From a bacterium (lineage in GTDB: Bacteria > Planctomycetota > Planctomycetia > Planctomycetales > Planctomycetaceae), in the NCBI GenBank assembly GCA_016125225.1, contig WGME01000008.1, forward strand, positions 1-64,000: 64,000 nucleotides of DNA, in the 5' to 3' direction. The notes below the pieces were generated by a model. That model worked only from the letters and a program-made list of their open reading frames with translations. It was not told the DNA's origin and searched no databases. Position numbers and translations under genes: made by a program. This document shows positions 1-64,000 of this stretch, piece after piece. Numbering within the stretch: the first letter of the stretch is position 1; each line of letters begins with the position of its first letter.

Positions 1-56
1 AAAGGCTGGATCTTGGACCATTGTGCGTCCGTAAGCAGAACTTCCCTGAGCGCCAT
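1..56 (-). CDS. Transposase N-terminus, IS5 family (partial)
   Basis: Eighteen codons are visible before the window edge, beginning at an ATG complementary to 54-56. They carry the pattern LLTDAQWSKIQP, matching the 'LTDxQWxxIxPLLP' opening of IS5-family transposases (DUF4096-type N-terminal domain). A strong AAAGGAG site lies 6-7 bases upstream. The catalytic DDE part is outside the window. The protein would act as the transposase of the element it sits in. The assignment rests on a short peptide, but its reading frame, ribosome-binding site and distance to the terminal repeat agree. Confidence 0.6.
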   Translation of the reverse strand, partial: MALREVLLTDAQWSKIQP

Positions 57-119
57 CGAAAGACTCCTTTCGACTGCTCTCTTAACCGAAAACCAGCCAG
101 GGCGCAAGTTTAATTCATT

Positions 120-138
120 GAGGTTTTGAAACCGCCTC
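120..138 (-). repeat. Putative terminal inverted repeat of the IS
   Basis: On the minus strand the element would begin GAGGCGGTTTCAAAACCTC at 138. G+GTTT-type ends like this occur in IS5/IS427-group elements. The core GGTTT-TG-AAACC is itself palindromic. The partner repeat is outside the window. Confidence 0.5.
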
Positions 139-738
139 TATGCTTATTCTGCAATTCTTTCACTGGACCTTCGTAAGTCAAGTGATCGCGCGATAGCATT
201 GGGTGCAAAGCACACTTACATCTCAATGCATACATTTCTACCAACGATGATGTTTATTGCCGAACACTTTCATGGAACAGTACTCGGATTGCGTGGCGAT
301 GGTATGATATGTGGATTCTCTATTTACAGATTGCAGAGCGGTGCCCCAAATCCATCGAAAACGATCTGTGAGGAATCGATAATGTCAGCAACGAATGCCG
401 GGCAAGCGATGAGGGATGCAACCCTACAAGTAGTTGGCCCACTACTGCAAGAACACGGAATATCTTGCCGCTTCGATCCGATGCAGGTTGGTGTTGGAAT
501 TGATATTGGTAAGGTAGTGGTGACTACTGTAGGCGACAGGAATACCCACGAAACAACCGTGTATGGCCCACCTGTTAATCGTGCTTGCAAGCTCCATGAT
601 GGAAACTCTGCGATTCATATTAGCAACGAAGCAAAGGATGCTTTCCCAACAGCGGACGGTGGAAAAGCATCATTCAAATTCCTGAGTGCTGGGAAATATC
701 GGATAGATTATCCATCAGATTACAATATTCTTCTCTAG
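139..738 (+). CDS. pycC: PycC-like class III pyrimidine nucleotide cyclase, 5' end lost to IS insertion
   Basis: The frame is open from the IS boundary at 139 to the TAG at 736-738. It has the class III cyclase layout of Pycsar cyclases, which make cCMP or cUMP on phage infection: SLDLRKSSDRA with the first metal Asp (codon 166-168), LRGDGMICGF with the second metal Asp, VGVGIDIGKVVV, and VYGPPVNRACKL with the transition-state Asn. The usual Arg four residues after that Asn is Lys. The first in-frame conventional start is TTG 199, which would omit the first metal Asp. Native sequence before YAYSAILSLD is replaced by IS sequence containing an in-frame TGA (127-129). The membrane effector starts 28 bases downstream. 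The Pycsar reading is strong because of this pairing; whether the gene is still functional is doubtful. Confidence 0.7.
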   Translation, partial: YAYSAILSLDLRKSSDRAIALGAKHTYISMHTFLPTMMFIAEHFHGTVLGLRGDGMICGFSIYRLQSGAPNPSKTICEESIMSATNAGQAMRDATLQVVGPLLQEHGISCRFDPMQVGVGIDIGKVVVTTVGDRNTHETTVYGPPVNRACKLHDGNSAIHISNEAKDAFPTADGGKASFKFLSAGKYRIDYPSDYNILL

Positions 739-766
739 AATACTAATACATGAAGGCTGGTAAGAG

Positions 767-1342
767 ATGGACAGGAATGATCATGAAATGCAGTTCCTAT
801 GGAACACTCACTCTTACATCAATGAGTACATTCGATTCTCTGATACTAAGTCAGCAATCGTCATCGTGTGGTGCTCGGCACTCTTTGGTGTTCTCGTTGA
901 GAAACTGGCCCATCAGCATTTCATTTATATGGCATTAGGGGAGACCGCAGACCAGACGCAAATCACTACCAGTTCTTGCAATCTCAGCATAGCGGCACAT
1001 GGTCTGTTGGCAATTGGTTTTGTGCTAGCTGTCCTTTCCATTCTCCCAAAGCTGTGGAGTATTCCCGGTGTATCGACTTTGCGTGAATGGCTCCTGCAAG
1101 AGAAGCACGTCAAGAGAACAGGGCTTATTTATTGGGGTGATGTTCTGGCTTATGGTTCAGCTACTTCTCTCAGTGCAGCAAGCAGAACTTCCGACAGTGA
1201 GCATCTGCTAGAAGAGTTGCGAATGCACATCTATGTCCTGAGTGGGATATGCTCCATTAAGTTCACCTTAACTGTATGGTCAATCATATTCGCACTTCTC
1301 GGTAGTATTCTGTCGGCGGTATTTCTTATTTTCTATTGTTGA
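767..1342 (+). CDS. pycTM: Pycsar effector-like membrane protein (PycTM/DUF5706-like)
   Basis: 191 residues. The N-terminal motif NEYIRFSDTKSAIVIVWCSA matches the opening of Pycsar TM effectors (DUF5706), which run 'xFADTKAxxLLxxNGAL' into the first helix. Membrane segments are visible near residues 27-46, 75-96 and 165-190. Between the last two lies a hydrophilic stretch with a predicted helix around SEHLLEELRMHIYVLSGICSIKF. In characterised Pycsar systems this protein is thought to damage the inner membrane after binding cUMP or cCMP, stopping phage growth. Its cyclase partner lies just upstream on the same strand, 28 bases away. The sequence appears intact, with ATG at 767 and an alternative ATG at 788. 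Base composition is AT-rich compared with the chromosome. Confidence 0.7.
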   Translation: MDRNDHEMQFLWNTHSYINEYIRFSDTKSAIVIVWCSALFGVLVEKLAHQHFIYMALGETADQTQITTSSCNLSIAAHGLLAIGFVLAVLSILPKLWSIPGVSTLREWLLQEKHVKRTGLIYWGDVLAYGSATSLSAASRTSDSEHLLEELRMHIYVLSGICSIKFTLTVWSIIFALLGSILSAVFLIFYC

Positions 1343-1366
1343 GTACCTGTCGACTTGTAGTTCAGC

Positions 1367-2554
1367 TTAATAACCGAACTGTTCCCCCAGCCATTTCACA
1401 GCAGCGTCAAACCGCTCTTGAGACGGGACAACGTAATGCCGCTCTGCAATTGTGACGGGGGTATGTCCGAGAAAGTGCTGTGCGAATCGCGAAAACTCGG
1501 GATGTGCGTCTAGCATGCTTGCGGCCGTCTTTCTGAAGTGCTTTGGGCTGATCCCGCGTTCCTTCAGTGATTGAAATGCGGGAAAGTGTAAGAACTTTGA
1601 ATAGATTGTGTCGCGTGATCGTGCAAAGCCATTCTCAATCACTTGCTCTTCAACAAGTGGGGTTCCCTTTCGGGTTAGAAGAACCCGCTCGGTTGTGCTT
1701 CTCTGTTTGACAAGTAGCTGAAAGGTCTCTCTCCACAAGACGTATTCGACGATTGGAGGGTTCTCAGCGTGTTGTCGTTTGGATCGTATTCGGGTTATCC
1801 GTCCTGTCTGCCAATCCACCTCTGATTGCCGCAAGTCGGCGATATCTTTTTGGGTCATGCCACAGTTGAGCATCAAGAGAATGTAAAGTCTACGGACATC
1901 GTCTCCCGCTTCCAGTAACGATTTGATTTCCTCTTTCGTGATGACCTTCGGTTTGGTCTTTGGAACCGTCACGCTCAGTTCTCGAATGTTACGGGGTAGC
2001 GTCTCCAACACGTCATTCTGCCATAGCCATCGGATGAACGATGAAACGATGGCCAGAACAGTTGAGGCTGTTGTTACAGTCATCTTCTCATCAGTGACCG
2101 CTTGCCAAATGACATCAGCAAACCATCGCACGTCTCCACTGTTCAGACTCTGTACGGATCGTTCCCCATATTCCCGCGTGAAGTGCTTGAGGAGAGATTG
2201 TGTTGCAGCATATCGCTGTGGGCTGAGCGGAACTTTGGCGGTTCCCCGAACTCTTCTGAGCAGATGGTTCAGATATTGGGCAACCTGTTGGTTCACAGTC
2301 GTATCGAAGCGACACATTTGGACTTGATCGGATTGTCCTTCTGATCGTTTGGCGGAAAGCTGGTGCTCTGCGATATACTGGCGGAACTGAATCAGAGCTT
2401 GCTTGTATCCCTCTTCCGTCAACGGGAAGGGGAAATACTTCTGTCTGCCGAAGCGGGTTGTTTTCCACTTGCGGTTTGTCCAGTCGGCTGTCAGTTCTTT
2501 TGCATAAGTTGGTTGCTTGCGTTTCATGTTCAAAACGATTCCGTAAACGATCAT
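1367..2554 (-). CDS. Tyrosine recombinase-like integrase
   Basis: 395 residues with a SAM-like N-terminal core-binding region (about 75-185) and a catalytic domain (about 205-395). Visible catalytic-box matches are the beta-strand Lys (RIRSKRQ), box II PKHFRKTAAS, box III HFLGHTPVT and the nucleophile Tyr in ERHYV. The box I Arg, expected in 'TGLRxxE', is Thr in CGMTQKDIADL, and the box II His is Lys. It ends the accessory segment: its start lies 41 bases from the msrA start on the opposite strand. It is probably the integrase of the island holding the Pycsar genes, or a relic of one. MKRKQ at 2527 is an alternative start. Confidence 0.8.
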   Translation of the reverse strand: MIVYGIVLNMKRKQPTYAKELTADWTNRKWKTTRFGRQKYFPFPLTEEGYKQALIQFRQYIAEHQLSAKRSEGQSDQVQMCRFDTTVNQQVAQYLNHLLRRVRGTAKVPLSPQRYAATQSLLKHFTREYGERSVQSLNSGDVRWFADVIWQAVTDEKMTVTTASTVLAIVSSFIRWLWQNDVLETLPRNIRELSVTVPKTKPKVITKEEIKSLLEAGDDVRRLYILLMLNCGMTQKDIADLRQSEVDWQTGRITRIRSKRQHAENPPIVEYVLWRETFQLLVKQRSTTERVLLTRKGTPLVEEQVIENGFARSRDTIYSKFLHFPAFQSLKERGISPKHFRKTAASMLDAHPEFSRFAQHFLGHTPVTIAERHYVVPSQERFDAAVKWLGEQFGY

Positions 2555-2595
2555 GAGTGGATCGGTCGCTGAAATTCGATCTGAAGGAATTGCTG

Positions 2596-3147
2596 ATGTC
2601 TGAAAACAAGCTAGAAGTGGCCACTTTGGCCGGTGGTTGCTTCTGGTGTCTGGAAGCTGTCTTTGAAGCCCTTCGGGGTGTCGAACGTGTCGTTTCGGGT
2701 TATGCCAACGGCCATGTGCCGAACCCCTCGTATGAGGCGGTTTGCACAGGACGCACGGGGCATGCGGAGGTGGTGCAGATCACTTTTGACCCGCAAGTCA
2801 TTACGTTTTCCGATCTGCTCGATGTTTTCTTCGCGATTCATGACCCGACCACGTTGAACCGCCAGGGAGCCGATGTGGGGACGCAGTATCGTTCCGGGAT
2901 TTATTACCACTCGCCGGAACAGCAGCAACAGGCGGAAGCCAAACTTACCGAGGTCGCTGCCGCGGAAGTCTGGGACGGCCCACTGGTAACCGAGCTTCAG
3001 CCTTTGCAGGCCTTCTATCCGGCGGAAGCCTATCACCAGGGGTACTTCCGAGCCCATCCGCAGCAGGCGTATTGTGCGGCTGTCGTCTCGCCCAAGGTTG
3101 CCAAGTTCCGCCAGAAGTTCGCGAAGTGGTTGAGAGAGTCGACTTGA
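2596..3147 (+). CDS. msrA: Peptide methionine sulfoxide reductase MsrA
   Basis: 183 residues. Reduces the S form of methionine sulfoxide in proteins and free methionine, using thioredoxin. The signature GGCFWCLEAVFE places the catalytic Cys at residue 15. The family pattern continues with GYANGHVPNPSYEAVCTGRTGHAEVVQITFDP and then DPTTLNRQGADVGTQYRSGIYY. The ATG at 2596 was chosen over an upstream in-frame ATG at 2557 because GAAGGAA precedes it and family members start close to the Cys motif. It is the first chromosomal gene beyond the integrase, which is divergent, so its promoter must lie in or around the short shared gap. Confidence 0.95.
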   Translation: MSENKLEVATLAGGCFWCLEAVFEALRGVERVVSGYANGHVPNPSYEAVCTGRTGHAEVVQITFDPQVITFSDLLDVFFAIHDPTTLNRQGADVGTQYRSGIYYHSPEQQQQAEAKLTEVAAAEVWDGPLVTELQPLQAFYPAEAYHQGYFRAHPQQAYCAAVVSPKVAKFRQKFAKWLREST

Positions 3148-3214
3148 GAGAATTGAGGGCTGGAGATATTTCGGGGGAATCATGGCCCGTTATTCCCTTC
3201 GCTGACGATGACGA

Positions 3215-5452
3215 GTGTTCGCCGTGGATGTGTTCAATCCGTGGATGTTGCTGGGACTAGCGGGATTGATCATTCCGATCCTCGTGCATCTTCTCGCGCG
3301 GCGTAAGCAGGACATCGTCGAGTGGGGGGCGATGCAGTTTCTGGAGCCATCGCCCAAACAGCGACGGTCGCTGTGGCTCGAAAACTTCTGGCTGATGCTG
3401 CTCCGAATCGGTTTGATTGCCGTTCTGACATTGGCCCTCGCGCGACCCTGGTGGGAATCTCTCTGGTTGGCGCGACTGACTCACAATCGGGCACAAGATA
3501 TCGCCTTGATTGTGGACGGTTCGGGTAGCCTGGAACGTCGACTGGGAAACCGCACAGTGGGTGATGATGTCCGCCGTCTGACACGCCAGGTGATCGATCA
3601 GCTCGACGAAAGCGATGCCCTGCAGATTTACGATGCCCGCGAGTCGCCGATGGCATTACTGCCAGGATTTCGCAGAGACCGGGCAGCGGCGAAAGAGGCC
3701 CTGCTTGATATTCCCGTGCCGACGGGATCGGCCAATCTGCCCGCCGCGATCACGCTCGCCATGCGTGATCTGCTGCAGACGGGCAACCTTGACCGTGACA
3801 TTGTGATTGTGACCGATCAACAGTCCCGATCGTGGCGGACGAGTGACGTGGCCGCCTGGCAATCGCTCGATGCCATGCGTCAACAGGCGCGTGTCGCTCC
3901 TCGTTTCTGGGTCTTGCTAACAGAAAATGAATCGTCGCCACCGGCCGCGAATCTCGCTCTCGGCCCGATTCGTCTCTCGCGAGAATTGGCGATGCCCGGC
4001 AGCGTGGTTCGTGTCAGCGCTCCGATTCGCTCATTTCATTCACCCGACCCCGTAACGTGTGAAGTCGCGCTCGACATCGATGGCATCGCCTCACCGCAAC
4101 ACATCAGTACGGTACGGGTCCCCGGCAATGGTGAGACGCCGATCGAATTTGAAGTCGTGCTCGACCGCCCCGGTTGCCACGCGTTGACCCTGCGTTTGCA
4201 ACATGATGACGAACTGCCCAACGATCAAACCTCCACCGCTGTGATCGAGGTGGGCTCGGGTTGGCCAGTGCTGCTCGTCGATGGTTCGCCTGCATCTGAT
4301 CCGGTCCAGAGTGAACTCTATTTTCTGGCGGCAGCCTTTGACGCGGGGACCGACAGTTGGATACAGGCCACGCACATCCCGATGTCAGAATTCGATGCGA
4401 CTACACTCTCGAAGTATGCGGCCGTAGTACTGGCCAATGTCGCGGATGTACCCGAAGACGATGTTCTCGCCTTGGACCGTTATGTCCAGCAGGGAGGAGT
4501 TGTGCTGTTGACCTTGGGCAACCAGATGACAGCTACGCCCGCGGCAGAACCGATAGCATGGCAACGCTGGTTACCGGTGCGGTTGGACCAGATCGGTGGC
4601 GACCCCGATGATGCCGATGCCGCGATTTCCTGGAAGCTCGATTCCTTGCAGCTTCCCTGGCAAGAGAGATTTGCTCGGCAACGAAGTGGCGGACTCAATG
4701 ATGTCCGCTTTTCCCGCTGGTGGGACGTGACGCCGCAGAACGCAGAGAATCAACCCACGCCGCAGCCCTGGTCATTGTTCTCGAATGGCCAACCCGCCCT
4801 GTTGGCTCAATCCCGTGGACTAGGCACGGTCGCCGTCTGGACGTCCTCCATCGATGCGGATTGGAACACCTTTCCTTCCAAGCCAGATTACGTCGCCTGG
4901 TGGCACGAGGTTTTGTTTGCCCTGCTCGACCCGGTCACGCATCGCAACGTGAACGTGGGCGAACCCTTGGTCGTCACCTGTGAACCGGGGCTGACCGAAC
5001 TCCGTGGTTCGTTTCTGACTCCCACGGGACGATCACAACCGGGCGAAGCGTGGTCTCAAAATGAACGGGTCGGCTGCCGTTTACCGTCCGCTCGCTGGCC
5101 GGGACTTTACCCATTTCTTCCCGACCGGCCAGGTGAAACAGCGGCGGGTCCTTCAGAGAAGGATCTTTTCTCCCAGTGCTTGCGAGATGCCTTTGCCGCA
5201 TCGGCAGACATTCAGGAATCGGATCTCACACCGCTCTCGGACGGGGAACGTGAGCAATTGACCGCCAATCGCCCCTTGCGATTTGTCGAGTCTGCGGAAG
5301 ACTTGGGCACCGCCTGGGTGGGAGATGCCGGACGCACGGAACTGGCTCCCTGGCTCCTGTATCTGCTGTTGGTCTTCCTGGTGATGGAAGTGCTGATGAC
5401 CCGGCGGATGATTCGTCATCAAAGTTCGTCAGGGCAAGAATTTGGGGCATGA
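3215..5452 (+). CDS. BatA-like membrane protein with von Willebrand A domain
   Basis: 745 residues. The N-terminus (FNPWMLLGLAGLIIPILVHLLARRKQ) is the BatA/aerotolerance N-terminal double-membrane-segment domain, with the second helix at about 60-80 (LIAVLTLALARPWW). A vWA domain follows, with a MIDAS-type motif IALIVDGSGSLERR near residue 100, so metal-dependent protein binding is likely. The middle portion resembles the glutamine amidotransferase-like fold common in these proteins. A C-terminal membrane helix (LLYLLLVFLVMEVLMTRR) ends the chain. The start is GTG 3215 without a clear ribosome-binding site; GTG 3224 is an alternative. In planctomycetes such genes usually sit with MoxR ATPases; none is adjacent here. 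Role unknown beyond membrane complex assembly. Confidence 0.8.
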   Translation: MFAVDVFNPWMLLGLAGLIIPILVHLLARRKQDIVEWGAMQFLEPSPKQRRSLWLENFWLMLLRIGLIAVLTLALARPWWESLWLARLTHNRAQDIALIVDGSGSLERRLGNRTVGDDVRRLTRQVIDQLDESDALQIYDARESPMALLPGFRRDRAAAKEALLDIPVPTGSANLPAAITLAMRDLLQTGNLDRDIVIVTDQQSRSWRTSDVAAWQSLDAMRQQARVAPRFWVLLTENESSPPAANLALGPIRLSRELAMPGSVVRVSAPIRSFHSPDPVTCEVALDIDGIASPQHISTVRVPGNGETPIEFEVVLDRPGCHALTLRLQHDDELPNDQTSTAVIEVGSGWPVLLVDGSPASDPVQSELYFLAAAFDAGTDSWIQATHIPMSEFDATTLSKYAAVVLANVADVPEDDVLALDRYVQQGGVVLLTLGNQMTATPAAEPIAWQRWLPVRLDQIGGDPDDADAAISWKLDSLQLPWQERFARQRSGGLNDVRFSRWWDVTPQNAENQPTPQPWSLFSNGQPALLAQSRGLGTVAVWTSSIDADWNTFPSKPDYVAWWHEVLFALLDPVTHRNVNVGEPLVVTCEPGLTELRGSFLTPTGRSQPGEAWSQNERVGCRLPSARWPGLYPFLPDRPGETAAGPSEKDLFSQCLRDAFAASADIQESDLTPLSDGEREQLTANRPLRFVESAEDLGTAWVGDAGRTELAPWLLYLLLVFLVMEVLMTRRMIRHQSSSGQEFGA

Positions 5453-5558
5453 AATGCAGTTCTTTGGTGACGGATTTCGTAGTTGCAATTGACTCCACGG
5501 GTCATGTGAGCCACAATCCATCAACAATAATTGATGTCTGCCGCTCGAGTCCCACCTT

Positions 5559-6944
5559 ATGCCCCGATTTCTTCGACCATCCGGGAGTTCCGTTGTTGCG
5601 CCTCGTCGGGCGATTCTGCAGGCGGGTGCCCTCGGGGTCGCCGGTCTGACATGGCCGCAGTGGCTGGCAGCGCGGACTGCTAATCCCACGGATGCCGTCG
5701 CTGGGTTTGGACGGGCCAAGCGATGCATCCTGCTGTTTATGTGGGGTGGGCCGAGCCACATCGATACGTTCGATCCGAAACCCGAAGCCCCAGACAACGT
5801 CCGTGGTCCGTTCCAGACCATCGCCACGAATGTCCCGGGGATGTTCGTCAGCGAGCACTTCCGTCGGGTTGCCCAACACGCCGATAAACTGGCGATTGTC
5901 CGTTCCTTGCGGCACGATGATCCGGCCCATCTTTCGAGTGTCCATACCTTACTGACGGGGCAACTTCCTCCGGTCAACAAGAGCGATGCGGAACCGCCGA
6001 GCGATCGCGATTCTCCGCATATCGGCAGCGTGCTGACGCGTCTGCGTCCACCGGCGGGTGCGATGCCGGGCTTTGTCACCATGCCCTGGATTGTGTCGCA
6101 TCCCGCGGCACCGGGGGGCAAAGCCCCGGGGCAACATGCGGGCTGGTTGGGACGGGCGGCTGATCCGTTTCTGGTTTCGGGCGATCCGAATCAGCCGAAC
6201 TGGCAAGTCCCGGCCTTAACACTGATTGATGGTCAATCGCCGGAACGTCTGGGACAACGCCGCCAATTGCTCGCACAACTCGACGAGCAGCGGCAGCTCT
6301 GGGAACTCGGTGCGGCAACTCAGGCTCTGGGTGCTCAGCAATCGCAAGCCTTCGGGTTACTCACCTCGGCTGCGGTCCGTGGTGCTTTTGACATCCAGCA
6401 GGAATCGGCCGAAACACGAGATCGATATGGTCGAAATCTGCATGGGCAATGTGTCCTGCTCGCCCGGCGGCTGGTTCGGGAGGGTGTGCCCCTGGTCGCC
6501 GTGAACTGGCACGATGATGGCCACAACTTCTGGGACACTCACGGCAATAATTTCCCACGATTGCAAAACGACTTGATTCCCCCGACCGACCAGGCATTTT
6601 CGGCCCTGCTGGCGGACCTCGCTGAGTCGGGAGAATTGGACGAAACGCTGATCGTCTGGGTGGGAGAATTTGGTCGTGCTCCGCAGATCAACGGGTCTGC
6701 TGGTCGCGATCATTATCCGGGCTGTTACTCCGCCGTGATGGCCGGAGGCGGCATTCGCGGGGGGCAGATCTATGGTGCCAGTGATGCGATTGGTGCGGCA
6801 CCCGTCACCGATGTCACCTCCCCGCACGACATCACCGCGACAATGTATCACGCATTAGGAGTGGCCGAAGATCAGATCATTCACGACGCACTCAACCGCC
6901 CCCATCGCGTTTATGGCGGCCAAGCGCTGACAGCACTCTTCTAA
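5559..6944 (+). CDS. DUF1501 family secreted protein
   Basis: 461 residues. An RRAILQAGALGVAGL leader (residues 16-30) looks like a twin-arginine signal. The body has the DUF1501 hallmarks RCILLFMWGGPSHIDTFDPKPEAP, VRSLRHDDPAHLSSVHTLLTG, NWHDDGHNFWDTHGNNF and VGEFGRAPQINGSAGRDHYPGCYSAVMAGGG, the last resembling the alkaline phosphatase/sulfatase superfamily metal-site region. The family is greatly expanded in planctomycetes; its reaction is not established. The gene ends 4 bases into the convergent rmlD gene. The ATG lacks a clear ribosome-binding site, so a start within about 15 codons either way is possible. Confidence 0.88.
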   Translation: MPRFLRPSGSSVVAPRRAILQAGALGVAGLTWPQWLAARTANPTDAVAGFGRAKRCILLFMWGGPSHIDTFDPKPEAPDNVRGPFQTIATNVPGMFVSEHFRRVAQHADKLAIVRSLRHDDPAHLSSVHTLLTGQLPPVNKSDAEPPSDRDSPHIGSVLTRLRPPAGAMPGFVTMPWIVSHPAAPGGKAPGQHAGWLGRAADPFLVSGDPNQPNWQVPALTLIDGQSPERLGQRRQLLAQLDEQRQLWELGAATQALGAQQSQAFGLLTSAAVRGAFDIQQESAETRDRYGRNLHGQCVLLARRLVREGVPLVAVNWHDDGHNFWDTHGNNFPRLQNDLIPPTDQAFSALLADLAESGELDETLIVWVGEFGRAPQINGSAGRDHYPGCYSAVMAGGGIRGGQIYGASDAIGAAPVTDVTSPHDITATMYHALGVAEDQIIHDALNRPHRVYGGQALTALF

Positions 6945-7795
6945 GACTCTCGGCTCTGTAGATAATCGGCCAAGGCAGCTTGCCACGGCCGCAGAGACAT
7001 CCCCGTTACTTGACCGATCTTCTGGCAATTGAGAACGCTGTAGTCGGGACGTCTGGCTTTGGCGCCATACTCTCGAGCCGTGATGGGAAGCACTCGGGTT
7101 GACGCCCCGGTCAATCGGAAGATCTCGGTAGCGAACTCGGCCCAACTGCAACCGCCAGCGTTTGTCGCATGAAATAAGCCGTAGGCATCGGTTTCGATCA
7201 GCCGAACCAGTATCTCCGCCAGATCAGCGGTACTGGTGGGCGTGCAGAATTGATCGGCAACAATCTTCAATTCCGGTCGTTGCGTGGAAAGTCGCAGCAT
7301 CGTCTCGACGAAATTTCCCTTCGCGCGGGAAGCATGTCGACCATACAGACCACACGTACGAACGACCCACGACTGCGGACAACAGGCCCGCACGAATTGT
7401 TCTCCGGCCAGTTTGCTCGCCCCGTAAACACTCACCGGACCGGTTGCAGCGGATTCGGTGAGTGGTTCGACAGCGGAGTCGAGACCAAAGACGTAATCGG
7501 TGCTCACATGCAATAACGGCACGCCTTGTGTCGCACACCAGAGTGCCAGGTGGCGTGGACCGAACGCATTCGCCGCGAACGCGGCCGCCGGTTCCTCTTC
7601 CGCGCGATCGACCAGGTTATAGGCCGCACAATTGATGACTAGTCGCGGAACCAGCGAGGTCAATCGCGTGGCGATTGATTCAGGCTGTGTGAGATCGAGC
7701 GTATCTCGTCCCCAAGCGACGGTTTCACTGGACAAGCGCCGCAACAGGTCGGCCGCCAGTTGACCATGTGCCCCCAACACCACAATCTGCGACAT
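6941..7795 (-). CDS. rmlD: dTDP-4-dehydrorhamnose reductase
   Basis: 284 residues. An NADPH-dependent short-chain dehydrogenase of the extended type that reduces dTDP-4-dehydrorhamnose in the last step of dTDP-L-rhamnose synthesis. Visible are the dinucleotide-binding GAHGQLAADLL (residues 8-18), NCAAYNLVDRAEEEP, HVSTDYVFGL and the catalytic YGASKLAGE (Tyr and Lys four apart). These are followed by RTCGLYG and ATNAGGCSWAEFA, both typical of RmlD. GAGG precedes the ATG at a good distance. The rmlA, B and C genes are not in this window, so the gene appears detached from a rhamnose operon. A related NDP-sugar reductase cannot be excluded. Confidence 0.88.
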   Translation of the reverse strand: MSQIVVLGAHGQLAADLLRRLSSETVAWGRDTLDLTQPESIATRLTSLVPRLVINCAAYNLVDRAEEEPAAAFAANAFGPRHLALWCATQGVPLLHVSTDYVFGLDSAVEPLTESAATGPVSVYGASKLAGEQFVRACCPQSWVVRTCGLYGRHASRAKGNFVETMLRLSTQRPELKIVADQFCTPTSTADLAEILVRLIETDAYGLFHATNAGGCSWAEFATEIFRLTGASTRVLPITAREYGAKARRPDYSVLNCQKIGQVTGMSLRPWQAALADYLQSRES

Positions 7796-7809
7796 GCCAG
7801 AACCTCAAG

Positions 7810-9519
7810 TTATGACAGTGAGATGACGGTTGTTTTGCCCGTCTCGTTCGCAACGCCATGCTGGCCATCACCGACGATTCCTGTTGCTTTCAACCGGATG
7901 GTCGAGGGAGATTCGAGCGGACTCTCCAATCGTGTGGGCAAGATCACCGTGAAGATGCTGCCCTTGCCAAACTCGCTGACGAGTTGGACATCACCGCCGA
8001 GCAACTTGGCCAACTCACGGACAATCGACAGCCCCAATCCCGTGCCTTCGTACTGGCGCGTCAACGTATCCTGCATACCGGGCACATTACGTCCCTGGCG
8101 GAACTTCTCGAAGATACGTTCCTGCTCTTCCAGAGGAATGCCGATGCCGGTGTCTTCCACGACGATGGCGAACTGAGTGCGCCCCCGGGCTTCGGCACGC
8201 ACCCGCACACGCCCTCCTTCGGGTGTGAACTTGATGGCATTCGAAAGCAGATTGTTCAGGATCTGCTGCAGTTTCCCGGGGTCTTGCCACAATAAGGGGA
8301 CTCGCGGATCGACATCCCAACCCAGGTCGATGTTCTTCTTCTCGGCGAGGGGCAGCATGGTCCCCACCAGTCGCTCAACCAGATCGGCGACCGAAAACTC
8401 CACCAGATGGAGTTCCATTTTGCCGCTCTCAATTTTTGCCAGATCGAGCACGTCGTTAATCAATGACAGCAGGTTTCGTCCGGACAATTGGATGTTGCCG
8501 ACATACCGGCGTTGCTTGTCGTTCAAGTTCTGCATGCCCAACAGCACATCGCTGAAGCCGAGAATGGAGTTGAGTGGTGTACGCAGTTCGTGACTGATCG
8601 TCGCCAGAAACTCGTTCTTGAGGTTATTCAGTTCGTACAGCCGCATATTGGCCTGGGCCAGTTCATCGTTCTTGCCTTCATAGTCGCGATTGACCGCCTG
8701 GAGTTCTTCCTGCACGGTGACCAGGTGCCGCAGCATGCGGTTGAAAGCATGGCTGAGTTCTTCAAACTCATCACCGGTGCGGATGTCGGCTCGCAGATTG
8801 AGGGCTCCGCGAGCAATGCTGTCGGAGACATCCTTGAGATGCAGCACGGGTTTCACGATGACGTACCGCACAATTGCATAGGCGGCCAGCATTGCCAGAA
8901 AGGCCGTGACAATGCCCGTCGCCAGCAGCGTGGCGTTGTTCCAGGCCAAAGCGCGGTGAGTTTTATCGAGCGGGAAGGAAATTTTGACCATGCCGATCGC
9001 GTCGCCAACGTTCAGATTCGCATTCTGCCCCGCTTGCTTGGCACGATGACAATCGATACAGGATTCGGTCGCATAGACTCCGGCATAATAATTGAACCGT
9101 CTGCCCACCCCGTCCTTGCGCATGTAAACGACTTCATGCTTGCCGGAGCCGATCTCCATCATGGCGCGATAGTCTTCACCGACAGGGCCTGTTGTCGGGT
9201 TCGGGTCCAATGTCATGAGCGCCCAGCTCGACTCTTTGAGATCAGCGGGTTTCAGCTCGGCTGACATCTTGCCGACGTGTTCGGCCATGCTGAATTCTTG
9301 CCCCGATTCCGACCACTTCCAGTGCTTTTCGAGAATGACAGTCGGGACCATCAACCGGGCGGCGATTTCATTCTGCTCGTAGACCAGTTGTGTCGTTTGC
9401 CGGGCGTAGAGATAGAAGCTGCCGGTAATCAACAGCAGCAAACCACTCCCGAACAGGAAGCGGCACTTCCGTTCCAAGCTGGTTTCGCCGAGCAGTTTTT
9501 TGATAGTGCGGTACGACAT
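7810..9519 (-). CDS. Sensor histidine kinase with haem-binding DUF3365-type periplasmic domain
   Basis: 569 residues. A membrane helix at about 20-38 is followed by a periplasmic domain of the Tll0287/DUF3365 kind ending in CIDCH (Cys154, Cys157, His158), a c-type haem attachment motif. A second helix at about 192-215, a HAMP linker and a coiled coil come next. The HisKA box SHELRTPLN (His310) and an ATPase domain (NLLSNAIKF, DTGIGIP, GTGLGLSI) complete it. Such a layout suggests sensing of redox state or a small ligand through bound haem, passing phosphate to a response regulator. No regulator gene is adjacent. It is transcribed away from the 9878 cluster. Confidence 0.9.
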   Translation of the reverse strand: MSYRTIKKLLGETSLERKCRFLFGSGLLLLITGSFYLYARQTTQLVYEQNEIAARLMVPTVILEKHWKWSESGQEFSMAEHVGKMSAELKPADLKESSWALMTLDPNPTTGPVGEDYRAMMEIGSGKHEVVYMRKDGVGRRFNYYAGVYATESCIDCHRAKQAGQNANLNVGDAIGMVKISFPLDKTHRALAWNNATLLATGIVTAFLAMLAAYAIVRYVIVKPVLHLKDVSDSIARGALNLRADIRTGDEFEELSHAFNRMLRHLVTVQEELQAVNRDYEGKNDELAQANMRLYELNNLKNEFLATISHELRTPLNSILGFSDVLLGMQNLNDKQRRYVGNIQLSGRNLLSLINDVLDLAKIESGKMELHLVEFSVADLVERLVGTMLPLAEKKNIDLGWDVDPRVPLLWQDPGKLQQILNNLLSNAIKFTPEGGRVRVRAEARGRTQFAIVVEDTGIGIPLEEQERIFEKFRQGRNVPGMQDTLTRQYEGTGLGLSIVRELAKLLGGDVQLVSEFGKGSIFTVILPTRLESPLESPSTIRLKATGIVGDGQHGVANETGKTTVISLS

Positions 9520-9877
9520 CTCGTCTCTCGCTGGGACAGTCCCTTTGTTGTACCCGGAGAGACCGGTTTCCGCGAGCCGAGTCTGCTCTCACCATCACAA
9601 TCCAAGCTGGTGTTTGTTGCCGGAATGCCACATTGATGGGGACAAAAGGCATCACGAATTGTGTGGCGACTGAGACATGGGTTTGCCTGTTTTCCCGCAG
9701 ATTCGGCGTGATCGCACTGAGCAGAACCGCTCCAGCCGACACAACCCTCATAACGGCTACAGTCGTCTGTACTCCCCAGGTCTTGGCAAGTTCTCGGTGT
9801 TCTTATTCTCACTGAGTACACGATTTGCGTCAGAGTAGACGTCGAGATCGGCCAGACCTTCTGTGCGGAGTGCTTTT
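9520..9877 (+). other. Divergent intergenic region, 358 bases
   Basis: This stretch separates the minus-strand haem-domain kinase from the plus-strand cluster at 9878. I see no convincing gene: open frames on both strands lack family features and good ribosome-binding sites. It should hold the promoters for both directions, but I recognise no clear -10/-35 pair or operator. Confidence 0.5.
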
Positions 9878-10459
9878 ATGTCCATCGAGTTGGCTCGCTG
9901 GCAGCAGGAACTGTTGGAACTACGCGGTATCAGTCAGGGATTGAGCGCCCAACTGCTCGCAGCGGCCGATGACCTGCGCGATCAGGGCAGCGGTATTCCG
10001 AATGACCTATTAACGCAATTGAGTCGATACGGCATGCGTCTGCAGACCTTGCAGGCCAGCCTGCGTTTAGCCTATCCCCAACTCCCCGGCAACCCGTCTC
10101 TCGACGATCTCGAAGTGCTGTTGCAAAGCCAGCAGCATGTGCAGCAAGCGCTGCAGGTGCTCGATTCGGCCAGTCGGTTAAAGCATCGCGAGCAACTCGC
10201 GTTTGCTCCGCTGAATCGTGTGCTGGAACTCTGCCAGTCGTTACGCGAACAGCTTGCAACCCCGGGCGCGTCGGGAGAAACGGCGGAGGATTTAGTGGAA
10301 GGACGACATGCCGTTGCCGCCCTGGTGCAACTGGTGCGCGAGCCCGACAGCCTAACCGATGAACGCTGGCAATCGTTACAGGAATTGGTAGCCCGGCAGT
10401 TTGGCCGAGAACTCGCGACCGCCGTGGCTCGGGGCCGTGTGACGGAATCACTGGCCTGA
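9878..10459 (+). CDS. Helical protein of unknown function, paralogue of the N-terminus of the 878-residue protein
   Basis: 193 residues, predicted almost all helical and rich in Leu and Gln. I recognise no named domain. The C-terminal part (AALVQLVREPDSLTDERWQSLQ, then ELATAVARGRV) lines up with the same position in the protein at 10884 (AAVLALVTQADDLQDDAWVELQ, then LTTALIRGHI). The spacing from the N-terminal helices is also similar. The two therefore look like duplicates of one unit. ATG 9878 was chosen over an upstream GTG because GGAG sits 7 bases before it. First gene of a five- or six-gene co-directional cluster. Confidence 0.7.
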   Translation: MSIELARWQQELLELRGISQGLSAQLLAAADDLRDQGSGIPNDLLTQLSRYGMRLQTLQASLRLAYPQLPGNPSLDDLEVLLQSQQHVQQALQVLDSASRLKHREQLAFAPLNRVLELCQSLREQLATPGASGETAEDLVEGRHAVAALVQLVREPDSLTDERWQSLQELVARQFGRELATAVARGRVTESLA

Positions 10460-10536
10460 ACTTCTTGAGCGCGGGCATCCAAGATCATGCAGGACTTCAC
10501 AGAGCGACAATTAATACCACTTTCCGGGATAGCATC

Positions 10537-10818
10537 ATGAGTGTCTGCCGTTACAAAAACCTGATGTCGTATCTGCCAGGCATGGCTTCGGTCGTGAATG
10601 CGTTTCAATCGCACGACGTGCAACTCGAAGTCTTTCACGAATTGATGAAAGCCCTTGAAACGCGTTTGGAACAGGATGGTGTTCCGCCGTCCGCGGCCGG
10701 TCCCCGGGCGGCATCCCTGAAGCATCTGCTGTCTCAAGCGGCTCAACAGCGCCAGGACGACCTGGAACTCGACCTGGAAGAGGGAGACAGCATTCATACA
10801 GCCCCGGTCCGACCTTGA
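10537..10818 (+). CDS. Small hypothetical protein in the paralogue cluster
   Basis: 93 residues beginning MSVCRYKNLMSY. No family recognised. The centre is helical (VFHELMKALETRLEQDG) and the tail acidic (DDLELDLEEGDS). It lies between the two paralogous genes, on the same strand with short gaps. The frame is open further upstream to 10465, but the ATG at 10537 gives a start beyond the preceding stop with a weak GGGATAG site. Function unknown; its position suggests it belongs with its neighbours. Confidence 0.5.
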   Translation: MSVCRYKNLMSYLPGMASVVNAFQSHDVQLEVFHELMKALETRLEQDGVPPSAAGPRAASLKHLLSQAAQQRQDDLELDLEEGDSIHTAPVRP

Positions 10819-10883
10819 TCTGGTCCGCCCGCCCCGGTTTCAACTTGCATTCGACTACCGCATAGGCTGTTGTTCGGACTTCC

Positions 10884-13520
10884 ATGACATCCCAAGTTGC
10901 CCCGAATTTCGATGATCGCGAACATGCTCGGCTCTGGCTGGCAGCACAGTCGCTCGCCGATGCGCTGAATCGGGCCGCACGCGAACTCGGCATGACCGGC
11001 AGCCCCGTATCCACGTCATTGATACAAGAGGCAGCCGACTACCAGCAGCAGCTACAATCTCATGCAATGAGACTGGCTTCTACAATCCGTCTGCCTGCGG
11101 ATGCGTCATTAAGCTGGAAACGGATTGACGCCGAGCAACAACGGCTGCGGCAACGACAGCAGGCTCGCGACATTCTGGAGCAGCTAGTCCGTCTGCAACA
11201 TACGTCGATCGATCATTTTGAACCACTGATTCCCATTCAGCAGGCGGCCAGTCAGCGGCTGCAAGCGCTCAATGAAGAAACAGAAGGGGACTGGCTCGAT
11301 CTTGAGATCGCGGATCTCTCGCATTACAAGCATCCCTTGGCCGCCGTTCTGGCTTTGGTGACTCAAGCCGATGACCTGCAGGATGATGCCTGGGTGGAAC
11401 TTCAGGACCGCGTGAGTCAAAGTTACGGTCCACGGCTAACAACGGCGTTGATCCGTGGGCATATCTGTATCGCTGCCGTCACGGAGACCACTCCGCAACA
11501 AGATGCTACAGTCGATGAATTGATCACGGATTCCTCTGCGAAGAGTGACAACCCTGTTCTACCGACAGAGCAGGGGTTGTCTGAAGTCGATTCCGCACCG
11601 GTCGGTGAAGACCTCATCTTCGATACGCCATCGCCACCGGAACCACGTCGCTGGTCAATTCAGCCATTGCTGGAAGTTCCACCTGAGGATCGGGAGCAAG
11701 CACCGCCGCCTGAGTTGCAAAGCGGTAGCCTGACTCTTCCAACCGAATCGTTGGAGGAAAGATCAGAGACCGACATCGCGCCATTACCGCAGGTGCCCAC
11801 GCTCGTTAAACCTTCCACACCGTTGCCTCCTCATGCGGGGGGAAATGCCACGCACGACATTGCTCATGCGGTGATGAAGCTGATTCGTGAAGAGCGTTTT
11901 GCCCTCGCGGCCCATCTTGTTGAAGCCGGGGATGCCGACCTCTCCGCGCACTGCCCGGTCTCGGCCCAATTGCTGCGAGCCTGTGCATTAGCCCGGCACA
12001 TCAGCTATCCCAGCGGTGACCTGGCGCATCAACTCGATCGCGATCTGCGACAACTTCCGCCTTTGCCCGCGAAGGCTTATTCCGCTGACGATGAATTCGG
12101 GCTGGGTTTGATCGTCCGTGCGGCCTGTTTGCCACCGGCCATGCTGGGGGCTTCCACCGCCGCAACAACGCTGCTGCGCAGTTTTCCCATCGAACCCGGG
12201 ACCAGCCAGCTTTACAACTTTTGTTCGCGGGTCGCGGCGTATGGCGAGCGGATGCAGGGATTCGCGGCCGAAATGTTTCAGGCCACGGCGGACGAAAATT
12301 CATGGCGGAGCGACGAAGCCAAACTGCAGCGTGATCTGCAACAGTGGTGGACTCTGCTCCCCGAACGCACGGTGACATACACGCGCTCATCGCCTTTATA
12401 TGTGCATGCCCACTGGACGGTAATGACCCGCCCCGTGCAGCAGAGTCCCGAGCGGTTGGAACACTGGCTGACCTGGCAGAACGTCCTCTGTCAACTCGAT
12501 CAGTTGTTGCGACCACTACGGCTAACGGGGCCGGTGGATCGCCAGCGACTGAAGTCCGATGTGCTGCGGTTGACGAACTGGCTGGAAGCTCCGACCTCGC
12601 TTTTCGAAGCGAAAACGCCGTTGAACCTCACGGAGCATCAGCAGAACATTGTGCGAGAAGGTCTGGAGTTGGCACATCGCTGGTTGCGGCTGGACGCGGC
12701 GGCTCCCCAACGGGCCCGTGTGCTGGCTTCGCAAGATCAGGCCGACCTGCTGGAAGACCTCCGTCAGCGGATACCGGCGGTCTTGCAGGAACTGGATCTG
12801 CTAACACGCACCCGTCCGGCCAAATGGTTAATGACCGGAGCCGTTGCCTGCCGTCATATCACAGAATATCTCCAGCGACTCTGCACCGGTCAGCAAACGC
12901 TCGCCGTTCAGGAACCGACCTTGCACGAAGTGTTGCGAGCCGTGCTGTTGAAGGTGCCTAACCTGGAACTCGATGGACAATGGCAACCACTGCTGGACCT
13001 GCGCGATGCCCTGCCCCAACTGATGGATTCCGTTCATCAGGACGAATTGACCTGGCGCGATGCCGTCGAACTCCAAAGCCAGCAGGGTGATCATCTGGCG
13101 ACACAGCGGCTCCTCGACTTACCGGTCTGGGACGATGCCGAACGGCCCGCCTTGCGACAACTTCGATCTCAACGTCTGGAGCAGTGCCGCCAGCAGGCAC
13201 ACCAGTCGTTGACCGAGCTGATTGAACAGATGCAGGCAGCTGCCGATGCCCAGCAGATCACGGCGCAGAGTTGCGAAGAATGGACCGAACGGGCGGATCG
13301 CCTGCTGATTTCCATTCCACGCACGCTCACCTTTGGTCGACTGTGGTCGCAGATTGATGTGCTGCGGCAATCGTGGCAGCGGGTTAGTTCGCCAGAATTC
13401 ACGCGTCCGATGTTTCCTCACGAATCCAGTCCATCCACTCGCACGCTGCTTGTAGATGAAACGCCGGATTCACCGACCACCGAAGCCTCGACATCGACCG
13501 CGTCCGATTGGGTGTTTTAA
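10884..13520 (+). CDS. Large helical protein of unknown function with duplicated N-terminal unit
   Basis: 878 residues, no signal peptide and no membrane segment. Residues 1-195 match the whole protein at 9878. Residues 200-330 form a Pro/Glu/Ser-rich linker with low complexity. From about 335 to 850 there is a long helical region starting DIAHAVMKLIREERFALAAHLVEAG, suggestive of an alpha-solenoid scaffold. The tail is Ser/Thr-rich. No nucleotide-binding motif is visible. It overlaps nothing, but its stop (13520) lies only 14 bases before the next start, so co-translation with the TPR protein is likely. A scaffold or partner-binding role is inference only. Confidence 0.75.
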   Translation: MTSQVAPNFDDREHARLWLAAQSLADALNRAARELGMTGSPVSTSLIQEAADYQQQLQSHAMRLASTIRLPADASLSWKRIDAEQQRLRQRQQARDILEQLVRLQHTSIDHFEPLIPIQQAASQRLQALNEETEGDWLDLEIADLSHYKHPLAAVLALVTQADDLQDDAWVELQDRVSQSYGPRLTTALIRGHICIAAVTETTPQQDATVDELITDSSAKSDNPVLPTEQGLSEVDSAPVGEDLIFDTPSPPEPRRWSIQPLLEVPPEDREQAPPPELQSGSLTLPTESLEERSETDIAPLPQVPTLVKPSTPLPPHAGGNATHDIAHAVMKLIREERFALAAHLVEAGDADLSAHCPVSAQLLRACALARHISYPSGDLAHQLDRDLRQLPPLPAKAYSADDEFGLGLIVRAACLPPAMLGASTAATTLLRSFPIEPGTSQLYNFCSRVAAYGERMQGFAAEMFQATADENSWRSDEAKLQRDLQQWWTLLPERTVTYTRSSPLYVHAHWTVMTRPVQQSPERLEHWLTWQNVLCQLDQLLRPLRLTGPVDRQRLKSDVLRLTNWLEAPTSLFEAKTPLNLTEHQQNIVREGLELAHRWLRLDAAAPQRARVLASQDQADLLEDLRQRIPAVLQELDLLTRTRPAKWLMTGAVACRHITEYLQRLCTGQQTLAVQEPTLHEVLRAVLLKVPNLELDGQWQPLLDLRDALPQLMDSVHQDELTWRDAVELQSQQGDHLATQRLLDLPVWDDAERPALRQLRSQRLEQCRQQAHQSLTELIEQMQAAADAQQITAQSCEEWTERADRLLISIPRTLTFGRLWSQIDVLRQSWQRVSSPEFTRPMFPHESSPSTRTLLVDETPDSPTTEASTSTASDWVF

Positions 13521-13534
13521 CCGAACGCAACACC

Positions 13535-15490
13535 ATGTATACCGAAGCCCAACTTCTGCAGCAAATCGCGGACGCCCGCAAAAACGGGACGGCAGTCCAG
13601 CCGCGCGTGTTGCACGCCTGCCAGAATCTCGCCGACTGGTATGTTAGCGTCGGGCGGCTCAACGATGCCGAGCAGCGCTGGGCCAACCTCATCAAGGAAC
13701 TTGATGGCCTGCCGGATGCCAAGCTGGCTGACCGAGCCGTGGCGCATGTCCGCCGTGCAGAAGTCCTGCATGCCTTGGGACAATTGCAGGCCGAGCAGAC
13801 GGAACTCTGGACCGCGATTGAGATACTCCATCAGGAACCACAACCCCCGCGACTCGATTTGGCCTACATCCTGAATCAGTTGGCGGAAGTCACCTATGCG
13901 CTGGGCCGTTATGAAACGGCACTCACGGCCAGTCAACAGGCATTGGCCTGGCTCACCGATGTGGTGCCGACCAGCCATCATGAAATGGTTCGGACCCGCA
14001 ACAATCTTGCGGCGACTCACGTCGTGAGAGGTGAATTCGCGCTGGCCGAACGACTGCTGCGTCAAAATCTGAAATTGCTGGCCCGGCAATACGGCGAACA
14101 GGACGCCGGCCTGGTGATACCGCTGCAGAATCTCGCCGAAGTTTTGCGGGCCACGGGCAAGTTGACCGAAGCCGAAAAAGTCTTACAGACGGCCGAACAG
14201 ATTGCGACCCGTCGATTCGGCTCGGCCCATGCCATCACTTTGCATGGTTTGATGCTCAAGGCTGATTTGCTGGTATTTCAAGGCGATCTTTCGACGGCCG
14301 AACGATTGTTGCGGCAGGTTCTCGAGACTCGTCAGGCGACCGCACCCGACGATCGTGTGCCGATGGCTCGGACTCTGCTGGAACTGGGACAGATTTTGTG
14401 CCAGCGTAGTCGGTACCGCGAGGCCGAACCCGTGCTCGATGCCGCATTGCAACTGGTGCTGACGTTACATGGAGAAACGCATCCGAAAACGTCGGCCGTG
14501 TATGTGGCCTTAAGTCGGCTCTACCTTGGTCTTGGTCGACTGGCGAATGCCGAACGATCGATTCAGAAGGCCCTGGGCATTCAACAGTTGGCTTTACATC
14601 CGCAAGCGACGGCTCATGCGGAAACCCATCGGCAGCATGCCATCATCGCCGCCACTCGCGGTGACTGGGCCACTGCTCAAGCTGCTATCCAACGGGCACT
14701 CGATCAGATTGAGCGAACCGATGCCGGGGCAGCGGAATTGCCATTTCAGGTCTTTCTCACGGCTGCCGATCTCGCCCTGCAAACGGGGAATATTGATACC
14801 GCCGATCAGCATCTGGCGCGTGCCGATGCCATGCGCACATCGCCACAGATTTCATTGCGGTCACGGCTGACTTTCCGCCGCTTGCGAGCGCTCGTCGCAC
14901 TGAAACAGAACGATCTAACCGCAGCGGCGACGGCCTGTGAGCGAGCCTTTGCGATCCTGCAAGCATTGCCGACCCATCCTCCCGAAGAAGCGGCACAACT
15001 GGCCGCCGTTGCTGCGGATGTGGCTTTGCTGCAGCAAGACTTCGCTACATGCTTGTCCCTGTGTGAGCAGGAACGGGTCTTCCGTCAGTTGCTAGGACAA
15101 GGTGAAGCGTTATCGGTCGCGAATTTGTACTTCCGTCAAGCCCAGGCCCTGCAACAGCAGCAGGCCTTTGCACCGGCGGTGACGGCCTTTCAGCAAGCAT
15201 TGGCTATCGCTGAACGGTCCTACCAGGCGCCAGCGGGTTTCGTGCAGGAGATTGTCGAGCGGCTGGCCCGGTTGCATCTGTTGCAGCGTGACTTCCAGGC
15301 GTTCCGACCCTGGATGCAACGGGTTTTGAGCTTGTGGAATGCTTCCGATGAGACGCCGGATACCACGATTTGCGAAGACTGGATTCCGGTGTTGCGCAAT
15401 GCGGGAGAAGCCGTCACCGCAGACGAACTGACCGATCAACTGGTGCTCTTGCAGAACCGGCAATCGCATGTGCTGGGAGACCTGTTATGA
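13535..15490 (+). CDS. Tetratricopeptide repeat protein
   Basis: 651 residues made of TPR-like helical pairs through most of its length, for example 'ALGRYETALTASQQALAWL', 'EFALAERLLRQNLKLL', 'LSTAERLLRQVLETR' and 'LGRLANAERSIQKALGIQ'. No other domain and no signal sequence. It probably scaffolds protein interactions. The ATG at 13535 follows the stop of the 878-residue gene by 14 bases; an in-frame TTG at 13508 would overlap that gene. Its stop overlaps the next start (ATGA at 15487-15490), so translation of the isomerase gene is likely coupled to this one. Confidence 0.85.
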   Translation: MYTEAQLLQQIADARKNGTAVQPRVLHACQNLADWYVSVGRLNDAEQRWANLIKELDGLPDAKLADRAVAHVRRAEVLHALGQLQAEQTELWTAIEILHQEPQPPRLDLAYILNQLAEVTYALGRYETALTASQQALAWLTDVVPTSHHEMVRTRNNLAATHVVRGEFALAERLLRQNLKLLARQYGEQDAGLVIPLQNLAEVLRATGKLTEAEKVLQTAEQIATRRFGSAHAITLHGLMLKADLLVFQGDLSTAERLLRQVLETRQATAPDDRVPMARTLLELGQILCQRSRYREAEPVLDAALQLVLTLHGETHPKTSAVYVALSRLYLGLGRLANAERSIQKALGIQQLALHPQATAHAETHRQHAIIAATRGDWATAQAAIQRALDQIERTDAGAAELPFQVFLTAADLALQTGNIDTADQHLARADAMRTSPQISLRSRLTFRRLRALVALKQNDLTAAATACERAFAILQALPTHPPEEAAQLAAVAADVALLQQDFATCLSLCEQERVFRQLLGQGEALSVANLYFRQAQALQQQQAFAPAVTAFQQALAIAERSYQAPAGFVQEIVERLARLHLLQRDFQAFRPWMQRVLSLWNASDETPDTTICEDWIPVLRNAGEAVTADELTDQLVLLQNRQSHVLGDLL

Positions 15491-15942
15491 ACGCGGACAA
15501 CCTGCAAATTCAAACGGGCGATCGAGTGGTGCTGCATTACACCACTTACTCACAGGACGACTGCCTGATTGAGACCTCACGCAATCGTGAACCGCTGGAG
15601 TTTGTCGTCGGTACCTCCGAGATTGTCGCCGGCCTGCAGCGAGCGGTTCTCGGTCTGGCGGAAGGTCAAACGCACCGTTTTCCGGTGATGCCGGAACTCG
15701 CCTTTGGGTTACGACAGAGCCGCCTGCAACCGACCGTTCCACGTTGTGGCCTTCCGGACAACGTGCAGGAAGGTGTTCAACTTCAAACTCAGCCGGCTGA
15801 GTCGGGTCTTGACGTATGGATCAAGCAGCTTCGCGAACATGAGATGATTCTGGATGCGAATCATCCCCTGGCGGGTGAAACGTTGTTATATGATGTCGAA
15901 ATCCTCTCGATACAGCGTCCCCCATCTCTGGAAACCGTCTGA
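15487..15942 (+). CDS. SlyD-like FKBP-type peptidyl-prolyl isomerase
   Basis: 151 residues. The FKBP core is recognisable: GDRVVLHYTTYSQDD, then LEFVVGTSEIVAGLQRAVLGLAEGQTHRF, which mirrors 'xxFxxGxGxxIxGLExALxGMxxGE' of SlyD. LDANHPLAGETLLYDVEILSI near the C-terminus is the SlyD/SlpA ending. Between them lies the flap region (VPRCGLPDNVQEG). The His-rich metal-binding tail of SlyD is missing. It probably isomerises X-Pro bonds or acts as a chaperone in the cytoplasm. Its start overlaps the stop of the TPR gene by four bases, which argues for a shared role in that cluster. Confidence 0.85.
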   Translation: MNADNLQIQTGDRVVLHYTTYSQDDCLIETSRNREPLEFVVGTSEIVAGLQRAVLGLAEGQTHRFPVMPELAFGLRQSRLQPTVPRCGLPDNVQEGVQLQTQPAESGLDVWIKQLREHEMILDANHPLAGETLLYDVEILSIQRPPSLETV

Positions 15943-16056
15943 TTGTATTCACTTAAACCCTTCGCTTAAGTCCATTTTGTGATTCCATTTTTTCAATAAA
16001 GCCCATCACGTCCGCCGCAGTTTCTGCGACTTCGATCTGTCAAGGTGCAGACCACC

Positions 16057-17580
16057 ATGAGTTTAAAACTGACCGCCGCTTCTTTTCTGACAGGCGTCAA
16101 GCAAAGCGGCCTGATTCCCGCGGACAAATTGAACCGTCTGCTGGACGAATGCCAGTCGAACGGCGTGAATCTCGCGGATTCCGCCGCCATCGCTGCCGCG
16201 TTTGTGCAACGGGGGGCATTGACCGATTGGCAATCGGAAAAATTGTTGCAAGGACGGCACAAAGGTTTTCTGCTGGGCCGGTACCGGTTACTGGCGCTGC
16301 TGGGCACGGGAGAAATGTCTGCGGTTTATCTGGCTGAGCACGTGACGATGGAACGCCGCTGTGCGATTAAAGTGTTGCCAGCGGCCAAGGTCAAAGACAC
16401 TTCGTATCTGGGACGGTTCCTGCGTGAAGCCAAGGCGGTCGCCACGCTTAACCATCCCAACATCGTGAAAGCCTACGATGTCGATCAGCAGAGCGAAGGG
16501 GGCACTGAGATTCACTTCCTCGTCATGGAGTACGTGGATGGCCGCAATCTCGGCAAAATCGTCGAACAACAAGGGCCGCTTGGCTACATCGAGGCGGCGG
16601 ACTACATCCGTCAGGCTGCCGACGGATTGCACCATGCCCATGACCACGGTCTGGTCCATCGCGATGTGAAGCCCGAGAATCTGCTCATCGATTCCCAGGG
16701 GAAAGTGCACCTGCTCGATTTGGGACTCGCCCGGTTCTTTAAGTCGGAAGAAGAAGAATCGCTGACCATCAAGCACGATGAAAAGGTGCTGGGTACCGCC
16801 GATTATCTGGCCCCCGAACAGGCGATCGACAGTCACAATGTCGATCATCGCGTCGACATTTACAGTCTCGGCTGTACGTTTTATTACAGCCTGACCGGGC
16901 ACCCGCCGTTTACCGATGGGTCTCTGGTCCAGCGACTCCTGGCACATCAGACGCGCCAGCCGCCGTCTGTCCGCTTTGACCGTGCCGATGTCCCCGATGA
17001 TCTCTTGGAGATTCTGGAACGCATGATGGCCAAGAAGGCCGACGACCGGTTTCAATCGGCCGAAGAGGTTTCCCGGGCGTTATCGCTGTGGCTGATTCGC
17101 CATGCCTCGGATGACTGGCGGCACAACAATCTCTCGCTGGTGGCGACCCATACCCGTGGTACGTCGTCGCTGGCAGCTGTTGGCCATCGCCCGGAAAACC
17201 GCGAGAGTGATAGCGTTGCCCAACCGCCTGCAACTTCCAAGCGTTCGTCAGCACCGAAGGTCTCTGACTCGATGCCCATGGTCACGCTGGCTCCACGGCT
17301 CCGCAGCGTTCCCACACCGGTACCGGTGGAACCACCTGCAGCAGCATCCGCGTCTGCGACCAAAGAACCCGCACCACGCAAGCCAACACCGACGACCGCT
17401 GCACGGAAATCAGTAGCGAAGGCAACCCCGCGCGATTGGGAACGGACGATTCTTGTGGCAGTCATGGCGGCCGTGCTGTTTACCGCGATCGGTGTCGGTG
17501 TCTGGCTGGTCAATGCCCAGCAACCTGAAACCCTCAAGGCCAGTACCACGCCAGACTCAGCAGAGGTGATCTCCGAATAG
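16057..17580 (+). CDS. Membrane-anchored Ser/Thr protein kinase
   Basis: 507 residues. Residues 1-70 form a planctomycete-type N-terminal region found before many such kinases (FLTGVKQSGLIPADKL, ALTDWQSEKLLQGRHKGF). The kinase domain follows: GRYRLLALLGTGEMSAVYLAEH (glycine loop with Ser for the third Gly), AIKVL with Lys105, HRDVKPENLL, DLGLARF (DLG instead of DFG) and GTADYLAPEQ. A Ser/Pro-rich linker leads to one helix near residues 465-488 (ILVAVMAAVLFTAIGVGVWLV) and a short tail outside the membrane. It therefore phosphorylates proteins from the cytoplasmic side. AAGGTG precedes the ATG. It lies on the same strand as the cluster starting at 9878, after a 114-base gap. Confidence 0.92.
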   Translation: MSLKLTAASFLTGVKQSGLIPADKLNRLLDECQSNGVNLADSAAIAAAFVQRGALTDWQSEKLLQGRHKGFLLGRYRLLALLGTGEMSAVYLAEHVTMERRCAIKVLPAAKVKDTSYLGRFLREAKAVATLNHPNIVKAYDVDQQSEGGTEIHFLVMEYVDGRNLGKIVEQQGPLGYIEAADYIRQAADGLHHAHDHGLVHRDVKPENLLIDSQGKVHLLDLGLARFFKSEEEESLTIKHDEKVLGTADYLAPEQAIDSHNVDHRVDIYSLGCTFYYSLTGHPPFTDGSLVQRLLAHQTRQPPSVRFDRADVPDDLLEILERMMAKKADDRFQSAEEVSRALSLWLIRHASDDWRHNNLSLVATHTRGTSSLAAVGHRPENRESDSVAQPPATSKRSSAPKVSDSMPMVTLAPRLRSVPTPVPVEPPAAASASATKEPAPRKPTPTTAARKSVAKATPRDWERTILVAVMAAVLFTAIGVGVWLVNAQQPETLKASTTPDSAEVISE

Positions 17581-17616
17581 TATCCATAGTCGCCGTGGAG
17601 ATGCGAACTGCGAATG

Positions 17617-18576
17617 CTATCCAACCTGCGGCCAGCGATAGGCCCGCTGTGCATTTCCCTGGAAAAATTTCGCCTGATCTGAAAGTGGTTGATCCGACAC
17701 GTATTCCTGCACGAGGCGTTGCACCGTGGCATAGTCGGCATAACGGGCACTCACCGGCCAGTTGCTGCCATAGATGACCCGGTCCTTACCAAAAGCTTGC
17801 CAGACGATATCGAGAGTCGGACGGTAATACTCCACATCGCCCGGAGCCTGACGATTGCCTTGCGATGCCCCTTCCACCAACGCTGACACCTTCATAAAGA
17901 CATGTGGATGTGCCGCGACGGTCGCGACATCGCGCTGCCAGTCGGCCGGAACGTTCGGTCCATCAATCCTGACATTGGCCAGATGGTTGATGACGATGCG
18001 AAGTTCGGGCAACTCTTTCGCCAAGCGATCGACCAGCGGTAACAGCGACGGACCACCATTCACATCGAGTTCCCGCCCCGCTTCCATTAACCGTCGGACA
18101 TCCGCGAGGAACTGCGGGTTGTCCAAGCCCTTCGCCAACGGGTCGGCATTCACTCGCACGCCAAGCCATTTGGGATGTTTCACGAACCGCGAAAAGTGCT
18201 GCGTGAATTCGTCGGACCCCGGCTGCAAATGCCCCACTTGACCAAGCAGGTACGGATAACGGTCACACAGGTCCAGAATCCACTGATTGTCTTCCACCCA
18301 CGGGCTGGCTTCGACTACCACAGTTCCGACCACACCCAGCGGAGCCGTCATCTGCTGGTACTCGGGCGGCAAGACGGGGCGATACAGAAAGGCATCGTTC
18401 TTCCCCGGCCAGGGAACGCCTTCTGATCGCGTGGGATCGTAAAAATGCGTATGCGTATCGACCACCGGGACTGCGGGCTTTTCGGCGGCATGGGCTGTCA
18501 TCGTGGTGCGTGCGGCCACCGCAGCAGCGGCAGTCACCGCCAGGAATTCACGACGGGACGGAAAAGACGACGTCAT
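17617..18576 (-). CDS. Amidohydrolase 2 family metal-dependent hydrolase, exported
   Basis: 319 residues. A twin-arginine leader, SRREFLAVTAAAAVAARTTMTAHA, occupies residues 7-30. The TIM-barrel amidohydrolase pattern follows: VVDTHTHFYDP with the metal HxH, VVEASPWVEDNQWIL, GVRVNADPLAKG, RIVINHLANVR and YGSNWPVSARYADY at the C-terminus. This resembles lactonases and 2-pyrone-4,6-dicarboxylate hydrolase relatives, so ring-opening of a lactone is a reasonable guess; the substrate is unknown. GGGAG precedes the ATG. It is divergent from pabA. Confidence 0.88.
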   Translation of the reverse strand: MTSSFPSRREFLAVTAAAAVAARTTMTAHAAEKPAVPVVDTHTHFYDPTRSEGVPWPGKNDAFLYRPVLPPEYQQMTAPLGVVGTVVVEASPWVEDNQWILDLCDRYPYLLGQVGHLQPGSDEFTQHFSRFVKHPKWLGVRVNADPLAKGLDNPQFLADVRRLMEAGRELDVNGGPSLLPLVDRLAKELPELRIVINHLANVRIDGPNVPADWQRDVATVAAHPHVFMKVSALVEGASQGNRQAPGDVEYYRPTLDIVWQAFGKDRVIYGSNWPVSARYADYATVQRLVQEYVSDQPLSDQAKFFQGNAQRAYRWPQVG

Positions 18577-18774
18577 GGAAGAGACTCCCCAGAAACGGCG
18601 AACGCGACAGGGACGGCAACCGATATTAGAGCGTATCGAACCCCGTCGGCCCCGGCAGTGTCAACTCTACGGCCTCGCAAACTGGTGTCGGGTCACGATT
18701 GCCGTCCATTCTCGGGGCATTTATTGTACGCAGAGGCCACTGGCAGCATCCGCCGAACTCTCCACGGGTTTTCC

Positions 18775-19368
18775 ATGATTTTCCTGCTCGATAACTACGA
18801 TTCGTTCACCTACAACCTGGTGCAGAGGTTTGGCGAGATTGACCGCAGTCTGGAACTCCATGTCGCGCGGAATAATCAGATCGCCGTGCCCGAGATCGCC
18901 GCGATGAATCCCCAGGCGATCGTGATTTCTCCCGGCCCGTGTACGCCACATGAGGCCGGCATCTCGATGGATGTAATTCGCGAATTGGGCCCACGCATTC
19001 CTACTTTGGGCGTCTGCCTGGGACATCAGTCCATGGCCGAGGTCTTTCATAGCCCTGTTGTCCGAGCCGAACGCCTGATGCACGGCAAAGTGGCGGACAT
19101 ATATCATGATGGGCAGGGAGTCTTCGCGGGGTTACCTCAGCCGTTTCAGGCAACCCGTTACCACAGCCTGATTGTTCGCGAAGAAGATGTCAGCCCTGAA
19201 TTGGAAGTCACTGCCTGGTGCGAATATCCAGGCCATCCGCTCGAGGTGATGGGGCTGCGGCACAAGCAATATCCGATCCACGGCGTGCAATTTCATCCGG
19301 AAAGTTTTCTGACCGACCACGGTAGCGAACTGCTCAAAAATTTCCTGCGGATCGCCGGGCTGAAGTAG
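18775..19368 (+). CDS. pabA: Glutamine amidotransferase subunit of anthranilate or aminodeoxychorismate synthase
   Basis: 197 residues, a class I glutamine amidotransferase. The start MIFLLDNYDSFTYNLVQRFGE is diagnostic of TrpG/PabA. The catalytic triad is visible as GVCLGHQ (Cys81) and HPES (His174, Glu176), and the oxyanion region is SPGPCTPHEAG. It supplies ammonia to the large subunit for anthranilate (tryptophan) or aminodeoxychorismate (folate) synthesis; one protein often serves both. No large subunit is adjacent, so the two roles cannot be separated and trpG is equally possible. The ATG at 18775 is fixed by the family start although the frame is open upstream. Confidence 0.9.
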   Translation: MIFLLDNYDSFTYNLVQRFGEIDRSLELHVARNNQIAVPEIAAMNPQAIVISPGPCTPHEAGISMDVIRELGPRIPTLGVCLGHQSMAEVFHSPVVRAERLMHGKVADIYHDGQGVFAGLPQPFQATRYHSLIVREEDVSPELEVTAWCEYPGHPLEVMGLRHKQYPIHGVQFHPESFLTDHGSELLKNFLRIAGLK

Positions 19369-19384
19369 AGCGGCGCATGCGATG

Positions 19385-19421
19385 AAAAAACAAGGCCCGA
19401 CAACCAACCGTTGCCGGGCCT
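19385..19421 (-). terminator. Rho-independent terminator of the peroxiredoxin gene
   Basis: A 12-bp stem (19393-19404 with 19410-19421, one wobble) and a 5-base loop are followed, on the minus strand, by a run of six T (19385-19390). It lies 28 bases past the peroxiredoxin stop and also just after the pabA stop, where it may work in both directions. Confidence 0.8.
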
Positions 19422-19448
19422 GAGATTTCGCAACACCAACCGGTCTGG

Positions 19449-19991
19449 TTAGTTCAGGGTCTTTTCGCCCTTCTTCCAACCGCAGGGGGTCAGTTTGTCG
19501 GTTTGCAGAGCGTCGAGAATCCGCAGCACTTCGTCGATGTTCCGGCCGACGGGCAGATCGTTCACCGAGGCCCAGCGCACAATCCCCTTGGGATCGATCA
19601 GGAAGGTACCACGGTAGGCAATCCCCTGGTCGGCCTTCAACACGCCATACGCCTTGGACAAGGCATGGGTGGTATCGGCGAGCATCAGGTGCTTCATGTC
19701 CCGCAGTTGCGGATGGCTTTCGCACCAGCCCTTGTGAGAGAACGCACTGTCGGTGCTCGCAGTGAGCACGGCACACTGACGGCTGGCGAACTGGCTGAGG
19801 GCGTCATTGAACTCGACGATTTCGGTCGGACAAACGAATGTGAAATCGAGCGGATAAAAGTACAGGCAGACCCATTGGCCAGCGTAGTCCGCCAGATTCG
19901 CCTGCACAAATTCGCCCGGAGTATCGTTCTTGGTTCGGTCGTATGCTTGTACGGAAAAGTCGGGAGCCAGTTGGCCGACGGTTGCAGACAT
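19449..19991 (-). CDS. 2-Cys peroxiredoxin (AhpC/TSA family)
   Basis: 180 residues. Reduces peroxides through a reactive Cys. FYPLDFTFVCPTEI holds the peroxidatic Cys54 with the conserved Pro/Thr. The resolving Cys is Cys170 in TPCGWKKG, a C-terminal VCP-like position. The AhpC/Prx1 middle motifs (STDSAFSHKGWCE, YRGTFLIDPKGIVRWA) are present. The gene is alone, with an AGGAAA ribosome-binding site and a strong terminator behind it. The AhpF reductase is not nearby, so thioredoxin is the likely electron donor. Confidence 0.92.
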   Translation of the reverse strand: MSATVGQLAPDFSVQAYDRTKNDTPGEFVQANLADYAGQWVCLYFYPLDFTFVCPTEIVEFNDALSQFASRQCAVLTASTDSAFSHKGWCESHPQLRDMKHLMLADTTHALSKAYGVLKADQGIAYRGTFLIDPKGIVRWASVNDLPVGRNIDEVLRILDALQTDKLTPCGWKKGEKTLN

Positions 19992-20387
19992 CGTGCGATT
20001 TCCTCGTAGGTTCGGCGTCAGATTTCGAATCGTCCAGACTGCCCCTGTGATCAGTCTGGCAATGTGCAGCGGTTATTCGGTTTATACCGCAGTTTCCGCA
20101 AGTATAGCGACCCAGGCGACACCGGCAAGGACCGCCGGTGTTTCTGCCCCGCTGCGACCACTTGTGCCCGGCAACGTCTCAGGGTGTCTGTCAAACTGTG
20201 CGGGTTATACCGAATGTGTCGGGCGAATGAGTTCTCCCCATTACTCCTGCCACAACTGGGCCAAGCTGACGGCGATTCCTGTCCGATAGCAAGTTCAGCC
20301 GGAAGTGTGTCTGCCTGCGCTCGCGTCATTGACTGAAGTGTTGGCCAAGGCGGTCACCTCCCCGGCCCAGCAGCGGGAGATACGGGT
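19992..20387 (+). other. Divergent intergenic region between peroxiredoxin and flagellar operon
   Basis: 396 bases without a convincing gene. It contains a separated inverted repeat (20076-20091 and 20199-20214) and a hairpin between them (ACACCGGC at about 20119, GCCGGTGT after a 7-base loop). A CCGATA at 20283-20288 loosely resembles the -10 part of a flagellar sigma-28 promoter. I could not assign transcription starts. Confidence 0.5.
20076..20214 (+). repeat. Separated inverted repeat upstream of flgE
   Basis: TTCGGTTTATACCGCA at 20076-20091 and TGCGGGTTATACCGAA at 20199-20214 are near-perfect reverse complements. They are 107 bases apart, in the region between two divergent genes. Either could be an operator half or part of a mirrored promoter pair; no function can be assigned from sequence. 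Confidence 0.45.
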
Positions 20388-22076
20388 ATGGGTTTGACTT
20401 CGGCCTTGAATACGTCGCTGAATGGTCTCTCTCTCAACGAAACCACGATCGACGTCCTGGGCAATAACATCGCCAACGCGGGGACCAACGGGTTCAAAGC
20501 CTCCAGCGTGCGATTTGCCACACAACTTTCACGCACCTTCAGCGTGGGAACACGTCCGACCGATGGCTTTGGCGGAACCAATCCACTGCAGGTCGGTCTC
20601 GGGGCCTCGGTCGCCGTCATCTCGCGAGACTTTGGTCAAGGCAGCATCTCGAACAGCACCAGCCCGTCCGATCTGGCGATTCAGGGGAACGGCTTCTTCG
20701 TCCTCGACGGCCCGAATGGTCGTGCCTACACACGCAACGGCAACTTCTCGTTGAACAGTGCAAGCCAGTTGATCAACGATCAAGGGGCCTTTGTGCTGGG
20801 TTATACCGTCGATGATAACTTCCAACTGGTCACCACCGAACTATCACCGTTGAGCATTCCTCTCGGTGACCTGAATATCGCACAGCGGACACAGGACGCT
20901 CGACTGGGGGGGGCTCTCTACCCTTCGGGTGATCTCGCCACCCAGGGGTCGGCTTTGACGAGCGAAGTCCTGACCGACACTTCGACATCAGCCAACGCGA
21001 CAGGGACATCGCTGCTGGTCGATCTCGAGAACGAAGATGGTGATGCCGCCTTCACTCTGGGGCAAACGCTGTCATTCACTCCCAAAAAAGGGGGCCGGAC
21101 CATTGGTGACATCAGTCTGAATGTCACAGCCGCCACCACGGTGGATGATCTGATGGCGTTCATGGACGAAACCTATGGTATCGTCAATGGCGGTACAGTC
21201 CCCAACGATGGTGTCCTCGGCGTGCAGCCAGGCATCAGTATTTCCGGCGGACAAATTCAGATTGTTGGCAACTCTGGCCTTGTGAATGATCTCGACCTGA
21301 ACGCGGGTGATCTGCGCTCAGGCAGCGCCGTCATTCCCCTGACCTTCACTAAAGACCAGACAGCAGTTGGCGAAGGGACTTCGACGGAATTCGTGGTCTA
21401 TGATTCATTAGGGCAGCCCATTCGGTTGCGCGTGTCAACCACATTGGAATCGCGGACTACCGACAATACGAACTGGCGATACTACTTCGAATCGGCAGAC
21501 GACAGCCGCAGTGATATCGCCCTGGCATCGGGCATTGTCTCGTTCAACAATGAGGGACAGATTGCGGGCAATCCCATTGTCAACGTCACCATTCAGCGTG
21601 ACGGAGTGGGTGCGATCAGCCCCATGCAGGTCAACATCGACTTCAGCAGTGTCTCCGGGATTTCCTCGGCCAGTTCGGGCAGTGACCTTAACCTCATCGA
21701 TCAGGATGGGGCGGCACCGGGAACTCTGCAGAGCTTCGTGATCTCGGAATCAGGCGTCATCAACGGCGTCTTCGATAACGGTATTATTCGCACACTCGGC
21801 CAGGTGACGTTGGCCCGGTTTGCCAACCCGAACGGACTGATCGAAGACGGCAGCACCACTTACAAGGAAGGGGTCAGCTCTGGTACGGCAGCCATAGTGA
21901 CACCGGGAACCTTCGGAGTCGGCACCGTTCGCCCGGGGGCCATTGAACTCTCCAATACCGATATCGGTAAAAACCTGGTCGACCTGATTGTGGCCTCCAC
22001 CAATTACCGGGGAAATGCCCGTGTGATTTCATCAGTCCAGGATCTGGTCAACGAACTGCTGCTGCTGGGTCGGTAA
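20388..22076 (+). CDS. flgE: Flagellar hook protein FlgE
   Basis: 562 residues. The N-terminal rod/hook motif MGLTSALNTSLNGLSLNETTIDVLGNNIANAGTNGFKAS and the C-terminal VDLIVASTNYRGNARVISSVQDLVNELL are the helical ends that build the axial tube. SDLAIQGNGFFVL and YTRNGNFSLN are the FlgE/F/G core. The length and long variable middle favour the hook protein over FlgF or FlgG. GGGAGA precedes the ATG. First gene of a compact flagellar operon; its product is exported by the flagellar type III machine. Confidence 0.92.
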   Translation: MGLTSALNTSLNGLSLNETTIDVLGNNIANAGTNGFKASSVRFATQLSRTFSVGTRPTDGFGGTNPLQVGLGASVAVISRDFGQGSISNSTSPSDLAIQGNGFFVLDGPNGRAYTRNGNFSLNSASQLINDQGAFVLGYTVDDNFQLVTTELSPLSIPLGDLNIAQRTQDARLGGALYPSGDLATQGSALTSEVLTDTSTSANATGTSLLVDLENEDGDAAFTLGQTLSFTPKKGGRTIGDISLNVTAATTVDDLMAFMDETYGIVNGGTVPNDGVLGVQPGISISGGQIQIVGNSGLVNDLDLNAGDLRSGSAVIPLTFTKDQTAVGEGTSTEFVVYDSLGQPIRLRVSTTLESRTTDNTNWRYYFESADDSRSDIALASGIVSFNNEGQIAGNPIVNVTIQRDGVGAISPMQVNIDFSSVSGISSASSGSDLNLIDQDGAAPGTLQSFVISESGVINGVFDNGIIRTLGQVTLARFANPNGLIEDGSTTYKEGVSSGTAAIVTPGTFGVGTVRPGAIELSNTDIGKNLVDLIVASTNYRGNARVISSVQDLVNELLLLGR

Positions 22077-22122
22077 CCAGATCCCCTGATGAACGGTCCT
22101 AATCCCTGATGAGGGAGATACG

Positions 22123-22323
22123 ATGATCAAACTCACCCGGATAAACGGCGAAGAATTTGTCCTGAATGCTGAGCTGATCCGCTACATCGATCGGCGGCCG
22201 GATACCTTTATTACCTTAACGACCGATGAACGGGTCATTGTCCGCGAGTCATTAGAGGAAGTGATGGAACGCAGCCTGGCTTATGCCCGCTCGATTCGGT
22301 TTGTGCCAGGGCTGACGCGTTAA
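22123..22323 (+). CDS. flbD: FlbD family flagellar protein
   Basis: 66 residues with the FlbD/SwrD family pattern MIKLTRINGEEFVLNAELIRYIDRRPDTFITLTTDERVIVRES. Members are small cytoplasmic proteins between hook genes and motA that affect stator function or flagellar power (SwrD in Bacillus). The order flgE-flbD-motA here is the usual one. A GGGAGA ribosome-binding site precedes the ATG. This FlbD is unrelated to the Caulobacter transcription factor of the same name. Confidence 0.92.
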   Translation: MIKLTRINGEEFVLNAELIRYIDRRPDTFITLTTDERVIVRESLEEVMERSLAYARSIRFVPGLTR

Positions 22324-22389
22324 GGAATCTCGCCAGCAAAACAAGTCCTCGCTTCGTTTCTGATGTTTGAATGGAAACTGTAGTTCACC

Positions 22390-23172
22390 ATGGAAAAAGC
22401 ATCACTCATTGGTGTGATTCTCGCCAACGGCGCCATGGCGTACTCAATTGTCGTCGCGGGGGCGAGCTTCAAAGCCTTCTACGATATGCCCTCGCTCATC
22501 ATGGTGGTCGTCGGCGGTGTGGCCGCCGTTATGGTGGCGTATCCGTTTGGCGTCTTCTTCAACACGATCAACGTGGTGAAGAAAGTGTTCATGCCGAACG
22601 TGCAACCGGTGGGCCCGGTCATCTCGCAATTAGTCGAGTTCGCGGAAATCGCTCGCCGTGATGGCATTCTAGCCCTCGAAAATAAGACCAGCGAAATCAA
22701 GGATGGTTTTATTCTGATGGGCCTGCAAATGGCCATCGACGGTACCGACGCTGAAATCATGGAAGCCATCATGCGCTCGGAAATCGAGTCGATGGCCGTG
22801 CGTCATAAACAGGGCAAATCGACTCTGGAAACGACGGCTCGCTATGCTCCGGCGTTCGGCATGATTGGGACCCTGATCGGGCTGATCATCATGTTGGGAA
22901 ACATGTCGAATCCCGATGCCATTGGTCCCGGGATGGCGGTGGCCTTGCTTACCACACTCTATGGGGCCTATGTGGCCAATGCCATCTGTCTCCCGTTCGC
23001 TGACAAGTTGGGGTACTACAGCAAGAAAGAGCTGGAGATTCGCGAGATTATCGTACGGGGGCTGCTCTCGATTCAAAATGGCGATAACCCACGTGTGCTG
23101 GAACAGAAACTTCTGACGTTCTTGCCGGCGAAACAGCGTGCAGCGATCGCCAAGAAGAAAGAGGCCGCCTGA
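22390..23172 (+). CDS. motA: Flagellar motor stator protein MotA
   Basis: 260 residues with four membrane helices: about 4-24, 33-55, 150-172 and 183-205. A large cytoplasmic loop lies between helices 2 and 3. LIMVVVGGVAAVMVAYPF, TTARYAPAFGMIGTLIGLIIMLGNM (with the conserved Pro) and MAVALLTTLYGAYVANAICLPFADKL are the MotA/PomA signatures. With MotB it forms the ion channel that drives rotation. Motif resemblance does not tell me whether H+ or Na+ is used. It lies in the operon just before motB. Confidence 0.95.
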   Translation: MEKASLIGVILANGAMAYSIVVAGASFKAFYDMPSLIMVVVGGVAAVMVAYPFGVFFNTINVVKKVFMPNVQPVGPVISQLVEFAEIARRDGILALENKTSEIKDGFILMGLQMAIDGTDAEIMEAIMRSEIESMAVRHKQGKSTLETTARYAPAFGMIGTLIGLIIMLGNMSNPDAIGPGMAVALLTTLYGAYVANAICLPFADKLGYYSKKELEIREIIVRGLLSIQNGDNPRVLEQKLLTFLPAKQRAAIAKKKEAA

Positions 23173-23208
23173 GCGTAATCACGAACGCGGGCCTTTGCTG
23201 ATAACCTT

Positions 23209-24000
23209 ATGGCGCTTCCACCTGACGATCCACCGCCCGGCGTTCCCGAATGGGTCGTAACCTACGGCGACATGATGTCGCTGCTGCTGACGTTCTTCAT
23301 CATGCTGGTCTCCATGGCTGAGATCAAACAGGAGGGCAAGCTCCGCATGATGATGGACTCCCTTCAAGAGCGCTTCGGTCCGACCGAGGGCCAGTACGGT
23401 GTTCCCGGCCAGGTCTTTTCCAAATCCAGCAGTAACCCTGGGGCTGCCTCGCGCGGAAACCGCAATGAAGGGGGCACCGAGAAGATGGGGATCGAATCGG
23501 CCGGTTTGGCAGGGCCTTCGAGAACCGTAAAACGCATCGGAGATGGCACGCAAATAACCCTCGGTGGACCGGCATTGTTTCATCGGTTCAGTGCCGATCT
23601 GACTGAGGCAGCCAAATCAGACTTGGAGATTATTGCCAATATTATCGGTCCACGTCCCAATCGCATCGTAGTTCGTGGCCATGCCTCACGCGAATCGTTG
23701 CCGGCCGATTCTCCGTTCCATGACTCCGTCGACCTCTCTTTTCAACGGGCATTGCACGGTGCCGAGTTTCTGATGCAATGTGGAATTGCTCGGGAACGGA
23801 TTGCGGTGACCGCCGCGGGAGACAGCGAACCCCGTACAATTTCGCGTGACCCGGACAGTCAAGCCCAGAATCATCGGATTGACGTATTTGTCATTGACGA
23901 ATATACCACCCCATCCGCAGCGGCTGCGCCCGACAGTTCCGCCACCCGATCGGTTTCCCGACAGCGGCTTCCGTCGTGGGAATTGAAGGTGGTGCGTTAA
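23209..24000 (+). CDS. motB: Flagellar motor stator protein MotB
   Basis: 263 residues. One N-terminal membrane helix carries the essential ion-binding Asp21 in YGDMMSLLLTFFIML. A linker of about 90 residues leads to an OmpA-like peptidoglycan-binding domain (IANIIGPRPNRIVVRGHAS, then LSFQRALHGAEFLMQCGIARERI and DSQAQNHRIDVFV). It anchors the stator to the wall. Planctomycetes have thin peptidoglycan, so the intact OmpA domain fits a real wall anchor. It is 36 bases downstream of motA and followed closely by fliL. Confidence 0.95.
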   Translation: MALPPDDPPPGVPEWVVTYGDMMSLLLTFFIMLVSMAEIKQEGKLRMMMDSLQERFGPTEGQYGVPGQVFSKSSSNPGAASRGNRNEGGTEKMGIESAGLAGPSRTVKRIGDGTQITLGGPALFHRFSADLTEAAKSDLEIIANIIGPRPNRIVVRGHASRESLPADSPFHDSVDLSFQRALHGAEFLMQCGIARERIAVTAAGDSEPRTISRDPDSQAQNHRIDVFVIDEYTTPSAAAAPDSSATRSVSRQRLPSWELKVVR

Positions 24001-24029
24001 TTTCGGCCTCGCGATTAAAGGCCCTTGCC

Positions 24030-24536
24030 ATGAAATTGAATGCGAAAACCCTGATTATTGCCGGTGTCGTCGTGATCGCGATGGCCTTGGAGGCAGCCAT
24101 TATCTTCTTTGTAATGCCTCCGAAAGGGTCTGCGGTCAACGCCAGTGAACAAAACGCCACAGAAGAAGTCAAAGAAGACGAGGAACTGGAGGAAGATCCC
24201 ACCGCGACCGATGAATTCGCCGAAGTCCTGATTGATTCGTTCAACTGCACCAATAACCGAGTCGCCCCCGGTTCGGTGATTCATCTCAGTTTCAAAGTCA
24301 TCGGCATCGTTCGTTCCAAGCAGAAGCTGGCATTTGAAGAGGCAGCCAATCGCACGCACAAAACTCGCGTACGGCAATCGATCGAACGCATCGCCCGAAG
24401 TTCGAGCCTCGAAGATTTGAATGACCCGAACTTGAGCACTCTGAAGAGGTTAGTTCGAGAAGAAACCAACAAGATTCTGGGGAAAAGTTACGTGACAGAA
24501 ATTGTGATCAACGATTTCCGCATGTTAGAGCAGTAA
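24030..24536 (+). CDS. fliL: Flagellar basal body protein FliL
   Basis: 168 residues. One membrane helix near residues 7-29 (TLIIAGVVVIAMALEAAIIFFVM) is followed by an acidic stretch (EEVKEDEELEEDP) and a periplasmic domain. That domain ends in the FliL pattern LKRLVREETNKILGKSYVTEIVINDFRMLEQ. FliL surrounds the stator and supports torque. The ATG at 24030 was chosen over one overlapping motB because it puts the helix at the N-terminus. Confidence 0.85.
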   Translation: MKLNAKTLIIAGVVVIAMALEAAIIFFVMPPKGSAVNASEQNATEEVKEDEELEEDPTATDEFAEVLIDSFNCTNNRVAPGSVIHLSFKVIGIVRSKQKLAFEEAANRTHKTRVRQSIERIARSSSLEDLNDPNLSTLKRLVREETNKILGKSYVTEIVINDFRMLEQ

Positions 24537-24611
24537 TCTGCGGTGGCTCCTTAAGGGGGCGGTTCCTGACAGCGATAGTGTCCCAGCGGCAAGCTGGAGT
24601 GAAAGTTTACC

Positions 24612-25160
24612 GTGGCCAGCAATGACGACTTACTGTCACCGGAGGAGATCGAGGCGCTGATGGCGGCCGCGCGGGGCAGCAGTCCGTCCCCTGCCCCGAG
24701 TGCACCGCCTCCGAAAGCCACCCCCAAACCTGCCGCCCCCACTCCCCCTCCGGCATCCGCTCAGGCGATCTCGCCCGATCAGTTGCTGCAGCAGGCGGAA
24801 GACAATCTTTCGGCGGCCCTGGCGAGTTCGTCCCGCTCCAGCATGCCCGATCTTTCGGCTGCAACGGCGTTTTCCTTCGAAGACTTGGGAGCCAGTCGCC
24901 AGGAACGCCCCAAGATCGAGTTTCCCATCGCAGCCCTGCAGGATGTGGAACTCGATTTGCGGATCGAATTGGGTCGTACGGAACTCCTCATCGAAGAGGT
25001 GCTGCAACTTCGGGAAGGGACCGTCGTGCCCCTGGATAAGCTGGCCGGCGATCCGGTTGATATTCTCGTGAATGGGCGGCTGATCGCCCGGGGGGAAGTG
25101 CTCGTTCTCAATGACAATTTCTGTGTGCGCGTTGCAGAAATCCTGGGAAACAACGGGTAA
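24612..25160 (+). CDS. fliN: Flagellar switch protein FliN
   Basis: 182 residues. The N-terminus [18 protein letters not shown] is the motif shared by FliM/FliN/FliY N-termini. A long Pro/Ala/Ser linker follows. The SpoA domain is at about 110-180 ([52 protein letters not shown]). It forms the C-ring with FliM and FliG. The start is GTG 24612. Length is greater than the ~130 residues of enteric FliN because of the linker. No fliM lies between fliL and fliN here. Confidence 0.9.
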
Positions 25161-25336
25161 TTCTCTCACCGACACATAATCAAGTCCTGCGAAGTGTCTT
25201 GATCCACAAAGACCCGAACGCAATTCCCCGCGGATCGATGAATTTGAGGGGGATTCCCGGACAAAAAACTTGCACCTCAGTTTTTCCAAGCTAATGTTCA
25301 GCGAATTGCCTGAACTGCCCCTTTGGAGAAACCGGC

Positions 25337-26311
25337 ATGCGATCCCCTGCTCACTGGTTCACCGCTACGAAACTCGGTCAATGTTCGATCATGTTTGCCA
25401 GCCTGGTCGCTGGAGGCCTGTGTCTCTGGGCTTCTACTGGCCCGTCAACGTGGCCCGCTCTCGCCGATGGTGATCATCTTGCGATTCCCTGCGCCCATGC
25501 GATTCAACACGAAGCGACAGAGACCGCAGCGACTGGCCATGTTGCACTCGGCTGCCAGCACGGCACCGGCGTGTGTGCCATGTATCACCCACGCTATCGT
25601 CCCAAGTTCCTGGGGCTAGATACCCCCAACACCAACACGACCGGAGAATTTTCGGTGGTTCCGGGGGCTGGATGGCCACAACCCGGCGGTCGTGGTCGTC
25701 CTGTAAATATCTCCTACAGCTACAGCAACATTCTCGACAATAGTCTCAACGGCATTACTCCAATGCAAATTCGCGATGCCGTGGAGGAAGCCCTCAGCGT
25801 CTGGGCAGAAGTTGCTCCCCTGGTCTTCACGGAAGTCTCGGATTCCGGCCCCTTGCCTGATGCGAATGAGACATCCTATCCAGCCATCAATACCCCGAAT
25901 TTGCGGTTTGGCCATCACCCGTTTGATGGGCCCGGCGGAGTGCTGGCTCATGCCTACTTCCCATTGAGCACCAGCTCAGCAGGATTGTCGGGGGACCTGC
26001 ACTTTGACGATGGTGAAAACTGGGCCATCGTACCCGGTCCGGGCAAAATTGATTTCCTCGAAGTTTGTGTCCACGAAGTGGGACACACGCTGGGGCTCAA
26101 TCATGAACAAGTCCGCGAAGCAGTGATGAACCCATTTTATGCCGAACGCTATCTCGGCCCCGGTACGGCATTTTTGTTGACCGATGATATTCGCGGAGTC
26201 CGCCGGATTTACGGCCGACCGCGTGGCGGTGCTTCGATCGCGGGCGATCTGGTTCAAGGCCAGTTCGTGGAACTGGTCCCCGCATCGCTCAAATCCCGCT
26301 TCGGTTTCTAA
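25337..26311 (+). CDS. Secreted matrixin-like zinc metalloprotease
   Basis: 324 residues. A hydrophobic leader at about 10-42 suggests export. The catalytic motif HEVGHTLGLNHE (HExxHxxGxxH) lies near residue 240, with a Met-turn candidate AVMNPFY shortly after, as in metzincins of the matrixin (M10) type. Upstream, VNISYSYSNILDNSLNGITPMQIRDAVEEALSVWAEVAPLVFTEV is the usual start of a matrixin catalytic domain. A run of Cys residues (IPCAHA, LGCQHG, VCAMYH) precedes it. A cysteine-switch or tethering role for these is speculative. Probably digests extracellular protein. Confidence 0.88.
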   Translation: MRSPAHWFTATKLGQCSIMFASLVAGGLCLWASTGPSTWPALADGDHLAIPCAHAIQHEATETAATGHVALGCQHGTGVCAMYHPRYRPKFLGLDTPNTNTTGEFSVVPGAGWPQPGGRGRPVNISYSYSNILDNSLNGITPMQIRDAVEEALSVWAEVAPLVFTEVSDSGPLPDANETSYPAINTPNLRFGHHPFDGPGGVLAHAYFPLSTSSAGLSGDLHFDDGENWAIVPGPGKIDFLEVCVHEVGHTLGLNHEQVREAVMNPFYAERYLGPGTAFLLTDDIRGVRRIYGRPRGGASIAGDLVQGQFVELVPASLKSRFGF

Positions 26312-26350
26312 ACTCGTCGCAGATCGCTCACTGCAGTCATCTATTAACGA

Positions 26351-26390
26351 AAGCACCTCGGTCGTTCATCACGACCGAGGTGCTTTTATA
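26351..26390 (+). terminator. Bidirectional Rho-independent terminator
   Basis: A perfect 15-bp stem (26351-26365 with 26371-26385) and a 5-base loop are followed by TTTT on the plus strand. It lies between the convergent metalloprotease gene and tsf, 25 bases past the tsf stop, and probably ends both. Confidence 0.9.
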
Positions 26391-26415
26391 ATTGGCAAAG
26401 TGAAGTGGATGAGCG

Positions 26416-27252
26416 TTAGTTGCCCAACACCCAGCGAACAAAGTTCTTGGCTTTCAGACCACACTCCGACAACGCCTGGCTGACCGTCTTGCTGTCATCC
26501 TTGGCGAACTGCTGATGGGTCAACACGCCCTGCTCAGCATAGAACGTTTTCATCCGGCCATCGACGATCTTTTCGACGATGTTGGCCGGTTTGCCCGAGG
26601 CACCAGCTTCCGTGGTCAGGCGATCGCGTTCGGCTGCGACGGTGGCTTTGTCGAGTTCTTCCGGATGCGTCACGCCGGGCCGCAAGGCCGCGACATGCAT
26701 CGCAACATCTTTCAGCACGGCTGCATTGAACTGATCACCTTCGGCGATCATCAGCACGCCGGTCTTGCCGTCATGATGGACATAACCACCGACGTTGCCC
26801 TCGACACGCAGCACGCGGGCCAGCACGATCTTCTCACGAATCTTGTTGAAGACGTCTTCGAGCAGTTGCTGCAAGGTCATCCCCGGCTTGTCCGGAGCAG
26901 GTTGAGCCAGCAGAGCTTCGGGCGTCTCGGCACCGGGGCCGACGAGCAATTGCTTGGCACACTGATCAGCCAGCATCACAAAGTCGTCGGCCTTGGCGAC
27001 CGGAGCTGATTCGCATTGCATTTCCACCATCGCAGCGGTCTTGCCGTCTTCCGAGATGAGCACGCGTACCAAACCTTCGCTGGTAGCGTTCTCGGCCCGC
27101 TTGATCGACAGCTTCTTGAAGCTTTCCTTGAGGATCTCGATGGCCTTGGCTTCGTCCCCGCCCGCTTCCACCAATGCTTTTTTGACTTCCATCATCGGAA
27201 GGTTGGTTTTGTCGCGGAGTTCCTTAACGGCTTGGGCCGTGATTTCTGGCAT
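26416..27252 (-). CDS. tsf: Translation elongation factor Ts
   Basis: 278 residues. The N-terminus carries the UBA-like domain ([41 protein letters not shown]), with the EF-Ts signature MMxxKKALxEAxGDxxKAxxxL. The core repeats follow ([54 protein letters not shown]). It exchanges GDP for GTP on EF-Tu. It lies downstream of rpsB on the same strand, the classical rpsB-tsf order, with a 195-base gap containing a hairpin. Confidence 0.95.
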
Positions 27253-27376
27253 GGAACGAGACTCCTTACAGCACTTGCAGTGAAATTCGCGTCTCCGGCT
27301 TGCGTATTGTGCCAGAGATCGGGAAGTGACGCCACACTGCCAGATGAATGGCGTGTGAACATCGGCAATTGTTATA

Positions 27377-27401
27377 GAACCTCGCCCAGGGGGCGAGGTT
27401 C
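27377..27401 (-). promoter_or_regulatory. Hairpin between rpsB and tsf
   Basis: A 10-bp stem (27377-27386 with 27392-27401) and a 5-base loop lie in the rpsB-tsf gap. It has only a weak T-rich tail, so it may attenuate or process the bicistronic transcript rather than end it fully. Confidence 0.5.
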
Positions 27402-27447
27402 ACTCAGCGGAAAGCTCCGCACCGTATTTCGCTTCGCCGCGATGTTA

Positions 27448-28203
27448 TTAGAGCGACGGAACGGGCTTGTATTGCTCTTCGACGGCAGCAGCAGCCTGTT
27501 CAGCAGCGGGGTCCTGCGGCAAATGGCCACGACCTTCGTTGATCGCCGCGGCGAGATGTTGCAGCACCAGTTGAATCGAGCGGATGCTGTCGTCGTTCCC
27601 CGGAATCGGGAGATCGACATCATCGGGATTGCAGTCGGTATCGAGCAGGGCCACCAGCTTGATGCCCATCAGACGGGCTTCATGCACGGCATTGTGTTCC
27701 TTGCGCGGGTCGACCATGACGATCGCTTCCGGCAGACGGTTCATGTGCCGCAGACCGTTCAGGTTGCGGTGCATCTTGCGGCGTTCACGAATCAGAGCCG
27801 ATTGACGCTTCTTCGAGTAGGTGTCGATTTCGCCCGATTCGAAAATCCGATCGAGTTCTTCGAGTCGCTTCAGACGGCTGCGGATCGTCCGGAAGTTCGT
27901 GAAGAGGCCGCCCAACCAGCGGTAATCGACATAGGGCATGCCGCAGGCTGTGGCCAGTTCGCGAATGTTATCGGACGCCTGCTTCTTGGTACCGACGAAC
28001 AGCACCAGACTGCCTTGACTGGCCACCTTGGAAAGATACCGCTTGGCCCGCAACAGACCCCGGACGGTTTCCTTGATGTCAATGATATGAATCAGGTTAC
28101 GACGACCGTAAATATACGGACGCATCTTCGGATTCCACCGGCTGGTGCGGTGACCGTAATGAATACCTGCGTCCAGAAAATCCTTGATCACAACTTCCGA
28201 CAC
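27448..28203 (-). CDS. rpsB: 30S ribosomal protein S2
   Basis: 251 residues from the GTG start. [42 protein letters not shown] is the S2 signature. [29 protein letters not shown] and [37 protein letters not shown] follow. The GTG at 28203 has GGAG nine bases upstream and matches the family start; an ATG ten codons earlier (28233) would add a leader. The C-terminus extends to [10 protein letters not shown]. Leading gene of rpsB-tsf. Confidence 0.93.
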
Positions 28204-28374
28204 GTTCGCCGACTCCTGTCCCCGAAGATGCACTACCGTCTTCAGCTTGATGAATCTCGACTCCGCACGCTGCGCGGATTCTGTCTCTCATGAATTCCGG
28301 AACGCGAAAGCATAACGACCGGCATGGAAATCGTCAAATGTTGGGACCCTTCTCGAAAGACTCCGGCGCGACTT

Positions 28375-29748
28375 TCATCCCAACTGGTCGAAATCTGACG
28401 GGTCATTGAAGGTGGTGTAGTCCTCGAACCGCATCGATTCGCGGCGCCAGCGCAGGTTGACGATGCCCGTCGGACCGCTCCGGTGTTTCGCGACCACCAC
28501 TTCGGCCTCTCCCGGTCGATCTTCCGGGTTATAGGCGTCGGGGCGGTGCAGGAACATCACGATATCGGCATCCTGCTCGATGGCGCCACTTTCACGTAAA
28601 TCCGCTAGCCGTGGGCGTTTATCTTCACGCAGTTCGACGCCACGATTGAGCTGCGAGAGGGCAATGAGCGGCAGATCGTTTTCCTTGGCGATCCCCTTGA
28701 GACGACGCGTGGTCTGGGCGATCTGTTGCTCACGATTGGCCCGTTTGTCTTCCGGCTCAATCAACTGCAGGTAGTCGATGATGACCAGGCCAATATTATT
28801 GCGGCGTTTGAGGCGACGACAAATTGCGCTGATCTGGCCCACCGTCCGTCCCGGCGTGTCGTCGATGAACAATTGGATGGTGCTCAACTCGTGAGCGGCC
28901 TGCAGAAGCGCATCTCGTTCCGGGGCATCGAGTTGCCCCTTCCGCAAACGGTGACCATCCAGCCGGGCCCGAATGCAGAGAAAGCGTTCCGCGAGTTCCA
29001 GTTTCGACTGTTCCAGGCTGAAAATCAGCACGCCGGTTTGTCCCGGCCCGGAAACCCACTCGGCGATGTTACACACAAACGCAGTCTTTCCCATACTAGG
29101 GCGGGCTGCCAGAATCACGAGCTCCGAGGGCTGAAAGCCATTCGTCTGACGATCGAGGTCGGCAAAGCCTGTAGAGAGGCCGCTGATCGAACCCTCGCGA
29201 CCCATTCGCGTGTTGATCCGTGCTATCGTGTCGAGCAGGATTTCGTCCATGCTCAACTTGGTGCCGGTTTCTTGCTGCTCGAGAATCTGAAAGATGCCCC
29301 GTTCGGCCTGCGTTAAAACCTCGGGGGTTTCGTTGGTCCCTTCGTAACACTCCCGTAAAACATCGGTGCAGACATTCGTCAACGAACGCAAGATCCACTT
29401 GTCGCGCACAATTTCGGCATAGTACTTCACGTGAGCCGCATGCGGGACTGCTTCCAGAATCTCCAGCAGATACCGCACTCCGCCGACGGAATCGAGTTGC
29501 TGCTGGCGATCCAGTTCTTCCGCTAATGTGACGGCGTCGATCCCGCGCAGCCCGGCCTCTCGCATCTTGAGAATGGCAGCGTAGATCTGGTTGTGCGCGT
29601 CGTTATAGAAATGGGAGGGGTGCAGAAAGTCCGCAACTTCATCTATCGCATCGTTGTGCAACAGAATGCTGCCGAGGACGCTCCGTTCCGCGACCACGTT
29701 CTGCGGCGGAAGATGGCGATCAAACTCATTTTTGGGCGGCGTCGACAT
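28375..29748 (-). CDS. dnaB: Replicative DNA helicase DnaB
   Basis: 457 residues. The N-terminal domain (LPPQNVVAERSVLGSILL) is followed by the RecA-like motor: ARPSMGKTAF Walker A near residue 217, VIIDYLQLI Walker B, LSQLNRGVE and DIVMFLHRPDAY. AAAGGAG sits right before the ATG at 29748; frames open upstream to 29832 are not supported. DnaB unwinds DNA at the fork. It is last in the rpsF-ssb-rplI-dnaB order, after a terminator-like hairpin. No intein is seen. Confidence 0.95.
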   Translation of the reverse strand: MSTPPKNEFDRHLPPQNVVAERSVLGSILLHNDAIDEVADFLHPSHFYNDAHNQIYAAILKMREAGLRGIDAVTLAEELDRQQQLDSVGGVRYLLEILEAVPHAAHVKYYAEIVRDKWILRSLTNVCTDVLRECYEGTNETPEVLTQAERGIFQILEQQETGTKLSMDEILLDTIARINTRMGREGSISGLSTGFADLDRQTNGFQPSELVILAARPSMGKTAFVCNIAEWVSGPGQTGVLIFSLEQSKLELAERFLCIRARLDGHRLRKGQLDAPERDALLQAAHELSTIQLFIDDTPGRTVGQISAICRRLKRRNNIGLVIIDYLQLIEPEDKRANREQQIAQTTRRLKGIAKENDLPLIALSQLNRGVELREDKRPRLADLRESGAIEQDADIVMFLHRPDAYNPEDRPGEAEVVVAKHRSGPTGIVNLRWRRESMRFEDYTTFNDPSDFDQLG

Positions 29749-29810
29749 GCAGCGCACTCCTTTCGGCGCAAGAGCCAAGCCGACATTGTGGGGTCCACAT
29801 CGCCGACCGT

Positions 29811-29847
29811 AAAGCAAAAGGCGATACGCCATGAAAGCGTATCGCCT
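29811..29847 (-). terminator. Terminator-like hairpin between rplI and dnaB
   Basis: A perfect 11-bp stem (29819-29829 with 29837-29847) and a 7-base loop are followed on the minus strand by TTTTGCTTT. It sits 40 bases past the rplI stop and about 60 bases before dnaB, so dnaB may need its own promoter or depend on read-through. Confidence 0.75.
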
Positions 29848-29888
29848 GAATAGTCATCCGCAATGTCGACAAACCCGCAGAGGGTCTG

Positions 29889-30404
29889 CTACTTACGGGT
29901 GGCGGGGGTTGCGGTTGGCACCACCCAGACCTTCACTTCGGTCTTGATTTCCGGGTCAAACTGCAGTTTGACCGTGTACATGCCGAGTTCCTTGAGCGGG
30001 CCTTCCAGGCGAATGTGGTCGGCTTCGACGGCGTAACCGGCGGTCACCAGCGACTTGCTGATATCGGTGGCCACGATCGAGCCGTACAGATGGCCTTCTT
30101 CGTTGGCGTTGGCTTCCAGTGTCACGCTGTACTTACTGACGCGGTCGGCCAGTTGAACCAAGGATTGGCGTTGTTGCTTCTTCAGCTCTTCCAGCTTCTG
30201 CTGGTGCAAAGCGACCAAACGCTTGTTTTCGGCCGTGGCAATGGTCGCCAAGCCTTGCGGCAACAGGTAATTGCGAGCGTAGCCCGACTTGACTTTCACA
30301 AGATCGCCACGCTTCCCCAGTTGTTCCACATCTTCAGCTAGGAGCAATTCGACCTGACGATGCATACGCGGGCGACCCGAGGCTGTCAGATTCCGGCGAA
30401 CCAT
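29889..30404 (-). CDS. rplI: 50S ribosomal protein L9
   Basis: 171 residues. VELLLAEDVEQLGKRGDLVKVKSGYARNYLLPQGLA is the L9 N-terminal signature. A long helix (LHQQKLEELKKQQRQSL) and a C-terminal domain (ANEEGHLYGSIVATDISKSL) follow. The N-terminus has about 15 extra residues (MVRRNLTASGRPRMHRQ) before the usual start. MHRQ at 30365 would give a protein of normal length, so the true start is open. It lies between ssb and dnaB. Confidence 0.93.
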   Translation of the reverse strand: MVRRNLTASGRPRMHRQVELLLAEDVEQLGKRGDLVKVKSGYARNYLLPQGLATIATAENKRLVALHQQKLEELKKQQRQSLVQLADRVSKYSVTLEANANEEGHLYGSIVATDISKSLVTAGYAVEADHIRLEGPLKELGMYTVKLQFDPEIKTEVKVWVVPTATPATRK

Positions 30405-30493
30405 AATTCTATCTTTCCGCGAAACTCGCCATCTGCTTGAGACAGCGGAAAACTCACATCACTGATCTGGCTGATACCACAAAGTCGACTGGC

Positions 30494-30979
30494 TTAGAAC
30501 GGAACCTCGTCGTCAGGGGGAGCCCCGACATCGTAGTTCGACGGTTCTGAACCATACGATTCGGCATCCGAGAAGTTCCCACTGGCTGCTGCCGCGGGAC
30601 GCCCCCGATTGCCTCCTCCAGCGGGAGCGCCGCCCCCTTCATTCCGGCTGCCGAGCATGGTCATGTTTTCACAGACCACACGCAACTTGCTACGTTTCTG
30701 ACCCGATTCCTTATCGTCCCAGGTGTCTGTCTGCAACCGGCCTTCTACCAACACCTGACGACCTTTGCCGAGGTATTCGCCAGCGATCTCTGCTGTCCGA
30801 CCCCAGAGCGTCACATCAACAAAGGTCACTTCTTCACGACGACTATTGGTCTGTTTGTCAAACCACTGGCGATTGACAGCGAGACCGATTTCCGCAACTG
30901 CCGTTCCGCCGGGTGTGTATCGCACTTGTGGGTCACGAGTGAGGTTTCCCACCAGAATCACTTTATTGAAGCTGGCCAT
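30494..30979 (-). CDS. ssb: Single-stranded DNA-binding protein
   Basis: 161 residues. OB fold at the N-terminus ([36 protein letters not shown]) with [29 protein letters not shown] Gly/Asn-rich linker leads to the acidic DDEVPF tip used to bind partner proteins. Ribosome-binding site GAGAGG. It lies between rpsF and rplI, with only 89 bases separating it from rplI, too short for rpsR. Confidence 0.95.
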
Positions 30980-31031
30980 GGTGCCTCTCTTCGTCTCTCA
31001 CAAAGTTGCCACGCCGGAAGCCCGCGGGAAA

Positions 31032-31487
31032 CTAGCGATCGTCACCCATATCTCCGTCGTCATCACGACGGCGACCGCCGCGATCCGGGCGGTCGCCGCG
31101 ATCACCACGGTCCATACGGTCATCCATTTTCTGCTCAGGGCTGTGAATCGTACCGTCATTCGAGGTCAACGATTGCACCATGGCATCGAAAATGACCGGC
31201 TCGTGACGGATCACCAACTGACGCAGCACCGTTTCGTTGAGCTTGCCGAGACGGTTCAGTTCGTCCATCTGGCCGCCATCCATCTTGAAACAGGCAAGGT
31301 AGTACAAGCCCTTGCGATGGTTCTCAATGGGGTAAGCCAGCTTGCCTTCCTGCCACGGGCGGGATGCCACAACGCTGGCGCCCACGCGTTCCAGCATACC
31401 TAAGACCGCCTGTTGAGCGGCGGCGGGATCTGCTGAGAAGCGATTGCTGTCCAGCAGAAACATCCCTTCGTACATGTATTCGGACAC
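31032..31487 (-). CDS. rpsF: 30S ribosomal protein S6
   Basis: 151 residues from a GTG. EYMYEGMFLLDSNRFSADPAAAQQAVLGMLERVGASVVASRPWQEGKLAYPIENHRKGLYYLACFKM is the S6 fold. The C-terminus carries an unusual Arg/Asp-rich tail of about 40 residues with RGDRGDRPDRGG repeats. GGAG lies nine bases before the GTG, and the family starts there; the frame extends to 31541. S6 normally pairs with S18 (rpsR), which is not in the cluster. Confidence 0.92.
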   Translation of the reverse strand: MSEYMYEGMFLLDSNRFSADPAAAQQAVLGMLERVGASVVASRPWQEGKLAYPIENHRKGLYYLACFKMDGGQMDELNRLGKLNETVLRQLVIRHEPVIFDAMVQSLTSNDGTIHSPEQKMDDRMDRGDRGDRPDRGGRRRDDDGDMGDDR

Positions 31488-31597
31488 GTTCCACACTCCC
31501 CAAGTCCTGCAGCCCGCTACCGGCGAAGCCGCAGAAGTCACCGACTGTTGTACCCAATTTCGAGCACATTGCCAACGCGACCGACCGCACCTTCTGG

Positions 31598-32185
31598 TCA
31601 GTCCGAGGCAACATCACCCGCTTTGACCGAATTGACGACGTTCATGGCTGCTTCCAGCCCCGACCACAACCACAACTCGACGCCATCCGCCGCCGACCGC
31701 ACCGCCCGGTCCATGACTTCGCGTTCAGCCGACCGAAATTTCGCCAGTACGAAACTGGCGGCATCCACACCTGCTGGCGGTCGATCGACTCCGATCCGCA
31801 AACGCGGTACGTCGTTCGTTCCCACCGCCTGCAAAATACTTTGCAGACCCTTTTGCCCTCCGGATGACCCACCGCCCCGCAGTCGTAACTGTCCGAGGGG
31901 CAAGTTCAAATCATCGCAAAGAACGACCAGATCCTGACTACTAACCTGATAAAACTTCTGCAGTGGTGCCACACAGGCTCCACTTAAATTCATATAGGTC
32001 TGCGGCCAGACCAACAGGACATTTTCGGCCGCAATATTGATTTCTGTGATTTCGCCCTGAAACTTTCCTTTGGGTTTGGGAGCCTGCCACCGGTGTGACA
32101 GTTCCCACAGGGCTTCAAATCCGACGTTGTGCCTCGTGCCGTCGTATTTGGAACCGGGATTTCCCAAACCCACCACAATTTTCAT
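31598..32185 (-). CDS. pth: Peptidyl-tRNA hydrolase
   Basis: 195 residues. MKIVVGLGNPGSKYDGTRHNVGFEAL carries the family start and the catalytic His in RHNVG. QTYMNLSG, VLCDDLNLPLGQLRLRGGGSSGGQKGL and PRLRIGVDRP follow. It releases tRNA from peptidyl-tRNA that drops off the ribosome. It lies between rplY and rpsF on the same strand, the common arrangement. Confidence 0.95.
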   Translation of the reverse strand: MKIVVGLGNPGSKYDGTRHNVGFEALWELSHRWQAPKPKGKFQGEITEINIAAENVLLVWPQTYMNLSGACVAPLQKFYQVSSQDLVVLCDDLNLPLGQLRLRGGGSSGGQKGLQSILQAVGTNDVPRLRIGVDRPPAGVDAASFVLAKFRSAEREVMDRAVRSAADGVELWLWSGLEAAMNVVNSVKAGDVASD

Positions 32186-32202
32186 CGCAGCCTGCCTTCA
32201 TA

Positions 32203-32230
32203 GTGTCCTGCAATGACATGCACAGGACAC
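32203..32230 (-). promoter_or_regulatory. Hairpin in the rplY-pth gap
   Basis: A perfect 8-bp stem (32203-32210 with 32223-32230), 12-base loop, lies directly after the rplY stop. It lacks a T run. It may modulate or process the rplY-pth transcript. Confidence 0.35.
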
Positions 32231-32241
32231 CCCGACAGGGA

Positions 32242-32871
32242 TTATTTGTCTTTGGAGGCATCCTCGGTCTTCTTGCCCACAACTTCGGGTTGAGCACCCG
32301 CAGCCACATCCGCTGGAGCAGAGTCACCCGATCGCACGGGCACCACATGCACCACAATGGCTTCTGGGGGATGATGGGCATGCATGCCTTCGGGCAATTC
32401 CAGATCACGCACATGAATGGCCTGACCGATTTCCAGCATATTGATTCGCACGGGAATCGAATCCGGAATCTGGTAGGCCAGGCAGTCGATGTGCAAGGAG
32501 TGCAGCGGTTGTTCCAGCACACCGGCCGAGCCAGGAGCAATCCCCTTGAGAATGACGGGGACATGCAGTGTCACGCGTTCGGTCGGATCGACACGCAGCA
32601 GATCGAAATGGGTCAGCTCAATCCCCAAGGCATCGAATTGCAGTTCTCGCAGCAACGTCTTGCTGGTCTTGCCATCAAGGGTGACGTCGTAAACCTTCAC
32701 GCCAGCCTTCACATGCGGGGCAATCGCCTCAGCCTTGACCATGATGGCCTGCGGCTCGTCCATGTGGCCGTAAATGTTCCCCGGCACAAAGCCCTGATCA
32801 CGCAGCCGGCGATTCTGCTTGGAACCGCGAGCCGAGCGGAGATCGACCGACAACTGAACTTCTGTCGACAT
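32242..32871 (-). CDS. rplY: 50S ribosomal protein L25 (Ctc form)
   Basis: 209 residues, the long Ctc/TL5 form. The start STEVQLSVDLRSARGSKQNRRLRDQGFVPGNIYG holds the 5S rRNA-binding domain. A second domain follows (LHVPVILKGIAPGSAGVLEQPLHSLHIDCLAYQIPDSIPVRINMLEIGQAIHVRDLELPEG), with a charged tail. The ATG at 32871 was chosen because it starts the L25 domain; open sequence upstream is not family-like. First gene of the ribosomal/replication cluster and divergent from pgi. Confidence 0.93.
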   Translation of the reverse strand: MSTEVQLSVDLRSARGSKQNRRLRDQGFVPGNIYGHMDEPQAIMVKAEAIAPHVKAGVKVYDVTLDGKTSKTLLRELQFDALGIELTHFDLLRVDPTERVTLHVPVILKGIAPGSAGVLEQPLHSLHIDCLAYQIPDSIPVRINMLEIGQAIHVRDLELPEGMHAHHPPEAIVVHVVPVRSGDSAPADVAAGAQPEVVGKKTEDASKDK

Positions 32872-33061
32872 TTTCTTATCCGGTAATTCAACGAGCGATC
32901 GGCAGAGGATCGGCTCAAAGAGACCTAATCCGCCGGGAATCGGCCCTTTGGCCTGCCTGGCGGGAATCGCGAAGTGTATCTGGAGGGCGCGCCAGATGCA
33001 ACGGTATGCGAACAAGAGACACGGCGCGATCCCATCCCGCCAGCAGAATTGAAGTTACCGT

Positions 33062-33067
33062 TATAAT
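33062..33067 (+). promoter_or_regulatory. Possible -10 element for pgi
   Basis: TATAAT 50 bases before the pgi ATG. The matching -35 at the usual spacing is weak, so this is tentative. Confidence 0.35.
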
Positions 33068-33116
33068 GCGTTATGACGCAACGTAGGCCCGCGTTCACTT
33101 CTTTCAGGATTTTTCC

Positions 33117-34745
33117 ATGACCACGCTCTGCACGCACCAACCCGCCTGGCAGGCATTGCAGGCCCATTACCAGTCGATTCAGCAGCAGCATTTGCGTGAC
33201 TGGTTCGCGGCAGACCCGGCACGTGGCACGGAATTCACGGAAGCAGCGTGCGGACTTTATCTGGATTACTCAAAAAATCGCATCAGTCGTGAAACGATGA
33301 CGCTGCTGGTCGACCTTGCGGATCAGTCCGGTCTGCGGCAACGCATTGATGCAATGTTTCGTGGCGACAAAATCAACATCACCGAAGATCGTGCTGTCTT
33401 GCATGTTGCCCTGCGCGCGCCACGCGGAGCCAGTATCCTCGTCGACGGAGAGAACGTGGTTCCCGATGTCCACGCCGTTCTCGACCAGATGGCCGCATTC
33501 GCCGGAAAATTGCGAGATCGAACCTGGCGGGGCCACACGGGTTTACCCATCAAAACCATTGTGAACATTGGCATCGGCGGCTCTGACCTAGGGCCTGTGA
33601 TGGCCTATGAAGCCTTGCGGCACTACAGCGACCGTGGCCTGCAATTCCGGTTTGTTTCGAATATCGACGGGTCTGATTTCTCGGAAGCCGTCCACGATCT
33701 GAACCCCGCTGAGACGCTGTTCATCGTGGCCTCCAAGACCTTTACCACGCAGGAAACACTGACAAATGCCCACTCCGCGCGAACATGGTGTCTGGCGATC
33801 TTGAAGGATGAAGCCGCCATCGCGAAGCACTTCGTTGCCGTTTCGACCAACGCGACCGAGGTCGCCAAATTCGGCATCGATACCGCGAACATGTTCGGGT
33901 TCTGGGACTGGGTCGGTGGCCGTTACTCATTCGATTCCGCCATCGGACTTTCGCTGATGATCGCCATCGGCCCCGATAACTACCGCGATATGCTCGCCGG
34001 TTTTCATGCGATGGACGAGCACTTCCGCACAGCTCCGTTCGACCACAATTTGCCGGTGATTCTGGGGCTTCTGGGGGTGTGGTACAACAACTTTTTCGGT
34101 GCGGAAACCCACGCCGTTCTGCCCTACGATCATTATCTCGGGCGGTTCAGTGCCTACCTCCAGCAACTCGACATGGAAAGCAACGGCAAACGCACTACGC
34201 TGGATGGGCAGAAGATCGACTATCAGACCGGGCCGGTGGTGTGGGGGACACCGGGCACCAATGGTCAGCACGCGTACTATCAGTTGATCCACCAGGGAAC
34301 CAAGCTGATCCCCTGCGATTTCATCGCGTTTTGTCGGTCATTGAACCCGGTCGGTATCCATCACGATCTCTTGACTGCCAACTGCTTTGCGCAAACGGAG
34401 GCGTTGGCATTCGGCAAGACGGCGGATGAAGTGCGGGCCGATGGTGTCGCCGAAGCCTTGGTGCCCCATCGCACGTTTGACGGTAATCATCCGACGAATA
34501 CCATCTTGGTCGAGCAATTGACTCCCTATGTGCTGGGAACACTGGTGGCGCTGTACGAACACAAAGTTTTCGTGCAGGGGACCATCTGGCAGGTGAACTC
34601 GTTTGACCAATGGGGTGTCGAACTGGGCAAAGTGCTGGCGAAAAAGATTGCCCCGGAACTGGATGCTGGCCATGCTGCGGCCCTGAAGCACGACAGTTCC
34701 ACCAACCAACTGATCAACCTGTATCGCGAGAAAAAACGCAAATAA
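33117..34745 (+). CDS. pgi: Glucose-6-phosphate isomerase
   Basis: 542 residues. Interconverts glucose 6-phosphate and fructose 6-phosphate. [69 protein letters not shown] and [25 protein letters not shown] are the PGI signature stretches. The active-site Glu/His region is in GGRYS to NGQH. A CAGGA site lies before the ATG. Full length with the bacterial/eukaryotic large form. It stands alone between rplY and ilvE. Confidence 0.95.
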
Positions 34746-34891
34746 CAGTTGGATTTGGTATCGACAATCTTTCACGCAGGAGGCACGCATGCCCCGTTGT
34801 GGGGATTGAATGGCACTGATATCCTGTTGTCCCAAGTTGCCCCCGCGAGATCCGGGGCACAGCTGACCGCTCGAAGCCGTGGAGTTTTTCT

Positions 34892-35770
34892 GTGTCTGCG
34901 TTGCCTTTAGAGAATCGTGATGGCGTCATCTGGCTGGATGGAGAACTTGTGCCCTGGCGCGAAGCCAAAGTGCATGTTTTGACCCACAGCCTCCATTATG
35001 GCAGCTCGGTCTTCGAGGGCGAACGGGTTTACGGCGGCAAGATTTTCAAGCTGAAGGAGCATTCCGAGCGACTGCTGGCCTCAGCCAAAATTGTTGGCTA
35101 CGAAGTCCCCTACACCGTCGAGCAGATCGAAGCCGCCAGTCGGCTGGTGGTCGAAAAGAATGGCGTCACCACGGGTTATGTGCGGCCCATCGCCTGGCGC
35201 GGCAGTGAAGTCATTGGCGTCTCTGCGAAGGGTGCCAAGATTCATGTCGCCATTGCTGCGTTCCCTTGGCCGGCTTACTACGGCGAAGAAGCCCGCAAGA
35301 ACGGCATCAAACTGCTGACCTCGAAATGGCGTCGTCCTGCGCCCGATTCCGCCCCCACGGCGAGTAAGTGTGCCGGGTTGTACATGATCTGTACGCTCAG
35401 CCGCGATGCCGCAGAAGCCGCCGGGTTTCAGGATGCGTTGATGCTCGATTACCGGGGCCAGGTCGCTGAAGCCACGGGAGCCAACATCTTCCTCGTGATG
35501 GATGGCAAGCTGCATACGCCGACTCCCGACTGTTTCCTGGATGGCATCACCCGCCGTACCGTGATGGATCTCGCTCGCAAGCGGGGTTACGAAATCATTG
35601 AACGGGCCATCTTCCCGGAAGAACTGCACAAGGCCCAGGAAATCTTCCTGACCGGGACCGCCGTCGAAGTGATTCCGGTCGGTGTGATCGACGAATTGAA
35701 ATTCACAGTCGGGCCGATCACCCAGCAACTGCAGGCGGACTACACCGCTCTCACTCAGAACTTTGCCTGA
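34892..35770 (+). CDS. ilvE: Branched-chain amino acid aminotransferase
   Basis: 292 residues, fold type IV PLP enzyme. Transfers the amino group in valine, leucine and isoleucine synthesis. HSLHYGSSVFEGERVY, YVRPIAWRGSEVIGV, KCAGLYMICTLSRDAAEAAGFQDALMLDYRGQVAEATGANIFLV and TGTAVEVIPVGVID are the family patterns. The PLP Lys lies in the segment around SKCAGLY. Start GTG at 34892 with GGAG seven bases before. It lies 13 bases from a convergent methyltransferase gene. Confidence 0.94.
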   Translation: MSALPLENRDGVIWLDGELVPWREAKVHVLTHSLHYGSSVFEGERVYGGKIFKLKEHSERLLASAKIVGYEVPYTVEQIEAASRLVVEKNGVTTGYVRPIAWRGSEVIGVSAKGAKIHVAIAAFPWPAYYGEEARKNGIKLLTSKWRRPAPDSAPTASKCAGLYMICTLSRDAAEAAGFQDALMLDYRGQVAEATGANIFLVMDGKLHTPTPDCFLDGITRRTVMDLARKRGYEIIERAIFPEELHKAQEIFLTGTAVEVIPVGVIDELKFTVGPITQQLQADYTALTQNFA

Positions 35771-35782
35771 CGATCCGGCCAC

Positions 35783-36592
35783 TCATGCCGGTAGGGGAAG
35801 TGTCTGCGTGAAGTGGTGCAGAAAGATGCCCGCCGCGATCGCGACGTTCAGGGAATCGGTGCCGGGATGCATCGGAATGGTGACCTGTTGATCGCAGAGT
35901 GACAGCGTTTCATCGTCGAGGCCGGTGTCTTCATTGCCCAAGAGCAATCCCAACCGCCGCGCGCGGGTGGCTTGGGATAAGGGAACGGCCTGGTCATTCA
36001 AGACCGTCCCGACCAATTCGAACTGGAACTCGGATCGCAACCGCGCCAGATCGCGCGCCAGATTGCGTGATTCCAGCAAGGTCATCGATAACGCGGCTCC
36101 CATCGAGACCCGAATCACGCGCCGCATGTACGGATCGCTGCAGCTTGGTCCGAGCAGAATGGCATCAACGCCAAACCCCGCGGCAATGCGAATGATGGCT
36201 CCCAGGTTTTCCGGATTATCGCACTTGGGGCAAAGCACGATCGTCGCTGGTTGTGACACATCCGCAAACACAGCTTCAAGAGTGGGAGAAGGTTGCCGTC
36301 GGCCGCAGGCCATCACTCCCACATGAAAGTTAAAACCGACCAGCATCGACGCCACCGCATCGGGCAGCACATAACAGGGCACCTGCTCGGGAATGCGGGG
36401 TAACCATTCGCTGGCTCGCTTCTGCGTCAACAAAACGGAGGCGGTTTCATAACGGCTTTCGAGCAATCGTTGAACGGTCTTCGATCCTTCTACGATGAAG
36501 AAATCTCCGCGGCGCATAACCGGGGCGGACTTCACCTGGCGATAGACCTGCACGCGCGGGTCGTCGAGATGCTCAATAGGGATGCACGACAT
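35783..36592 (-). CDS. SpoU/TrmH family RNA 2'-O-methyltransferase
   Basis: 269 residues. SPOUT-fold SAM-dependent RNA methyltransferase. The N-terminal substrate-binding part (FIVEGSKTVQRLLES) is followed by the knot region with NPENLGAIIRIAAGFGVDAILLG, GLLLGNEDTGLDDETL and IPMHPGTDSLNVAIAAGIFLHH, the three SpoU motifs. It probably methylates a ribose in rRNA or tRNA; the exact target cannot be told. The gene is convergent with ilvE and followed by the aldose epimerase on the same strand. Confidence 0.9.
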   Translation of the reverse strand: MSCIPIEHLDDPRVQVYRQVKSAPVMRRGDFFIVEGSKTVQRLLESRYETASVLLTQKRASEWLPRIPEQVPCYVLPDAVASMLVGFNFHVGVMACGRRQPSPTLEAVFADVSQPATIVLCPKCDNPENLGAIIRIAAGFGVDAILLGPSCSDPYMRRVIRVSMGAALSMTLLESRNLARDLARLRSEFQFELVGTVLNDQAVPLSQATRARRLGLLLGNEDTGLDDETLSLCDQQVTIPMHPGTDSLNVAIAAGIFLHHFTQTLPLPA

Positions 36593-36624
36593 GGCAGACT
36601 GGTCACCCGCGCGGACGCCGCACT

Positions 36625-37578
36625 TCAGACGAGAATCGGACCGACTGAAAGATCAATCCAGGTATGAAACTCGCTGCCGGGGGAAAGCGTTCGCCAACCC
36701 ACATCGTGGCCCTGCTGCTGCAGGTTGATGGCATCCGTGGGGCATGTGTACGGCTCCAGACAAATCGCTGATCGCTGCGGCGGCGTAAATGCCACGATCT
36801 CGCGAAAGATGGGCGGGCACGTCTGCGTCACCTGCAACCCGGCCCGTTCATCAAGAATCACACAATCGAACTGCGGCCCGGACGTATCGATATCGGTCAG
36901 CACATCGTCCAGAGTCAAAGTGTCGACATACGCTCCAGAGGTCAGATCGCGGCCTTCATCCACGGGAAGGGTTTCCCCGGTGGGCAATGATTGATCCAGC
37001 GGCCAGTATCGGCGGGCCGGCACTTCGACCGTGCAATCTCCGATGCGGCTGTCTGGCCCCAACGGCAATTTGAAGTAGGCATGCGTCCCCAATCCCCACG
37101 GCAAAGAGCGGTCGCCCGGATTACTGATGCGGAAGTTGGCCCGCAGACGGTTGTGCAGCAGTTCATAATCGACTTCGAGAATGAAGTCACACGGCCAGAA
37201 TGCCAGTCGATCGGGTGCATCAACGCTCAGCTGAAAATGCCCGGTGACAAAATTGGTCCCTTGATTGATGACACGCCAGGGACGATCAAGACAGAAGCCG
37301 TGAATCGCATTCGGTTGAGCGGCAGTCACCGGCAGTTGATAGGCCTGCCCCTTCCAGGTGTATTGACCGGCACGAATTCGGTTCGGAAAGGGAAAGAGGA
37401 TGGGAATGCCGCTACGGCTGGGACGTTCCTGCCCTGATTCAAAACTGGGGACCGCGTCGAGCACATCGACCGGCTGCCCCGCGACCATCGCCCGGAACTG
37501 AAAGCAGTTAAACCCTAAATCGGGCAGAACTTTCGCCGTCGCTCCCGTATCAATATCTGTCAGCGTCACAACCGACAT
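36625..37578 (-). CDS. Aldose 1-epimerase family protein
   Basis: 317 residues. SGIPILFPFPNRIRAGQYTWKGQAYQLP, NAIHGFCLDRPWRV, WGLGTHAYFKLPLG and ICLEPYTCPTDAINL match galactose mutarotase-like proteins; the His and Glu positions typical of the family are present. Interconverts anomers of a sugar; sugar phosphate or hexose substrate is not clear. AAGGTG lies about eight bases before the ATG at 37578; a GTG at 37602 is an alternative. It lies 32 bases before the methyltransferase gene on the same strand. Confidence 0.85.
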   Translation of the reverse strand: MSVVTLTDIDTGATAKVLPDLGFNCFQFRAMVAGQPVDVLDAVPSFESGQERPSRSGIPILFPFPNRIRAGQYTWKGQAYQLPVTAAQPNAIHGFCLDRPWRVINQGTNFVTGHFQLSVDAPDRLAFWPCDFILEVDYELLHNRLRANFRISNPGDRSLPWGLGTHAYFKLPLGPDSRIGDCTVEVPARRYWPLDQSLPTGETLPVDEGRDLTSGAYVDTLTLDDVLTDIDTSGPQFDCVILDERAGLQVTQTCPPIFREIVAFTPPQRSAICLEPYTCPTDAINLQQQGHDVGWRTLSPGSEFHTWIDLSVGPILV

Positions 37579-37792
37579 GTTGTTCGCACCTTGATCCGCC
37601 ACCCGAGCTTGTGTATCACCTCACAAGCACGACTATAGCAGAAACTATGTGGAGTCACACATCGTGGCCGTTGCAGTTGTCTCCAGCGGTTGCGACGATG
37701 GGAACACCGGCCGGATCGACCGGTCGGAGCTCCATCCTTTTTCGTACCGTGTCACCAGTTCCCCGATTGACGATTCCCGAGAGTGAATGTGC

Positions 37793-38218
37793 ATGAGCAG
37801 CCCTGACAGCTTTGAAATCTGTCCCGCGACCTCGCGGGACGTCGCCGAACTGGACCAGTTTCTAGCACCCTTTATTGCCCAGGAACGCCTGCTGCCCCGC
37901 ACGCGCGACGAGTTGGAAGACCTTGCCAAAGACGGGTTTGTCGCGATTCTTGATAACCAGATCGTGGGGTTCGCCGCCCTGGAAGTTTATTCCGTGAAGT
38001 TGGGCGAAATCCGCAGTCTGGCCGTGCATCCGCACTATCAGCGTCACGGCATCGGCAAAGGCCTCGTTCAGGCCTGTGTGAAGCGCGCCCAGGAACGGCG
38101 GGTCTTCGAGATTATGGCGATCACATCCTCGGAGGAGTTTTTCCAGCGCTGCGGGTTCGATTTCACTTTGCCGGGTGAGAAAAAAGCCCTCTTCATGCAG
38201 ACTCGGGAACACTACTGA
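37793..38218 (+). CDS. GNAT family N-acetyltransferase (ArgA-like)
   Basis: 141 residues. GFAALEVYSVKLGEIRSLAVHPHYQRHGIGKGLVQACVKRAQERRV contains the acetyl-CoA binding pattern Q/RxxGxG/A. The LGEIRSLAV and EEFFQRCGFDF segments are close to the acetyltransferase domain of N-acetylglutamate synthase (ArgA). Substrate may be glutamate or another amine; no ArgB-type partner is adjacent. Two in-frame ATGs (37787 and 37793) are possible. Confidence 0.85.
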   Translation: MSSPDSFEICPATSRDVAELDQFLAPFIAQERLLPRTRDELEDLAKDGFVAILDNQIVGFAALEVYSVKLGEIRSLAVHPHYQRHGIGKGLVQACVKRAQERRVFEIMAITSSEEFFQRCGFDFTLPGEKKALFMQTREHY

Positions 38219-38233
38219 TCCGACAGCAGGCCA

Positions 38234-38593
38234 TCATGCCCACTGCGATAATGCGGTGGTTCGATCAGCAACAATCGGCCAGATGTGATCGAACTTGGAG
38301 ACCTGCAGAATCTCGCGACCGACTTCCGACAGGTTGCACAGCACCATCTCGCCCGAATCTTTGTGAATTGTGGTCCACATCAGGCGCAGTGCTTCCAGCA
38401 TCGATGACCCGAAATAGGGGGTCTGGTGGAAGTCGATCACCAGTTTTCGGCACTGACAGTTCCGCAGCTCTTTCAGGACGCTGTCGAGTTCGCGCATGAC
38501 GGCATCGTCGCACAGGCTGCCTACGGGACGTTCCACTTCCAACACCACCACATCGCGGTCTTGCGTCAGGTGAAAGTATTCGCCAGCGCTCAT
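38234..38593 (-). CDS. STAS domain protein, anti-sigma factor antagonist-like
   Basis: 119 residues, STAS fold. VVVLEVERPVGSLCDDAVMRELDSVL and KLVIDFHQTPYFGSSMLEALRLMW hold the phosphorylation-site Ser63/64 in the FGSSMLE loop. A phosphoserine there would release the partner in SpoIIAA/RsbV-type switching. Its ATG overlaps the stop of the upstream receiver-ATPase gene by four bases, the usual co-translation with an anti-sigma kinase-like partner. No anti-sigma target gene is nearby. Confidence 0.9.
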   Translation of the reverse strand: MSAGEYFHLTQDRDVVVLEVERPVGSLCDDAVMRELDSVLKELRNCQCRKLVIDFHQTPYFGSSMLEALRLMWTTIHKDSGEMVLCNLSEVGREILQVSKFDHIWPIVADRTTALSQWA

Positions 38594-39507
38594 GACTGTT
38601 CTCCGTTCGTCATCGCCGGTTTGGCTTTACGGCGTTTGATCATCGTGACTTGATTGCCCGTCTCATTGAACTCCACGACATCCATAAAGGTTTGCATCAG
38701 GAGCAAACCTCGTCCCGATGGCTTCTCCAAATTCGCCGGGTCGGTCGGGTCGGGGAGTTTCGACCAGTCGAACCCCGGGCCTTCATCGCGAATGGTATAC
38801 ACGGCCTGCTCAGTCGAGAGATCTGCCGAAACATAGATCCGCCGCTGAGCGTAGGGTTCCATGGAAGCCCGTTCCCGAGCGAGGTCGTAATAGGCATGGT
38901 GATCTCCCTCCCGGAGACGGGAACTGACTTCCAGGTTCCCATGAAAACAGGCATTCACCAGAGCTTCCTGCAAGGCGACCCCCATGCGGACGCGGTCACT
39001 TTCATCGCACATACCCATGCCGAGCGCGGCATCTTGCAGGTATTGCACCATGGTGGAGACCAGTTCGTGATCATTCTCCAGTTCGAATTTGACATGCTGC
39101 TGTTTCAGGCGACGCATCAGCCGAGCCTGAGCGCGATCGGCCTTGGAAATCGACAGCACCTGCTCGACCGTATCACATAAGTCGGCCGAGAGGCATTGTT
39201 TCGGCACATAACTCGAGGCACCCGTGCGCAAGGCCTGCACGGCGATTTGTTCGCTGCCCTGGGCCGTCATCAATATCACGGGAACGAGCGGGTAGTTCTG
39301 CCGGATCATTTTGACGAGTTCCAACCCGTCCAATTCCGGCATATTCAAATCGGTGACGACCAGATCGGGCAGGTGCAGTTCAATCTCTTCCAGCGCTTCA
39401 CGCCCGTCTTGCGCAAAATGAATCGTCCAGCCCTCTCGGCCGCGCAACAGTCCTCCAGCCAAACGTCGATCGACCAATGAGTCGTCGACGACAAGTACAG
39501 ATGGCAT
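38590..39507 (-). CDS. Receiver-domain protein with RsbW-like ATPase
   Basis: 305 residues. An N-terminal receiver (SVLVVDDSLVDRR, phosphoacceptor Asp53 in TDLNMPELDGLEL) is followed by a linker and an HATPase_c domain of the RsbW/anti-sigma type (VALQEALVNACFHGNLEV with the N box, then IRDEGPGFD and SGRGLLLMQTFMDVVE). It probably binds or phosphorylates the neighbouring STAS protein, with the receiver gating activity. GGGAGA precedes the ATG at 39507. Second gene of a three-gene operon. Confidence 0.9.
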   Translation of the reverse strand: MPSVLVVDDSLVDRRLAGGLLRGREGWTIHFAQDGREALEEIELHLPDLVVTDLNMPELDGLELVKMIRQNYPLVPVILMTAQGSEQIAVQALRTGASSYVPKQCLSADLCDTVEQVLSISKADRAQARLMRRLKQQHVKFELENDHELVSTMVQYLQDAALGMGMCDESDRVRMGVALQEALVNACFHGNLEVSSRLREGDHHAYYDLARERASMEPYAQRRIYVSADLSTEQAVYTIRDEGPGFDWSKLPDPTDPANLEKPSGRGLLLMQTFMDVVEFNETGNQVTMIKRRKAKPAMTNGEQS

Positions 39508-39582
39508 CGTTGTGGTCTCCCACTCAATGGATGGACTGGAATTCGGGAAGACGTGCGGTTGAGATGGCTCTATCGTCGCCAT

Positions 39583-42500
39583 TCATGCTCGCGACTGCAA
39601 GTAGTGTTGCAGTTCGGCGATGACAGATGTCAGTACTTCCCCCAGTGACTCCATGTTTTCTGGCTGGGGAAGTTCTTCTGCCTGTTTTGCCTTCCGTTCC
39701 CATTCCAGGGCCTGTTGTTGTGCGGCTTTGACTCCAAATGTTCCAAATGCATTTTTGAGCGTATGTGCTCCTCGGGCAAATAACTTCAAATCCTTCGATT
39801 CCATCGCGATCTGTAACTGTGACCACACATCGGGACCTTCCTCGCAAAACGCTGCGGCAATTTCCGCAAAGAGTTCTTGATCGTTCCCTGTCGCCGAGAA
39901 CGCCTGCTCCCAGTCAATCAGGTCTTTCGGAACCACGGCCGCATCCGTAATGGGGCTGACCACTATCGACGGGCTTTCCCCCAGTTGCGGTCTTTGCGCC
40001 GCCGCATGAGAACTGGCCCCCAACTTTTCGGCAATCGATTCAATCGCCTGGAACAGCAGTTCCGAACGGATTGGCTTGGAGATGTAATCATCCATGCCGA
40101 CCGCGAGACACCGCTCGCGATCTCCGGCCAAGGCATGAGCCGTCATCGCCACGATCGGCAGTCGCTGGCGATGGGAAATCGCTTCCCATTCCCGAATGGA
40201 TTTGGTGGCGTCCAACCCATCGAGTTCGGGCATCTGGACATCCATCAGCACCAGGTCGAAGGGTTCCGCGAGAGCCCGATCGACCGCAGCTCGACCATCT
40301 CCAGCCACTTCGACCACATGTCCCCAACGTTCCAGCAGACCGACGGCAAGTTTCTGATTGATCACGCTGTCTTCCGCCAGCAGAATTCGTAGCGGCCGCG
40401 ACGCCTGTCGATGGGCCGCCACGGTCGCGGTCTTCCATTCTTCGGCGTGCTTCGCCCCCAAGGCCTGCAGAATGGCATTGAACAATTCCGACTGCTTGAT
40501 GGGCTTGATCAGGTACGTGTCGACTCCCAGATCGGCGCACTCCTGCACATCGTCGGAGCGATCACTGGAAGTCAGCATGACGATAATGCCGCGGCATAGG
40601 GCTTCCTCTTTGCGCACGGCATGCACCAGGTCGAAGCCACTTTGCCCGGGCATATTTACATCGGTGACCACCAGCGAATAGGGTTTGCCGGCGGTGGCCT
40701 GAAATCGGAGTTCTTCGAGAGCTTCGGGCGCACTGCCGGCGAGCACTGGTGCCATCCCCCAACTGCTCAACATCTCGGCGAGAATGCGGCGGTTGGTACT
40801 GTTGTCGTCGACGATCAAGACACGTAAGCCCTGCAGCAGTTCGGGTGCCGCCGGTATCGCTTGATCTCCGGCTTCGTTGGCCAACTGAAAGACGGCGGTA
40901 AAGTGGAATGTGCTCCCTTTCCCCACTTCACTGTCGACCCAGATGCTGCCCCCCATCAGATCCACGAGACGCGAGCAGATGGCAAGTCCCAGCCCCGTCC
41001 CACCAAAGCGACGCGTGGTCGATGCATCGGCCTGTTCAAACGCCTGAAAGATGGCGCGGAACTTCTCCAGGGGGATACCGATGCCTGTATCTGCCACTTC
41101 AAAATGAAGCATCACAGAGTCGGCAGGAGTTTTGGCTGAGCCATCGACGGACACGCTCACCAAGACTTCGCCATGTTCCGTGAACTTGATGGCATTTCCG
41201 ATGAGATTCACGACGATTTGCCGAATGCGATTGGCATCGCCGATGAGCACATCGGGCACGTCGGGTTGAATCTGACAGGCCAACTCCAGGCCTTTACGAT
41301 GGGCCCGCAATCCCAGCGATTTGAGCGTGTCGCCCAGAAACTCGCGGAGTTCAAACACCGCTTCATCCAGATGCAGCTTGCCTGCTTCAATCTTCGAAAA
41401 ATCGAGAATGTCGTTGATGACCGCGAGCAAAGATTCGCCTGATTCATGCACCAGTCGCAGGTAATCACGCTGCACCGGAGTTAAGGGCGTGCCCAGCACC
41501 AGTTCCGTCATGCCGAGCACGGCATTCAACGGTGTGCGAATTTCGTGGCTCATGTTAGCCAGAAAATCGCTTTTCGCACGGTTGGCCGATTCGGCTGCCA
41601 AGGCCGCCTGCCGCAATGCTTCCTGCGCATGCTTCAATGGCGTGATGTCGTGCGAGACCCCGTAGGTCCCCACGATCTGCCCCTGTTGATCGCGCAGCGG
41701 TAACTTCGTCGTCGACATCCAGCGACTGGTACCGTCGGGGTATTCGATGAACTCCTCCTTGGCAATCAGGGGTTGCTCCTGCTGGATCACCTGCATCTCG
41801 TCTGCCATCGATACTTGGGCATGCTCGGCTGGGAAGAAGTCGAAGTCGGTCATGCCAATCGCATCAGCCGGGTCTTCAAGACCACTGCGTTTCGCCTTGG
41901 CCGGATTGATGCGGAGATAACGGCCCTGGCGGTCTTTGAAATAGATATTGTCGGGGATGCTGTTCATCAGGCTGTCGAGCAGGTTCCGCTCCTGATCGAG
42001 CGCCCGCTCCGTCAGAATCCGGTCGGTGACATCCGAGAAGACCCCTTGAATGCCCACCAACTTGCCCGTGGCGTCATAGACCGGCGTCTTCACCACATGG
42101 GTAAAGCGCTGTTCGCCAGCTGGTGTTTGAAACTCTTCCGTCGTTTCAAAGTTCTGCCGACTGTCCATCACCTGCCGATCATCGCGACGATACTTCTCCG
42201 CCAGATCACGCGGGAAGAACTCGAAATCGGTCCGACCGAGAATTTCTGAAGGGGTCCGCCGCAAAGCCACACAGAAGAGTTGATTCGCGAAGGTGATGCG
42301 GCCGTTGATGTCCTTGCGGAACAAAGCCAACGGCAAGGTTTCGACGAGCGATTGATAAAACGCCTCCGACTCCATCAGCGCCTGTTCAACACGACGCCGT
42401 TGATCGAGTTCGTTATCGTACCGGCGCTTCAACCGGCCGACATCTTCGCAAAGCTGGGCAATGAGCGTGAGAAAGCGTTCGGGTGGAACCTGAAAGGCTT

Positions 42501-42909
42501 GCTGCGAGCCCGATAATTCGATGGTCACTCCCGCAGGGTCGGTAGGATGGGGTGGAGCGGATGTTGACAGCAGCGCCCGCACGGCCGCAAGCAGGTCACG
42601 CGGCGGTCGATCTCGACTGATGACCTCTTCAATTCCCAACTGCAACGCAGAAACGATGCTCGCAAAACTGCCGGGTTCAATCAGGCCCCATAACACCACA
42701 TTCGGAACCTGCCACCGGTCCCGGACCCGATCCATCGCAGCAAATTGCGATTCTCCGACCAGAACGAGCACCGTGTCGGAGCTGTCACGCAAATCAGGGA
42801 GTTGCTCGGCCTGATCGATCGGCACGATGGGCAGTCGCGCCTCTTTGAAGACATAGATCAGCGCATCGCGTTGGACGCTGGGCGTATCAACCACATAGAC
42901 CTGGGGCAT
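39583..42909 (-). CDS. Multi-domain hybrid sensor histidine kinase
   Basis: About 1108 residues. Order: a degenerate receiver-like N-terminus ([10 protein letters not shown] to about 115), a helical stretch, PAS near 175-300 ([26 protein letters not shown]), a second PAS near 305-420, HisKA with His in [11 protein letters not shown], HATPase, two receivers (Asp in [10 protein letters not shown] and [10 protein letters not shown]), and a C-terminal Hpt with His in [10 protein letters not shown]. Phosphate can pass through this chain to a separate receiver. No membrane helix is seen, so it is probably cytoplasmic. GTG 42939 and ATG 42918 are other starts. First gene of the operon with the receiver-ATPase and STAS proteins. 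Confidence 0.92.
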
Positions 42910-42993
42910 GCCGCTCATTCCCGGAGATGGGCCTATCACGAGGGGATGGGATTATCGTGACACTTCACTCCGGCCGATGCCAGTGGAGAGCGA

Positions 42994-43039
42994 TAAAAAG
43001 CAACGACCGCAGTGCGAGTTCGTCACACTGCGGCCGTTG
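42994..43039 (-). terminator. Rho-independent terminator of the EEKP propeller gene
   Basis: A 14-bp stem (43001-43014 with 43026-43039, one mismatch) is followed on the minus strand by a T-rich run (42994-42998). It lies 33 bases past the stop of the 43072 gene. Confidence 0.75.
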
Positions 43040-43071
43040 ATGATGTCTGGGATGACCACACAGGCCAGCGA

Positions 43072-44253
43072 TTAGAGACCCGGCTCCACGCGGACCAGAC
43101 CACCCTTGGGCTTCTCACCGGTATCTTTGCCGGTGCCGAAGATCGTCACAAAGCAGCCACCTTCTTTGTCGAAAGCCAAAGACGTGGGACGATCGAAGGA
43201 GAGAATTTTCGTGGCTTTACAGGTCTCGCCATCGATCGTTAATTCGAACAGGCCGCCTTGAGCGGTGTCGACCCAGGAAAAGTCGGTGGCATACAGCTTG
43301 CCGGTCTTGGGGCTGTAAGCCAGACCGGTGATGTCGTTCAGTCCCGTGGCGAACTTCTTGGTCAGCTTGCCTTCGGCATCGTACATCGTCAACAGCGAGT
43401 CCCCCGGCTGATTGACTTCGCCGCCTTGGCTGACGACAAGTTGCTCTCCATCGGGAGTCACGGTGATCGCGATCGGAGCATCGACTTCGGTCGCTTCCTT
43501 GGTGGCGATGGTGGGAATCAATTCGCCCGGCTTGCCATCGACCACAGCAGCCTTGGCGATCCAACCCTTGGTGTCGTCGCCGTTGCAGGTCACATAGATC
43601 GCATCTTTGAACACCGTCACGCCGTAGAAGTTGCCTTCACCCTTCGGGCTGAGATCTCCCGGAGCAATCGGCCCCAATGTGAACTCAGCTTCCGCTTCGT
43701 TTTTCGGCTTCCCGGCCGGAGGCGTCGCTTCGATCTTGTAGACGCGGACCAGTTCTTCGCCATCTTTACGGCTGCCATCGGCCACGATCAATCGGTCTGC
43801 ACCCCACAGGGCCACGCCGAGAGGACCAATGTCGTACATCGGGCCTTTGCCGTAGATGTCGGTTGGATAGGAGTCGACTTCCAGCCAAACCTTTTTGGGC
43901 TTGCCGGGACCATAGCGAAACACGCCCTGCTTCGAGACCACGAAGACGTGGCCGGTTTCTGGATGCACGGTGACGCCGGAAGGATTATCCAGATGCACCA
44001 CCTCTTCGGTGAAAGCGGGGCCAGCCGGCTTTTCCTCAGCGGGTTTCTCTTCCGGCTTCTTTTCTTCCGCTGGCTTTTCTTCGGTGGGCTTCTCTTCTTT
44101 GGGTTTTTCTTCAGCAGGTTTTTCGGCTGCGGGCTTCTCTTCAGCCTTGGCTTCGGGTTTCGCCTCGTCCTGGGCGAAGGTCACAACAGCGTTGCCACTG
44201 GTGATAAGACCGATCACCAGTAGACTCAGCCACCAGCGTTGCATGCGTAACAT
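43072..44253 (-). CDS. Secreted beta-propeller protein with EEKP repeats
   Basis: 393 residues. A signal peptide (LLVIGLITSGNAVVTFA) is followed by a low-complexity Glu/Lys/Pro stretch (about residues 29-78, EEKP units). The rest reads like an NHL/SGL beta-propeller, with repeats such as NPSGVTVHPETGHVFVVSKQGVFRYG and DITGLAYSPKTGKLYATDFSWV. No catalytic signature. Probably acts in the periplasm or envelope. AAAGGATC precedes the ATG. Confidence 0.78.
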   Translation of the reverse strand: MLRMQRWWLSLLVIGLITSGNAVVTFAQDEAKPEAKAEEKPAAEKPAEEKPKEEKPTEEKPAEEKKPEEKPAEEKPAGPAFTEEVVHLDNPSGVTVHPETGHVFVVSKQGVFRYGPGKPKKVWLEVDSYPTDIYGKGPMYDIGPLGVALWGADRLIVADGSRKDGEELVRVYKIEATPPAGKPKNEAEAEFTLGPIAPGDLSPKGEGNFYGVTVFKDAIYVTCNGDDTKGWIAKAAVVDGKPGELIPTIATKEATEVDAPIAITVTPDGEQLVVSQGGEVNQPGDSLLTMYDAEGKLTKKFATGLNDITGLAYSPKTGKLYATDFSWVDTAQGGLFELTIDGETCKATKILSFDRPTSLAFDKEGGCFVTIFGTGKDTGEKPKGGLVRVEPGL

Positions 44254-44505
44254 GTTGTGAGATCCTTTTGTATCAGCACGGTGAAAGCGAGGACGTTAAC
44301 TGTCCATTCCCTTAGGAGAAATGGTAGCCAAACCGAATCCGAGATCAAAGCGTGACGGACTTCCCGCCTCTTCAAATACCACCACGAGTTCCAATTGCTG
44401 GTTGAAATCCCACCCCTACTGTTCTTTAATGCAGACTCCATTCGATCCACCGCATTTCTGCAGTGGCAACTGTTACGTTCTGGCATTGATCAGACAGGAA
44501 GAACC

Positions 44506-46446
44506 ATGCGCCAAAGTTTTTCTTCGATGCTCAGCTTGGTCGTTGTGTCGACATTGATATTCGCCACAGAGACATCCGCGGCAGACCTGCGAACCTGGTC
44601 CGACGCTTCGGGAAAGTTCAAGCTGAAAGCCGAACTGGTCTCCGTGGATGACGGGTCGGTCACCCTCAAGGGTGAAGACGGCAAAGAGTTCGAAATCCCG
44701 CTCACGAAACTCTCAGCTGCCGATAAAAAATTTCTGGAAAGCCTCGACAGTCAGAACCCCTTCGCCGCCAAGTCAGACAATCCATTCCAGAAAAAGGCGA
44801 TGAGCAAAGACGATGACGAGCCGACAGCGGGTGGGCCGGCTCAAATCGACCCTCCAGTGAACTGGCAAGACGCCCAGGAAATTGCTCCGACCCCACCTCA
44901 AGGGGACTGGTCGTACAAAGTTGAACCAATCACTGGTCCTTTAGCCGATGTGAAATCGTTCAAAGCCGTCGCGATCTCTCAGCCCGATAACAAGGCCGGT
45001 TTCAAGAAAGCCGCACTCAACCCTGTCGCCAAGAAATTCGCCCTGAGTTTCTTCTCGGAAGGGCAACGTGGCAGCGGTACGGGCACCAACTATGTCACGC
45101 TGGTCGACTGGGATAAGGGGCGGGCAGCCAGTCCCGGCAAAATGGAAGGTGAACCCTATGCCATTGCCGATCTGCATAACGATGGTCAGCGTGCACTGAT
45201 GATTCGCGATGTCTGGGGCCACAACAACAATGATCGCCTGGAAGTCTGGAAGATCGCGGGCAGCCGAACTTCGAAGCTGCTCTCCTTCGTTCCTTACCCC
45301 GAAAGCAACGGCAAGAATCACGATATCGGCTGGGCGCGCTTCCTGGGAGATGACCGCTGCATCACCAAAGTGGGCGGGCAGATTGTCGTCTGGCAACTCG
45401 ATCCCTTGCAGCCTTTAATGAGATTTGCCTGTGATGGCTACTGCCACCCCGCCCTCAGCCCGGATCACCGTTATGTCGCCTTCGCTCAAGATACCTATGT
45501 CGCCATCATCGATCTGCAGGAAGAACAATGTGTGGCAGCGTTACCGATTCCGGGGACCGGGCGGGCAACACATCCTCAATTGGCTTTCAGTCCCAATGGC
45601 ACCAAACTTGGTCTGCTCAATTGGGAGTGGCTTTACACCTGGGACTTGAACACCGGGAATGTTCTCAATGAACTGTATACTGGGAATGAAGGCCATAACG
45701 CGGGGCTTTTATTCACGTCCAATGACCATGTGATGATTGGCAATCAGAACGTGATCGACCTGCCGAACAACATTAAGCTTTGGCAGTATCCCCCGCCGTT
45801 TGCCACCTGGAATCATCCCCTGGCGCTGGATGAATGGACGTTCTTTCCCATCGCTCCCGGTCATGGCAAGCCAGGCATTGTGGTAGCGGCCAGACTGCCC
45901 CACCCCGCTGCACTCACCAAACTGGAACAGATGAAAGACGACCCGAACCTATTCGCCGTCAAGCCGGGCTCGGCCGTCAAGATTGATGTTCAGGGCGTCG
46001 GCGATGCGTCGAAGCGGACCGAAATCCAGAAATCGCTCACGGAAAAGCTAACGGCGAACGGTTGCACCGTATCCGACCGTGCCCCTCTCTCACTGGTCGC
46101 TACGGTGACTCCCGGCAAGAGCGAAAAGCTGCGATTCTTCGGCAGCTTTGATGAGTATGATTTCCCGGCCACACTCAGCAAGCTCACATTTCTCTTAAAT
46201 GGTCAAACCATTTGGGAGCGTGTCGGCAGCAATGTGCCGGGCATCGTCACACGTCAGAATGGGGAATCGATGTCTGACGCTTTAAAGCGGCTGCAGGCGA
46301 TACCCAACTACAATATTTATCTTTCGCAGCAGTTGCCGAAGTTTCTGATGAAGCCGCAAGCAACACCCGCGAACAATTCCCCGGGGGCAAAAACCAGTGC
46401 GGAGTACCTCGGCAGCACGCAGGTGTCAACCGCGGGGATTCGCTGA
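44506..46446 (+). CDS. Secreted SHD1 domain and beta-propeller protein
   Basis: 646 residues. A signal peptide (MLSLVVVSTLIFATETSAA) is followed by an SHD1 domain (LRTWSDASGKFKLKAELVSVDDGSVTLKGEDGKEFEIPLTKLSAADKKFLES), common and expanded in planctomycetes. The middle region has WD/propeller-like repeats (HPALSPDHRYVAFAQDTYVAIIDLQEE, HPQLAFSPNGTKLGLLNWEWLYTWDLNTG). A final segment near 510-640 lacks a recognised domain. AGGAAG precedes the ATG at 44506. Role unknown. Confidence 0.78.
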   Translation: MRQSFSSMLSLVVVSTLIFATETSAADLRTWSDASGKFKLKAELVSVDDGSVTLKGEDGKEFEIPLTKLSAADKKFLESLDSQNPFAAKSDNPFQKKAMSKDDDEPTAGGPAQIDPPVNWQDAQEIAPTPPQGDWSYKVEPITGPLADVKSFKAVAISQPDNKAGFKKAALNPVAKKFALSFFSEGQRGSGTGTNYVTLVDWDKGRAASPGKMEGEPYAIADLHNDGQRALMIRDVWGHNNNDRLEVWKIAGSRTSKLLSFVPYPESNGKNHDIGWARFLGDDRCITKVGGQIVVWQLDPLQPLMRFACDGYCHPALSPDHRYVAFAQDTYVAIIDLQEEQCVAALPIPGTGRATHPQLAFSPNGTKLGLLNWEWLYTWDLNTGNVLNELYTGNEGHNAGLLFTSNDHVMIGNQNVIDLPNNIKLWQYPPPFATWNHPLALDEWTFFPIAPGHGKPGIVVAARLPHPAALTKLEQMKDDPNLFAVKPGSAVKIDVQGVGDASKRTEIQKSLTEKLTANGCTVSDRAPLSLVATVTPGKSEKLRFFGSFDEYDFPATLSKLTFLLNGQTIWERVGSNVPGIVTRQNGESMSDALKRLQAIPNYNIYLSQQLPKFLMKPQATPANNSPGAKTSAEYLGSTQVSTAGIR

Positions 46447-46454
46447 CTCAAACG

Positions 46455-47990
46455 TCAATGCCAGTAACTGCGATCCAGCGCTCGATAATTGATCGCTTCG
46501 CTCAAATGGGCCACGCCGATCTCTACCTCACCCGCGAGGTCGGCGATGGTCCGGGCGATCCGCAGGATTTTATCGTGAGCACGAGCCGATAACCCCATCT
46601 GTTCCATCGCCTGCTTAAGCAGGTTCTCGGCGTCGGTCTGTAACCGACAGTATTTGCGAATTTCCGACGGGGCCATGCGGCCATTCAGCTTTAGCGACTG
46701 CGCACCGAACCGCCGGTGTTGCACTTCGCGGGCCTGCAGCACTTGTTCCCGCATGGTGGCCGAGTTCGTGCCACTCTGCTGATTCGAAAGTTCCCGAAAC
46801 GGCACGGCCGGAACTTCGATGTGGATGTCCAGCCGATCGAGTAACGGACCACTCAGCCGACCCAGGTACCGTTCGATGGCCTGTGGATTGCAATGACACT
46901 CTTTGCGCGGGTCGCCCCGGAATCCACAGGGACACGGGTTCATCGCCGCGACCAGCATGAGATTCGCCGGGAAGGTGAGACTTCCCATGGCCCGCGAAAT
47001 GGTCACCGTGCCATCTTCGAGCGGTTGCCTTAGCACTTCGAGCGTCCGCCGATTGAACTCCGGCAGTTCATCGAGAAAGAGAATGCCATGATGGGCGAGC
47101 GAAATTTCGCCCGGCGATGGTGTGCTGCCCCCTCCGACCAAACCGGCTTCACTCACAGTGTGGTGAGGTGAACGAAACGGCCGCCGTAGCATCAACGGCT
47201 GACCGGGTTCCAATCGTCCCACCGCACTGTAAATGCGCGTCGTCTGCAGACTTTCTTCTTGAGAAAGATTGGGCAGAATGGTGGCGAGCCGTTGGGCCAG
47301 TAATGTCTTGCCAGTTCCCGGCGGACCGAGCATCAACAGATGGTGCGAACCAGCCGCTGCCACGGTGACCGCACGTTTCGCGCTCTCCTGACCTTTCACA
47401 TCGGCATAGTCGATAGCATACCGCCCGAACTCTTCGACGGCGTTGATCCACGAAAACTCTGCCGGTGGAATATCGAGCATGCCACTGTAGAACCCGACCG
47501 CTTCGGTCAGTGATGCCACAGGGATCACTTGAACGCCATCAACCACGGCGGCTTCGCGGGCATTGCTCACCGGCACTACGATGCCCGCCTGCCCGCGTTC
47601 TTTGGCGGCGAGTGCCATCGACAGCGTTCCCTTGGCTGGTCGCAGTGTGCCATCGAGGGCCAGTTCTCCCGCGGCGGCATAACGGGCGAGTTTGTCTGAT
47701 TCCAGTTGCCCGCTCGCCACCAGCAGACCAATGGCGATCGCGAGATCCATGGAGGCCGCATCTTTGGGGAGGTCCGCAGGACTGAGATTGATCACCACGC
47801 GATCAATCGGCCGCACATAGCCACTGTTGACCAATGCCCGTTCAATGCGATGGGTGCTTTCCCGAACGGCGGCTTCCGCCAGACCGACCAGAATGGTCTT
47901 GGGCATCGCCCCCGGCGAGATGTCGACCTCCACTTCAACGGGAAGGGCATCGATCCCCAGTAGAGAATAGGTGGAGAGTTTCGCCAGCAT
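46455..47990 (-). CDS. comM: ComM/YifB family AAA+ ATPase
   Basis: 511 residues. An N-terminal Lon-protease-like domain (about 15-165, DISPGAMPKTILVGLAEAAVRESTHRI) is followed by the AAA+ domain: GPPGTGKTLLA Walker A, ILFLDELPEF Walker B, AMNPCPCGFRGD. It ends with a Mg-chelatase-type C-terminal domain (SARAHDKILRIARTIADLAG). In naturally competent bacteria ComM drives branch migration of incoming DNA during transformation. The gene is alone. Full length for the family. Confidence 0.93.
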   Translation of the reverse strand: MLAKLSTYSLLGIDALPVEVEVDISPGAMPKTILVGLAEAAVRESTHRIERALVNSGYVRPIDRVVINLSPADLPKDAASMDLAIAIGLLVASGQLESDKLARYAAAGELALDGTLRPAKGTLSMALAAKERGQAGIVVPVSNAREAAVVDGVQVIPVASLTEAVGFYSGMLDIPPAEFSWINAVEEFGRYAIDYADVKGQESAKRAVTVAAAGSHHLLMLGPPGTGKTLLAQRLATILPNLSQEESLQTTRIYSAVGRLEPGQPLMLRRPFRSPHHTVSEAGLVGGGSTPSPGEISLAHHGILFLDELPEFNRRTLEVLRQPLEDGTVTISRAMGSLTFPANLMLVAAMNPCPCGFRGDPRKECHCNPQAIERYLGRLSGPLLDRLDIHIEVPAVPFRELSNQQSGTNSATMREQVLQAREVQHRRFGAQSLKLNGRMAPSEIRKYCRLQTDAENLLKQAMEQMGLSARAHDKILRIARTIADLAGEVEIGVAHLSEAINYRALDRSYWH

Positions 47991-48218
47991 GCCCCGGTAT
48001 CCAGAACAGCAGAAATCGACGCGCGTGCATCATTGTGCGGCGAGCACCCACAGCATGCAACTCGCCCGGCGCCGGACTTCTGCCGTTTTCGGATGCGAAG
48101 GCTGTCAATTTGTGACGATCCGAACGATCGCAGCGACTTCGAACGAAGTTTTACGCAAATCTTGCCGATACCGAGACTGTTTGCCTCAAGTGAATCCGGA
48201 ACTCGCAGGGACTATCGG

Positions 48219-48434
48219 ATGCCGCAACAGGAACCGCGTCGCTGGTTGTTCTGGTATGGGTGGGTGGTGTTGCCAGCCGTGTTGAGTGTTCTGTTGCTCG
48301 GGGCCTCGGTCGCGAAAGCGGCCCGGATCAAAACTCCTATGCCTTTCGTTCATTCAATGAATGAGAACGCCGCACAATCGGCGATCTGCCGGGGTGGGGA
48401 GAACCCGGCCATGAAAGCGGCCATCGCCGATTAG
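48219..48434 (+). CDS. Small hypothetical membrane protein
   Basis: 71 residues beginning MPQQEPRRWLFW. One hydrophobic segment (WLFWYGWVVLPAVLSVLLLGASVAKA, residues 9-34) suggests a membrane anchor or a cleavable signal. No family recognised. It lies 30 bases before the secretin-N-like gene on the same strand, so a shared operon is likely. The frame is open upstream, but the 48219 ATG gives the most sensible protein; ribosome-binding site weak. Confidence 0.45.
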   Translation: MPQQEPRRWLFWYGWVVLPAVLSVLLLGASVAKAARIKTPMPFVHSMNENAAQSAICRGGENPAMKAAIAD

Positions 48435-48464
48435 CATCGAAGCAGGTGGTCGCGGGAGGGGCAT

Positions 48465-49460
48465 GTGCTGGGCCGATTTTCATCGCTGCAGGTGGCGCAC
48501 GGTGCTGCGGGCATTGGCTTGCTCTGCTGGATCGTGCTCGTCGTGCTCATCTGCTGGCGATCCACGCAAGCGGAACCGAAAGGCACCACGGGATTGCCTT
48601 GGGCATGGATTGAGCATCACCCGATCGATCGGCCCACAGCCGATCATCAAATTCCGGTGGAGGACGCGGAAGACGGCGAACCGGCTGTCGCTTCCGATCT
48701 CTCATGCCCCGATATCGACGACTTTCGCATGGAAGTTCGCGTGGCGCTGGGGCAGATTGAACGCGAACTGCGAGTTCTGCGGACTCAGGCGCACAGCAGT
48801 TCCTTTATCGAAATAGAACAACGACTGACAGCGATTCAACAACAACTCGCCGTTCAGCAGCAGATTACCGTTCACGGAGATCAGCACAACACGCAGTATG
48901 CGATGCTATCGCAACGGATTGAGCGGCTGACGAAACTGATCGGCCAGATGAACCGCCCTGCCGACCCGCCGATCTCGGCCCTCACGGCGATTCCGGCACC
49001 GGAGTTGGTTACCAAGCTCTACCCGCTGGATGATCTCACCGTCGCCGATGTCCGGCCGCTTGTGGAACCGTTGTTATCTCCCGATGTTGGGCTGCTGGCG
49101 AGTACCGCTGAAACGTCGACCGCCGAACGGTCGGCGATCCTGGTCCGTGACCGTGTGGAAGTCATTGCCAAGGTGGATCAATTGCTGGCGGAATTGACGG
49201 CCCGCCCCTTCCAAATTGAATTGCAGATTTCGCAGGACACGACCACATCGTCCGCGATCGCCACGCCCGCACAAAGCCGGTTCACCACCGCACATGGCCA
49301 GCCCATCCGCTGGATTGGCGACGTGCTGGAAGCGGCCCCGTGTGCAGAACCCGCCTGGGTAACCGTGGAAACCGAGACCGAATTCCTGGCACCACGACCG
49401 GCCACACAACCCCGTCTGCAATTAAGTATCACGCCCCGCATCGTCCGCGAACGGCGTTGA
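48465..49460 (+). CDS. Membrane-anchored protein with secretin N-domain-like segment
   Basis: 331 residues. A membrane helix near 15-33 (AGIGLLCWIVLVVLICW) is followed by a coiled-coil stretch (about 88-155, Gln-rich). A short segment, LVTKLYPLDDLTVADVRPLVEPLLSP followed by AILVRDRVEVIAKVDQLLAEL, resembles the N1/NolW domain of type II/III secretins. The secretin pore itself is absent. Start GTG 48465. It may act in the envelope as a partner of a secretin-like complex; function not established. Confidence 0.6.
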   Translation: MLGRFSSLQVAHGAAGIGLLCWIVLVVLICWRSTQAEPKGTTGLPWAWIEHHPIDRPTADHQIPVEDAEDGEPAVASDLSCPDIDDFRMEVRVALGQIERELRVLRTQAHSSSFIEIEQRLTAIQQQLAVQQQITVHGDQHNTQYAMLSQRIERLTKLIGQMNRPADPPISALTAIPAPELVTKLYPLDDLTVADVRPLVEPLLSPDVGLLASTAETSTAERSAILVRDRVEVIAKVDQLLAELTARPFQIELQISQDTTTSSAIATPAQSRFTTAHGQPIRWIGDVLEAAPCAEPAWVTVETETEFLAPRPATQPRLQLSITPRIVRERR

Positions 49461-49465
49461 TGGAA

Positions 49466-49489
49466 GCCCAGGGATCGCTATCCCTGGGC
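49466..49489. repeat. 24-bp palindrome, copy 1 (3' end of pdxJ)
   Basis: Near-perfect palindrome with 9- to 10-bp arms, covering the last codons and stop of pdxJ. An identical copy covers the end of the MFS gene at 50247-50270. It may act as a transcript-end hairpin or be a dispersed repeat. Confidence 0.75.
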
Positions 49490-50212
49490 GTCTGCCTGGC
49501 AGATCGCCCGGTACTTCTCGACGGTCGCGGCGAGGCCGAATTCTAACGCATCGGCGATCAGGGCATGGCCGATGGAGACTTCGAGCACGCCCGGCACCGC
49601 TTGCAGGAAGGGACCCAGGTTTTCCAGATTGAGGTCATGCCCGGCATTGATCCCCAGTCCCGCGGCGGTGGCTTGCCGGCCCGCTTCAGTATACTGAGCC
49701 GTCATCTTTTCCTTGCGGGAGGTCGTGAACTCTTCGGCATAAGGGCCGGTGTAGAGTTCCACGCGGTCGGCACCGAGATCACGCACGATGTCCCACGATG
49801 TCGCATCGGCATCCATGAAAATGCTGACACGAATGCCTTTGTCTTTGAGTTCGCGGATGATCGGCCGCAACTCATCCGCTTGCTTCGGCAAGTCCCAGCC
49901 GTGGTCCGACGTGAACTGATCGCGGGCATCGGGCACCAGCGTGCATTGAGCCGGTTTGACCGAAGTGACGAGTTCCATGAACTCGGGTTCCAGCGGATTG
50001 CCCTCGATGTTGAGTTCGACTTTGATGGTGCGGGCCAGATCGTAGACATCGCTGCGGCGGATGTGCCGTTTGTCGGGTCGCGGATGGACCGTAATGCCAT
50101 CCGCCCCGGCCGCAATGGCGATCTCTGCGGCTCGCAGCACGCTGGGGATCTCCAAATCGCGGCTGTTCCGCAGCAGGGCGACTTTATTGACGTTGACGCT
50201 GAGTGCAGTCAT
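49478..50212 (-). CDS. pdxJ: Pyridoxine 5'-phosphate synthase
   Basis: 244 residues. Condenses 1-deoxyxylulose 5-phosphate with 3-amino-2-oxopropyl phosphate to pyridoxine 5'-phosphate in the DXP-dependent B6 pathway. LSVNVNKVALLRNSR, GADGITVHPRPDKRHI, CTLVPDARDQFTSDHGWDL, SIFMDADATSWD and GLGINAGHDLNLENLGP are the family motifs, covering the substrate-binding His and Glu residues. Its last residues AQG and the stop come from a repeated palindrome. Confidence 0.95.
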   Translation of the reverse strand: MTALSVNVNKVALLRNSRDLEIPSVLRAAEIAIAAGADGITVHPRPDKRHIRRSDVYDLARTIKVELNIEGNPLEPEFMELVTSVKPAQCTLVPDARDQFTSDHGWDLPKQADELRPIIRELKDKGIRVSIFMDADATSWDIVRDLGADRVELYTGPYAEEFTTSRKEKMTAQYTEAGRQATAAGLGINAGHDLNLENLGPFLQAVPGVLEVSIGHALIADALEFGLAATVEKYRAICQADAQG

Positions 50213-50246
50213 GGAAAGGTTGAGGGTTAAGGGTTGAGGGCAGGAC

Positions 50247-50270
50247 GCCCAGGGATCGCTATCCCTGGGC
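50247..50270. repeat. 24-bp palindrome, copy 2 (3' end of MFS gene)
   Basis: Identical to the copy at 49466-49489. It supplies the final AQG codons and stop of the MFS gene and lies 34 bases upstream of the pdxJ start. The two copies flank pdxJ. Confidence 0.75.
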
Positions 50271-51509
50271 TTCAGTCTTCGTGAGCGATGTCGTACAGTT
50301 ACGCAGGCCGAGGACCATCAATACACACACCGACATCACACCCGCCGCGACCCAATAAGGCAAGGCTTGACTGGCTCCGTCGAGTCCCAGAAGTGACAGT
50401 CCGAGCATCGGCCCGAGAATTCGCGCCAGGGAAGACATGCTTTGTCCCACGCCAAGAATGCCCCCTTGTTCGTCGTCCCCGGCATTCAGCGATAGTAGTG
50501 AATTGATGGAAGGCGTGGTCGCCGAGAAGCCCACCACGGTGATCGGCAACACCACATACAGCACGGCCAGGGACGACTGCAGGCTCGAGACACCAATCAG
50601 CAGCAGGCCGATCGTCATCATGATCACGCCGACGATTCCCATGCGGAACTCGCCCACCTTGGGCAGGAACCGGCGGATCAGGAAGCCTTGGGCGATCGTC
50701 AGAATGAAGCCGATGTAGGCGAAGACATAGAAGTTGTACTTCGCATTGAGGCTGAGATGATCGGTTAACAGCGACAGCGTGCTTTCAAACTGTGAGAAGG
50801 CAAACGTTGACAGAAAGATTGTCGAGTACAACCAGCCCATATAGGGCCGTGTCATCGCCACGCGGAACGAAGCCATATCGAACCAATGCCGTTTGCGAGC
50901 GGGATCGCTGCCCGGTTTCAGTGATTCCGGCAGCATCACAATAGCGGCGAGAAACGCCATCCCCGACAGCACCGCTGCGACATAGCCCGGCGCAGGACTG
51001 GGGGCGACATCGGCCTCAGCGACAAACTGGGCTCCCAGAATTGGTCCAAAGGTGAAACCGACCCCGAATGCTGCCCCAATGAGGGCCATTCCTTTGCCCC
51101 GCCCTTTGGCATCGGTGACATCGGCAATGTATGCCTGCGCGGTCGGAATGGTCGCCCCCGCGATCCCGGCTGCGACACGGGAAATGAACAACCACAACAG
51201 TGGACTCAGGCCGAGGATCAAGCCTTGATTACCCAACTGTGTAATGCCACCGAACGCAGCATACGACAAAGTCGAGCCGAGCAGGCCGATGAGCAGAATC
51301 GGCCGACGACCGAAGTGGTCGGACAGCCGTCCCCAGACCGGCGCGAAGAGAAACTGCATCGCCGAGAACGACGCCATCAGCACGCCGAGTTGCCAGCCTG
51401 CGGCATCAAAGTGCTTGCCATACCGCGGCAACAACGGCAGCACGATGCCAAACCCCAGCAGATCGATAAAGACCACAAGGAAGATGATGAACAACGGCGA
51501 ACGAGACAC
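50259..51509 (-). CDS. MFS transporter, TetA-like drug exporter family
   Basis: 416 residues with about 12 membrane helices. The N-terminus FIIFLVVFIDLLGFGIVLPLLPRYG and the loop motif GRLSDHFGRRPILLIGLLGS (motif A) match TetA/drug:H+ antiporters. The second half holds MGIVGVIMMTIGLLLIGVSS and GGILGVGQSMSSLARILGP. Substrate unknown; the gene class is often annotated as multidrug or tetracycline export. It is upstream of pdxJ on the same strand, and a 24-bp palindrome ends its coding sequence. Confidence 0.9.
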   Translation of the reverse strand: MSRSPLFIIFLVVFIDLLGFGIVLPLLPRYGKHFDAAGWQLGVLMASFSAMQFLFAPVWGRLSDHFGRRPILLIGLLGSTLSYAAFGGITQLGNQGLILGLSPLLWLFISRVAAGIAGATIPTAQAYIADVTDAKGRGKGMALIGAAFGVGFTFGPILGAQFVAEADVAPSPAPGYVAAVLSGMAFLAAIVMLPESLKPGSDPARKRHWFDMASFRVAMTRPYMGWLYSTIFLSTFAFSQFESTLSLLTDHLSLNAKYNFYVFAYIGFILTIAQGFLIRRFLPKVGEFRMGIVGVIMMTIGLLLIGVSSLQSSLAVLYVVLPITVVGFSATTPSINSLLSLNAGDDEQGGILGVGQSMSSLARILGPMLGLSLLGLDGASQALPYWVAAGVMSVCVLMVLGLRNCTTSLTKTEAQG

Positions 51510-51607
51510 AGGCAGGCCTTGAGCGGGGGAAATGTCGAAGGTCGAAATACGAATGACGAAAGGATAGCAGAATTGAAGCAGCCACGCCTGTCTGTGACTG
51601 CCGGGAG

Positions 51608-51919
51608 TTATTGAATCTCAAACAACGGATCACAACCAGCAGGTCTTCCGAAACCTAAAGCTTGATCCACCTGATTTGCCGGATAGAAAAAGTACATGCA
51701 CGTCCGGTTTGCGAGTCTCCAACGATCGGTGTTTTGCGGAGTGAAGTAGTAGAATCCGTCTCCGTCATACACATCAGCTTCCCAATAACCACGGCGCGAC
51801 AGCAACAAATACGGGATGATGTAGATGGCGAGAATGATGGCAATCATTCGCCACGTACGTGGGCTGAACCATGTCCAAGGGGCAAACCAGTTGAGCGGAT
51901 AAGGCAACACGTCGGACAT
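51608..51919 (-). CDS. Small hypothetical membrane protein
   Basis: 103 residues from ATG 51919 (MSDVLPYPLNWFAPWTWFSP). One helix near 24-42 (MIAIILAIYIIPYLLL). The C-terminal half is polar with aromatic residues (DGDGFYYFTPQNTDRW). No family recognised. It precedes the MFS gene on the same strand by 98 bases. The frame extends to 51964, but the chosen start is the family-neutral best guess. Confidence 0.5.
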   Translation of the reverse strand: MSDVLPYPLNWFAPWTWFSPRTWRMIAIILAIYIIPYLLLSRRGYWEADVYDGDGFYYFTPQNTDRWRLANRTCMYFFYPANQVDQALGFGRPAGCDPLFEIQ

Positions 51920-52142
51920 GACAGTGGCTCGGAGGTTCCGTGAATTCGTGCACGAGACCAGCAACGCATGCTCGGTTTACAAATCCACTACAAGAGCGAG
52001 AGAATCCTGCAAGATTGCCACCAGATCTGCCAATCGTTGATAGGCCAAGGTTACAGAGCAAGCTGGATCAAACAATGGCTGAGAAGGGGTATCGTCCACG
52101 GTTTTGATTCCCCCATCCCACTTCCGCCATCCGAACTGCGAA

Positions 52143-52250
52143 TCATCCGCGCAGCCACCACCATGCCAGCCAGCACAGGAGCGGCGTGAGGCCGAAGACG
52201 AGGGCCATGCCGATGATGTTCGCACGGGAATTGTCGGGCCAGCGGGCCAT
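52143..52250 (-). CDS. Very small hypothetical membrane protein
   Basis: 35 residues starting MARWPDNSRANIIG, with a hydrophobic segment (MALVFGLTPLLCWLAWWWL) that would span a membrane once. It sits between the Gfo/Idh terminator and the 51919 gene. No known family; its length makes any call weak, but the composition is unlike random sequence. Confidence 0.4.
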   Translation of the reverse strand: MARWPDNSRANIIGMALVFGLTPLLCWLAWWWLRG

Positions 52251-52294
52251 GTCCACCCATTTAGCCCTCGGTCCCACGGACCGGGGGCAATCGA

Positions 52295-52331
52295 GAAAAA
52301 ACAGCCCCCCCGTTGCGAGCAACAGGGGGCT
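52295..52331 (-). terminator. Rho-independent terminator of the oxidoreductase gene
   Basis: A GC-rich stem (about 52303-52316 with 52319-52331, a bulge) is followed on the minus strand by a run of T (52295-52300). It lies 7 bases past the stop of the oxidoreductase gene. Confidence 0.8.
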
Positions 52332-52337
52332 AAGTGA

Positions 52338-53897
52338 TCAACCCACGATCTCCGGATCGGTTTCCGGAACGGCGTCGTTGGTGGGGTCGAACCATTCGTC
52401 CTTGAAGACGATGCGTTTCTTGTGCTTCATCGCGAGGTTCGAAGTCAACGCCATGATGGCGTCTTTCATCCCCTGTTCGCCGGGGCATCGCAGGCCACCC
52501 TCGGCGATCGGGCCGAAGTTGTTCGTGCGGATGCAGTAGGCAAAATGCTCCATCTCTTCGGTGTAGCCACGGCTGACCTGACCGATGTCGGCCACGGCGG
52601 CAGCCTTGGAGGGGCCGGTGCTATCGCTGGCCTGCAAGGCCGGTTTGCCATCGTTGCCGTTGAGGACGTACAACCGCTGATCGGCTCCACCGCCGCCGGT
52701 GACCGGGCTGGCTTCCTTGTAGAGCATAGCTTCCAGCTCCTGCTTCATAATCAGCGTGGCCCGGCTGCCGAAGACCGTTTCGCCATAGGGCTCCATGCGA
52801 TTCGTGCTGATCGACGAGTAAGTCACAATGGTGATGTCGTTCTTATCCTCAGCGTAATGCGGGCCGGGGAATTCGAAGGTCATGTAAACATGATCGTCGA
52901 TCTCGCGGTCATCGGCCTGCTGTTCGGGCGAGCCGATCCCCTTCACGCCGTAGAAGTTCTTGCCGCCATATCCCTGGCACGCAATCGGCTTCACCTTGCC
53001 GAGGAAGATGCTGCAGGCATCGAGTTGATGGCTACCGAGTTCGGCCATTAAGCCACCCCCGGTGTTGTTGTAAAGACGCCATTTGACGAGCTTGTCGAGT
53101 GACGGATAACCGAGGTCTTTCGACAGCAGTTCGTCGGCATCTTTGAAACCGAGTTCCTTCGCCATGGCATCAAGACCCGCCCGGTCCTGCTTGGCAATCG
53201 CGGGCTGCCAGCTATCACGGCCGGGGAAGCTGTTATTGCGATGCCATTGGGCGCGGATGAACTTGATGTCGCCGAGCAAGCCATTCTTGATCAGTTCGTT
53301 GGCGTTGTCATACAGCACGTTGTAGTGGCGTTGATGGCCGACCGCGAGGAGCAGTTTCTTTTCCCGAGCGATGCGGATCATTTCCTTACACTCGGTGACC
53401 GAGTGGGCCATCAATTTTTCGGTGAGAACATGCTTGCCGGCATTCAGACAGTCGATCGCCACGCGTGCGTGCTGACACAGCGGGACGGCGATGACGACCG
53501 CTTCGATTTCCGGGTGAGCTTTGAGCAGTTCCCGATGATCGCGATAAAGCTCGATCTTCATCGCGGTTTCGCGGCCGAGCTTCTTGATGAGGCCCGGGCG
53601 AACGTCGTTGCCATCGCCATGCAAGGCTCGCACGCGGTTCAGGTCACGCAGGTCTGCGACGGCGACGATATCCATGTAGGCGGGCGGATGCTGACCGAGC
53701 AGCACGCTGCCCTCATCGCCGGAACCGATGAAGCCCACCTTCACCGGGTTGCCCTGCAGATGCTCATAGCCGAAGTAAGCCGCCCCCAGACCGGGCACCG
53801 CCGCCGCGGCACCGACCAGGAATGACCGCCGGGTAAAACTGACGGCTTCATGAAAATTGTCTTTACCGAGCCGTTGTTGTTCGGGTGTGAGTTGCAT
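52338..53897 (-). CDS. Gfo/Idh/MocA family oxidoreductase, exported
   Basis: 519 residues. A twin-arginine leader ([22 protein letters not shown]) starts after about 20 residues. The NAD(P)-binding fold follows ([17 protein letters not shown], then IVAVADLRD). [43 protein letters not shown] carries the EK motif of the family, and [13 protein letters not shown] is the next typical segment. It probably acts on a sugar or inositol derivative outside the cytoplasm. GGAG precedes ATG 53897; 53918 is an alternative. It is downstream of the DoxX-like gene. Confidence 0.9.
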
Positions 53898-53975
53898 GTG
53901 CTGGTTCTCCTCAGTCAATTCGCGGGCTTATGCCCCCGTGGATATTTCGATACTCGATAAGAAATTGAATACTCG

Positions 53976-55235
53976 CTAGTCACGCGGCCTGCGGCGGAAC
54001 AGCAGGCCCAACAGGGCGTCGACACCGAACCACCGGCCAGTGGGCAGGAAGACGAATGCCAAGCACGCCGTGGCTTCGATGAGCACCTTATTGACGATGT
54101 AGTTGTGTTCGATGCCGACTTCCGGCGGACAGCCCGGCCAAGGAGGTGCGGCCAGATAGAACATGGTCAGCAACCCTGCGGCCCCCAATGCGGCGAACCG
54201 AGTGAACAGACCGGCGATCAACAGCCCGCCCAGAATGGTCAACCCCCACATGGTCTGCAGGTTGATTGACCGAACGGGTGTCATCGCTTCCGGGACGGGG
54301 CCAGCTAATAACTGTGACTCGCTCAGCAGCTCGGTGGCTTTGGTCTTCAATTCATTTTCAAGTGCCTGGACCGGCCCCACCAAAGACTTCCGCAGTTGCT
54401 GGAGTTCTCCCCATTGCCGCGAGAGATGGTCCCACTGGTAAGCCGTTTCCGCTTTGGCGAGATTGGCCTCGTACCGGGCGATCAGAGTTTGATACTGCTC
54501 CACATCTCCCATCCGCTGTTCGATGACCGCCCCTTCCTTGGTCTTCTGCAAAATGCCGACGCGTTCCGGATCGCCCTTGAGCAATGCGGCCAACTGTTCC
54601 TTGTACGACAAGCGGCTGTTGAGTGTGTAAACCCGATTGATCGCATCATGAAATTTTTTGCGTAAATCGGCTTCGGCCTGTTGTTCCGTGGTGGGCTCGG
54701 CAATCAACGGGGCCTGGTCGAGAATCGCATCACGCTCGTTGGGAAGCAGATGGTAGCTGCCATCGACGATCAACCGCTTCTTCGCGGCATCGAAGCGAAT
54801 GGCTTTGCTCCATTTCGACAGATCCACCCCATCCGGCAGTTGGGCCAACTCGGCGACGAATTCCTTCGGGCCGTTGAGCATGAGGTTCAATTGATCTGCG
54901 ACACTGCGGCTCCCTTTCGGGGCTTCGGTGGCACCAGGATAATGACTGACGTACCGGGCATACCAGGCGTCCCATTTCGCGGCCATCTGGTCGTAGTCCA
55001 ACCAGCCCAGATCATTCGGATCACCGGTCAAATTCCGGAAGTGATCGCGGAACGGCCCCGTGGCATTTTTGAGATAGCCTTCCGCCGACCAGGGTTGCGA
55101 GGTCTTCTGAGTGTTCAGCTTCCACAGCCCTTCGTACAGAAGGTGCCAGCCGATGAACAGCCGCAGCGTCACCAGAAAGAAGCAGGCTAAACGGGAGATT
55201 TTACGTTCATCACCGGGCACGCCGGGCCCTTTCAC
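53976..55235 (-). CDS. DoxX-like membrane protein
   Basis: 419 residues. A first helix (CFFLVTLRLFIGWHLLYEGLWKL) with the family's early Arg/Glu pattern and later helices (TMWGLTILGGLLIAGLFTRFAALGAAGLLTMFYLA; NYIVNKVLIEATACLAFVFLPTGRWFG) match DoxX-type proteins. A long insertion in the middle (residues 60-300) is mostly helical. Start GTG 55235. It neighbours the exported oxidoreductase, a pairing commonly seen in planctomycetes; a quinone or electron-transfer role is possible. Confidence 0.75.
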   Translation of the reverse strand: MKGPGVPGDERKISRLACFFLVTLRLFIGWHLLYEGLWKLNTQKTSQPWSAEGYLKNATGPFRDHFRNLTGDPNDLGWLDYDQMAAKWDAWYARYVSHYPGATEAPKGSRSVADQLNLMLNGPKEFVAELAQLPDGVDLSKWSKAIRFDAAKKRLIVDGSYHLLPNERDAILDQAPLIAEPTTEQQAEADLRKKFHDAINRVYTLNSRLSYKEQLAALLKGDPERVGILQKTKEGAVIEQRMGDVEQYQTLIARYEANLAKAETAYQWDHLSRQWGELQQLRKSLVGPVQALENELKTKATELLSESQLLAGPVPEAMTPVRSINLQTMWGLTILGGLLIAGLFTRFAALGAAGLLTMFYLAAPPWPGCPPEVGIEHNYIVNKVLIEATACLAFVFLPTGRWFGVDALLGLLFRRRPRD

Positions 55236-55304
55236 TCTCGAACATCAGGGGTGCAAACTCAGGCGGGGCAATCAGGGCGTTCGGACCAATCGGGCTGATG
55301 AGGC

Positions 55305-56381
55305 TCAAACCGATTCGGCGGCAAACCAACGTTCGGCCGCAATTCCCCGCATGATGGGTTGTAGTGTCCGACCATCGGCAGGGTAGGGGAACAGAATCAC
55401 ACCGACCTCTGGAAAATTATCGCAGCAGGCGAGGGCGTTTTCGACCCCTAGCACGAAAAAAGCCGTCGAGAGGGCATCAGAAAGTGCCGCCTGAGGTGCA
55501 ATCACACTGACCGAGAGCATGGCATCGACGGGCCAACCGGACCGCGGATCGAGAATGTGCCCATATCGCTGGCCATTATGACGGAACCATTGCACAGCCG
55601 TACCGCTGGTGGAAAGGGCGGCATCCTTCAGTAGCAGCGTCCCGAACGGCCGGTCGGGCAGTAGCGGATTCTGCAAGGCCACCGGCCAACCGTCATGACC
55701 GGCATGACCGCCCCGCACCAGGGCACTGCTTTTGCCACCGTGTATCAACCAGTGTTCCACACCGGCCGCATCCAGAATTTCGGCCGCTCGATCCACCGCG
55801 TAGCCCTTCCCGATCGCACCCAGATCGAACATGGGGCCCGGTTGCGAAAAGTGGATGGTGGAATTCTCGCGGTCCACCTGGATGTGTTCCACTGCCGCGT
55901 CGGCAATCGCAGTTTTGAGTTCCTCTGTCGCGGGCAATCGTTCGGCCTTGCGGGCGGCTCGCCAGAGTTGAATCAGTCGGCCGACCGCTGGGTGGAAGGC
56001 TCCCTGCGTTAACCGATGCAATTCGAGGGCTTGCTCTAACAACGCCAGCAAGCGGGGCTCAACGGGGAAGGAGACCTGATGAGCCAGCGCATTCAATTGC
56101 GAGAGTTCGCTGCCACTGCGGTAGACGGAATACTGTTGTTCCAGCCGAGCCACTTCATCGAGCGCGGCCGAGGCGGCCTCCAGTTGCTGCGGCGGGCCAT
56201 CGGGATTGAGCAGGATATCAAAATCGGTGGCCATGGCCGTGGTTCGCAACATCAATGCGGGACCACGCCCGGGTGGGGCCGATGAAGCAAGATGGTCGGC
56301 AAACTGTTGCCCGGCGTCTTCGATTTGCGAGCGTAAGGCCCGGCCAGCAAGAAAATCACGTCGATTGGCTGGAGACGACAT
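55305..56381 (-). CDS. apbE: ApbE-like FAD:protein FMN transferase
   Basis: 358 residues. ApbE family pattern: TAMATDFDILL, VARLEQQYSVYRSGSELSQLN, FHPAVGRLIQLW, FDLGAIGKGYAVDRA, LIHGGKSSALVRGG, and a Thr/Asp region in LSTSGTAVQWF and SDALSTAFFVLG. It transfers FMN onto a Thr of target flavoproteins, normally at the outer face of the membrane. An RRDFLAG twin-arginine-like motif is present at the N-terminus, but no hydrophobic core follows, so export by that route is doubtful. It precedes the DoxX-like gene on the same strand. Confidence 0.88.
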   Translation of the reverse strand: MSSPANRRDFLAGRALRSQIEDAGQQFADHLASSAPPGRGPALMLRTTAMATDFDILLNPDGPPQQLEAASAALDEVARLEQQYSVYRSGSELSQLNALAHQVSFPVEPRLLALLEQALELHRLTQGAFHPAVGRLIQLWRAARKAERLPATEELKTAIADAAVEHIQVDRENSTIHFSQPGPMFDLGAIGKGYAVDRAAEILDAAGVEHWLIHGGKSSALVRGGHAGHDGWPVALQNPLLPDRPFGTLLLKDAALSTSGTAVQWFRHNGQRYGHILDPRSGWPVDAMLSVSVIAPQAALSDALSTAFFVLGVENALACCDNFPEVGVILFPYPADGRTLQPIMRGIAAERWFAAESV

Positions 56382-56486
56382 CGCGGCCCACTTCGCGTCA
56401 AATCACGACGGCCCTGCACGGTGCCATCAACATGTAAGACGAGACAGTGTAACCGGTAGCGGTTGTTGGTCGATATGCCTGACCGA

Positions 56487-56792
56487 TTATTCCGGGGCCT
56501 CGCCAGCAGACTCCGCGCTCTGGCCCCTCGGGCCTTGCCGTGGAGGAAAGGCATCCATGTCGGGGTCCATCGAAATTTTCGGCGCGGGACCGCGTTTGCT
56601 TTTCGAACGGGGCAATGAGAGTGGCGAAAAGGTCGGTTCCGGGGTGAATTGCAGCAGCCAGGACTCACGGCACACCTGGCAGGTGACGACCGTGCCGACC
56701 TTGGTCTTCGCCCGCAAAACAGACTGGGTTGTGGTCTGAATCGGAGCCTGGCACTTCGGGCAAGGAACTGTCTGAGATTCCGGCATCAGCAT
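56487..56792 (-). CDS. Small zinc-ribbon-like protein
   Basis: 101 residues. CPKCQAPIQ near residue 11 and VTCQVCRESW near residue 38 give four Cys in a CxxC-CxxC arrangement, as in zinc ribbons. The C-terminal half is basic and proline-rich and looks disordered. No family assigned. It lies 105 bases before apbE on the same strand. The start may be 56792 or the next ATG 56786. Confidence 0.6.
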   Translation of the reverse strand: MLMPESQTVPCPKCQAPIQTTTQSVLRAKTKVGTVVTCQVCRESWLLQFTPEPTFSPLSLPRSKSKRGPAPKISMDPDMDAFPPRQGPRGQSAESAGEAPE

Positions 56793-57303
56793 CGATCAGG
56801 CTCAAAGATCAGGCAGACTGCGTATGGGACTTAAGGCAGTGCCAATGTTGCAAAACGTTGAAACCATATGAACTAAAAATGAAACGACAATCGCCGGGAC
56901 TAATGTCTTGGCGTACAGATGAATGCTGTAACCTAACTGAAGAAGTCGGGAGGGTGTGACCACCTGCTGTGGGGTTTCTGTCAAGAATGGCCAATTTCAG
57001 AGTTTCACCGCAAATCCATGCGGCATTGACCTTTGTGAGCGCTAACGAATCGCAACGCTTTTTCGCACTAAATGTTGCCACTGATACTCAGATGTGGCGT
57101 ACCCCTGCGGGTTTCCCCCCAACACATCCCCTCGCACCGGGCTGCTGGTCAATGCACCATCTTGTTGAAGAAATCTGTCCGACGGAACGCGCCGCACTGC
57201 CGCAGACTCTTCGCTGCCGTTAGACTTGCCATCGGCAAGTGGTGTCGCGGCGTCGCTCGCGGGACACATCCTGGTCTTGGTCGGCAGGAATGAAGCAAAG
57301 CGT
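56793..57303 (+). other. Intergenic region upstream of adk
   Basis: About 510 bases between two divergent genes. It should hold promoters for both. I see a short inverted repeat (ACTTGCC at 57224, GGCAAGT at 57234), possibly an operator near adk, and one possible small minus-strand gene (56802-56984). No repeated element or RNA gene was recognised. Confidence 0.45.
56802..56984 (-). CDS. Possible small membrane protein
   Basis: 60 residues from a TTG start, with a hydrophobic stretch (TLVPAIVVSFLVHMVSTFCNIGTAL). No family and no good ribosome-binding site. The hydrophobic run is the only positive evidence. Confidence 0.25.
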   Translation of the reverse strand: MTETPQQVVTPSRLLQLGYSIHLYAKTLVPAIVVSFLVHMVSTFCNIGTALSPIRSLPDL

Positions 57304-57954
57304 ATGCACAAGTACATCATTATGGGAGCCCAAGGATGTGGCAAAGGGACCCAGGCCAAAATGCTGAAGGCGGAGTTTGACCTCGTTCATATCTCCGTGG
57401 GAGACATTTTTCGTTGGCATATTCAGTCACATACCAAGTTGGCCGCCCGCATTAAGCGTCTGATTGCCGAAGGCCACCTCGTTCACGATGATGTCGTGGA
57501 AGACATCGTGAAACAGCGTCTGCAAGAACACGACTGGAACTACGGTTTTATTCTCGACGGCTTCCCGCGCAATCGCACACAAGCGGAATTCTTCCTGGAA
57601 AGCTACGACATTGATGCCGTGATCCATATCGATGTCTCGGATGATGTCGTCTTTGAACGTGTGCTGGCCCGGCGGTTGTGCAGTCACTGCGGACTCGATT
57701 ACAACCTGATTCACCATCGCCCCGCTGTCGCCGATGAATGCGATGTCTGTGGCGGAAAACTTGTCGCCCGGGATGACGACAATCCCGATGCCGTCCGTTC
57801 GCGGCTGAATGATTATCGCACCAAAACCGAACCCATTCTGGAGTTGTTCCGTCGTAAGGAACTGGTCATTCAGGCCGATGGCAGTCTGTCGGCGGCCGAA
57901 ATTCAGCAGAGTATTCGCGCCCAATTGAAGCTGACGGGAAGTCAGACTGTCTGA
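57304..57954 (+). CDS. adk: Adenylate kinase
   Basis: 216 residues. Converts ATP and AMP to two ADP. MGAQGCGKGTQAKML is the P-loop, SVGDIFRWHI the AMP-site region, GFILDGFPRNRTQAEFF the next signature, and the LID has CSHCGLDYN and CDVCGGKL, a four-Cys zinc site. RLNDYRTKTEPILE follows. The family start fixes ATG 57304 although the frame is open upstream. It is followed 46 bases later by the HD protein gene. Confidence 0.95.
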   Translation: MHKYIIMGAQGCGKGTQAKMLKAEFDLVHISVGDIFRWHIQSHTKLAARIKRLIAEGHLVHDDVVEDIVKQRLQEHDWNYGFILDGFPRNRTQAEFFLESYDIDAVIHIDVSDDVVFERVLARRLCSHCGLDYNLIHHRPAVADECDVCGGKLVARDDDNPDAVRSRLNDYRTKTEPILELFRRKELVIQADGSLSAAEIQQSIRAQLKLTGSQTV

Positions 57955-58000
57955 TCTGTCCGTGTCCGCTTCGCAACAGTCGCTGCCTGGATGAGGCAGC

Positions 58001-59068
58001 ATGATTATGCACCGAGACGAAATTCGAGAGAGGATTGCCGCCGAAGCCGCGCGGCTGATGCTGCGGGGGAAGGAATCGGACTATGCCGCGGCACGGAAAC
58101 GTGCTGCCCGCTGGTTGAAACGCCGCCGGTTACATCGCGACGAGATTCCCTCGAATCAGGAAATTCAGGTGCAGATGCAGGCCCTCTGCGGTATCCAGCA
58201 TCAGGAGCAAGACCCCGCGACGTTGGCGCAGATCTATCACTGGACCGGCCAGTTGCTGGCGTGTCTGCAGGAATTCCCGGCTCTGTGCGATTGCGGAGAA
58301 GCGGAGTCGCGACCCGTGGCGGGAGCGCTCACCCGCATTCTGGTCCGAGGCGATGTCGCTGTGATTCGAGAACGTCTGGCTGCGGCCGGGTATGCTCCAC
58401 AAAGCCTGCCGATCGACAGCCACGATCTGGCCAGTCCCGCCCACGTCACCTGGCGATTACGGCTACGTGGGCAGTTTCCCTGTGAGATTCTCGGCACTTT
58501 CGACGACTTGGAGAACCACCCCTCGGAGTGGCTGAACCGCGAGCAATTGCAGTCGCGGATTGATCAGCAACCGATTGGTGAGTTCAGCCTGACGGACATC
58601 GAACCACCCGATGCTTTCGCCATTTTTGAACTGCTGCTGGAACCGTTATCGCGGGTGGTGTGGCCGAGCAGTTCCCATCCGGAAGGCGATGCTCTATATC
58701 ACAGTCTGCAGGTCTTTGAACTGGGACGGGAAGCCCGGCCTTATGACGAGGAATTTCTGCTCGCCTGTCTGCTGCACGATGTCGGCCATGCGATCAATCC
58801 GAAACATCCGATTCTGTCGGCGATTGATGCCCTGGGAATGTTGATCACCGATCGCACGCGATTCTTGATCGAGCAACGTCCTGTCGCCACGCAGTACCTG
58901 CAGACCGGGGAATGTCCAAAATCGTTACGACGTTCCGAAGACTTTGAAGACGTCTTGCTGCTGGCTCGGCTGGATCGAGCGGGCCGCGTTCCCGGAGCCA
59001 CGGTCTGCACGCTGGAGGAAGCCTTCAGCTACATCGCTGAGTTGGATTCAGCCTGGGATGACGACTAA
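58001..59068 (+). CDS. HD domain phosphohydrolase-like protein
   Basis: 355 residues. An N-terminal helical part with a nucleotidyltransferase-neighbour feel (residues 1-70, basic) precedes a less clear middle. The HD domain is at about 225-290: HSLQVFELGREARPYDEEFLLACLLHDVGHAINPKHP, with HD in LLHDVGH. A metal-dependent phosphohydrolase acting on nucleotides or phosphate esters is likely. It directly follows adk on the same strand. Confidence 0.8.
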   Translation: MIMHRDEIRERIAAEAARLMLRGKESDYAAARKRAARWLKRRRLHRDEIPSNQEIQVQMQALCGIQHQEQDPATLAQIYHWTGQLLACLQEFPALCDCGEAESRPVAGALTRILVRGDVAVIRERLAAAGYAPQSLPIDSHDLASPAHVTWRLRLRGQFPCEILGTFDDLENHPSEWLNREQLQSRIDQQPIGEFSLTDIEPPDAFAIFELLLEPLSRVVWPSSSHPEGDALYHSLQVFELGREARPYDEEFLLACLLHDVGHAINPKHPILSAIDALGMLITDRTRFLIEQRPVATQYLQTGECPKSLRRSEDFEDVLLLARLDRAGRVPGATVCTLEEAFSYIAELDSAWDDD

Positions 59069-59202
59069 CGGCGGTCCCGATCGCTTTCGTCGAAATTGCC
59101 CAATTCTGATGGAATTGATCGGCGGGGATTGCCGATACGACCAGAGACCATCCGTCTTCTGGCTGAAAGTCCGTCTGTCGTTCGGCCCAGGCGAAAGATT
59201 TG

Positions 59203-60078
59203 ATGATGCAAAGCTGGCTGCCCGGTCTCTTATCCCTGACGATCCTGGGAACGGTGGTAGTTCCAGTGGATGCGGGTGACCATTGGCCGTGGCGCTGGAA
59301 CCGCTGGGGAAACGGACAGCCATGGGGAACTCCCATGGGATTCCCCGAGATGTACGGAGCAGAGTCGTACGGTTATGACGCCTGGGTTCCGGAACCGATG
59401 ACGGCTGGTCCATTGGGCTGGGAAGCGGAATATCTCCCCGAGAACGCCTGCTGCGAGCCTTTCGCTATGGAGTCGGGCTGTGACTCCGGTATCACCCCGC
59501 AGGTTGATCCGCGTCCGAATATCAGCCCAACTCCAACGCCGTCTCCCAGCCCGACACCCATCCCAGACGATGGATTCCGACCTCATGAGCCGGATGGCTC
59601 GCTGCCGCCGTCGCAATACGCCCCGCCATCGGAAGACCGTTCCCGACCCGTGGCGAAACCGGTGGAGACGCCGGTCCCCGTCCCAGCAGATCCACCAGCC
59701 CCGATGACCGAACCGGTTCCGATGCCGGATCTGAACCCGATGCCCGATTTCGAATCGAACCCGATTCAACGAAAACCGCCGCGACGGTCCCCGTTGCCGA
59801 GTCCCACCTCGGAATTCGAAGTCACACCGGAAATCTCGATCCCCATGCCCCCAATGGAACCGGGCTTTGATCCACTGCCCGAGGCGGCGCCGGGAACAAC
59901 CACTGAGCCCGCAACGACGAGCCCATCGAATCAAGAATCGCTGAAGCCGGAAATTCCCCGCAATCAAATCCCCTTCCCTCGGGATGCTTCCCGCCAATCG
60001 GCTCCCCCCTGGATGCGGCGACCTGTTCCCGGGGCCGCACGAGCCTGGATGAGCCGTCCCGATGCCGTTGTTCGATAA
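59203..60078 (+). CDS. Proline-rich secreted protein of unknown function
   Basis: 291 residues. An N-terminal hydrophobic segment (LPGLLSLTILGTVVVPVDAG) acts as a signal peptide. A Trp/Gly-rich stretch (WPWRWNRWGNGQPWGTPMGFP) follows, with several Cys (ENACCEPF, SGCDSG). Most of the rest is Pro-rich (TPTPSPSPTP, PVPVPADPPAPM). The body is probably disordered and cell-wall or surface associated. A TTG at 59200 precedes the two ATGs; 59203 was chosen. No family recognised. Confidence 0.65.
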   Translation: MMQSWLPGLLSLTILGTVVVPVDAGDHWPWRWNRWGNGQPWGTPMGFPEMYGAESYGYDAWVPEPMTAGPLGWEAEYLPENACCEPFAMESGCDSGITPQVDPRPNISPTPTPSPSPTPIPDDGFRPHEPDGSLPPSQYAPPSEDRSRPVAKPVETPVPVPADPPAPMTEPVPMPDLNPMPDFESNPIQRKPPRRSPLPSPTSEFEVTPEISIPMPPMEPGFDPLPEAAPGTTTEPATTSPSNQESLKPEIPRNQIPFPRDASRQSAPPWMRRPVPGAARAWMSRPDAVVR

Positions 60079-60270
60079 AGCCAGTGATCGAAAAGAACGG
60101 TGCGGGTCTCTTGCAATGAAAGCCGAGAGTGTCGGCAACCATGACACTCCGCTGCTTGAGCGGCCATCAAGCCATCTTGTCACATCTCGCAGGGGGACAT
60201 ACACTCCGTAGCCGTTGAGGCAGAGCGCGTTCGCTGCTGCGTCTCACCGATACGGGATGAAAGGTGGACC

Positions 60271-61350
60271 GTGACCGCCCTGCGTGCCGGCCTTGTGATG
60301 GGTTCTCGCCCGGAATTGCTGAAATTGGCCCCATTGTCGCAGGCTTGCCAGCGACGTTCTGATGTCCATGTCGACCTGATCATGACTGCGGAGCTGGCGT
60401 CCGGGGCGATCGATTTCGACTTGCCATCGCCCCTGGCAATCCTTCCCGCGGAGACGGTCGCCGCACCGATTGAGACTCTCACGGAATTGCTGTCGCAGTT
60501 CGACCGCATCTGGTCGAGCCGACCTTGGGATTGCGTGGTCCTGCACGGCGCCAGTCTGACGACATTCGCCGCGGGATTGGCCGCCTCAGCCTCACGAATT
60601 CCCATCGTGCAGATTGATCCTCAAGGGACTTCTGCGACTCGGAACGATGCGCACTGGGAACAGTTTCAACGACGGTCGGCGGGCTGGTTAGCCCAGATGC
60701 ACTGCGTACCCACCCGACAGTCGGCCCAACGTCTGCAGGCGGCCGGACATCCTCGACATATGGTGTATGTGACGGGGGATTCCAGTGTCGATGCCTGGAG
60801 CATACTCGCCAGCAAAGCACTGTCTCAAATCGATTCCTCTTGCGATCGGTTTGCCTGGTTGCACAATCGGCCGTTCGTCGTGCTTGACGCCCATACGCCG
60901 CACCGTCTTGATGCCAGCGAATTTGCGGCAATCAATACTCTGGCCGATCGCCATCCTGATCTGCAGTTTGTCTTGCTGGGTGCCTCGGACACGGAATGTC
61001 ATAACGGCACGTCACCGGACGCACTGAATTTGCAGCGGTGGACTGGCACCTCTCTGGTGGAAGAGGCGTGGCTGAAAACTCACTGTGGTCTGATCATCTC
61101 GGCGACCGAAGTCGATGCAGCCCAGCCACAGGTTTTCCATGCCCCCGTCATTCGCTGGGATTTCTCGCTGACGGCCCCAATCAGCGAGCATCTGGCACGC
61201 ATCTCGCGTAATGCACCGCTGGCCACCCACAGCTCCGGTGCAAGGATTGGCGAAAGATCATCGCCGAGCGGTCGTGCTGCCGAACGGATTGTCGACCTGC
61301 TGTCGGCGAGAGCCTGGAACGAACCGATGACCGTCCGACGGGCGGCGTGA
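60271..61350 (+). CDS. WecB-like UDP-GlcNAc 2-epimerase family protein with altered signature residues
   Basis: 359 residues from GTG with AAAGGTGG before it. The fold markers of UDP-GlcNAc 2-epimerase appear: VMGSRPELLKLAPL (usually GTRPExxKxxP), CVVLHGASLTTFAAGLAASASRIPIVQIDPQ (usually HGDTxxxxxxxxAAxxxxxPVxHxEAG), TRQSAQRLQAAGHPRHMVYVTGDSSVDAW. In the family the Asp of HGDT and the Glu of EAG are usually present; here they are Ala and Asp in HGAS and DPQ. Activity may be lost or changed. Its stop overlaps the dgkA start. Confidence 0.7.
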   Translation: MTALRAGLVMGSRPELLKLAPLSQACQRRSDVHVDLIMTAELASGAIDFDLPSPLAILPAETVAAPIETLTELLSQFDRIWSSRPWDCVVLHGASLTTFAAGLAASASRIPIVQIDPQGTSATRNDAHWEQFQRRSAGWLAQMHCVPTRQSAQRLQAAGHPRHMVYVTGDSSVDAWSILASKALSQIDSSCDRFAWLHNRPFVVLDAHTPHRLDASEFAAINTLADRHPDLQFVLLGASDTECHNGTSPDALNLQRWTGTSLVEEAWLKTHCGLIISATEVDAAQPQVFHAPVIRWDFSLTAPISEHLARISRNAPLATHSSGARIGERSSPSGRAAERIVDLLSARAWNEPMTVRRAA

Positions 61351-61727
61351 GAGATGACGTGAAGCAACCCAGCCTGTGGCGCAGCTTCGGTCACGCCGCT
61401 CATGGCGTGTGGCTGACCGTGCAAACTCAACGCAACGCCCGAATTCACGTCGGTATGGCGATCGCGGTGATCATCGTTGGTTTCTGGCTGCGTCTCGATG
61501 CGCTACGCTGGAGCATTCTAACCGTGACCATGGCGGCGGTCTTCGTGGCAGAAACCATTAACACAGCGGTAGAGGCTCTGGTTGACCTCTTATCACCACA
61601 GTTTCATGAACGGGCCAAAGTCGCGAAAGATGTCGCCGCCGGTGCTGTTCTGTTGTTGAGTGTTGCCGCCGTGATCGTGGGCCTGCTGATTCTGGGGCCG
61701 CCTCTCTATCAACGCCTGTTCGCATAG
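61347..61727 (+). CDS. dgkA: Diacylglycerol/undecaprenol kinase
   Basis: 126 residues with three membrane helices. QTQRNARIHVGMAI and VAETINTAVEALVDLLSPQFHERAKVAKDVAAGAVLLLSVAAVIVG are the DgkA signature, with the catalytic Glu in NTAVE. It phosphorylates diacylglycerol or undecaprenol at the membrane. The GTG start overlaps the WecB-like stop by four bases, so the pair are probably co-translated, fitting a cell-envelope polysaccharide role. Confidence 0.9.
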   Translation: MRDDVKQPSLWRSFGHAAHGVWLTVQTQRNARIHVGMAIAVIIVGFWLRLDALRWSILTVTMAAVFVAETINTAVEALVDLLSPQFHERAKVAKDVAAGAVLLLSVAAVIVGLLILGPPLYQRLFA

Positions 61728-61752
61728 CCGACTCAAGTCACAGCGAACCGCG

Positions 61753-63321
61753 CTAATTGCCCGTATTCCGCCATTGATCGACCGCCTGGAACAATTGCTT
61801 GCCAATGGCGACAGTCTGTTGCACCACTTGTCGGACTTTGTCGCGTTCATAGTCGTTGTGCAGACCATTGAGCAGGGCGTTGCCACGTGCCTGATCCAGA
61901 TGATCCGAGATCGCGGGGATCAGATCTTGAGAGATCCCATAATCACGGCGGTGTTCCCGATCCGCACAGACCGGAATGAAATCCACGGCCGTGTTTCCGA
62001 AGACTTCGCGGGCATAAGCTCGGGCCGCTGCGATGTTCTTTTCTTTGTTCGAGGTTGGCGATTTCCAGTTGTAGGGCGGTTGCCATTCCATCATTGGGCT
62101 GAGGCCGTCCATTTTGTTGAGGACGATCAGGATCTTCGGTGGACGCAACCGCGGTTGGGTGGCATACCACTCTGACAACGCCTTCAAGGTGGTGATGTCG
62201 GCATCCCGCGCAGGTGAGCGGACATCGAGAACCAGCAGCACCAGGTCGGCCGTCTGTACGGCTTGCTGCGTCTCATGCAGTTGGGTCGCCGTGGCTCCAG
62301 CATCGCTGTAACCGGGAGTATCAAGAATCACCAGTGATTCCGACCGCTCCGGCCAATTGAGCGTATAGCGCTGCACCATCTGCGTCGCGGGCAGCACATC
62401 GGTCTCGGCCTTCTGTCCACCCAGCAGACAATTCACAAGGCTCGATTTTCCGGCTTTCACCTGACCGATGACCGCGAGCGTAATTGTCACGGGTGCCCGT
62501 GAGTGGGTATCACCTGACTGCGGCGTGATGATTTCCGGCACAGCGGTCGCCGCCGGTTCGGGATGCAAGCGTTGCATCACTTCGCGATAACGCTTGGAAC
62601 CCGCCCGTAATCGACCGCTGTTGAGTTCAATCAGATAGTACCCGGCCTGACGGACATAGTAGGCATAAAACGAGCCGAGCAGATTCTGCTGAAGCTGCTT
62701 CGTAAAGGGTTCCAAAGCCACGCGGGAAGCAATAAATCGCCCCAGGTTCAATGGATTGAGGGCGATCGAAGCGACCCAGCCCGCATTGCTCGCGGTCTGC
62801 CACCATTTTGGCGCCTGAGACAACAGCTTCCATTGTTTGACGGTAATCAGATGACTCGCCGGAACATATTTCAAAAACCACTCTTCGACATCTTCCGAGA
62901 CGAGTTGAATCACCGCCAGGATTTCGACGACTGAGCGTTGTTCTAACGGGTCCTGAGCATGTGGGTGGTAGTGCCGGGCCAGTTTTAACGCGAGCTGTTG
63001 TGTGAGTTGGGCATAGAACTGTGGATCGGTCAGTTGTTCGGGAGAGAGCGAATCGATGCGGGCCTGCTCAGCCTGCACAATGGCGGTCGCGGCGTGATCC
63101 TGCATCGTCCAATGCTGATTCTCCAGCCGGGGAAGAGGCAATTGCAGATCGCGCGACCATTGGCGACCCAGCCACGCGCTGAGCCCCCAGCAGACGGGCA
63201 GCGTCCACCAGATCCAGAACCAGTTACCGGAGCGATACAGGGCCACCGCTCCGAAGCCGGCAAACAGCAGCAACGGCAGCAGCGACAGCACAGCCACCAC
63301 AACCAGCTTCCAGCGGGACAT
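61753..63321 (-). CDS. Membrane-associated GTPase
   Basis: 522 residues. Two N-terminal hydrophobic helices (about 3-30 and 34-48) precede a helical cytoplasmic part. The GTPase domain starts near residue 275: VIGQVKAGKSSLVNCLLGG (P-loop), LDTPGYSD (G3), VLNKMDG (G4). A C-terminal helical part follows. The arrangement resembles Era/YcjX-like membrane GTPases whose targets are unknown. ATG 63321 (MSRWKLVVV) was chosen because it begins just before the first helix; the frame runs to 63381. Confidence 0.85.
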   Translation of the reverse strand: MSRWKLVVVAVLSLLPLLLFAGFGAVALYRSGNWFWIWWTLPVCWGLSAWLGRQWSRDLQLPLPRLENQHWTMQDHAATAIVQAEQARIDSLSPEQLTDPQFYAQLTQQLALKLARHYHPHAQDPLEQRSVVEILAVIQLVSEDVEEWFLKYVPASHLITVKQWKLLSQAPKWWQTASNAGWVASIALNPLNLGRFIASRVALEPFTKQLQQNLLGSFYAYYVRQAGYYLIELNSGRLRAGSKRYREVMQRLHPEPAATAVPEIITPQSGDTHSRAPVTITLAVIGQVKAGKSSLVNCLLGGQKAETDVLPATQMVQRYTLNWPERSESLVILDTPGYSDAGATATQLHETQQAVQTADLVLLVLDVRSPARDADITTLKALSEWYATQPRLRPPKILIVLNKMDGLSPMMEWQPPYNWKSPTSNKEKNIAAARAYAREVFGNTAVDFIPVCADREHRRDYGISQDLIPAISDHLDQARGNALLNGLHNDYERDKVRQVVQQTVAIGKQLFQAVDQWRNTGN

Positions 63322-63408
63322 TTCAATCACTCTCGGAAGAATGTGGTGGAGACAAACATCGGTTTCACTGCCGATCTGCAATCCTAACGCAGCAATGCGA
63401 CCATAGGA

Positions 63409-63999
63409 TCAACCCACCAGGAAAACGGTCATCGATTTCGGGCCATGGGCTCCGATCACGAGCGACTGTTCAATATCGGCGGTCTTCGACGGTCCCGCAA
63501 TGAACCCGCCAAATCCGGGACGATCGAACCGAATCCGCTGGTAGGCCTCGGCCAGATTGTTTAACACCTGGTCGACCGGCACCATCAATGCCAGGTGCTG
63601 GCAGAGGAAATAGACCACCCGATGCTTCAGCGTTTTGTCGGTCACCCAAATGGCCGCATTCTCTGCTACGGCGAATTCCCCGGGCAGAAGAGCGAAGTCG
63701 ATATCTTCCAACTCGTGAGGATCAGGGACGGCATCCAGATCTAGACTCGACCGACCAGCTCCGGGTATCAAAGAAAGCGTTTTGTTCGCAGTGGTATAGA
63801 CGGGCAATCGCTCCAGTTCGGTATCAATCGCTGCAACATCCGGCACGCGAATCGCTTTGCCGCCAATCATCTCCAGCACCGAGCAGAACTGTGCCACAGG
63901 ATCGGGATAAGTGATCCAAGGCCCATCTAACACCGGCAAAGGGGCCGATTGCGGTAAATGCTGACGGACGGATTTCAGGATGGTATCACGCGAGGACAT
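63409..63999 (-). CDS. lutC: LutC/YkgG family protein (lactate utilisation)
   Basis: 196 residues, apparently complete with its ATG at the window edge. The LUD domain motifs are visible: DFALLPGEFAVAENAAIWVTDK, VYFLCQHLALMVP, GFIAGPSKTADIEQSLVIGAHGPKSMTVFLV. With LutA and LutB it forms the iron-sulfur lactate oxidase complex; those genes, if present, should lie just right of the window (upstream). A standalone LUD protein of other function is possible. Confidence 0.88.
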   Translation of the reverse strand: MSSRDTILKSVRQHLPQSAPLPVLDGPWITYPDPVAQFCSVLEMIGGKAIRVPDVAAIDTELERLPVYTTANKTLSLIPGAGRSSLDLDAVPDPHELEDIDFALLPGEFAVAENAAIWVTDKTLKHRVVYFLCQHLALMVPVDQVLNNLAEAYQRIRFDRPGFGGFIAGPSKTADIEQSLVIGAHGPKSMTVFLVG

Positions 64000-64000
64000 C

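Follow-up and report, generated by a model that had tools for sequence, protein, structure and literature searches.

Planctomycetes lack FtsZ and bud, and Planctopirus limnophila grows despite deletion of mreB, ftsI and ftsW (PMC6952346). With FtsZ absent and these three genes dispensable in that species, what organises a planctomycete cell is an open question. The locus described here raises a narrower one: do six co-directional genes in a member of the Planctomycetaceae form a conserved unit, where does such a unit end, and what might it do? The window analysed is a stretch of 64,000 nucleotides (positions 1 to 64,000 of the forward strand of contig WGME01000008.1, assembly GCA_016125225.1), and the cluster occupies positions 9878-17580 on its plus strand, in the order sP-mid-LP-TPR-FKBP-kinase.

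Layout and distribution of the cluster

A preliminary description of this DNA had named five genes, and all five are indeed present, on one strand, where it placed them. Its inventory was nevertheless incomplete, because a sixth gene, mid (10537-10818, plus strand), lies overlooked between sP and LP. The kinase start also has to be revised, from GTG at 16045 to probably ATG at 16057 (507 aa), which is the start position of the homologues. The features of the cluster are as follows.

9878..10459, plus strand: sP, a helical protein of 193 aa and paralogue of the N-terminal domain in LP (alignment to LP)
10537..10818, plus strand: mid, 93 aa, with a helical hairpin, a disordered linker and a C-terminal motif (conserved in relative loci; AF2)
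10771..10797, plus strand: mid C-terminal motif DLEEGDSIH, predicted docking peptide (16/16 loci)
10884..13520, plus strand: LP, 878 aa (alignment; AF2 domain limits)
10908..11480, plus strand: LP N-terminal domain, homologous to sP (alignment; AF2)
11841..13403, plus strand: LP C-terminal helical domain (invariant alignment columns; pLDDT mostly above 80)
13506..13517, plus strand: LP C-terminal tail DWVF (tails of relatives aligned)
13535..15490, plus strand: TPR protein, 651 aa (TPR_12, E=2.7e-46)
15464..15487, plus strand: TPR C-terminal tail SHVLGDLL, predicted docking peptide (tail conservation)
15487..15942, plus strand: SlyD-like FKBP peptidyl-prolyl isomerase, 151 aa (FKBP_C, E=6.8e-13)
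16057..17580, plus strand: membrane-anchored Hanks-type Ser/Thr kinase with one C-terminal TM segment (Pkinase, E=1.5e-51)

The two helical proteins are paralogues, as had been proposed: the 193 residues of sP align with LP residues 19-194 at 31% identity (E = 7e-18). The spacing is likewise as first described, with 14 bases between the LP stop and the TPR start and a 4-base overlap (ATGA) between TPR and FKBP, and the assignments of the last three genes are borne out by TPR_12 repeats, an FKBP_C domain and a Pkinase domain, respectively. A promoter scan of the cluster returned no sigma-70-like promoter, and terminator-like sites within it occur at chance level only.

The order sP-mid-LP-TPR-FKBP-kinase is kept in 16-20 loci of other Planctomycetaceae, but the genes that flank the cassette are not. 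These loci come from about a dozen genera, and LP identity between them is only about 22-35%; the recurrence of the gene order is far beyond chance. Across the relative loci, homologues are not found mostly without these neighbours, and the cluster stands. All-against-all clustering of the genes of 21 loci gives recurrence in at least five loci only for the cassette genes, a bactofilin and a membrane protein (C6), and the next recurring family, which is DUF1501-like, occurs in 4 of the 21. Since only the cassette and two upstream genes reach five loci, the linkage ends at the cassette. In two genomes (G040 and G018) the cassette is scattered. The suggestion of an undescribed conserved unit, possibly for assembly or signalling, is thus supported, while mid, the bactofilin link and the reduced versions of the cassette (both described below) were missing from that reading.

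Occurrence was surveyed in 150 Planctomycetaceae genomes and in a phylum sample of 392 genomes. Mid is carried by 28 of the 150 (about a fifth) and is restricted to Planctomycetaceae in the phylum sample; a mid profile run against public genomes matched 16 loci, titled Schlesneria, Planctomicrobium, Planctomycetaceae or Planctomycetota. LP was found in 23 of the 150 genomes by single-sequence search, with profile matches in 25, and outside the family the phylum sample yielded one weak partial match (E = 5e-9). A single LP sequence compared with genome contigs gave no match. One genome (G133) contains a mid-like frame standing alone.

The component proteins

Mid is the most constant component of the cassette. 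It sits between sP and LP wherever both exist, and its identity across the relative loci is 35-54%. The N-terminal part has the pattern Y..LL..LP.MA.VVN.F.SP.VQ..VY..L..AL, and a variable stretch separates it from the C-terminal consensus DLVEG[DE]SIH, a motif found in 16 of 16 loci; the invariant elements of the alignment are LPxxA..VN.F....VQ...L and G.[SN]IH. AlphaFold2 (AF2) predicts a helical hairpin for residues 3-46 (pLDDT mostly 70-90) and a disordered C-terminal part (pLDDT < 50). The serine of the motif (GESIH) was considered as an obligatory phosphosite, a reading that is weakened by asparagine at this position in two loci (GDNIH in L074 and GENIH in L089). The gene, which annotation can easily overlook, is the marker of the system.

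In those LP-bearing loci that are complete, the helical protein sP precedes mid. In LP, AF2 places an sP-like domain at about residues 9-199, a disordered linker at 200-319, an all-helical domain at 320-840 and a disordered tail after it. Both helical domains are confidently predicted, and the C-terminal one is the best conserved part of the protein. Of 16 relatives, 13 have an S[IV]F[DE]-type motif in this linker (0.46 expected in shuffles), the motif having been picked post hoc and the window's own LP lacking an exact copy. The LP tail ends in DWVF, with counterparts WVFLEE, WxMDF and FDIFSGE in relatives.

No Pfam, NCBIfam or PADLOC family scored over its cut-off against mid, sP or LP. Sequence-profile searches of the PDB gave no credible match for mid or LP, and the models of these two proteins gave no Foldseek match at E<=0.001. 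The best VIA-align score for LP (Z 7.0) is one that common helical arrangements also reach, as is the Z of about 6 for vinculin/talin-like bundles, so that these scores were taken neither as a sign of kinship nor as proof of a new fold. Within these comparisons, mid on the one hand and sP/LP on the other count as at least two families of proteins that have no known relatives.

Relatives of the TPR protein reach 1263 aa and have an extra N-terminal region, in which the long forms give sub-threshold matches to AAA_22/DUF7779 and weak P-loop NTPase similarity. A caspase-like CHAT domain was looked for in the long relatives and not found. The tail consensus is HVLDDLF/HVLGELL/HVLL, and 14 of 15 sequences have H[VA]L among their final residues. 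The nearest described counterpart that we compared is the TPR protein of the FxSxx-COOH system (NF040586), which shares the TPR_12 array and whose system likewise includes a small partner protein with a conserved C-terminal motif. The cassette protein scores 85.9 bits against NF040586 where the cut-off is 300, however, the match is confined to the TPR region, and the mid motif differs from the FxSxx-COOH motif. Taken together, the conserved disordered tails of LP (W..DF/FDIF), TPR (HVL(D/G)xL) and mid (DLVEG[DE]SIH) suggest docking peptides.

The FKBP_C domain of the isomerase is over its Pfam cut-off (49.2 bits versus 21.1). Compared with SlyD/FkpB-type FKBP isomerases, the protein has the same domain, a similar length and the C-terminal NHPLAG..L...V region, but it is cassette-encoded, has no His/Cys-rich metal tail and falls below the NCBIfam cut-offs (PRK15095, E=1.1e-15, 57.4 of 125 bits; PRK10737, E=6.1e-11, 42.6 of 174 bits). 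It is present in 17 other loci of the 20 relative regions read. In four relatives the gene is inverted in place, still between TPR and kinase, so the cassette need not be read as one transcript, and selection on the neighbourhood is favoured over mere shared transcription.

The kinase has an intact catalytic set (VAIK-type Lys, HRDVKPEN, DLGLA and APE) and a TM peak near residue 468, and most cassette kinases combine intact catalytic motifs with one C-terminal TM segment. The family is ordinary in itself: the window's genome has 51 Pkinase matches, and close paralogues occur in most Planctomycetaceae genomes. The 27 cassette kinases group together in a single clade that excludes the closest paralogues sampled, although its support is modest (0.67). 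The cytosolic kinase domain, single TM segment and intact motifs are shared with the Hanks-type membrane kinases of the PknB/Stk1 family. The cassette kinase differs from these in its short extracytoplasmic tail without a PASTA domain (303.6 bits against NCBIfam PknB_PASTA, cut-off 450), in an N-terminal extension common to planctomycete relatives and in its fixed cassette partners.

Reduced versions and the bactofilin link

Several loci carry fewer genes. Genomes of one genus (g56) have bactofilin-mid-TPR-kinase, without sP, LP and FKBP; another genome (G059) has only bactofilin-mid-kinase; and two loci (L064 and L069) lack TPR. Only the kinase accompanies mid in all intact loci. The reduced versions show a core of mid and kinase to which sP, LP and FKBP are added, and because TPR is absent from these two loci and FKBP and LP from the reduced versions, none of these three is essential to the core.

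Bactofilins form membrane-bound, non-dynamic polymers. At least 12 of 20 loci have a bactofilin (PF04519, E = 2e-23) as the gene preceding sP. When a clear bactofilin is defined by E < 1e-20, it is present in 20 of the 28 family genomes with mid and in 0 of the 122 without (Fisher p = 8.6e-19, ancestry ignored), and at genus level the counts are 10 of 14 against 0 of 44 (p = 1.9e-8, ancestry again ignored). In 19 of the 20 genomes it is located 0.25-1.2 kb upstream of mid. One genus (g34) has both mid and bactofilin in two genomes, and neither is reported in its other sampled members, a pattern that lends some help against the effect of ancestry but does not formally correct for it.

The eight genomes with mid and no clear bactofilin include the window's own, and some of the eight are fragmentary assemblies that could miss the gene. 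In the window's genome, neither PF04519 nor a bactofilin query from the same genus gave a match. Since mid persists in this and several other genomes, bactofilin is not obligatory. The mid tail had also been considered as a peptide for bactofilin only, a candidate weakened by its retention in genomes without bactofilin; from this retention the tail is probably not simply a bactofilin-binding peptide, and its main target is suggested to be the kinase or the scaffold.

Most cassette bactofilins begin with MFG.K.KK or a similar sequence, which resembles MFSKKKK, the published membrane-targeting consensus of bactofilins (PMC12448750). In the same work, the Caulobacter bactofilin client PbpC binds BacA through a conserved 13-residue peptide (PbpC 1-13). 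The cassettes of the relatives resemble this BacA-PbpC pair (PMC12448750) in the MF.K.KK-type N-terminus of the bactofilin, in clients with disordered linkers and short conserved docking peptides (predicted here), and in having a bitopic membrane enzyme as partner. They differ in the partner, which is a Ser/Thr kinase with orphan helical proteins and not an enzyme of cell-wall synthesis. Bactofilin-client scaffolds are defined by their bactofilin, and none is detectable in the window's genome, so we compare its cassette with that class and do not place it there. A search limited to the open-access literature found no description of a planctomycete bactofilin-kinase cassette.

Proposed mechanism and alternatives

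The module itself is well supported by its conservation, gene order, reduced versions, co-occurrence with bactofilin, conserved motifs and predicted folds, and from it we infer physical contacts, regulation by the kinase and a function in envelope or shape. We give roughly even odds to the following reading: a Planctomycetaceae-specific membrane scaffold-and-kinase module in which mid is the kinase adaptor and which is usually attached to bactofilin. The single-pass kinase would span the inner membrane, its kinase domain facing the cytosol. The hairpin of mid would bind one partner and the C-terminal DLVEGDSIH would dock on a second one. This second partner is most probably the kinase, since no other gene is kept beside mid in all intact loci. 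Around this core, sP, LP and TPR would form a helical scaffold joined by the tail motifs WxxDF (LP) and HVLDDL (TPR), with the SlyD-like isomerase perhaps aiding the folding or assembly of the scaffold proteins. In most relatives a bactofilin polymer would fix the position of the module in the cell; in the window's genome the module would work without bactofilin or with a substitute. The kinase may regulate what assembles at this site, the likeliest output being cell-envelope growth or morphogenesis. The cassette thus offers defined, narrowly distributed candidates for cell organisation, namely a bactofilin, a dedicated membrane kinase, mid and sP/LP, and its linkage is strong enough to warrant a genetic test.

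A more far-reaching form of this reading can be offered only tentatively. Here the cassette would be a cytoskeletal signalling complex, so far undescribed, of budding bacteria that lack FtsZ: the transmembrane kinase would be tethered through mid to bactofilin and the sP/LP scaffold and would control envelope growth or budding, the scaffold having replaced bactofilin in some lineages, the window's among them.

It is rather unlikely that the genes are instead a regulatory or stress kinase operon, with the kinase phosphorylating sP, LP and TPR to control stress or transcription and bactofilin being an upstream neighbour that shares the promoter. Such an operon is consistent with the persistence of the cassette without bactofilin in the window's genome and several others, and with the AAA_22/DUF7779 similarity at the N-terminus of some long TPR forms, weak as it is, which recalls signalling ATPases. 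A mere neighbour would sometimes stand alone, however, and a clear bactofilin without mid never occurs in the family (0/122); moreover, bactofilin is still adjacent where sP, LP and FKBP are absent.

A unit for folding or export assembly, in which FKBP and TPR are chaperone and co-chaperone for LP and the kinase is an unrelated neighbour, is improbable. FKBP adjoins TPR and LP in most loci, and a TPR array with tail motifs may resemble chaperone docking in a general way, but FKBP and LP are both gone in loci where mid, TPR and kinase stay, which places the kinase nearer the core than FKBP, and the cassette kinases are a clade of their own.

We return to the membrane scaffold-and-kinase module as the preferred reading, and regard as very improbable an anti-phage or conflict system (a TPR protein that in relatives has an NTPase-like N-terminus, a kinase effector and fast-evolving helical sensors): the patchy occurrence (28/150 genomes), the rapid divergence of LP (22-35% identity), the resemblance of the kinase to PD-T4-6 models and the NTPase-like N-termini of some TPR relatives would fit it, but PADLOC models match none of sP, mid, LP and FKBP, the TPR match is at chance level (E=0.0033), the PD-T4-6 similarity is generic to kinases, no defence gene, whether for a toxic effector, a nuclease or another function, was seen among the recurring neighbours in 21 loci, the cassette is confined to a single family and has a cytoskeletal gene linked to it, and in both long TPR forms inspected the NTPase-like stretch has arginine in place of the Walker A lysine.

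Variant and isolated cassette genes

L058 7852-9456 (genome G051): LP (the large cassette protein) without its N-terminal sP-like domain, 534 aa
L095 6039-11170 (genome G049): sP-like gene, then LP-like gene, directly consecutive
L167, region of 3634-3879 (genome G133): mid-like reading frame, standing alone

In G051, the shortened LP coexists with a separate sP, the small helical protein. The LP-like protein of G049 has 1495 residues, with the sP-like gene immediately 5' of its own; no mid, FKBP or cassette kinase gene was found near this pair, which is related to sP/LP either distantly or as a derived form. The 13.5-kb contig bearing the G133 frame contains no other cassette genes.

Genes flanking bactofilin

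L061 7412-7927: C6, ∼170 aa, the second recurrent upstream gene of cassette loci

C6 lies immediately 5' of bactofilin (L061; also L062, L063, L070 and L072-L076), and consists of a single hydrophobic segment at the N-terminus followed by one domain, for which there was no Pfam match. In genus g56, which has a reduced cassette, bactofilin is directly 3' of putative SecA and Kdo transferase genes (L087 5675-10721; L089 6237-11249), names that we assume from by-eye recognition of the sequence.

The corresponding position in the window

7810-9519, minus strand: histidine kinase, HAMP and weak Tll0287-like sensor domain

This divergent gene sits where relatives have bactofilin.
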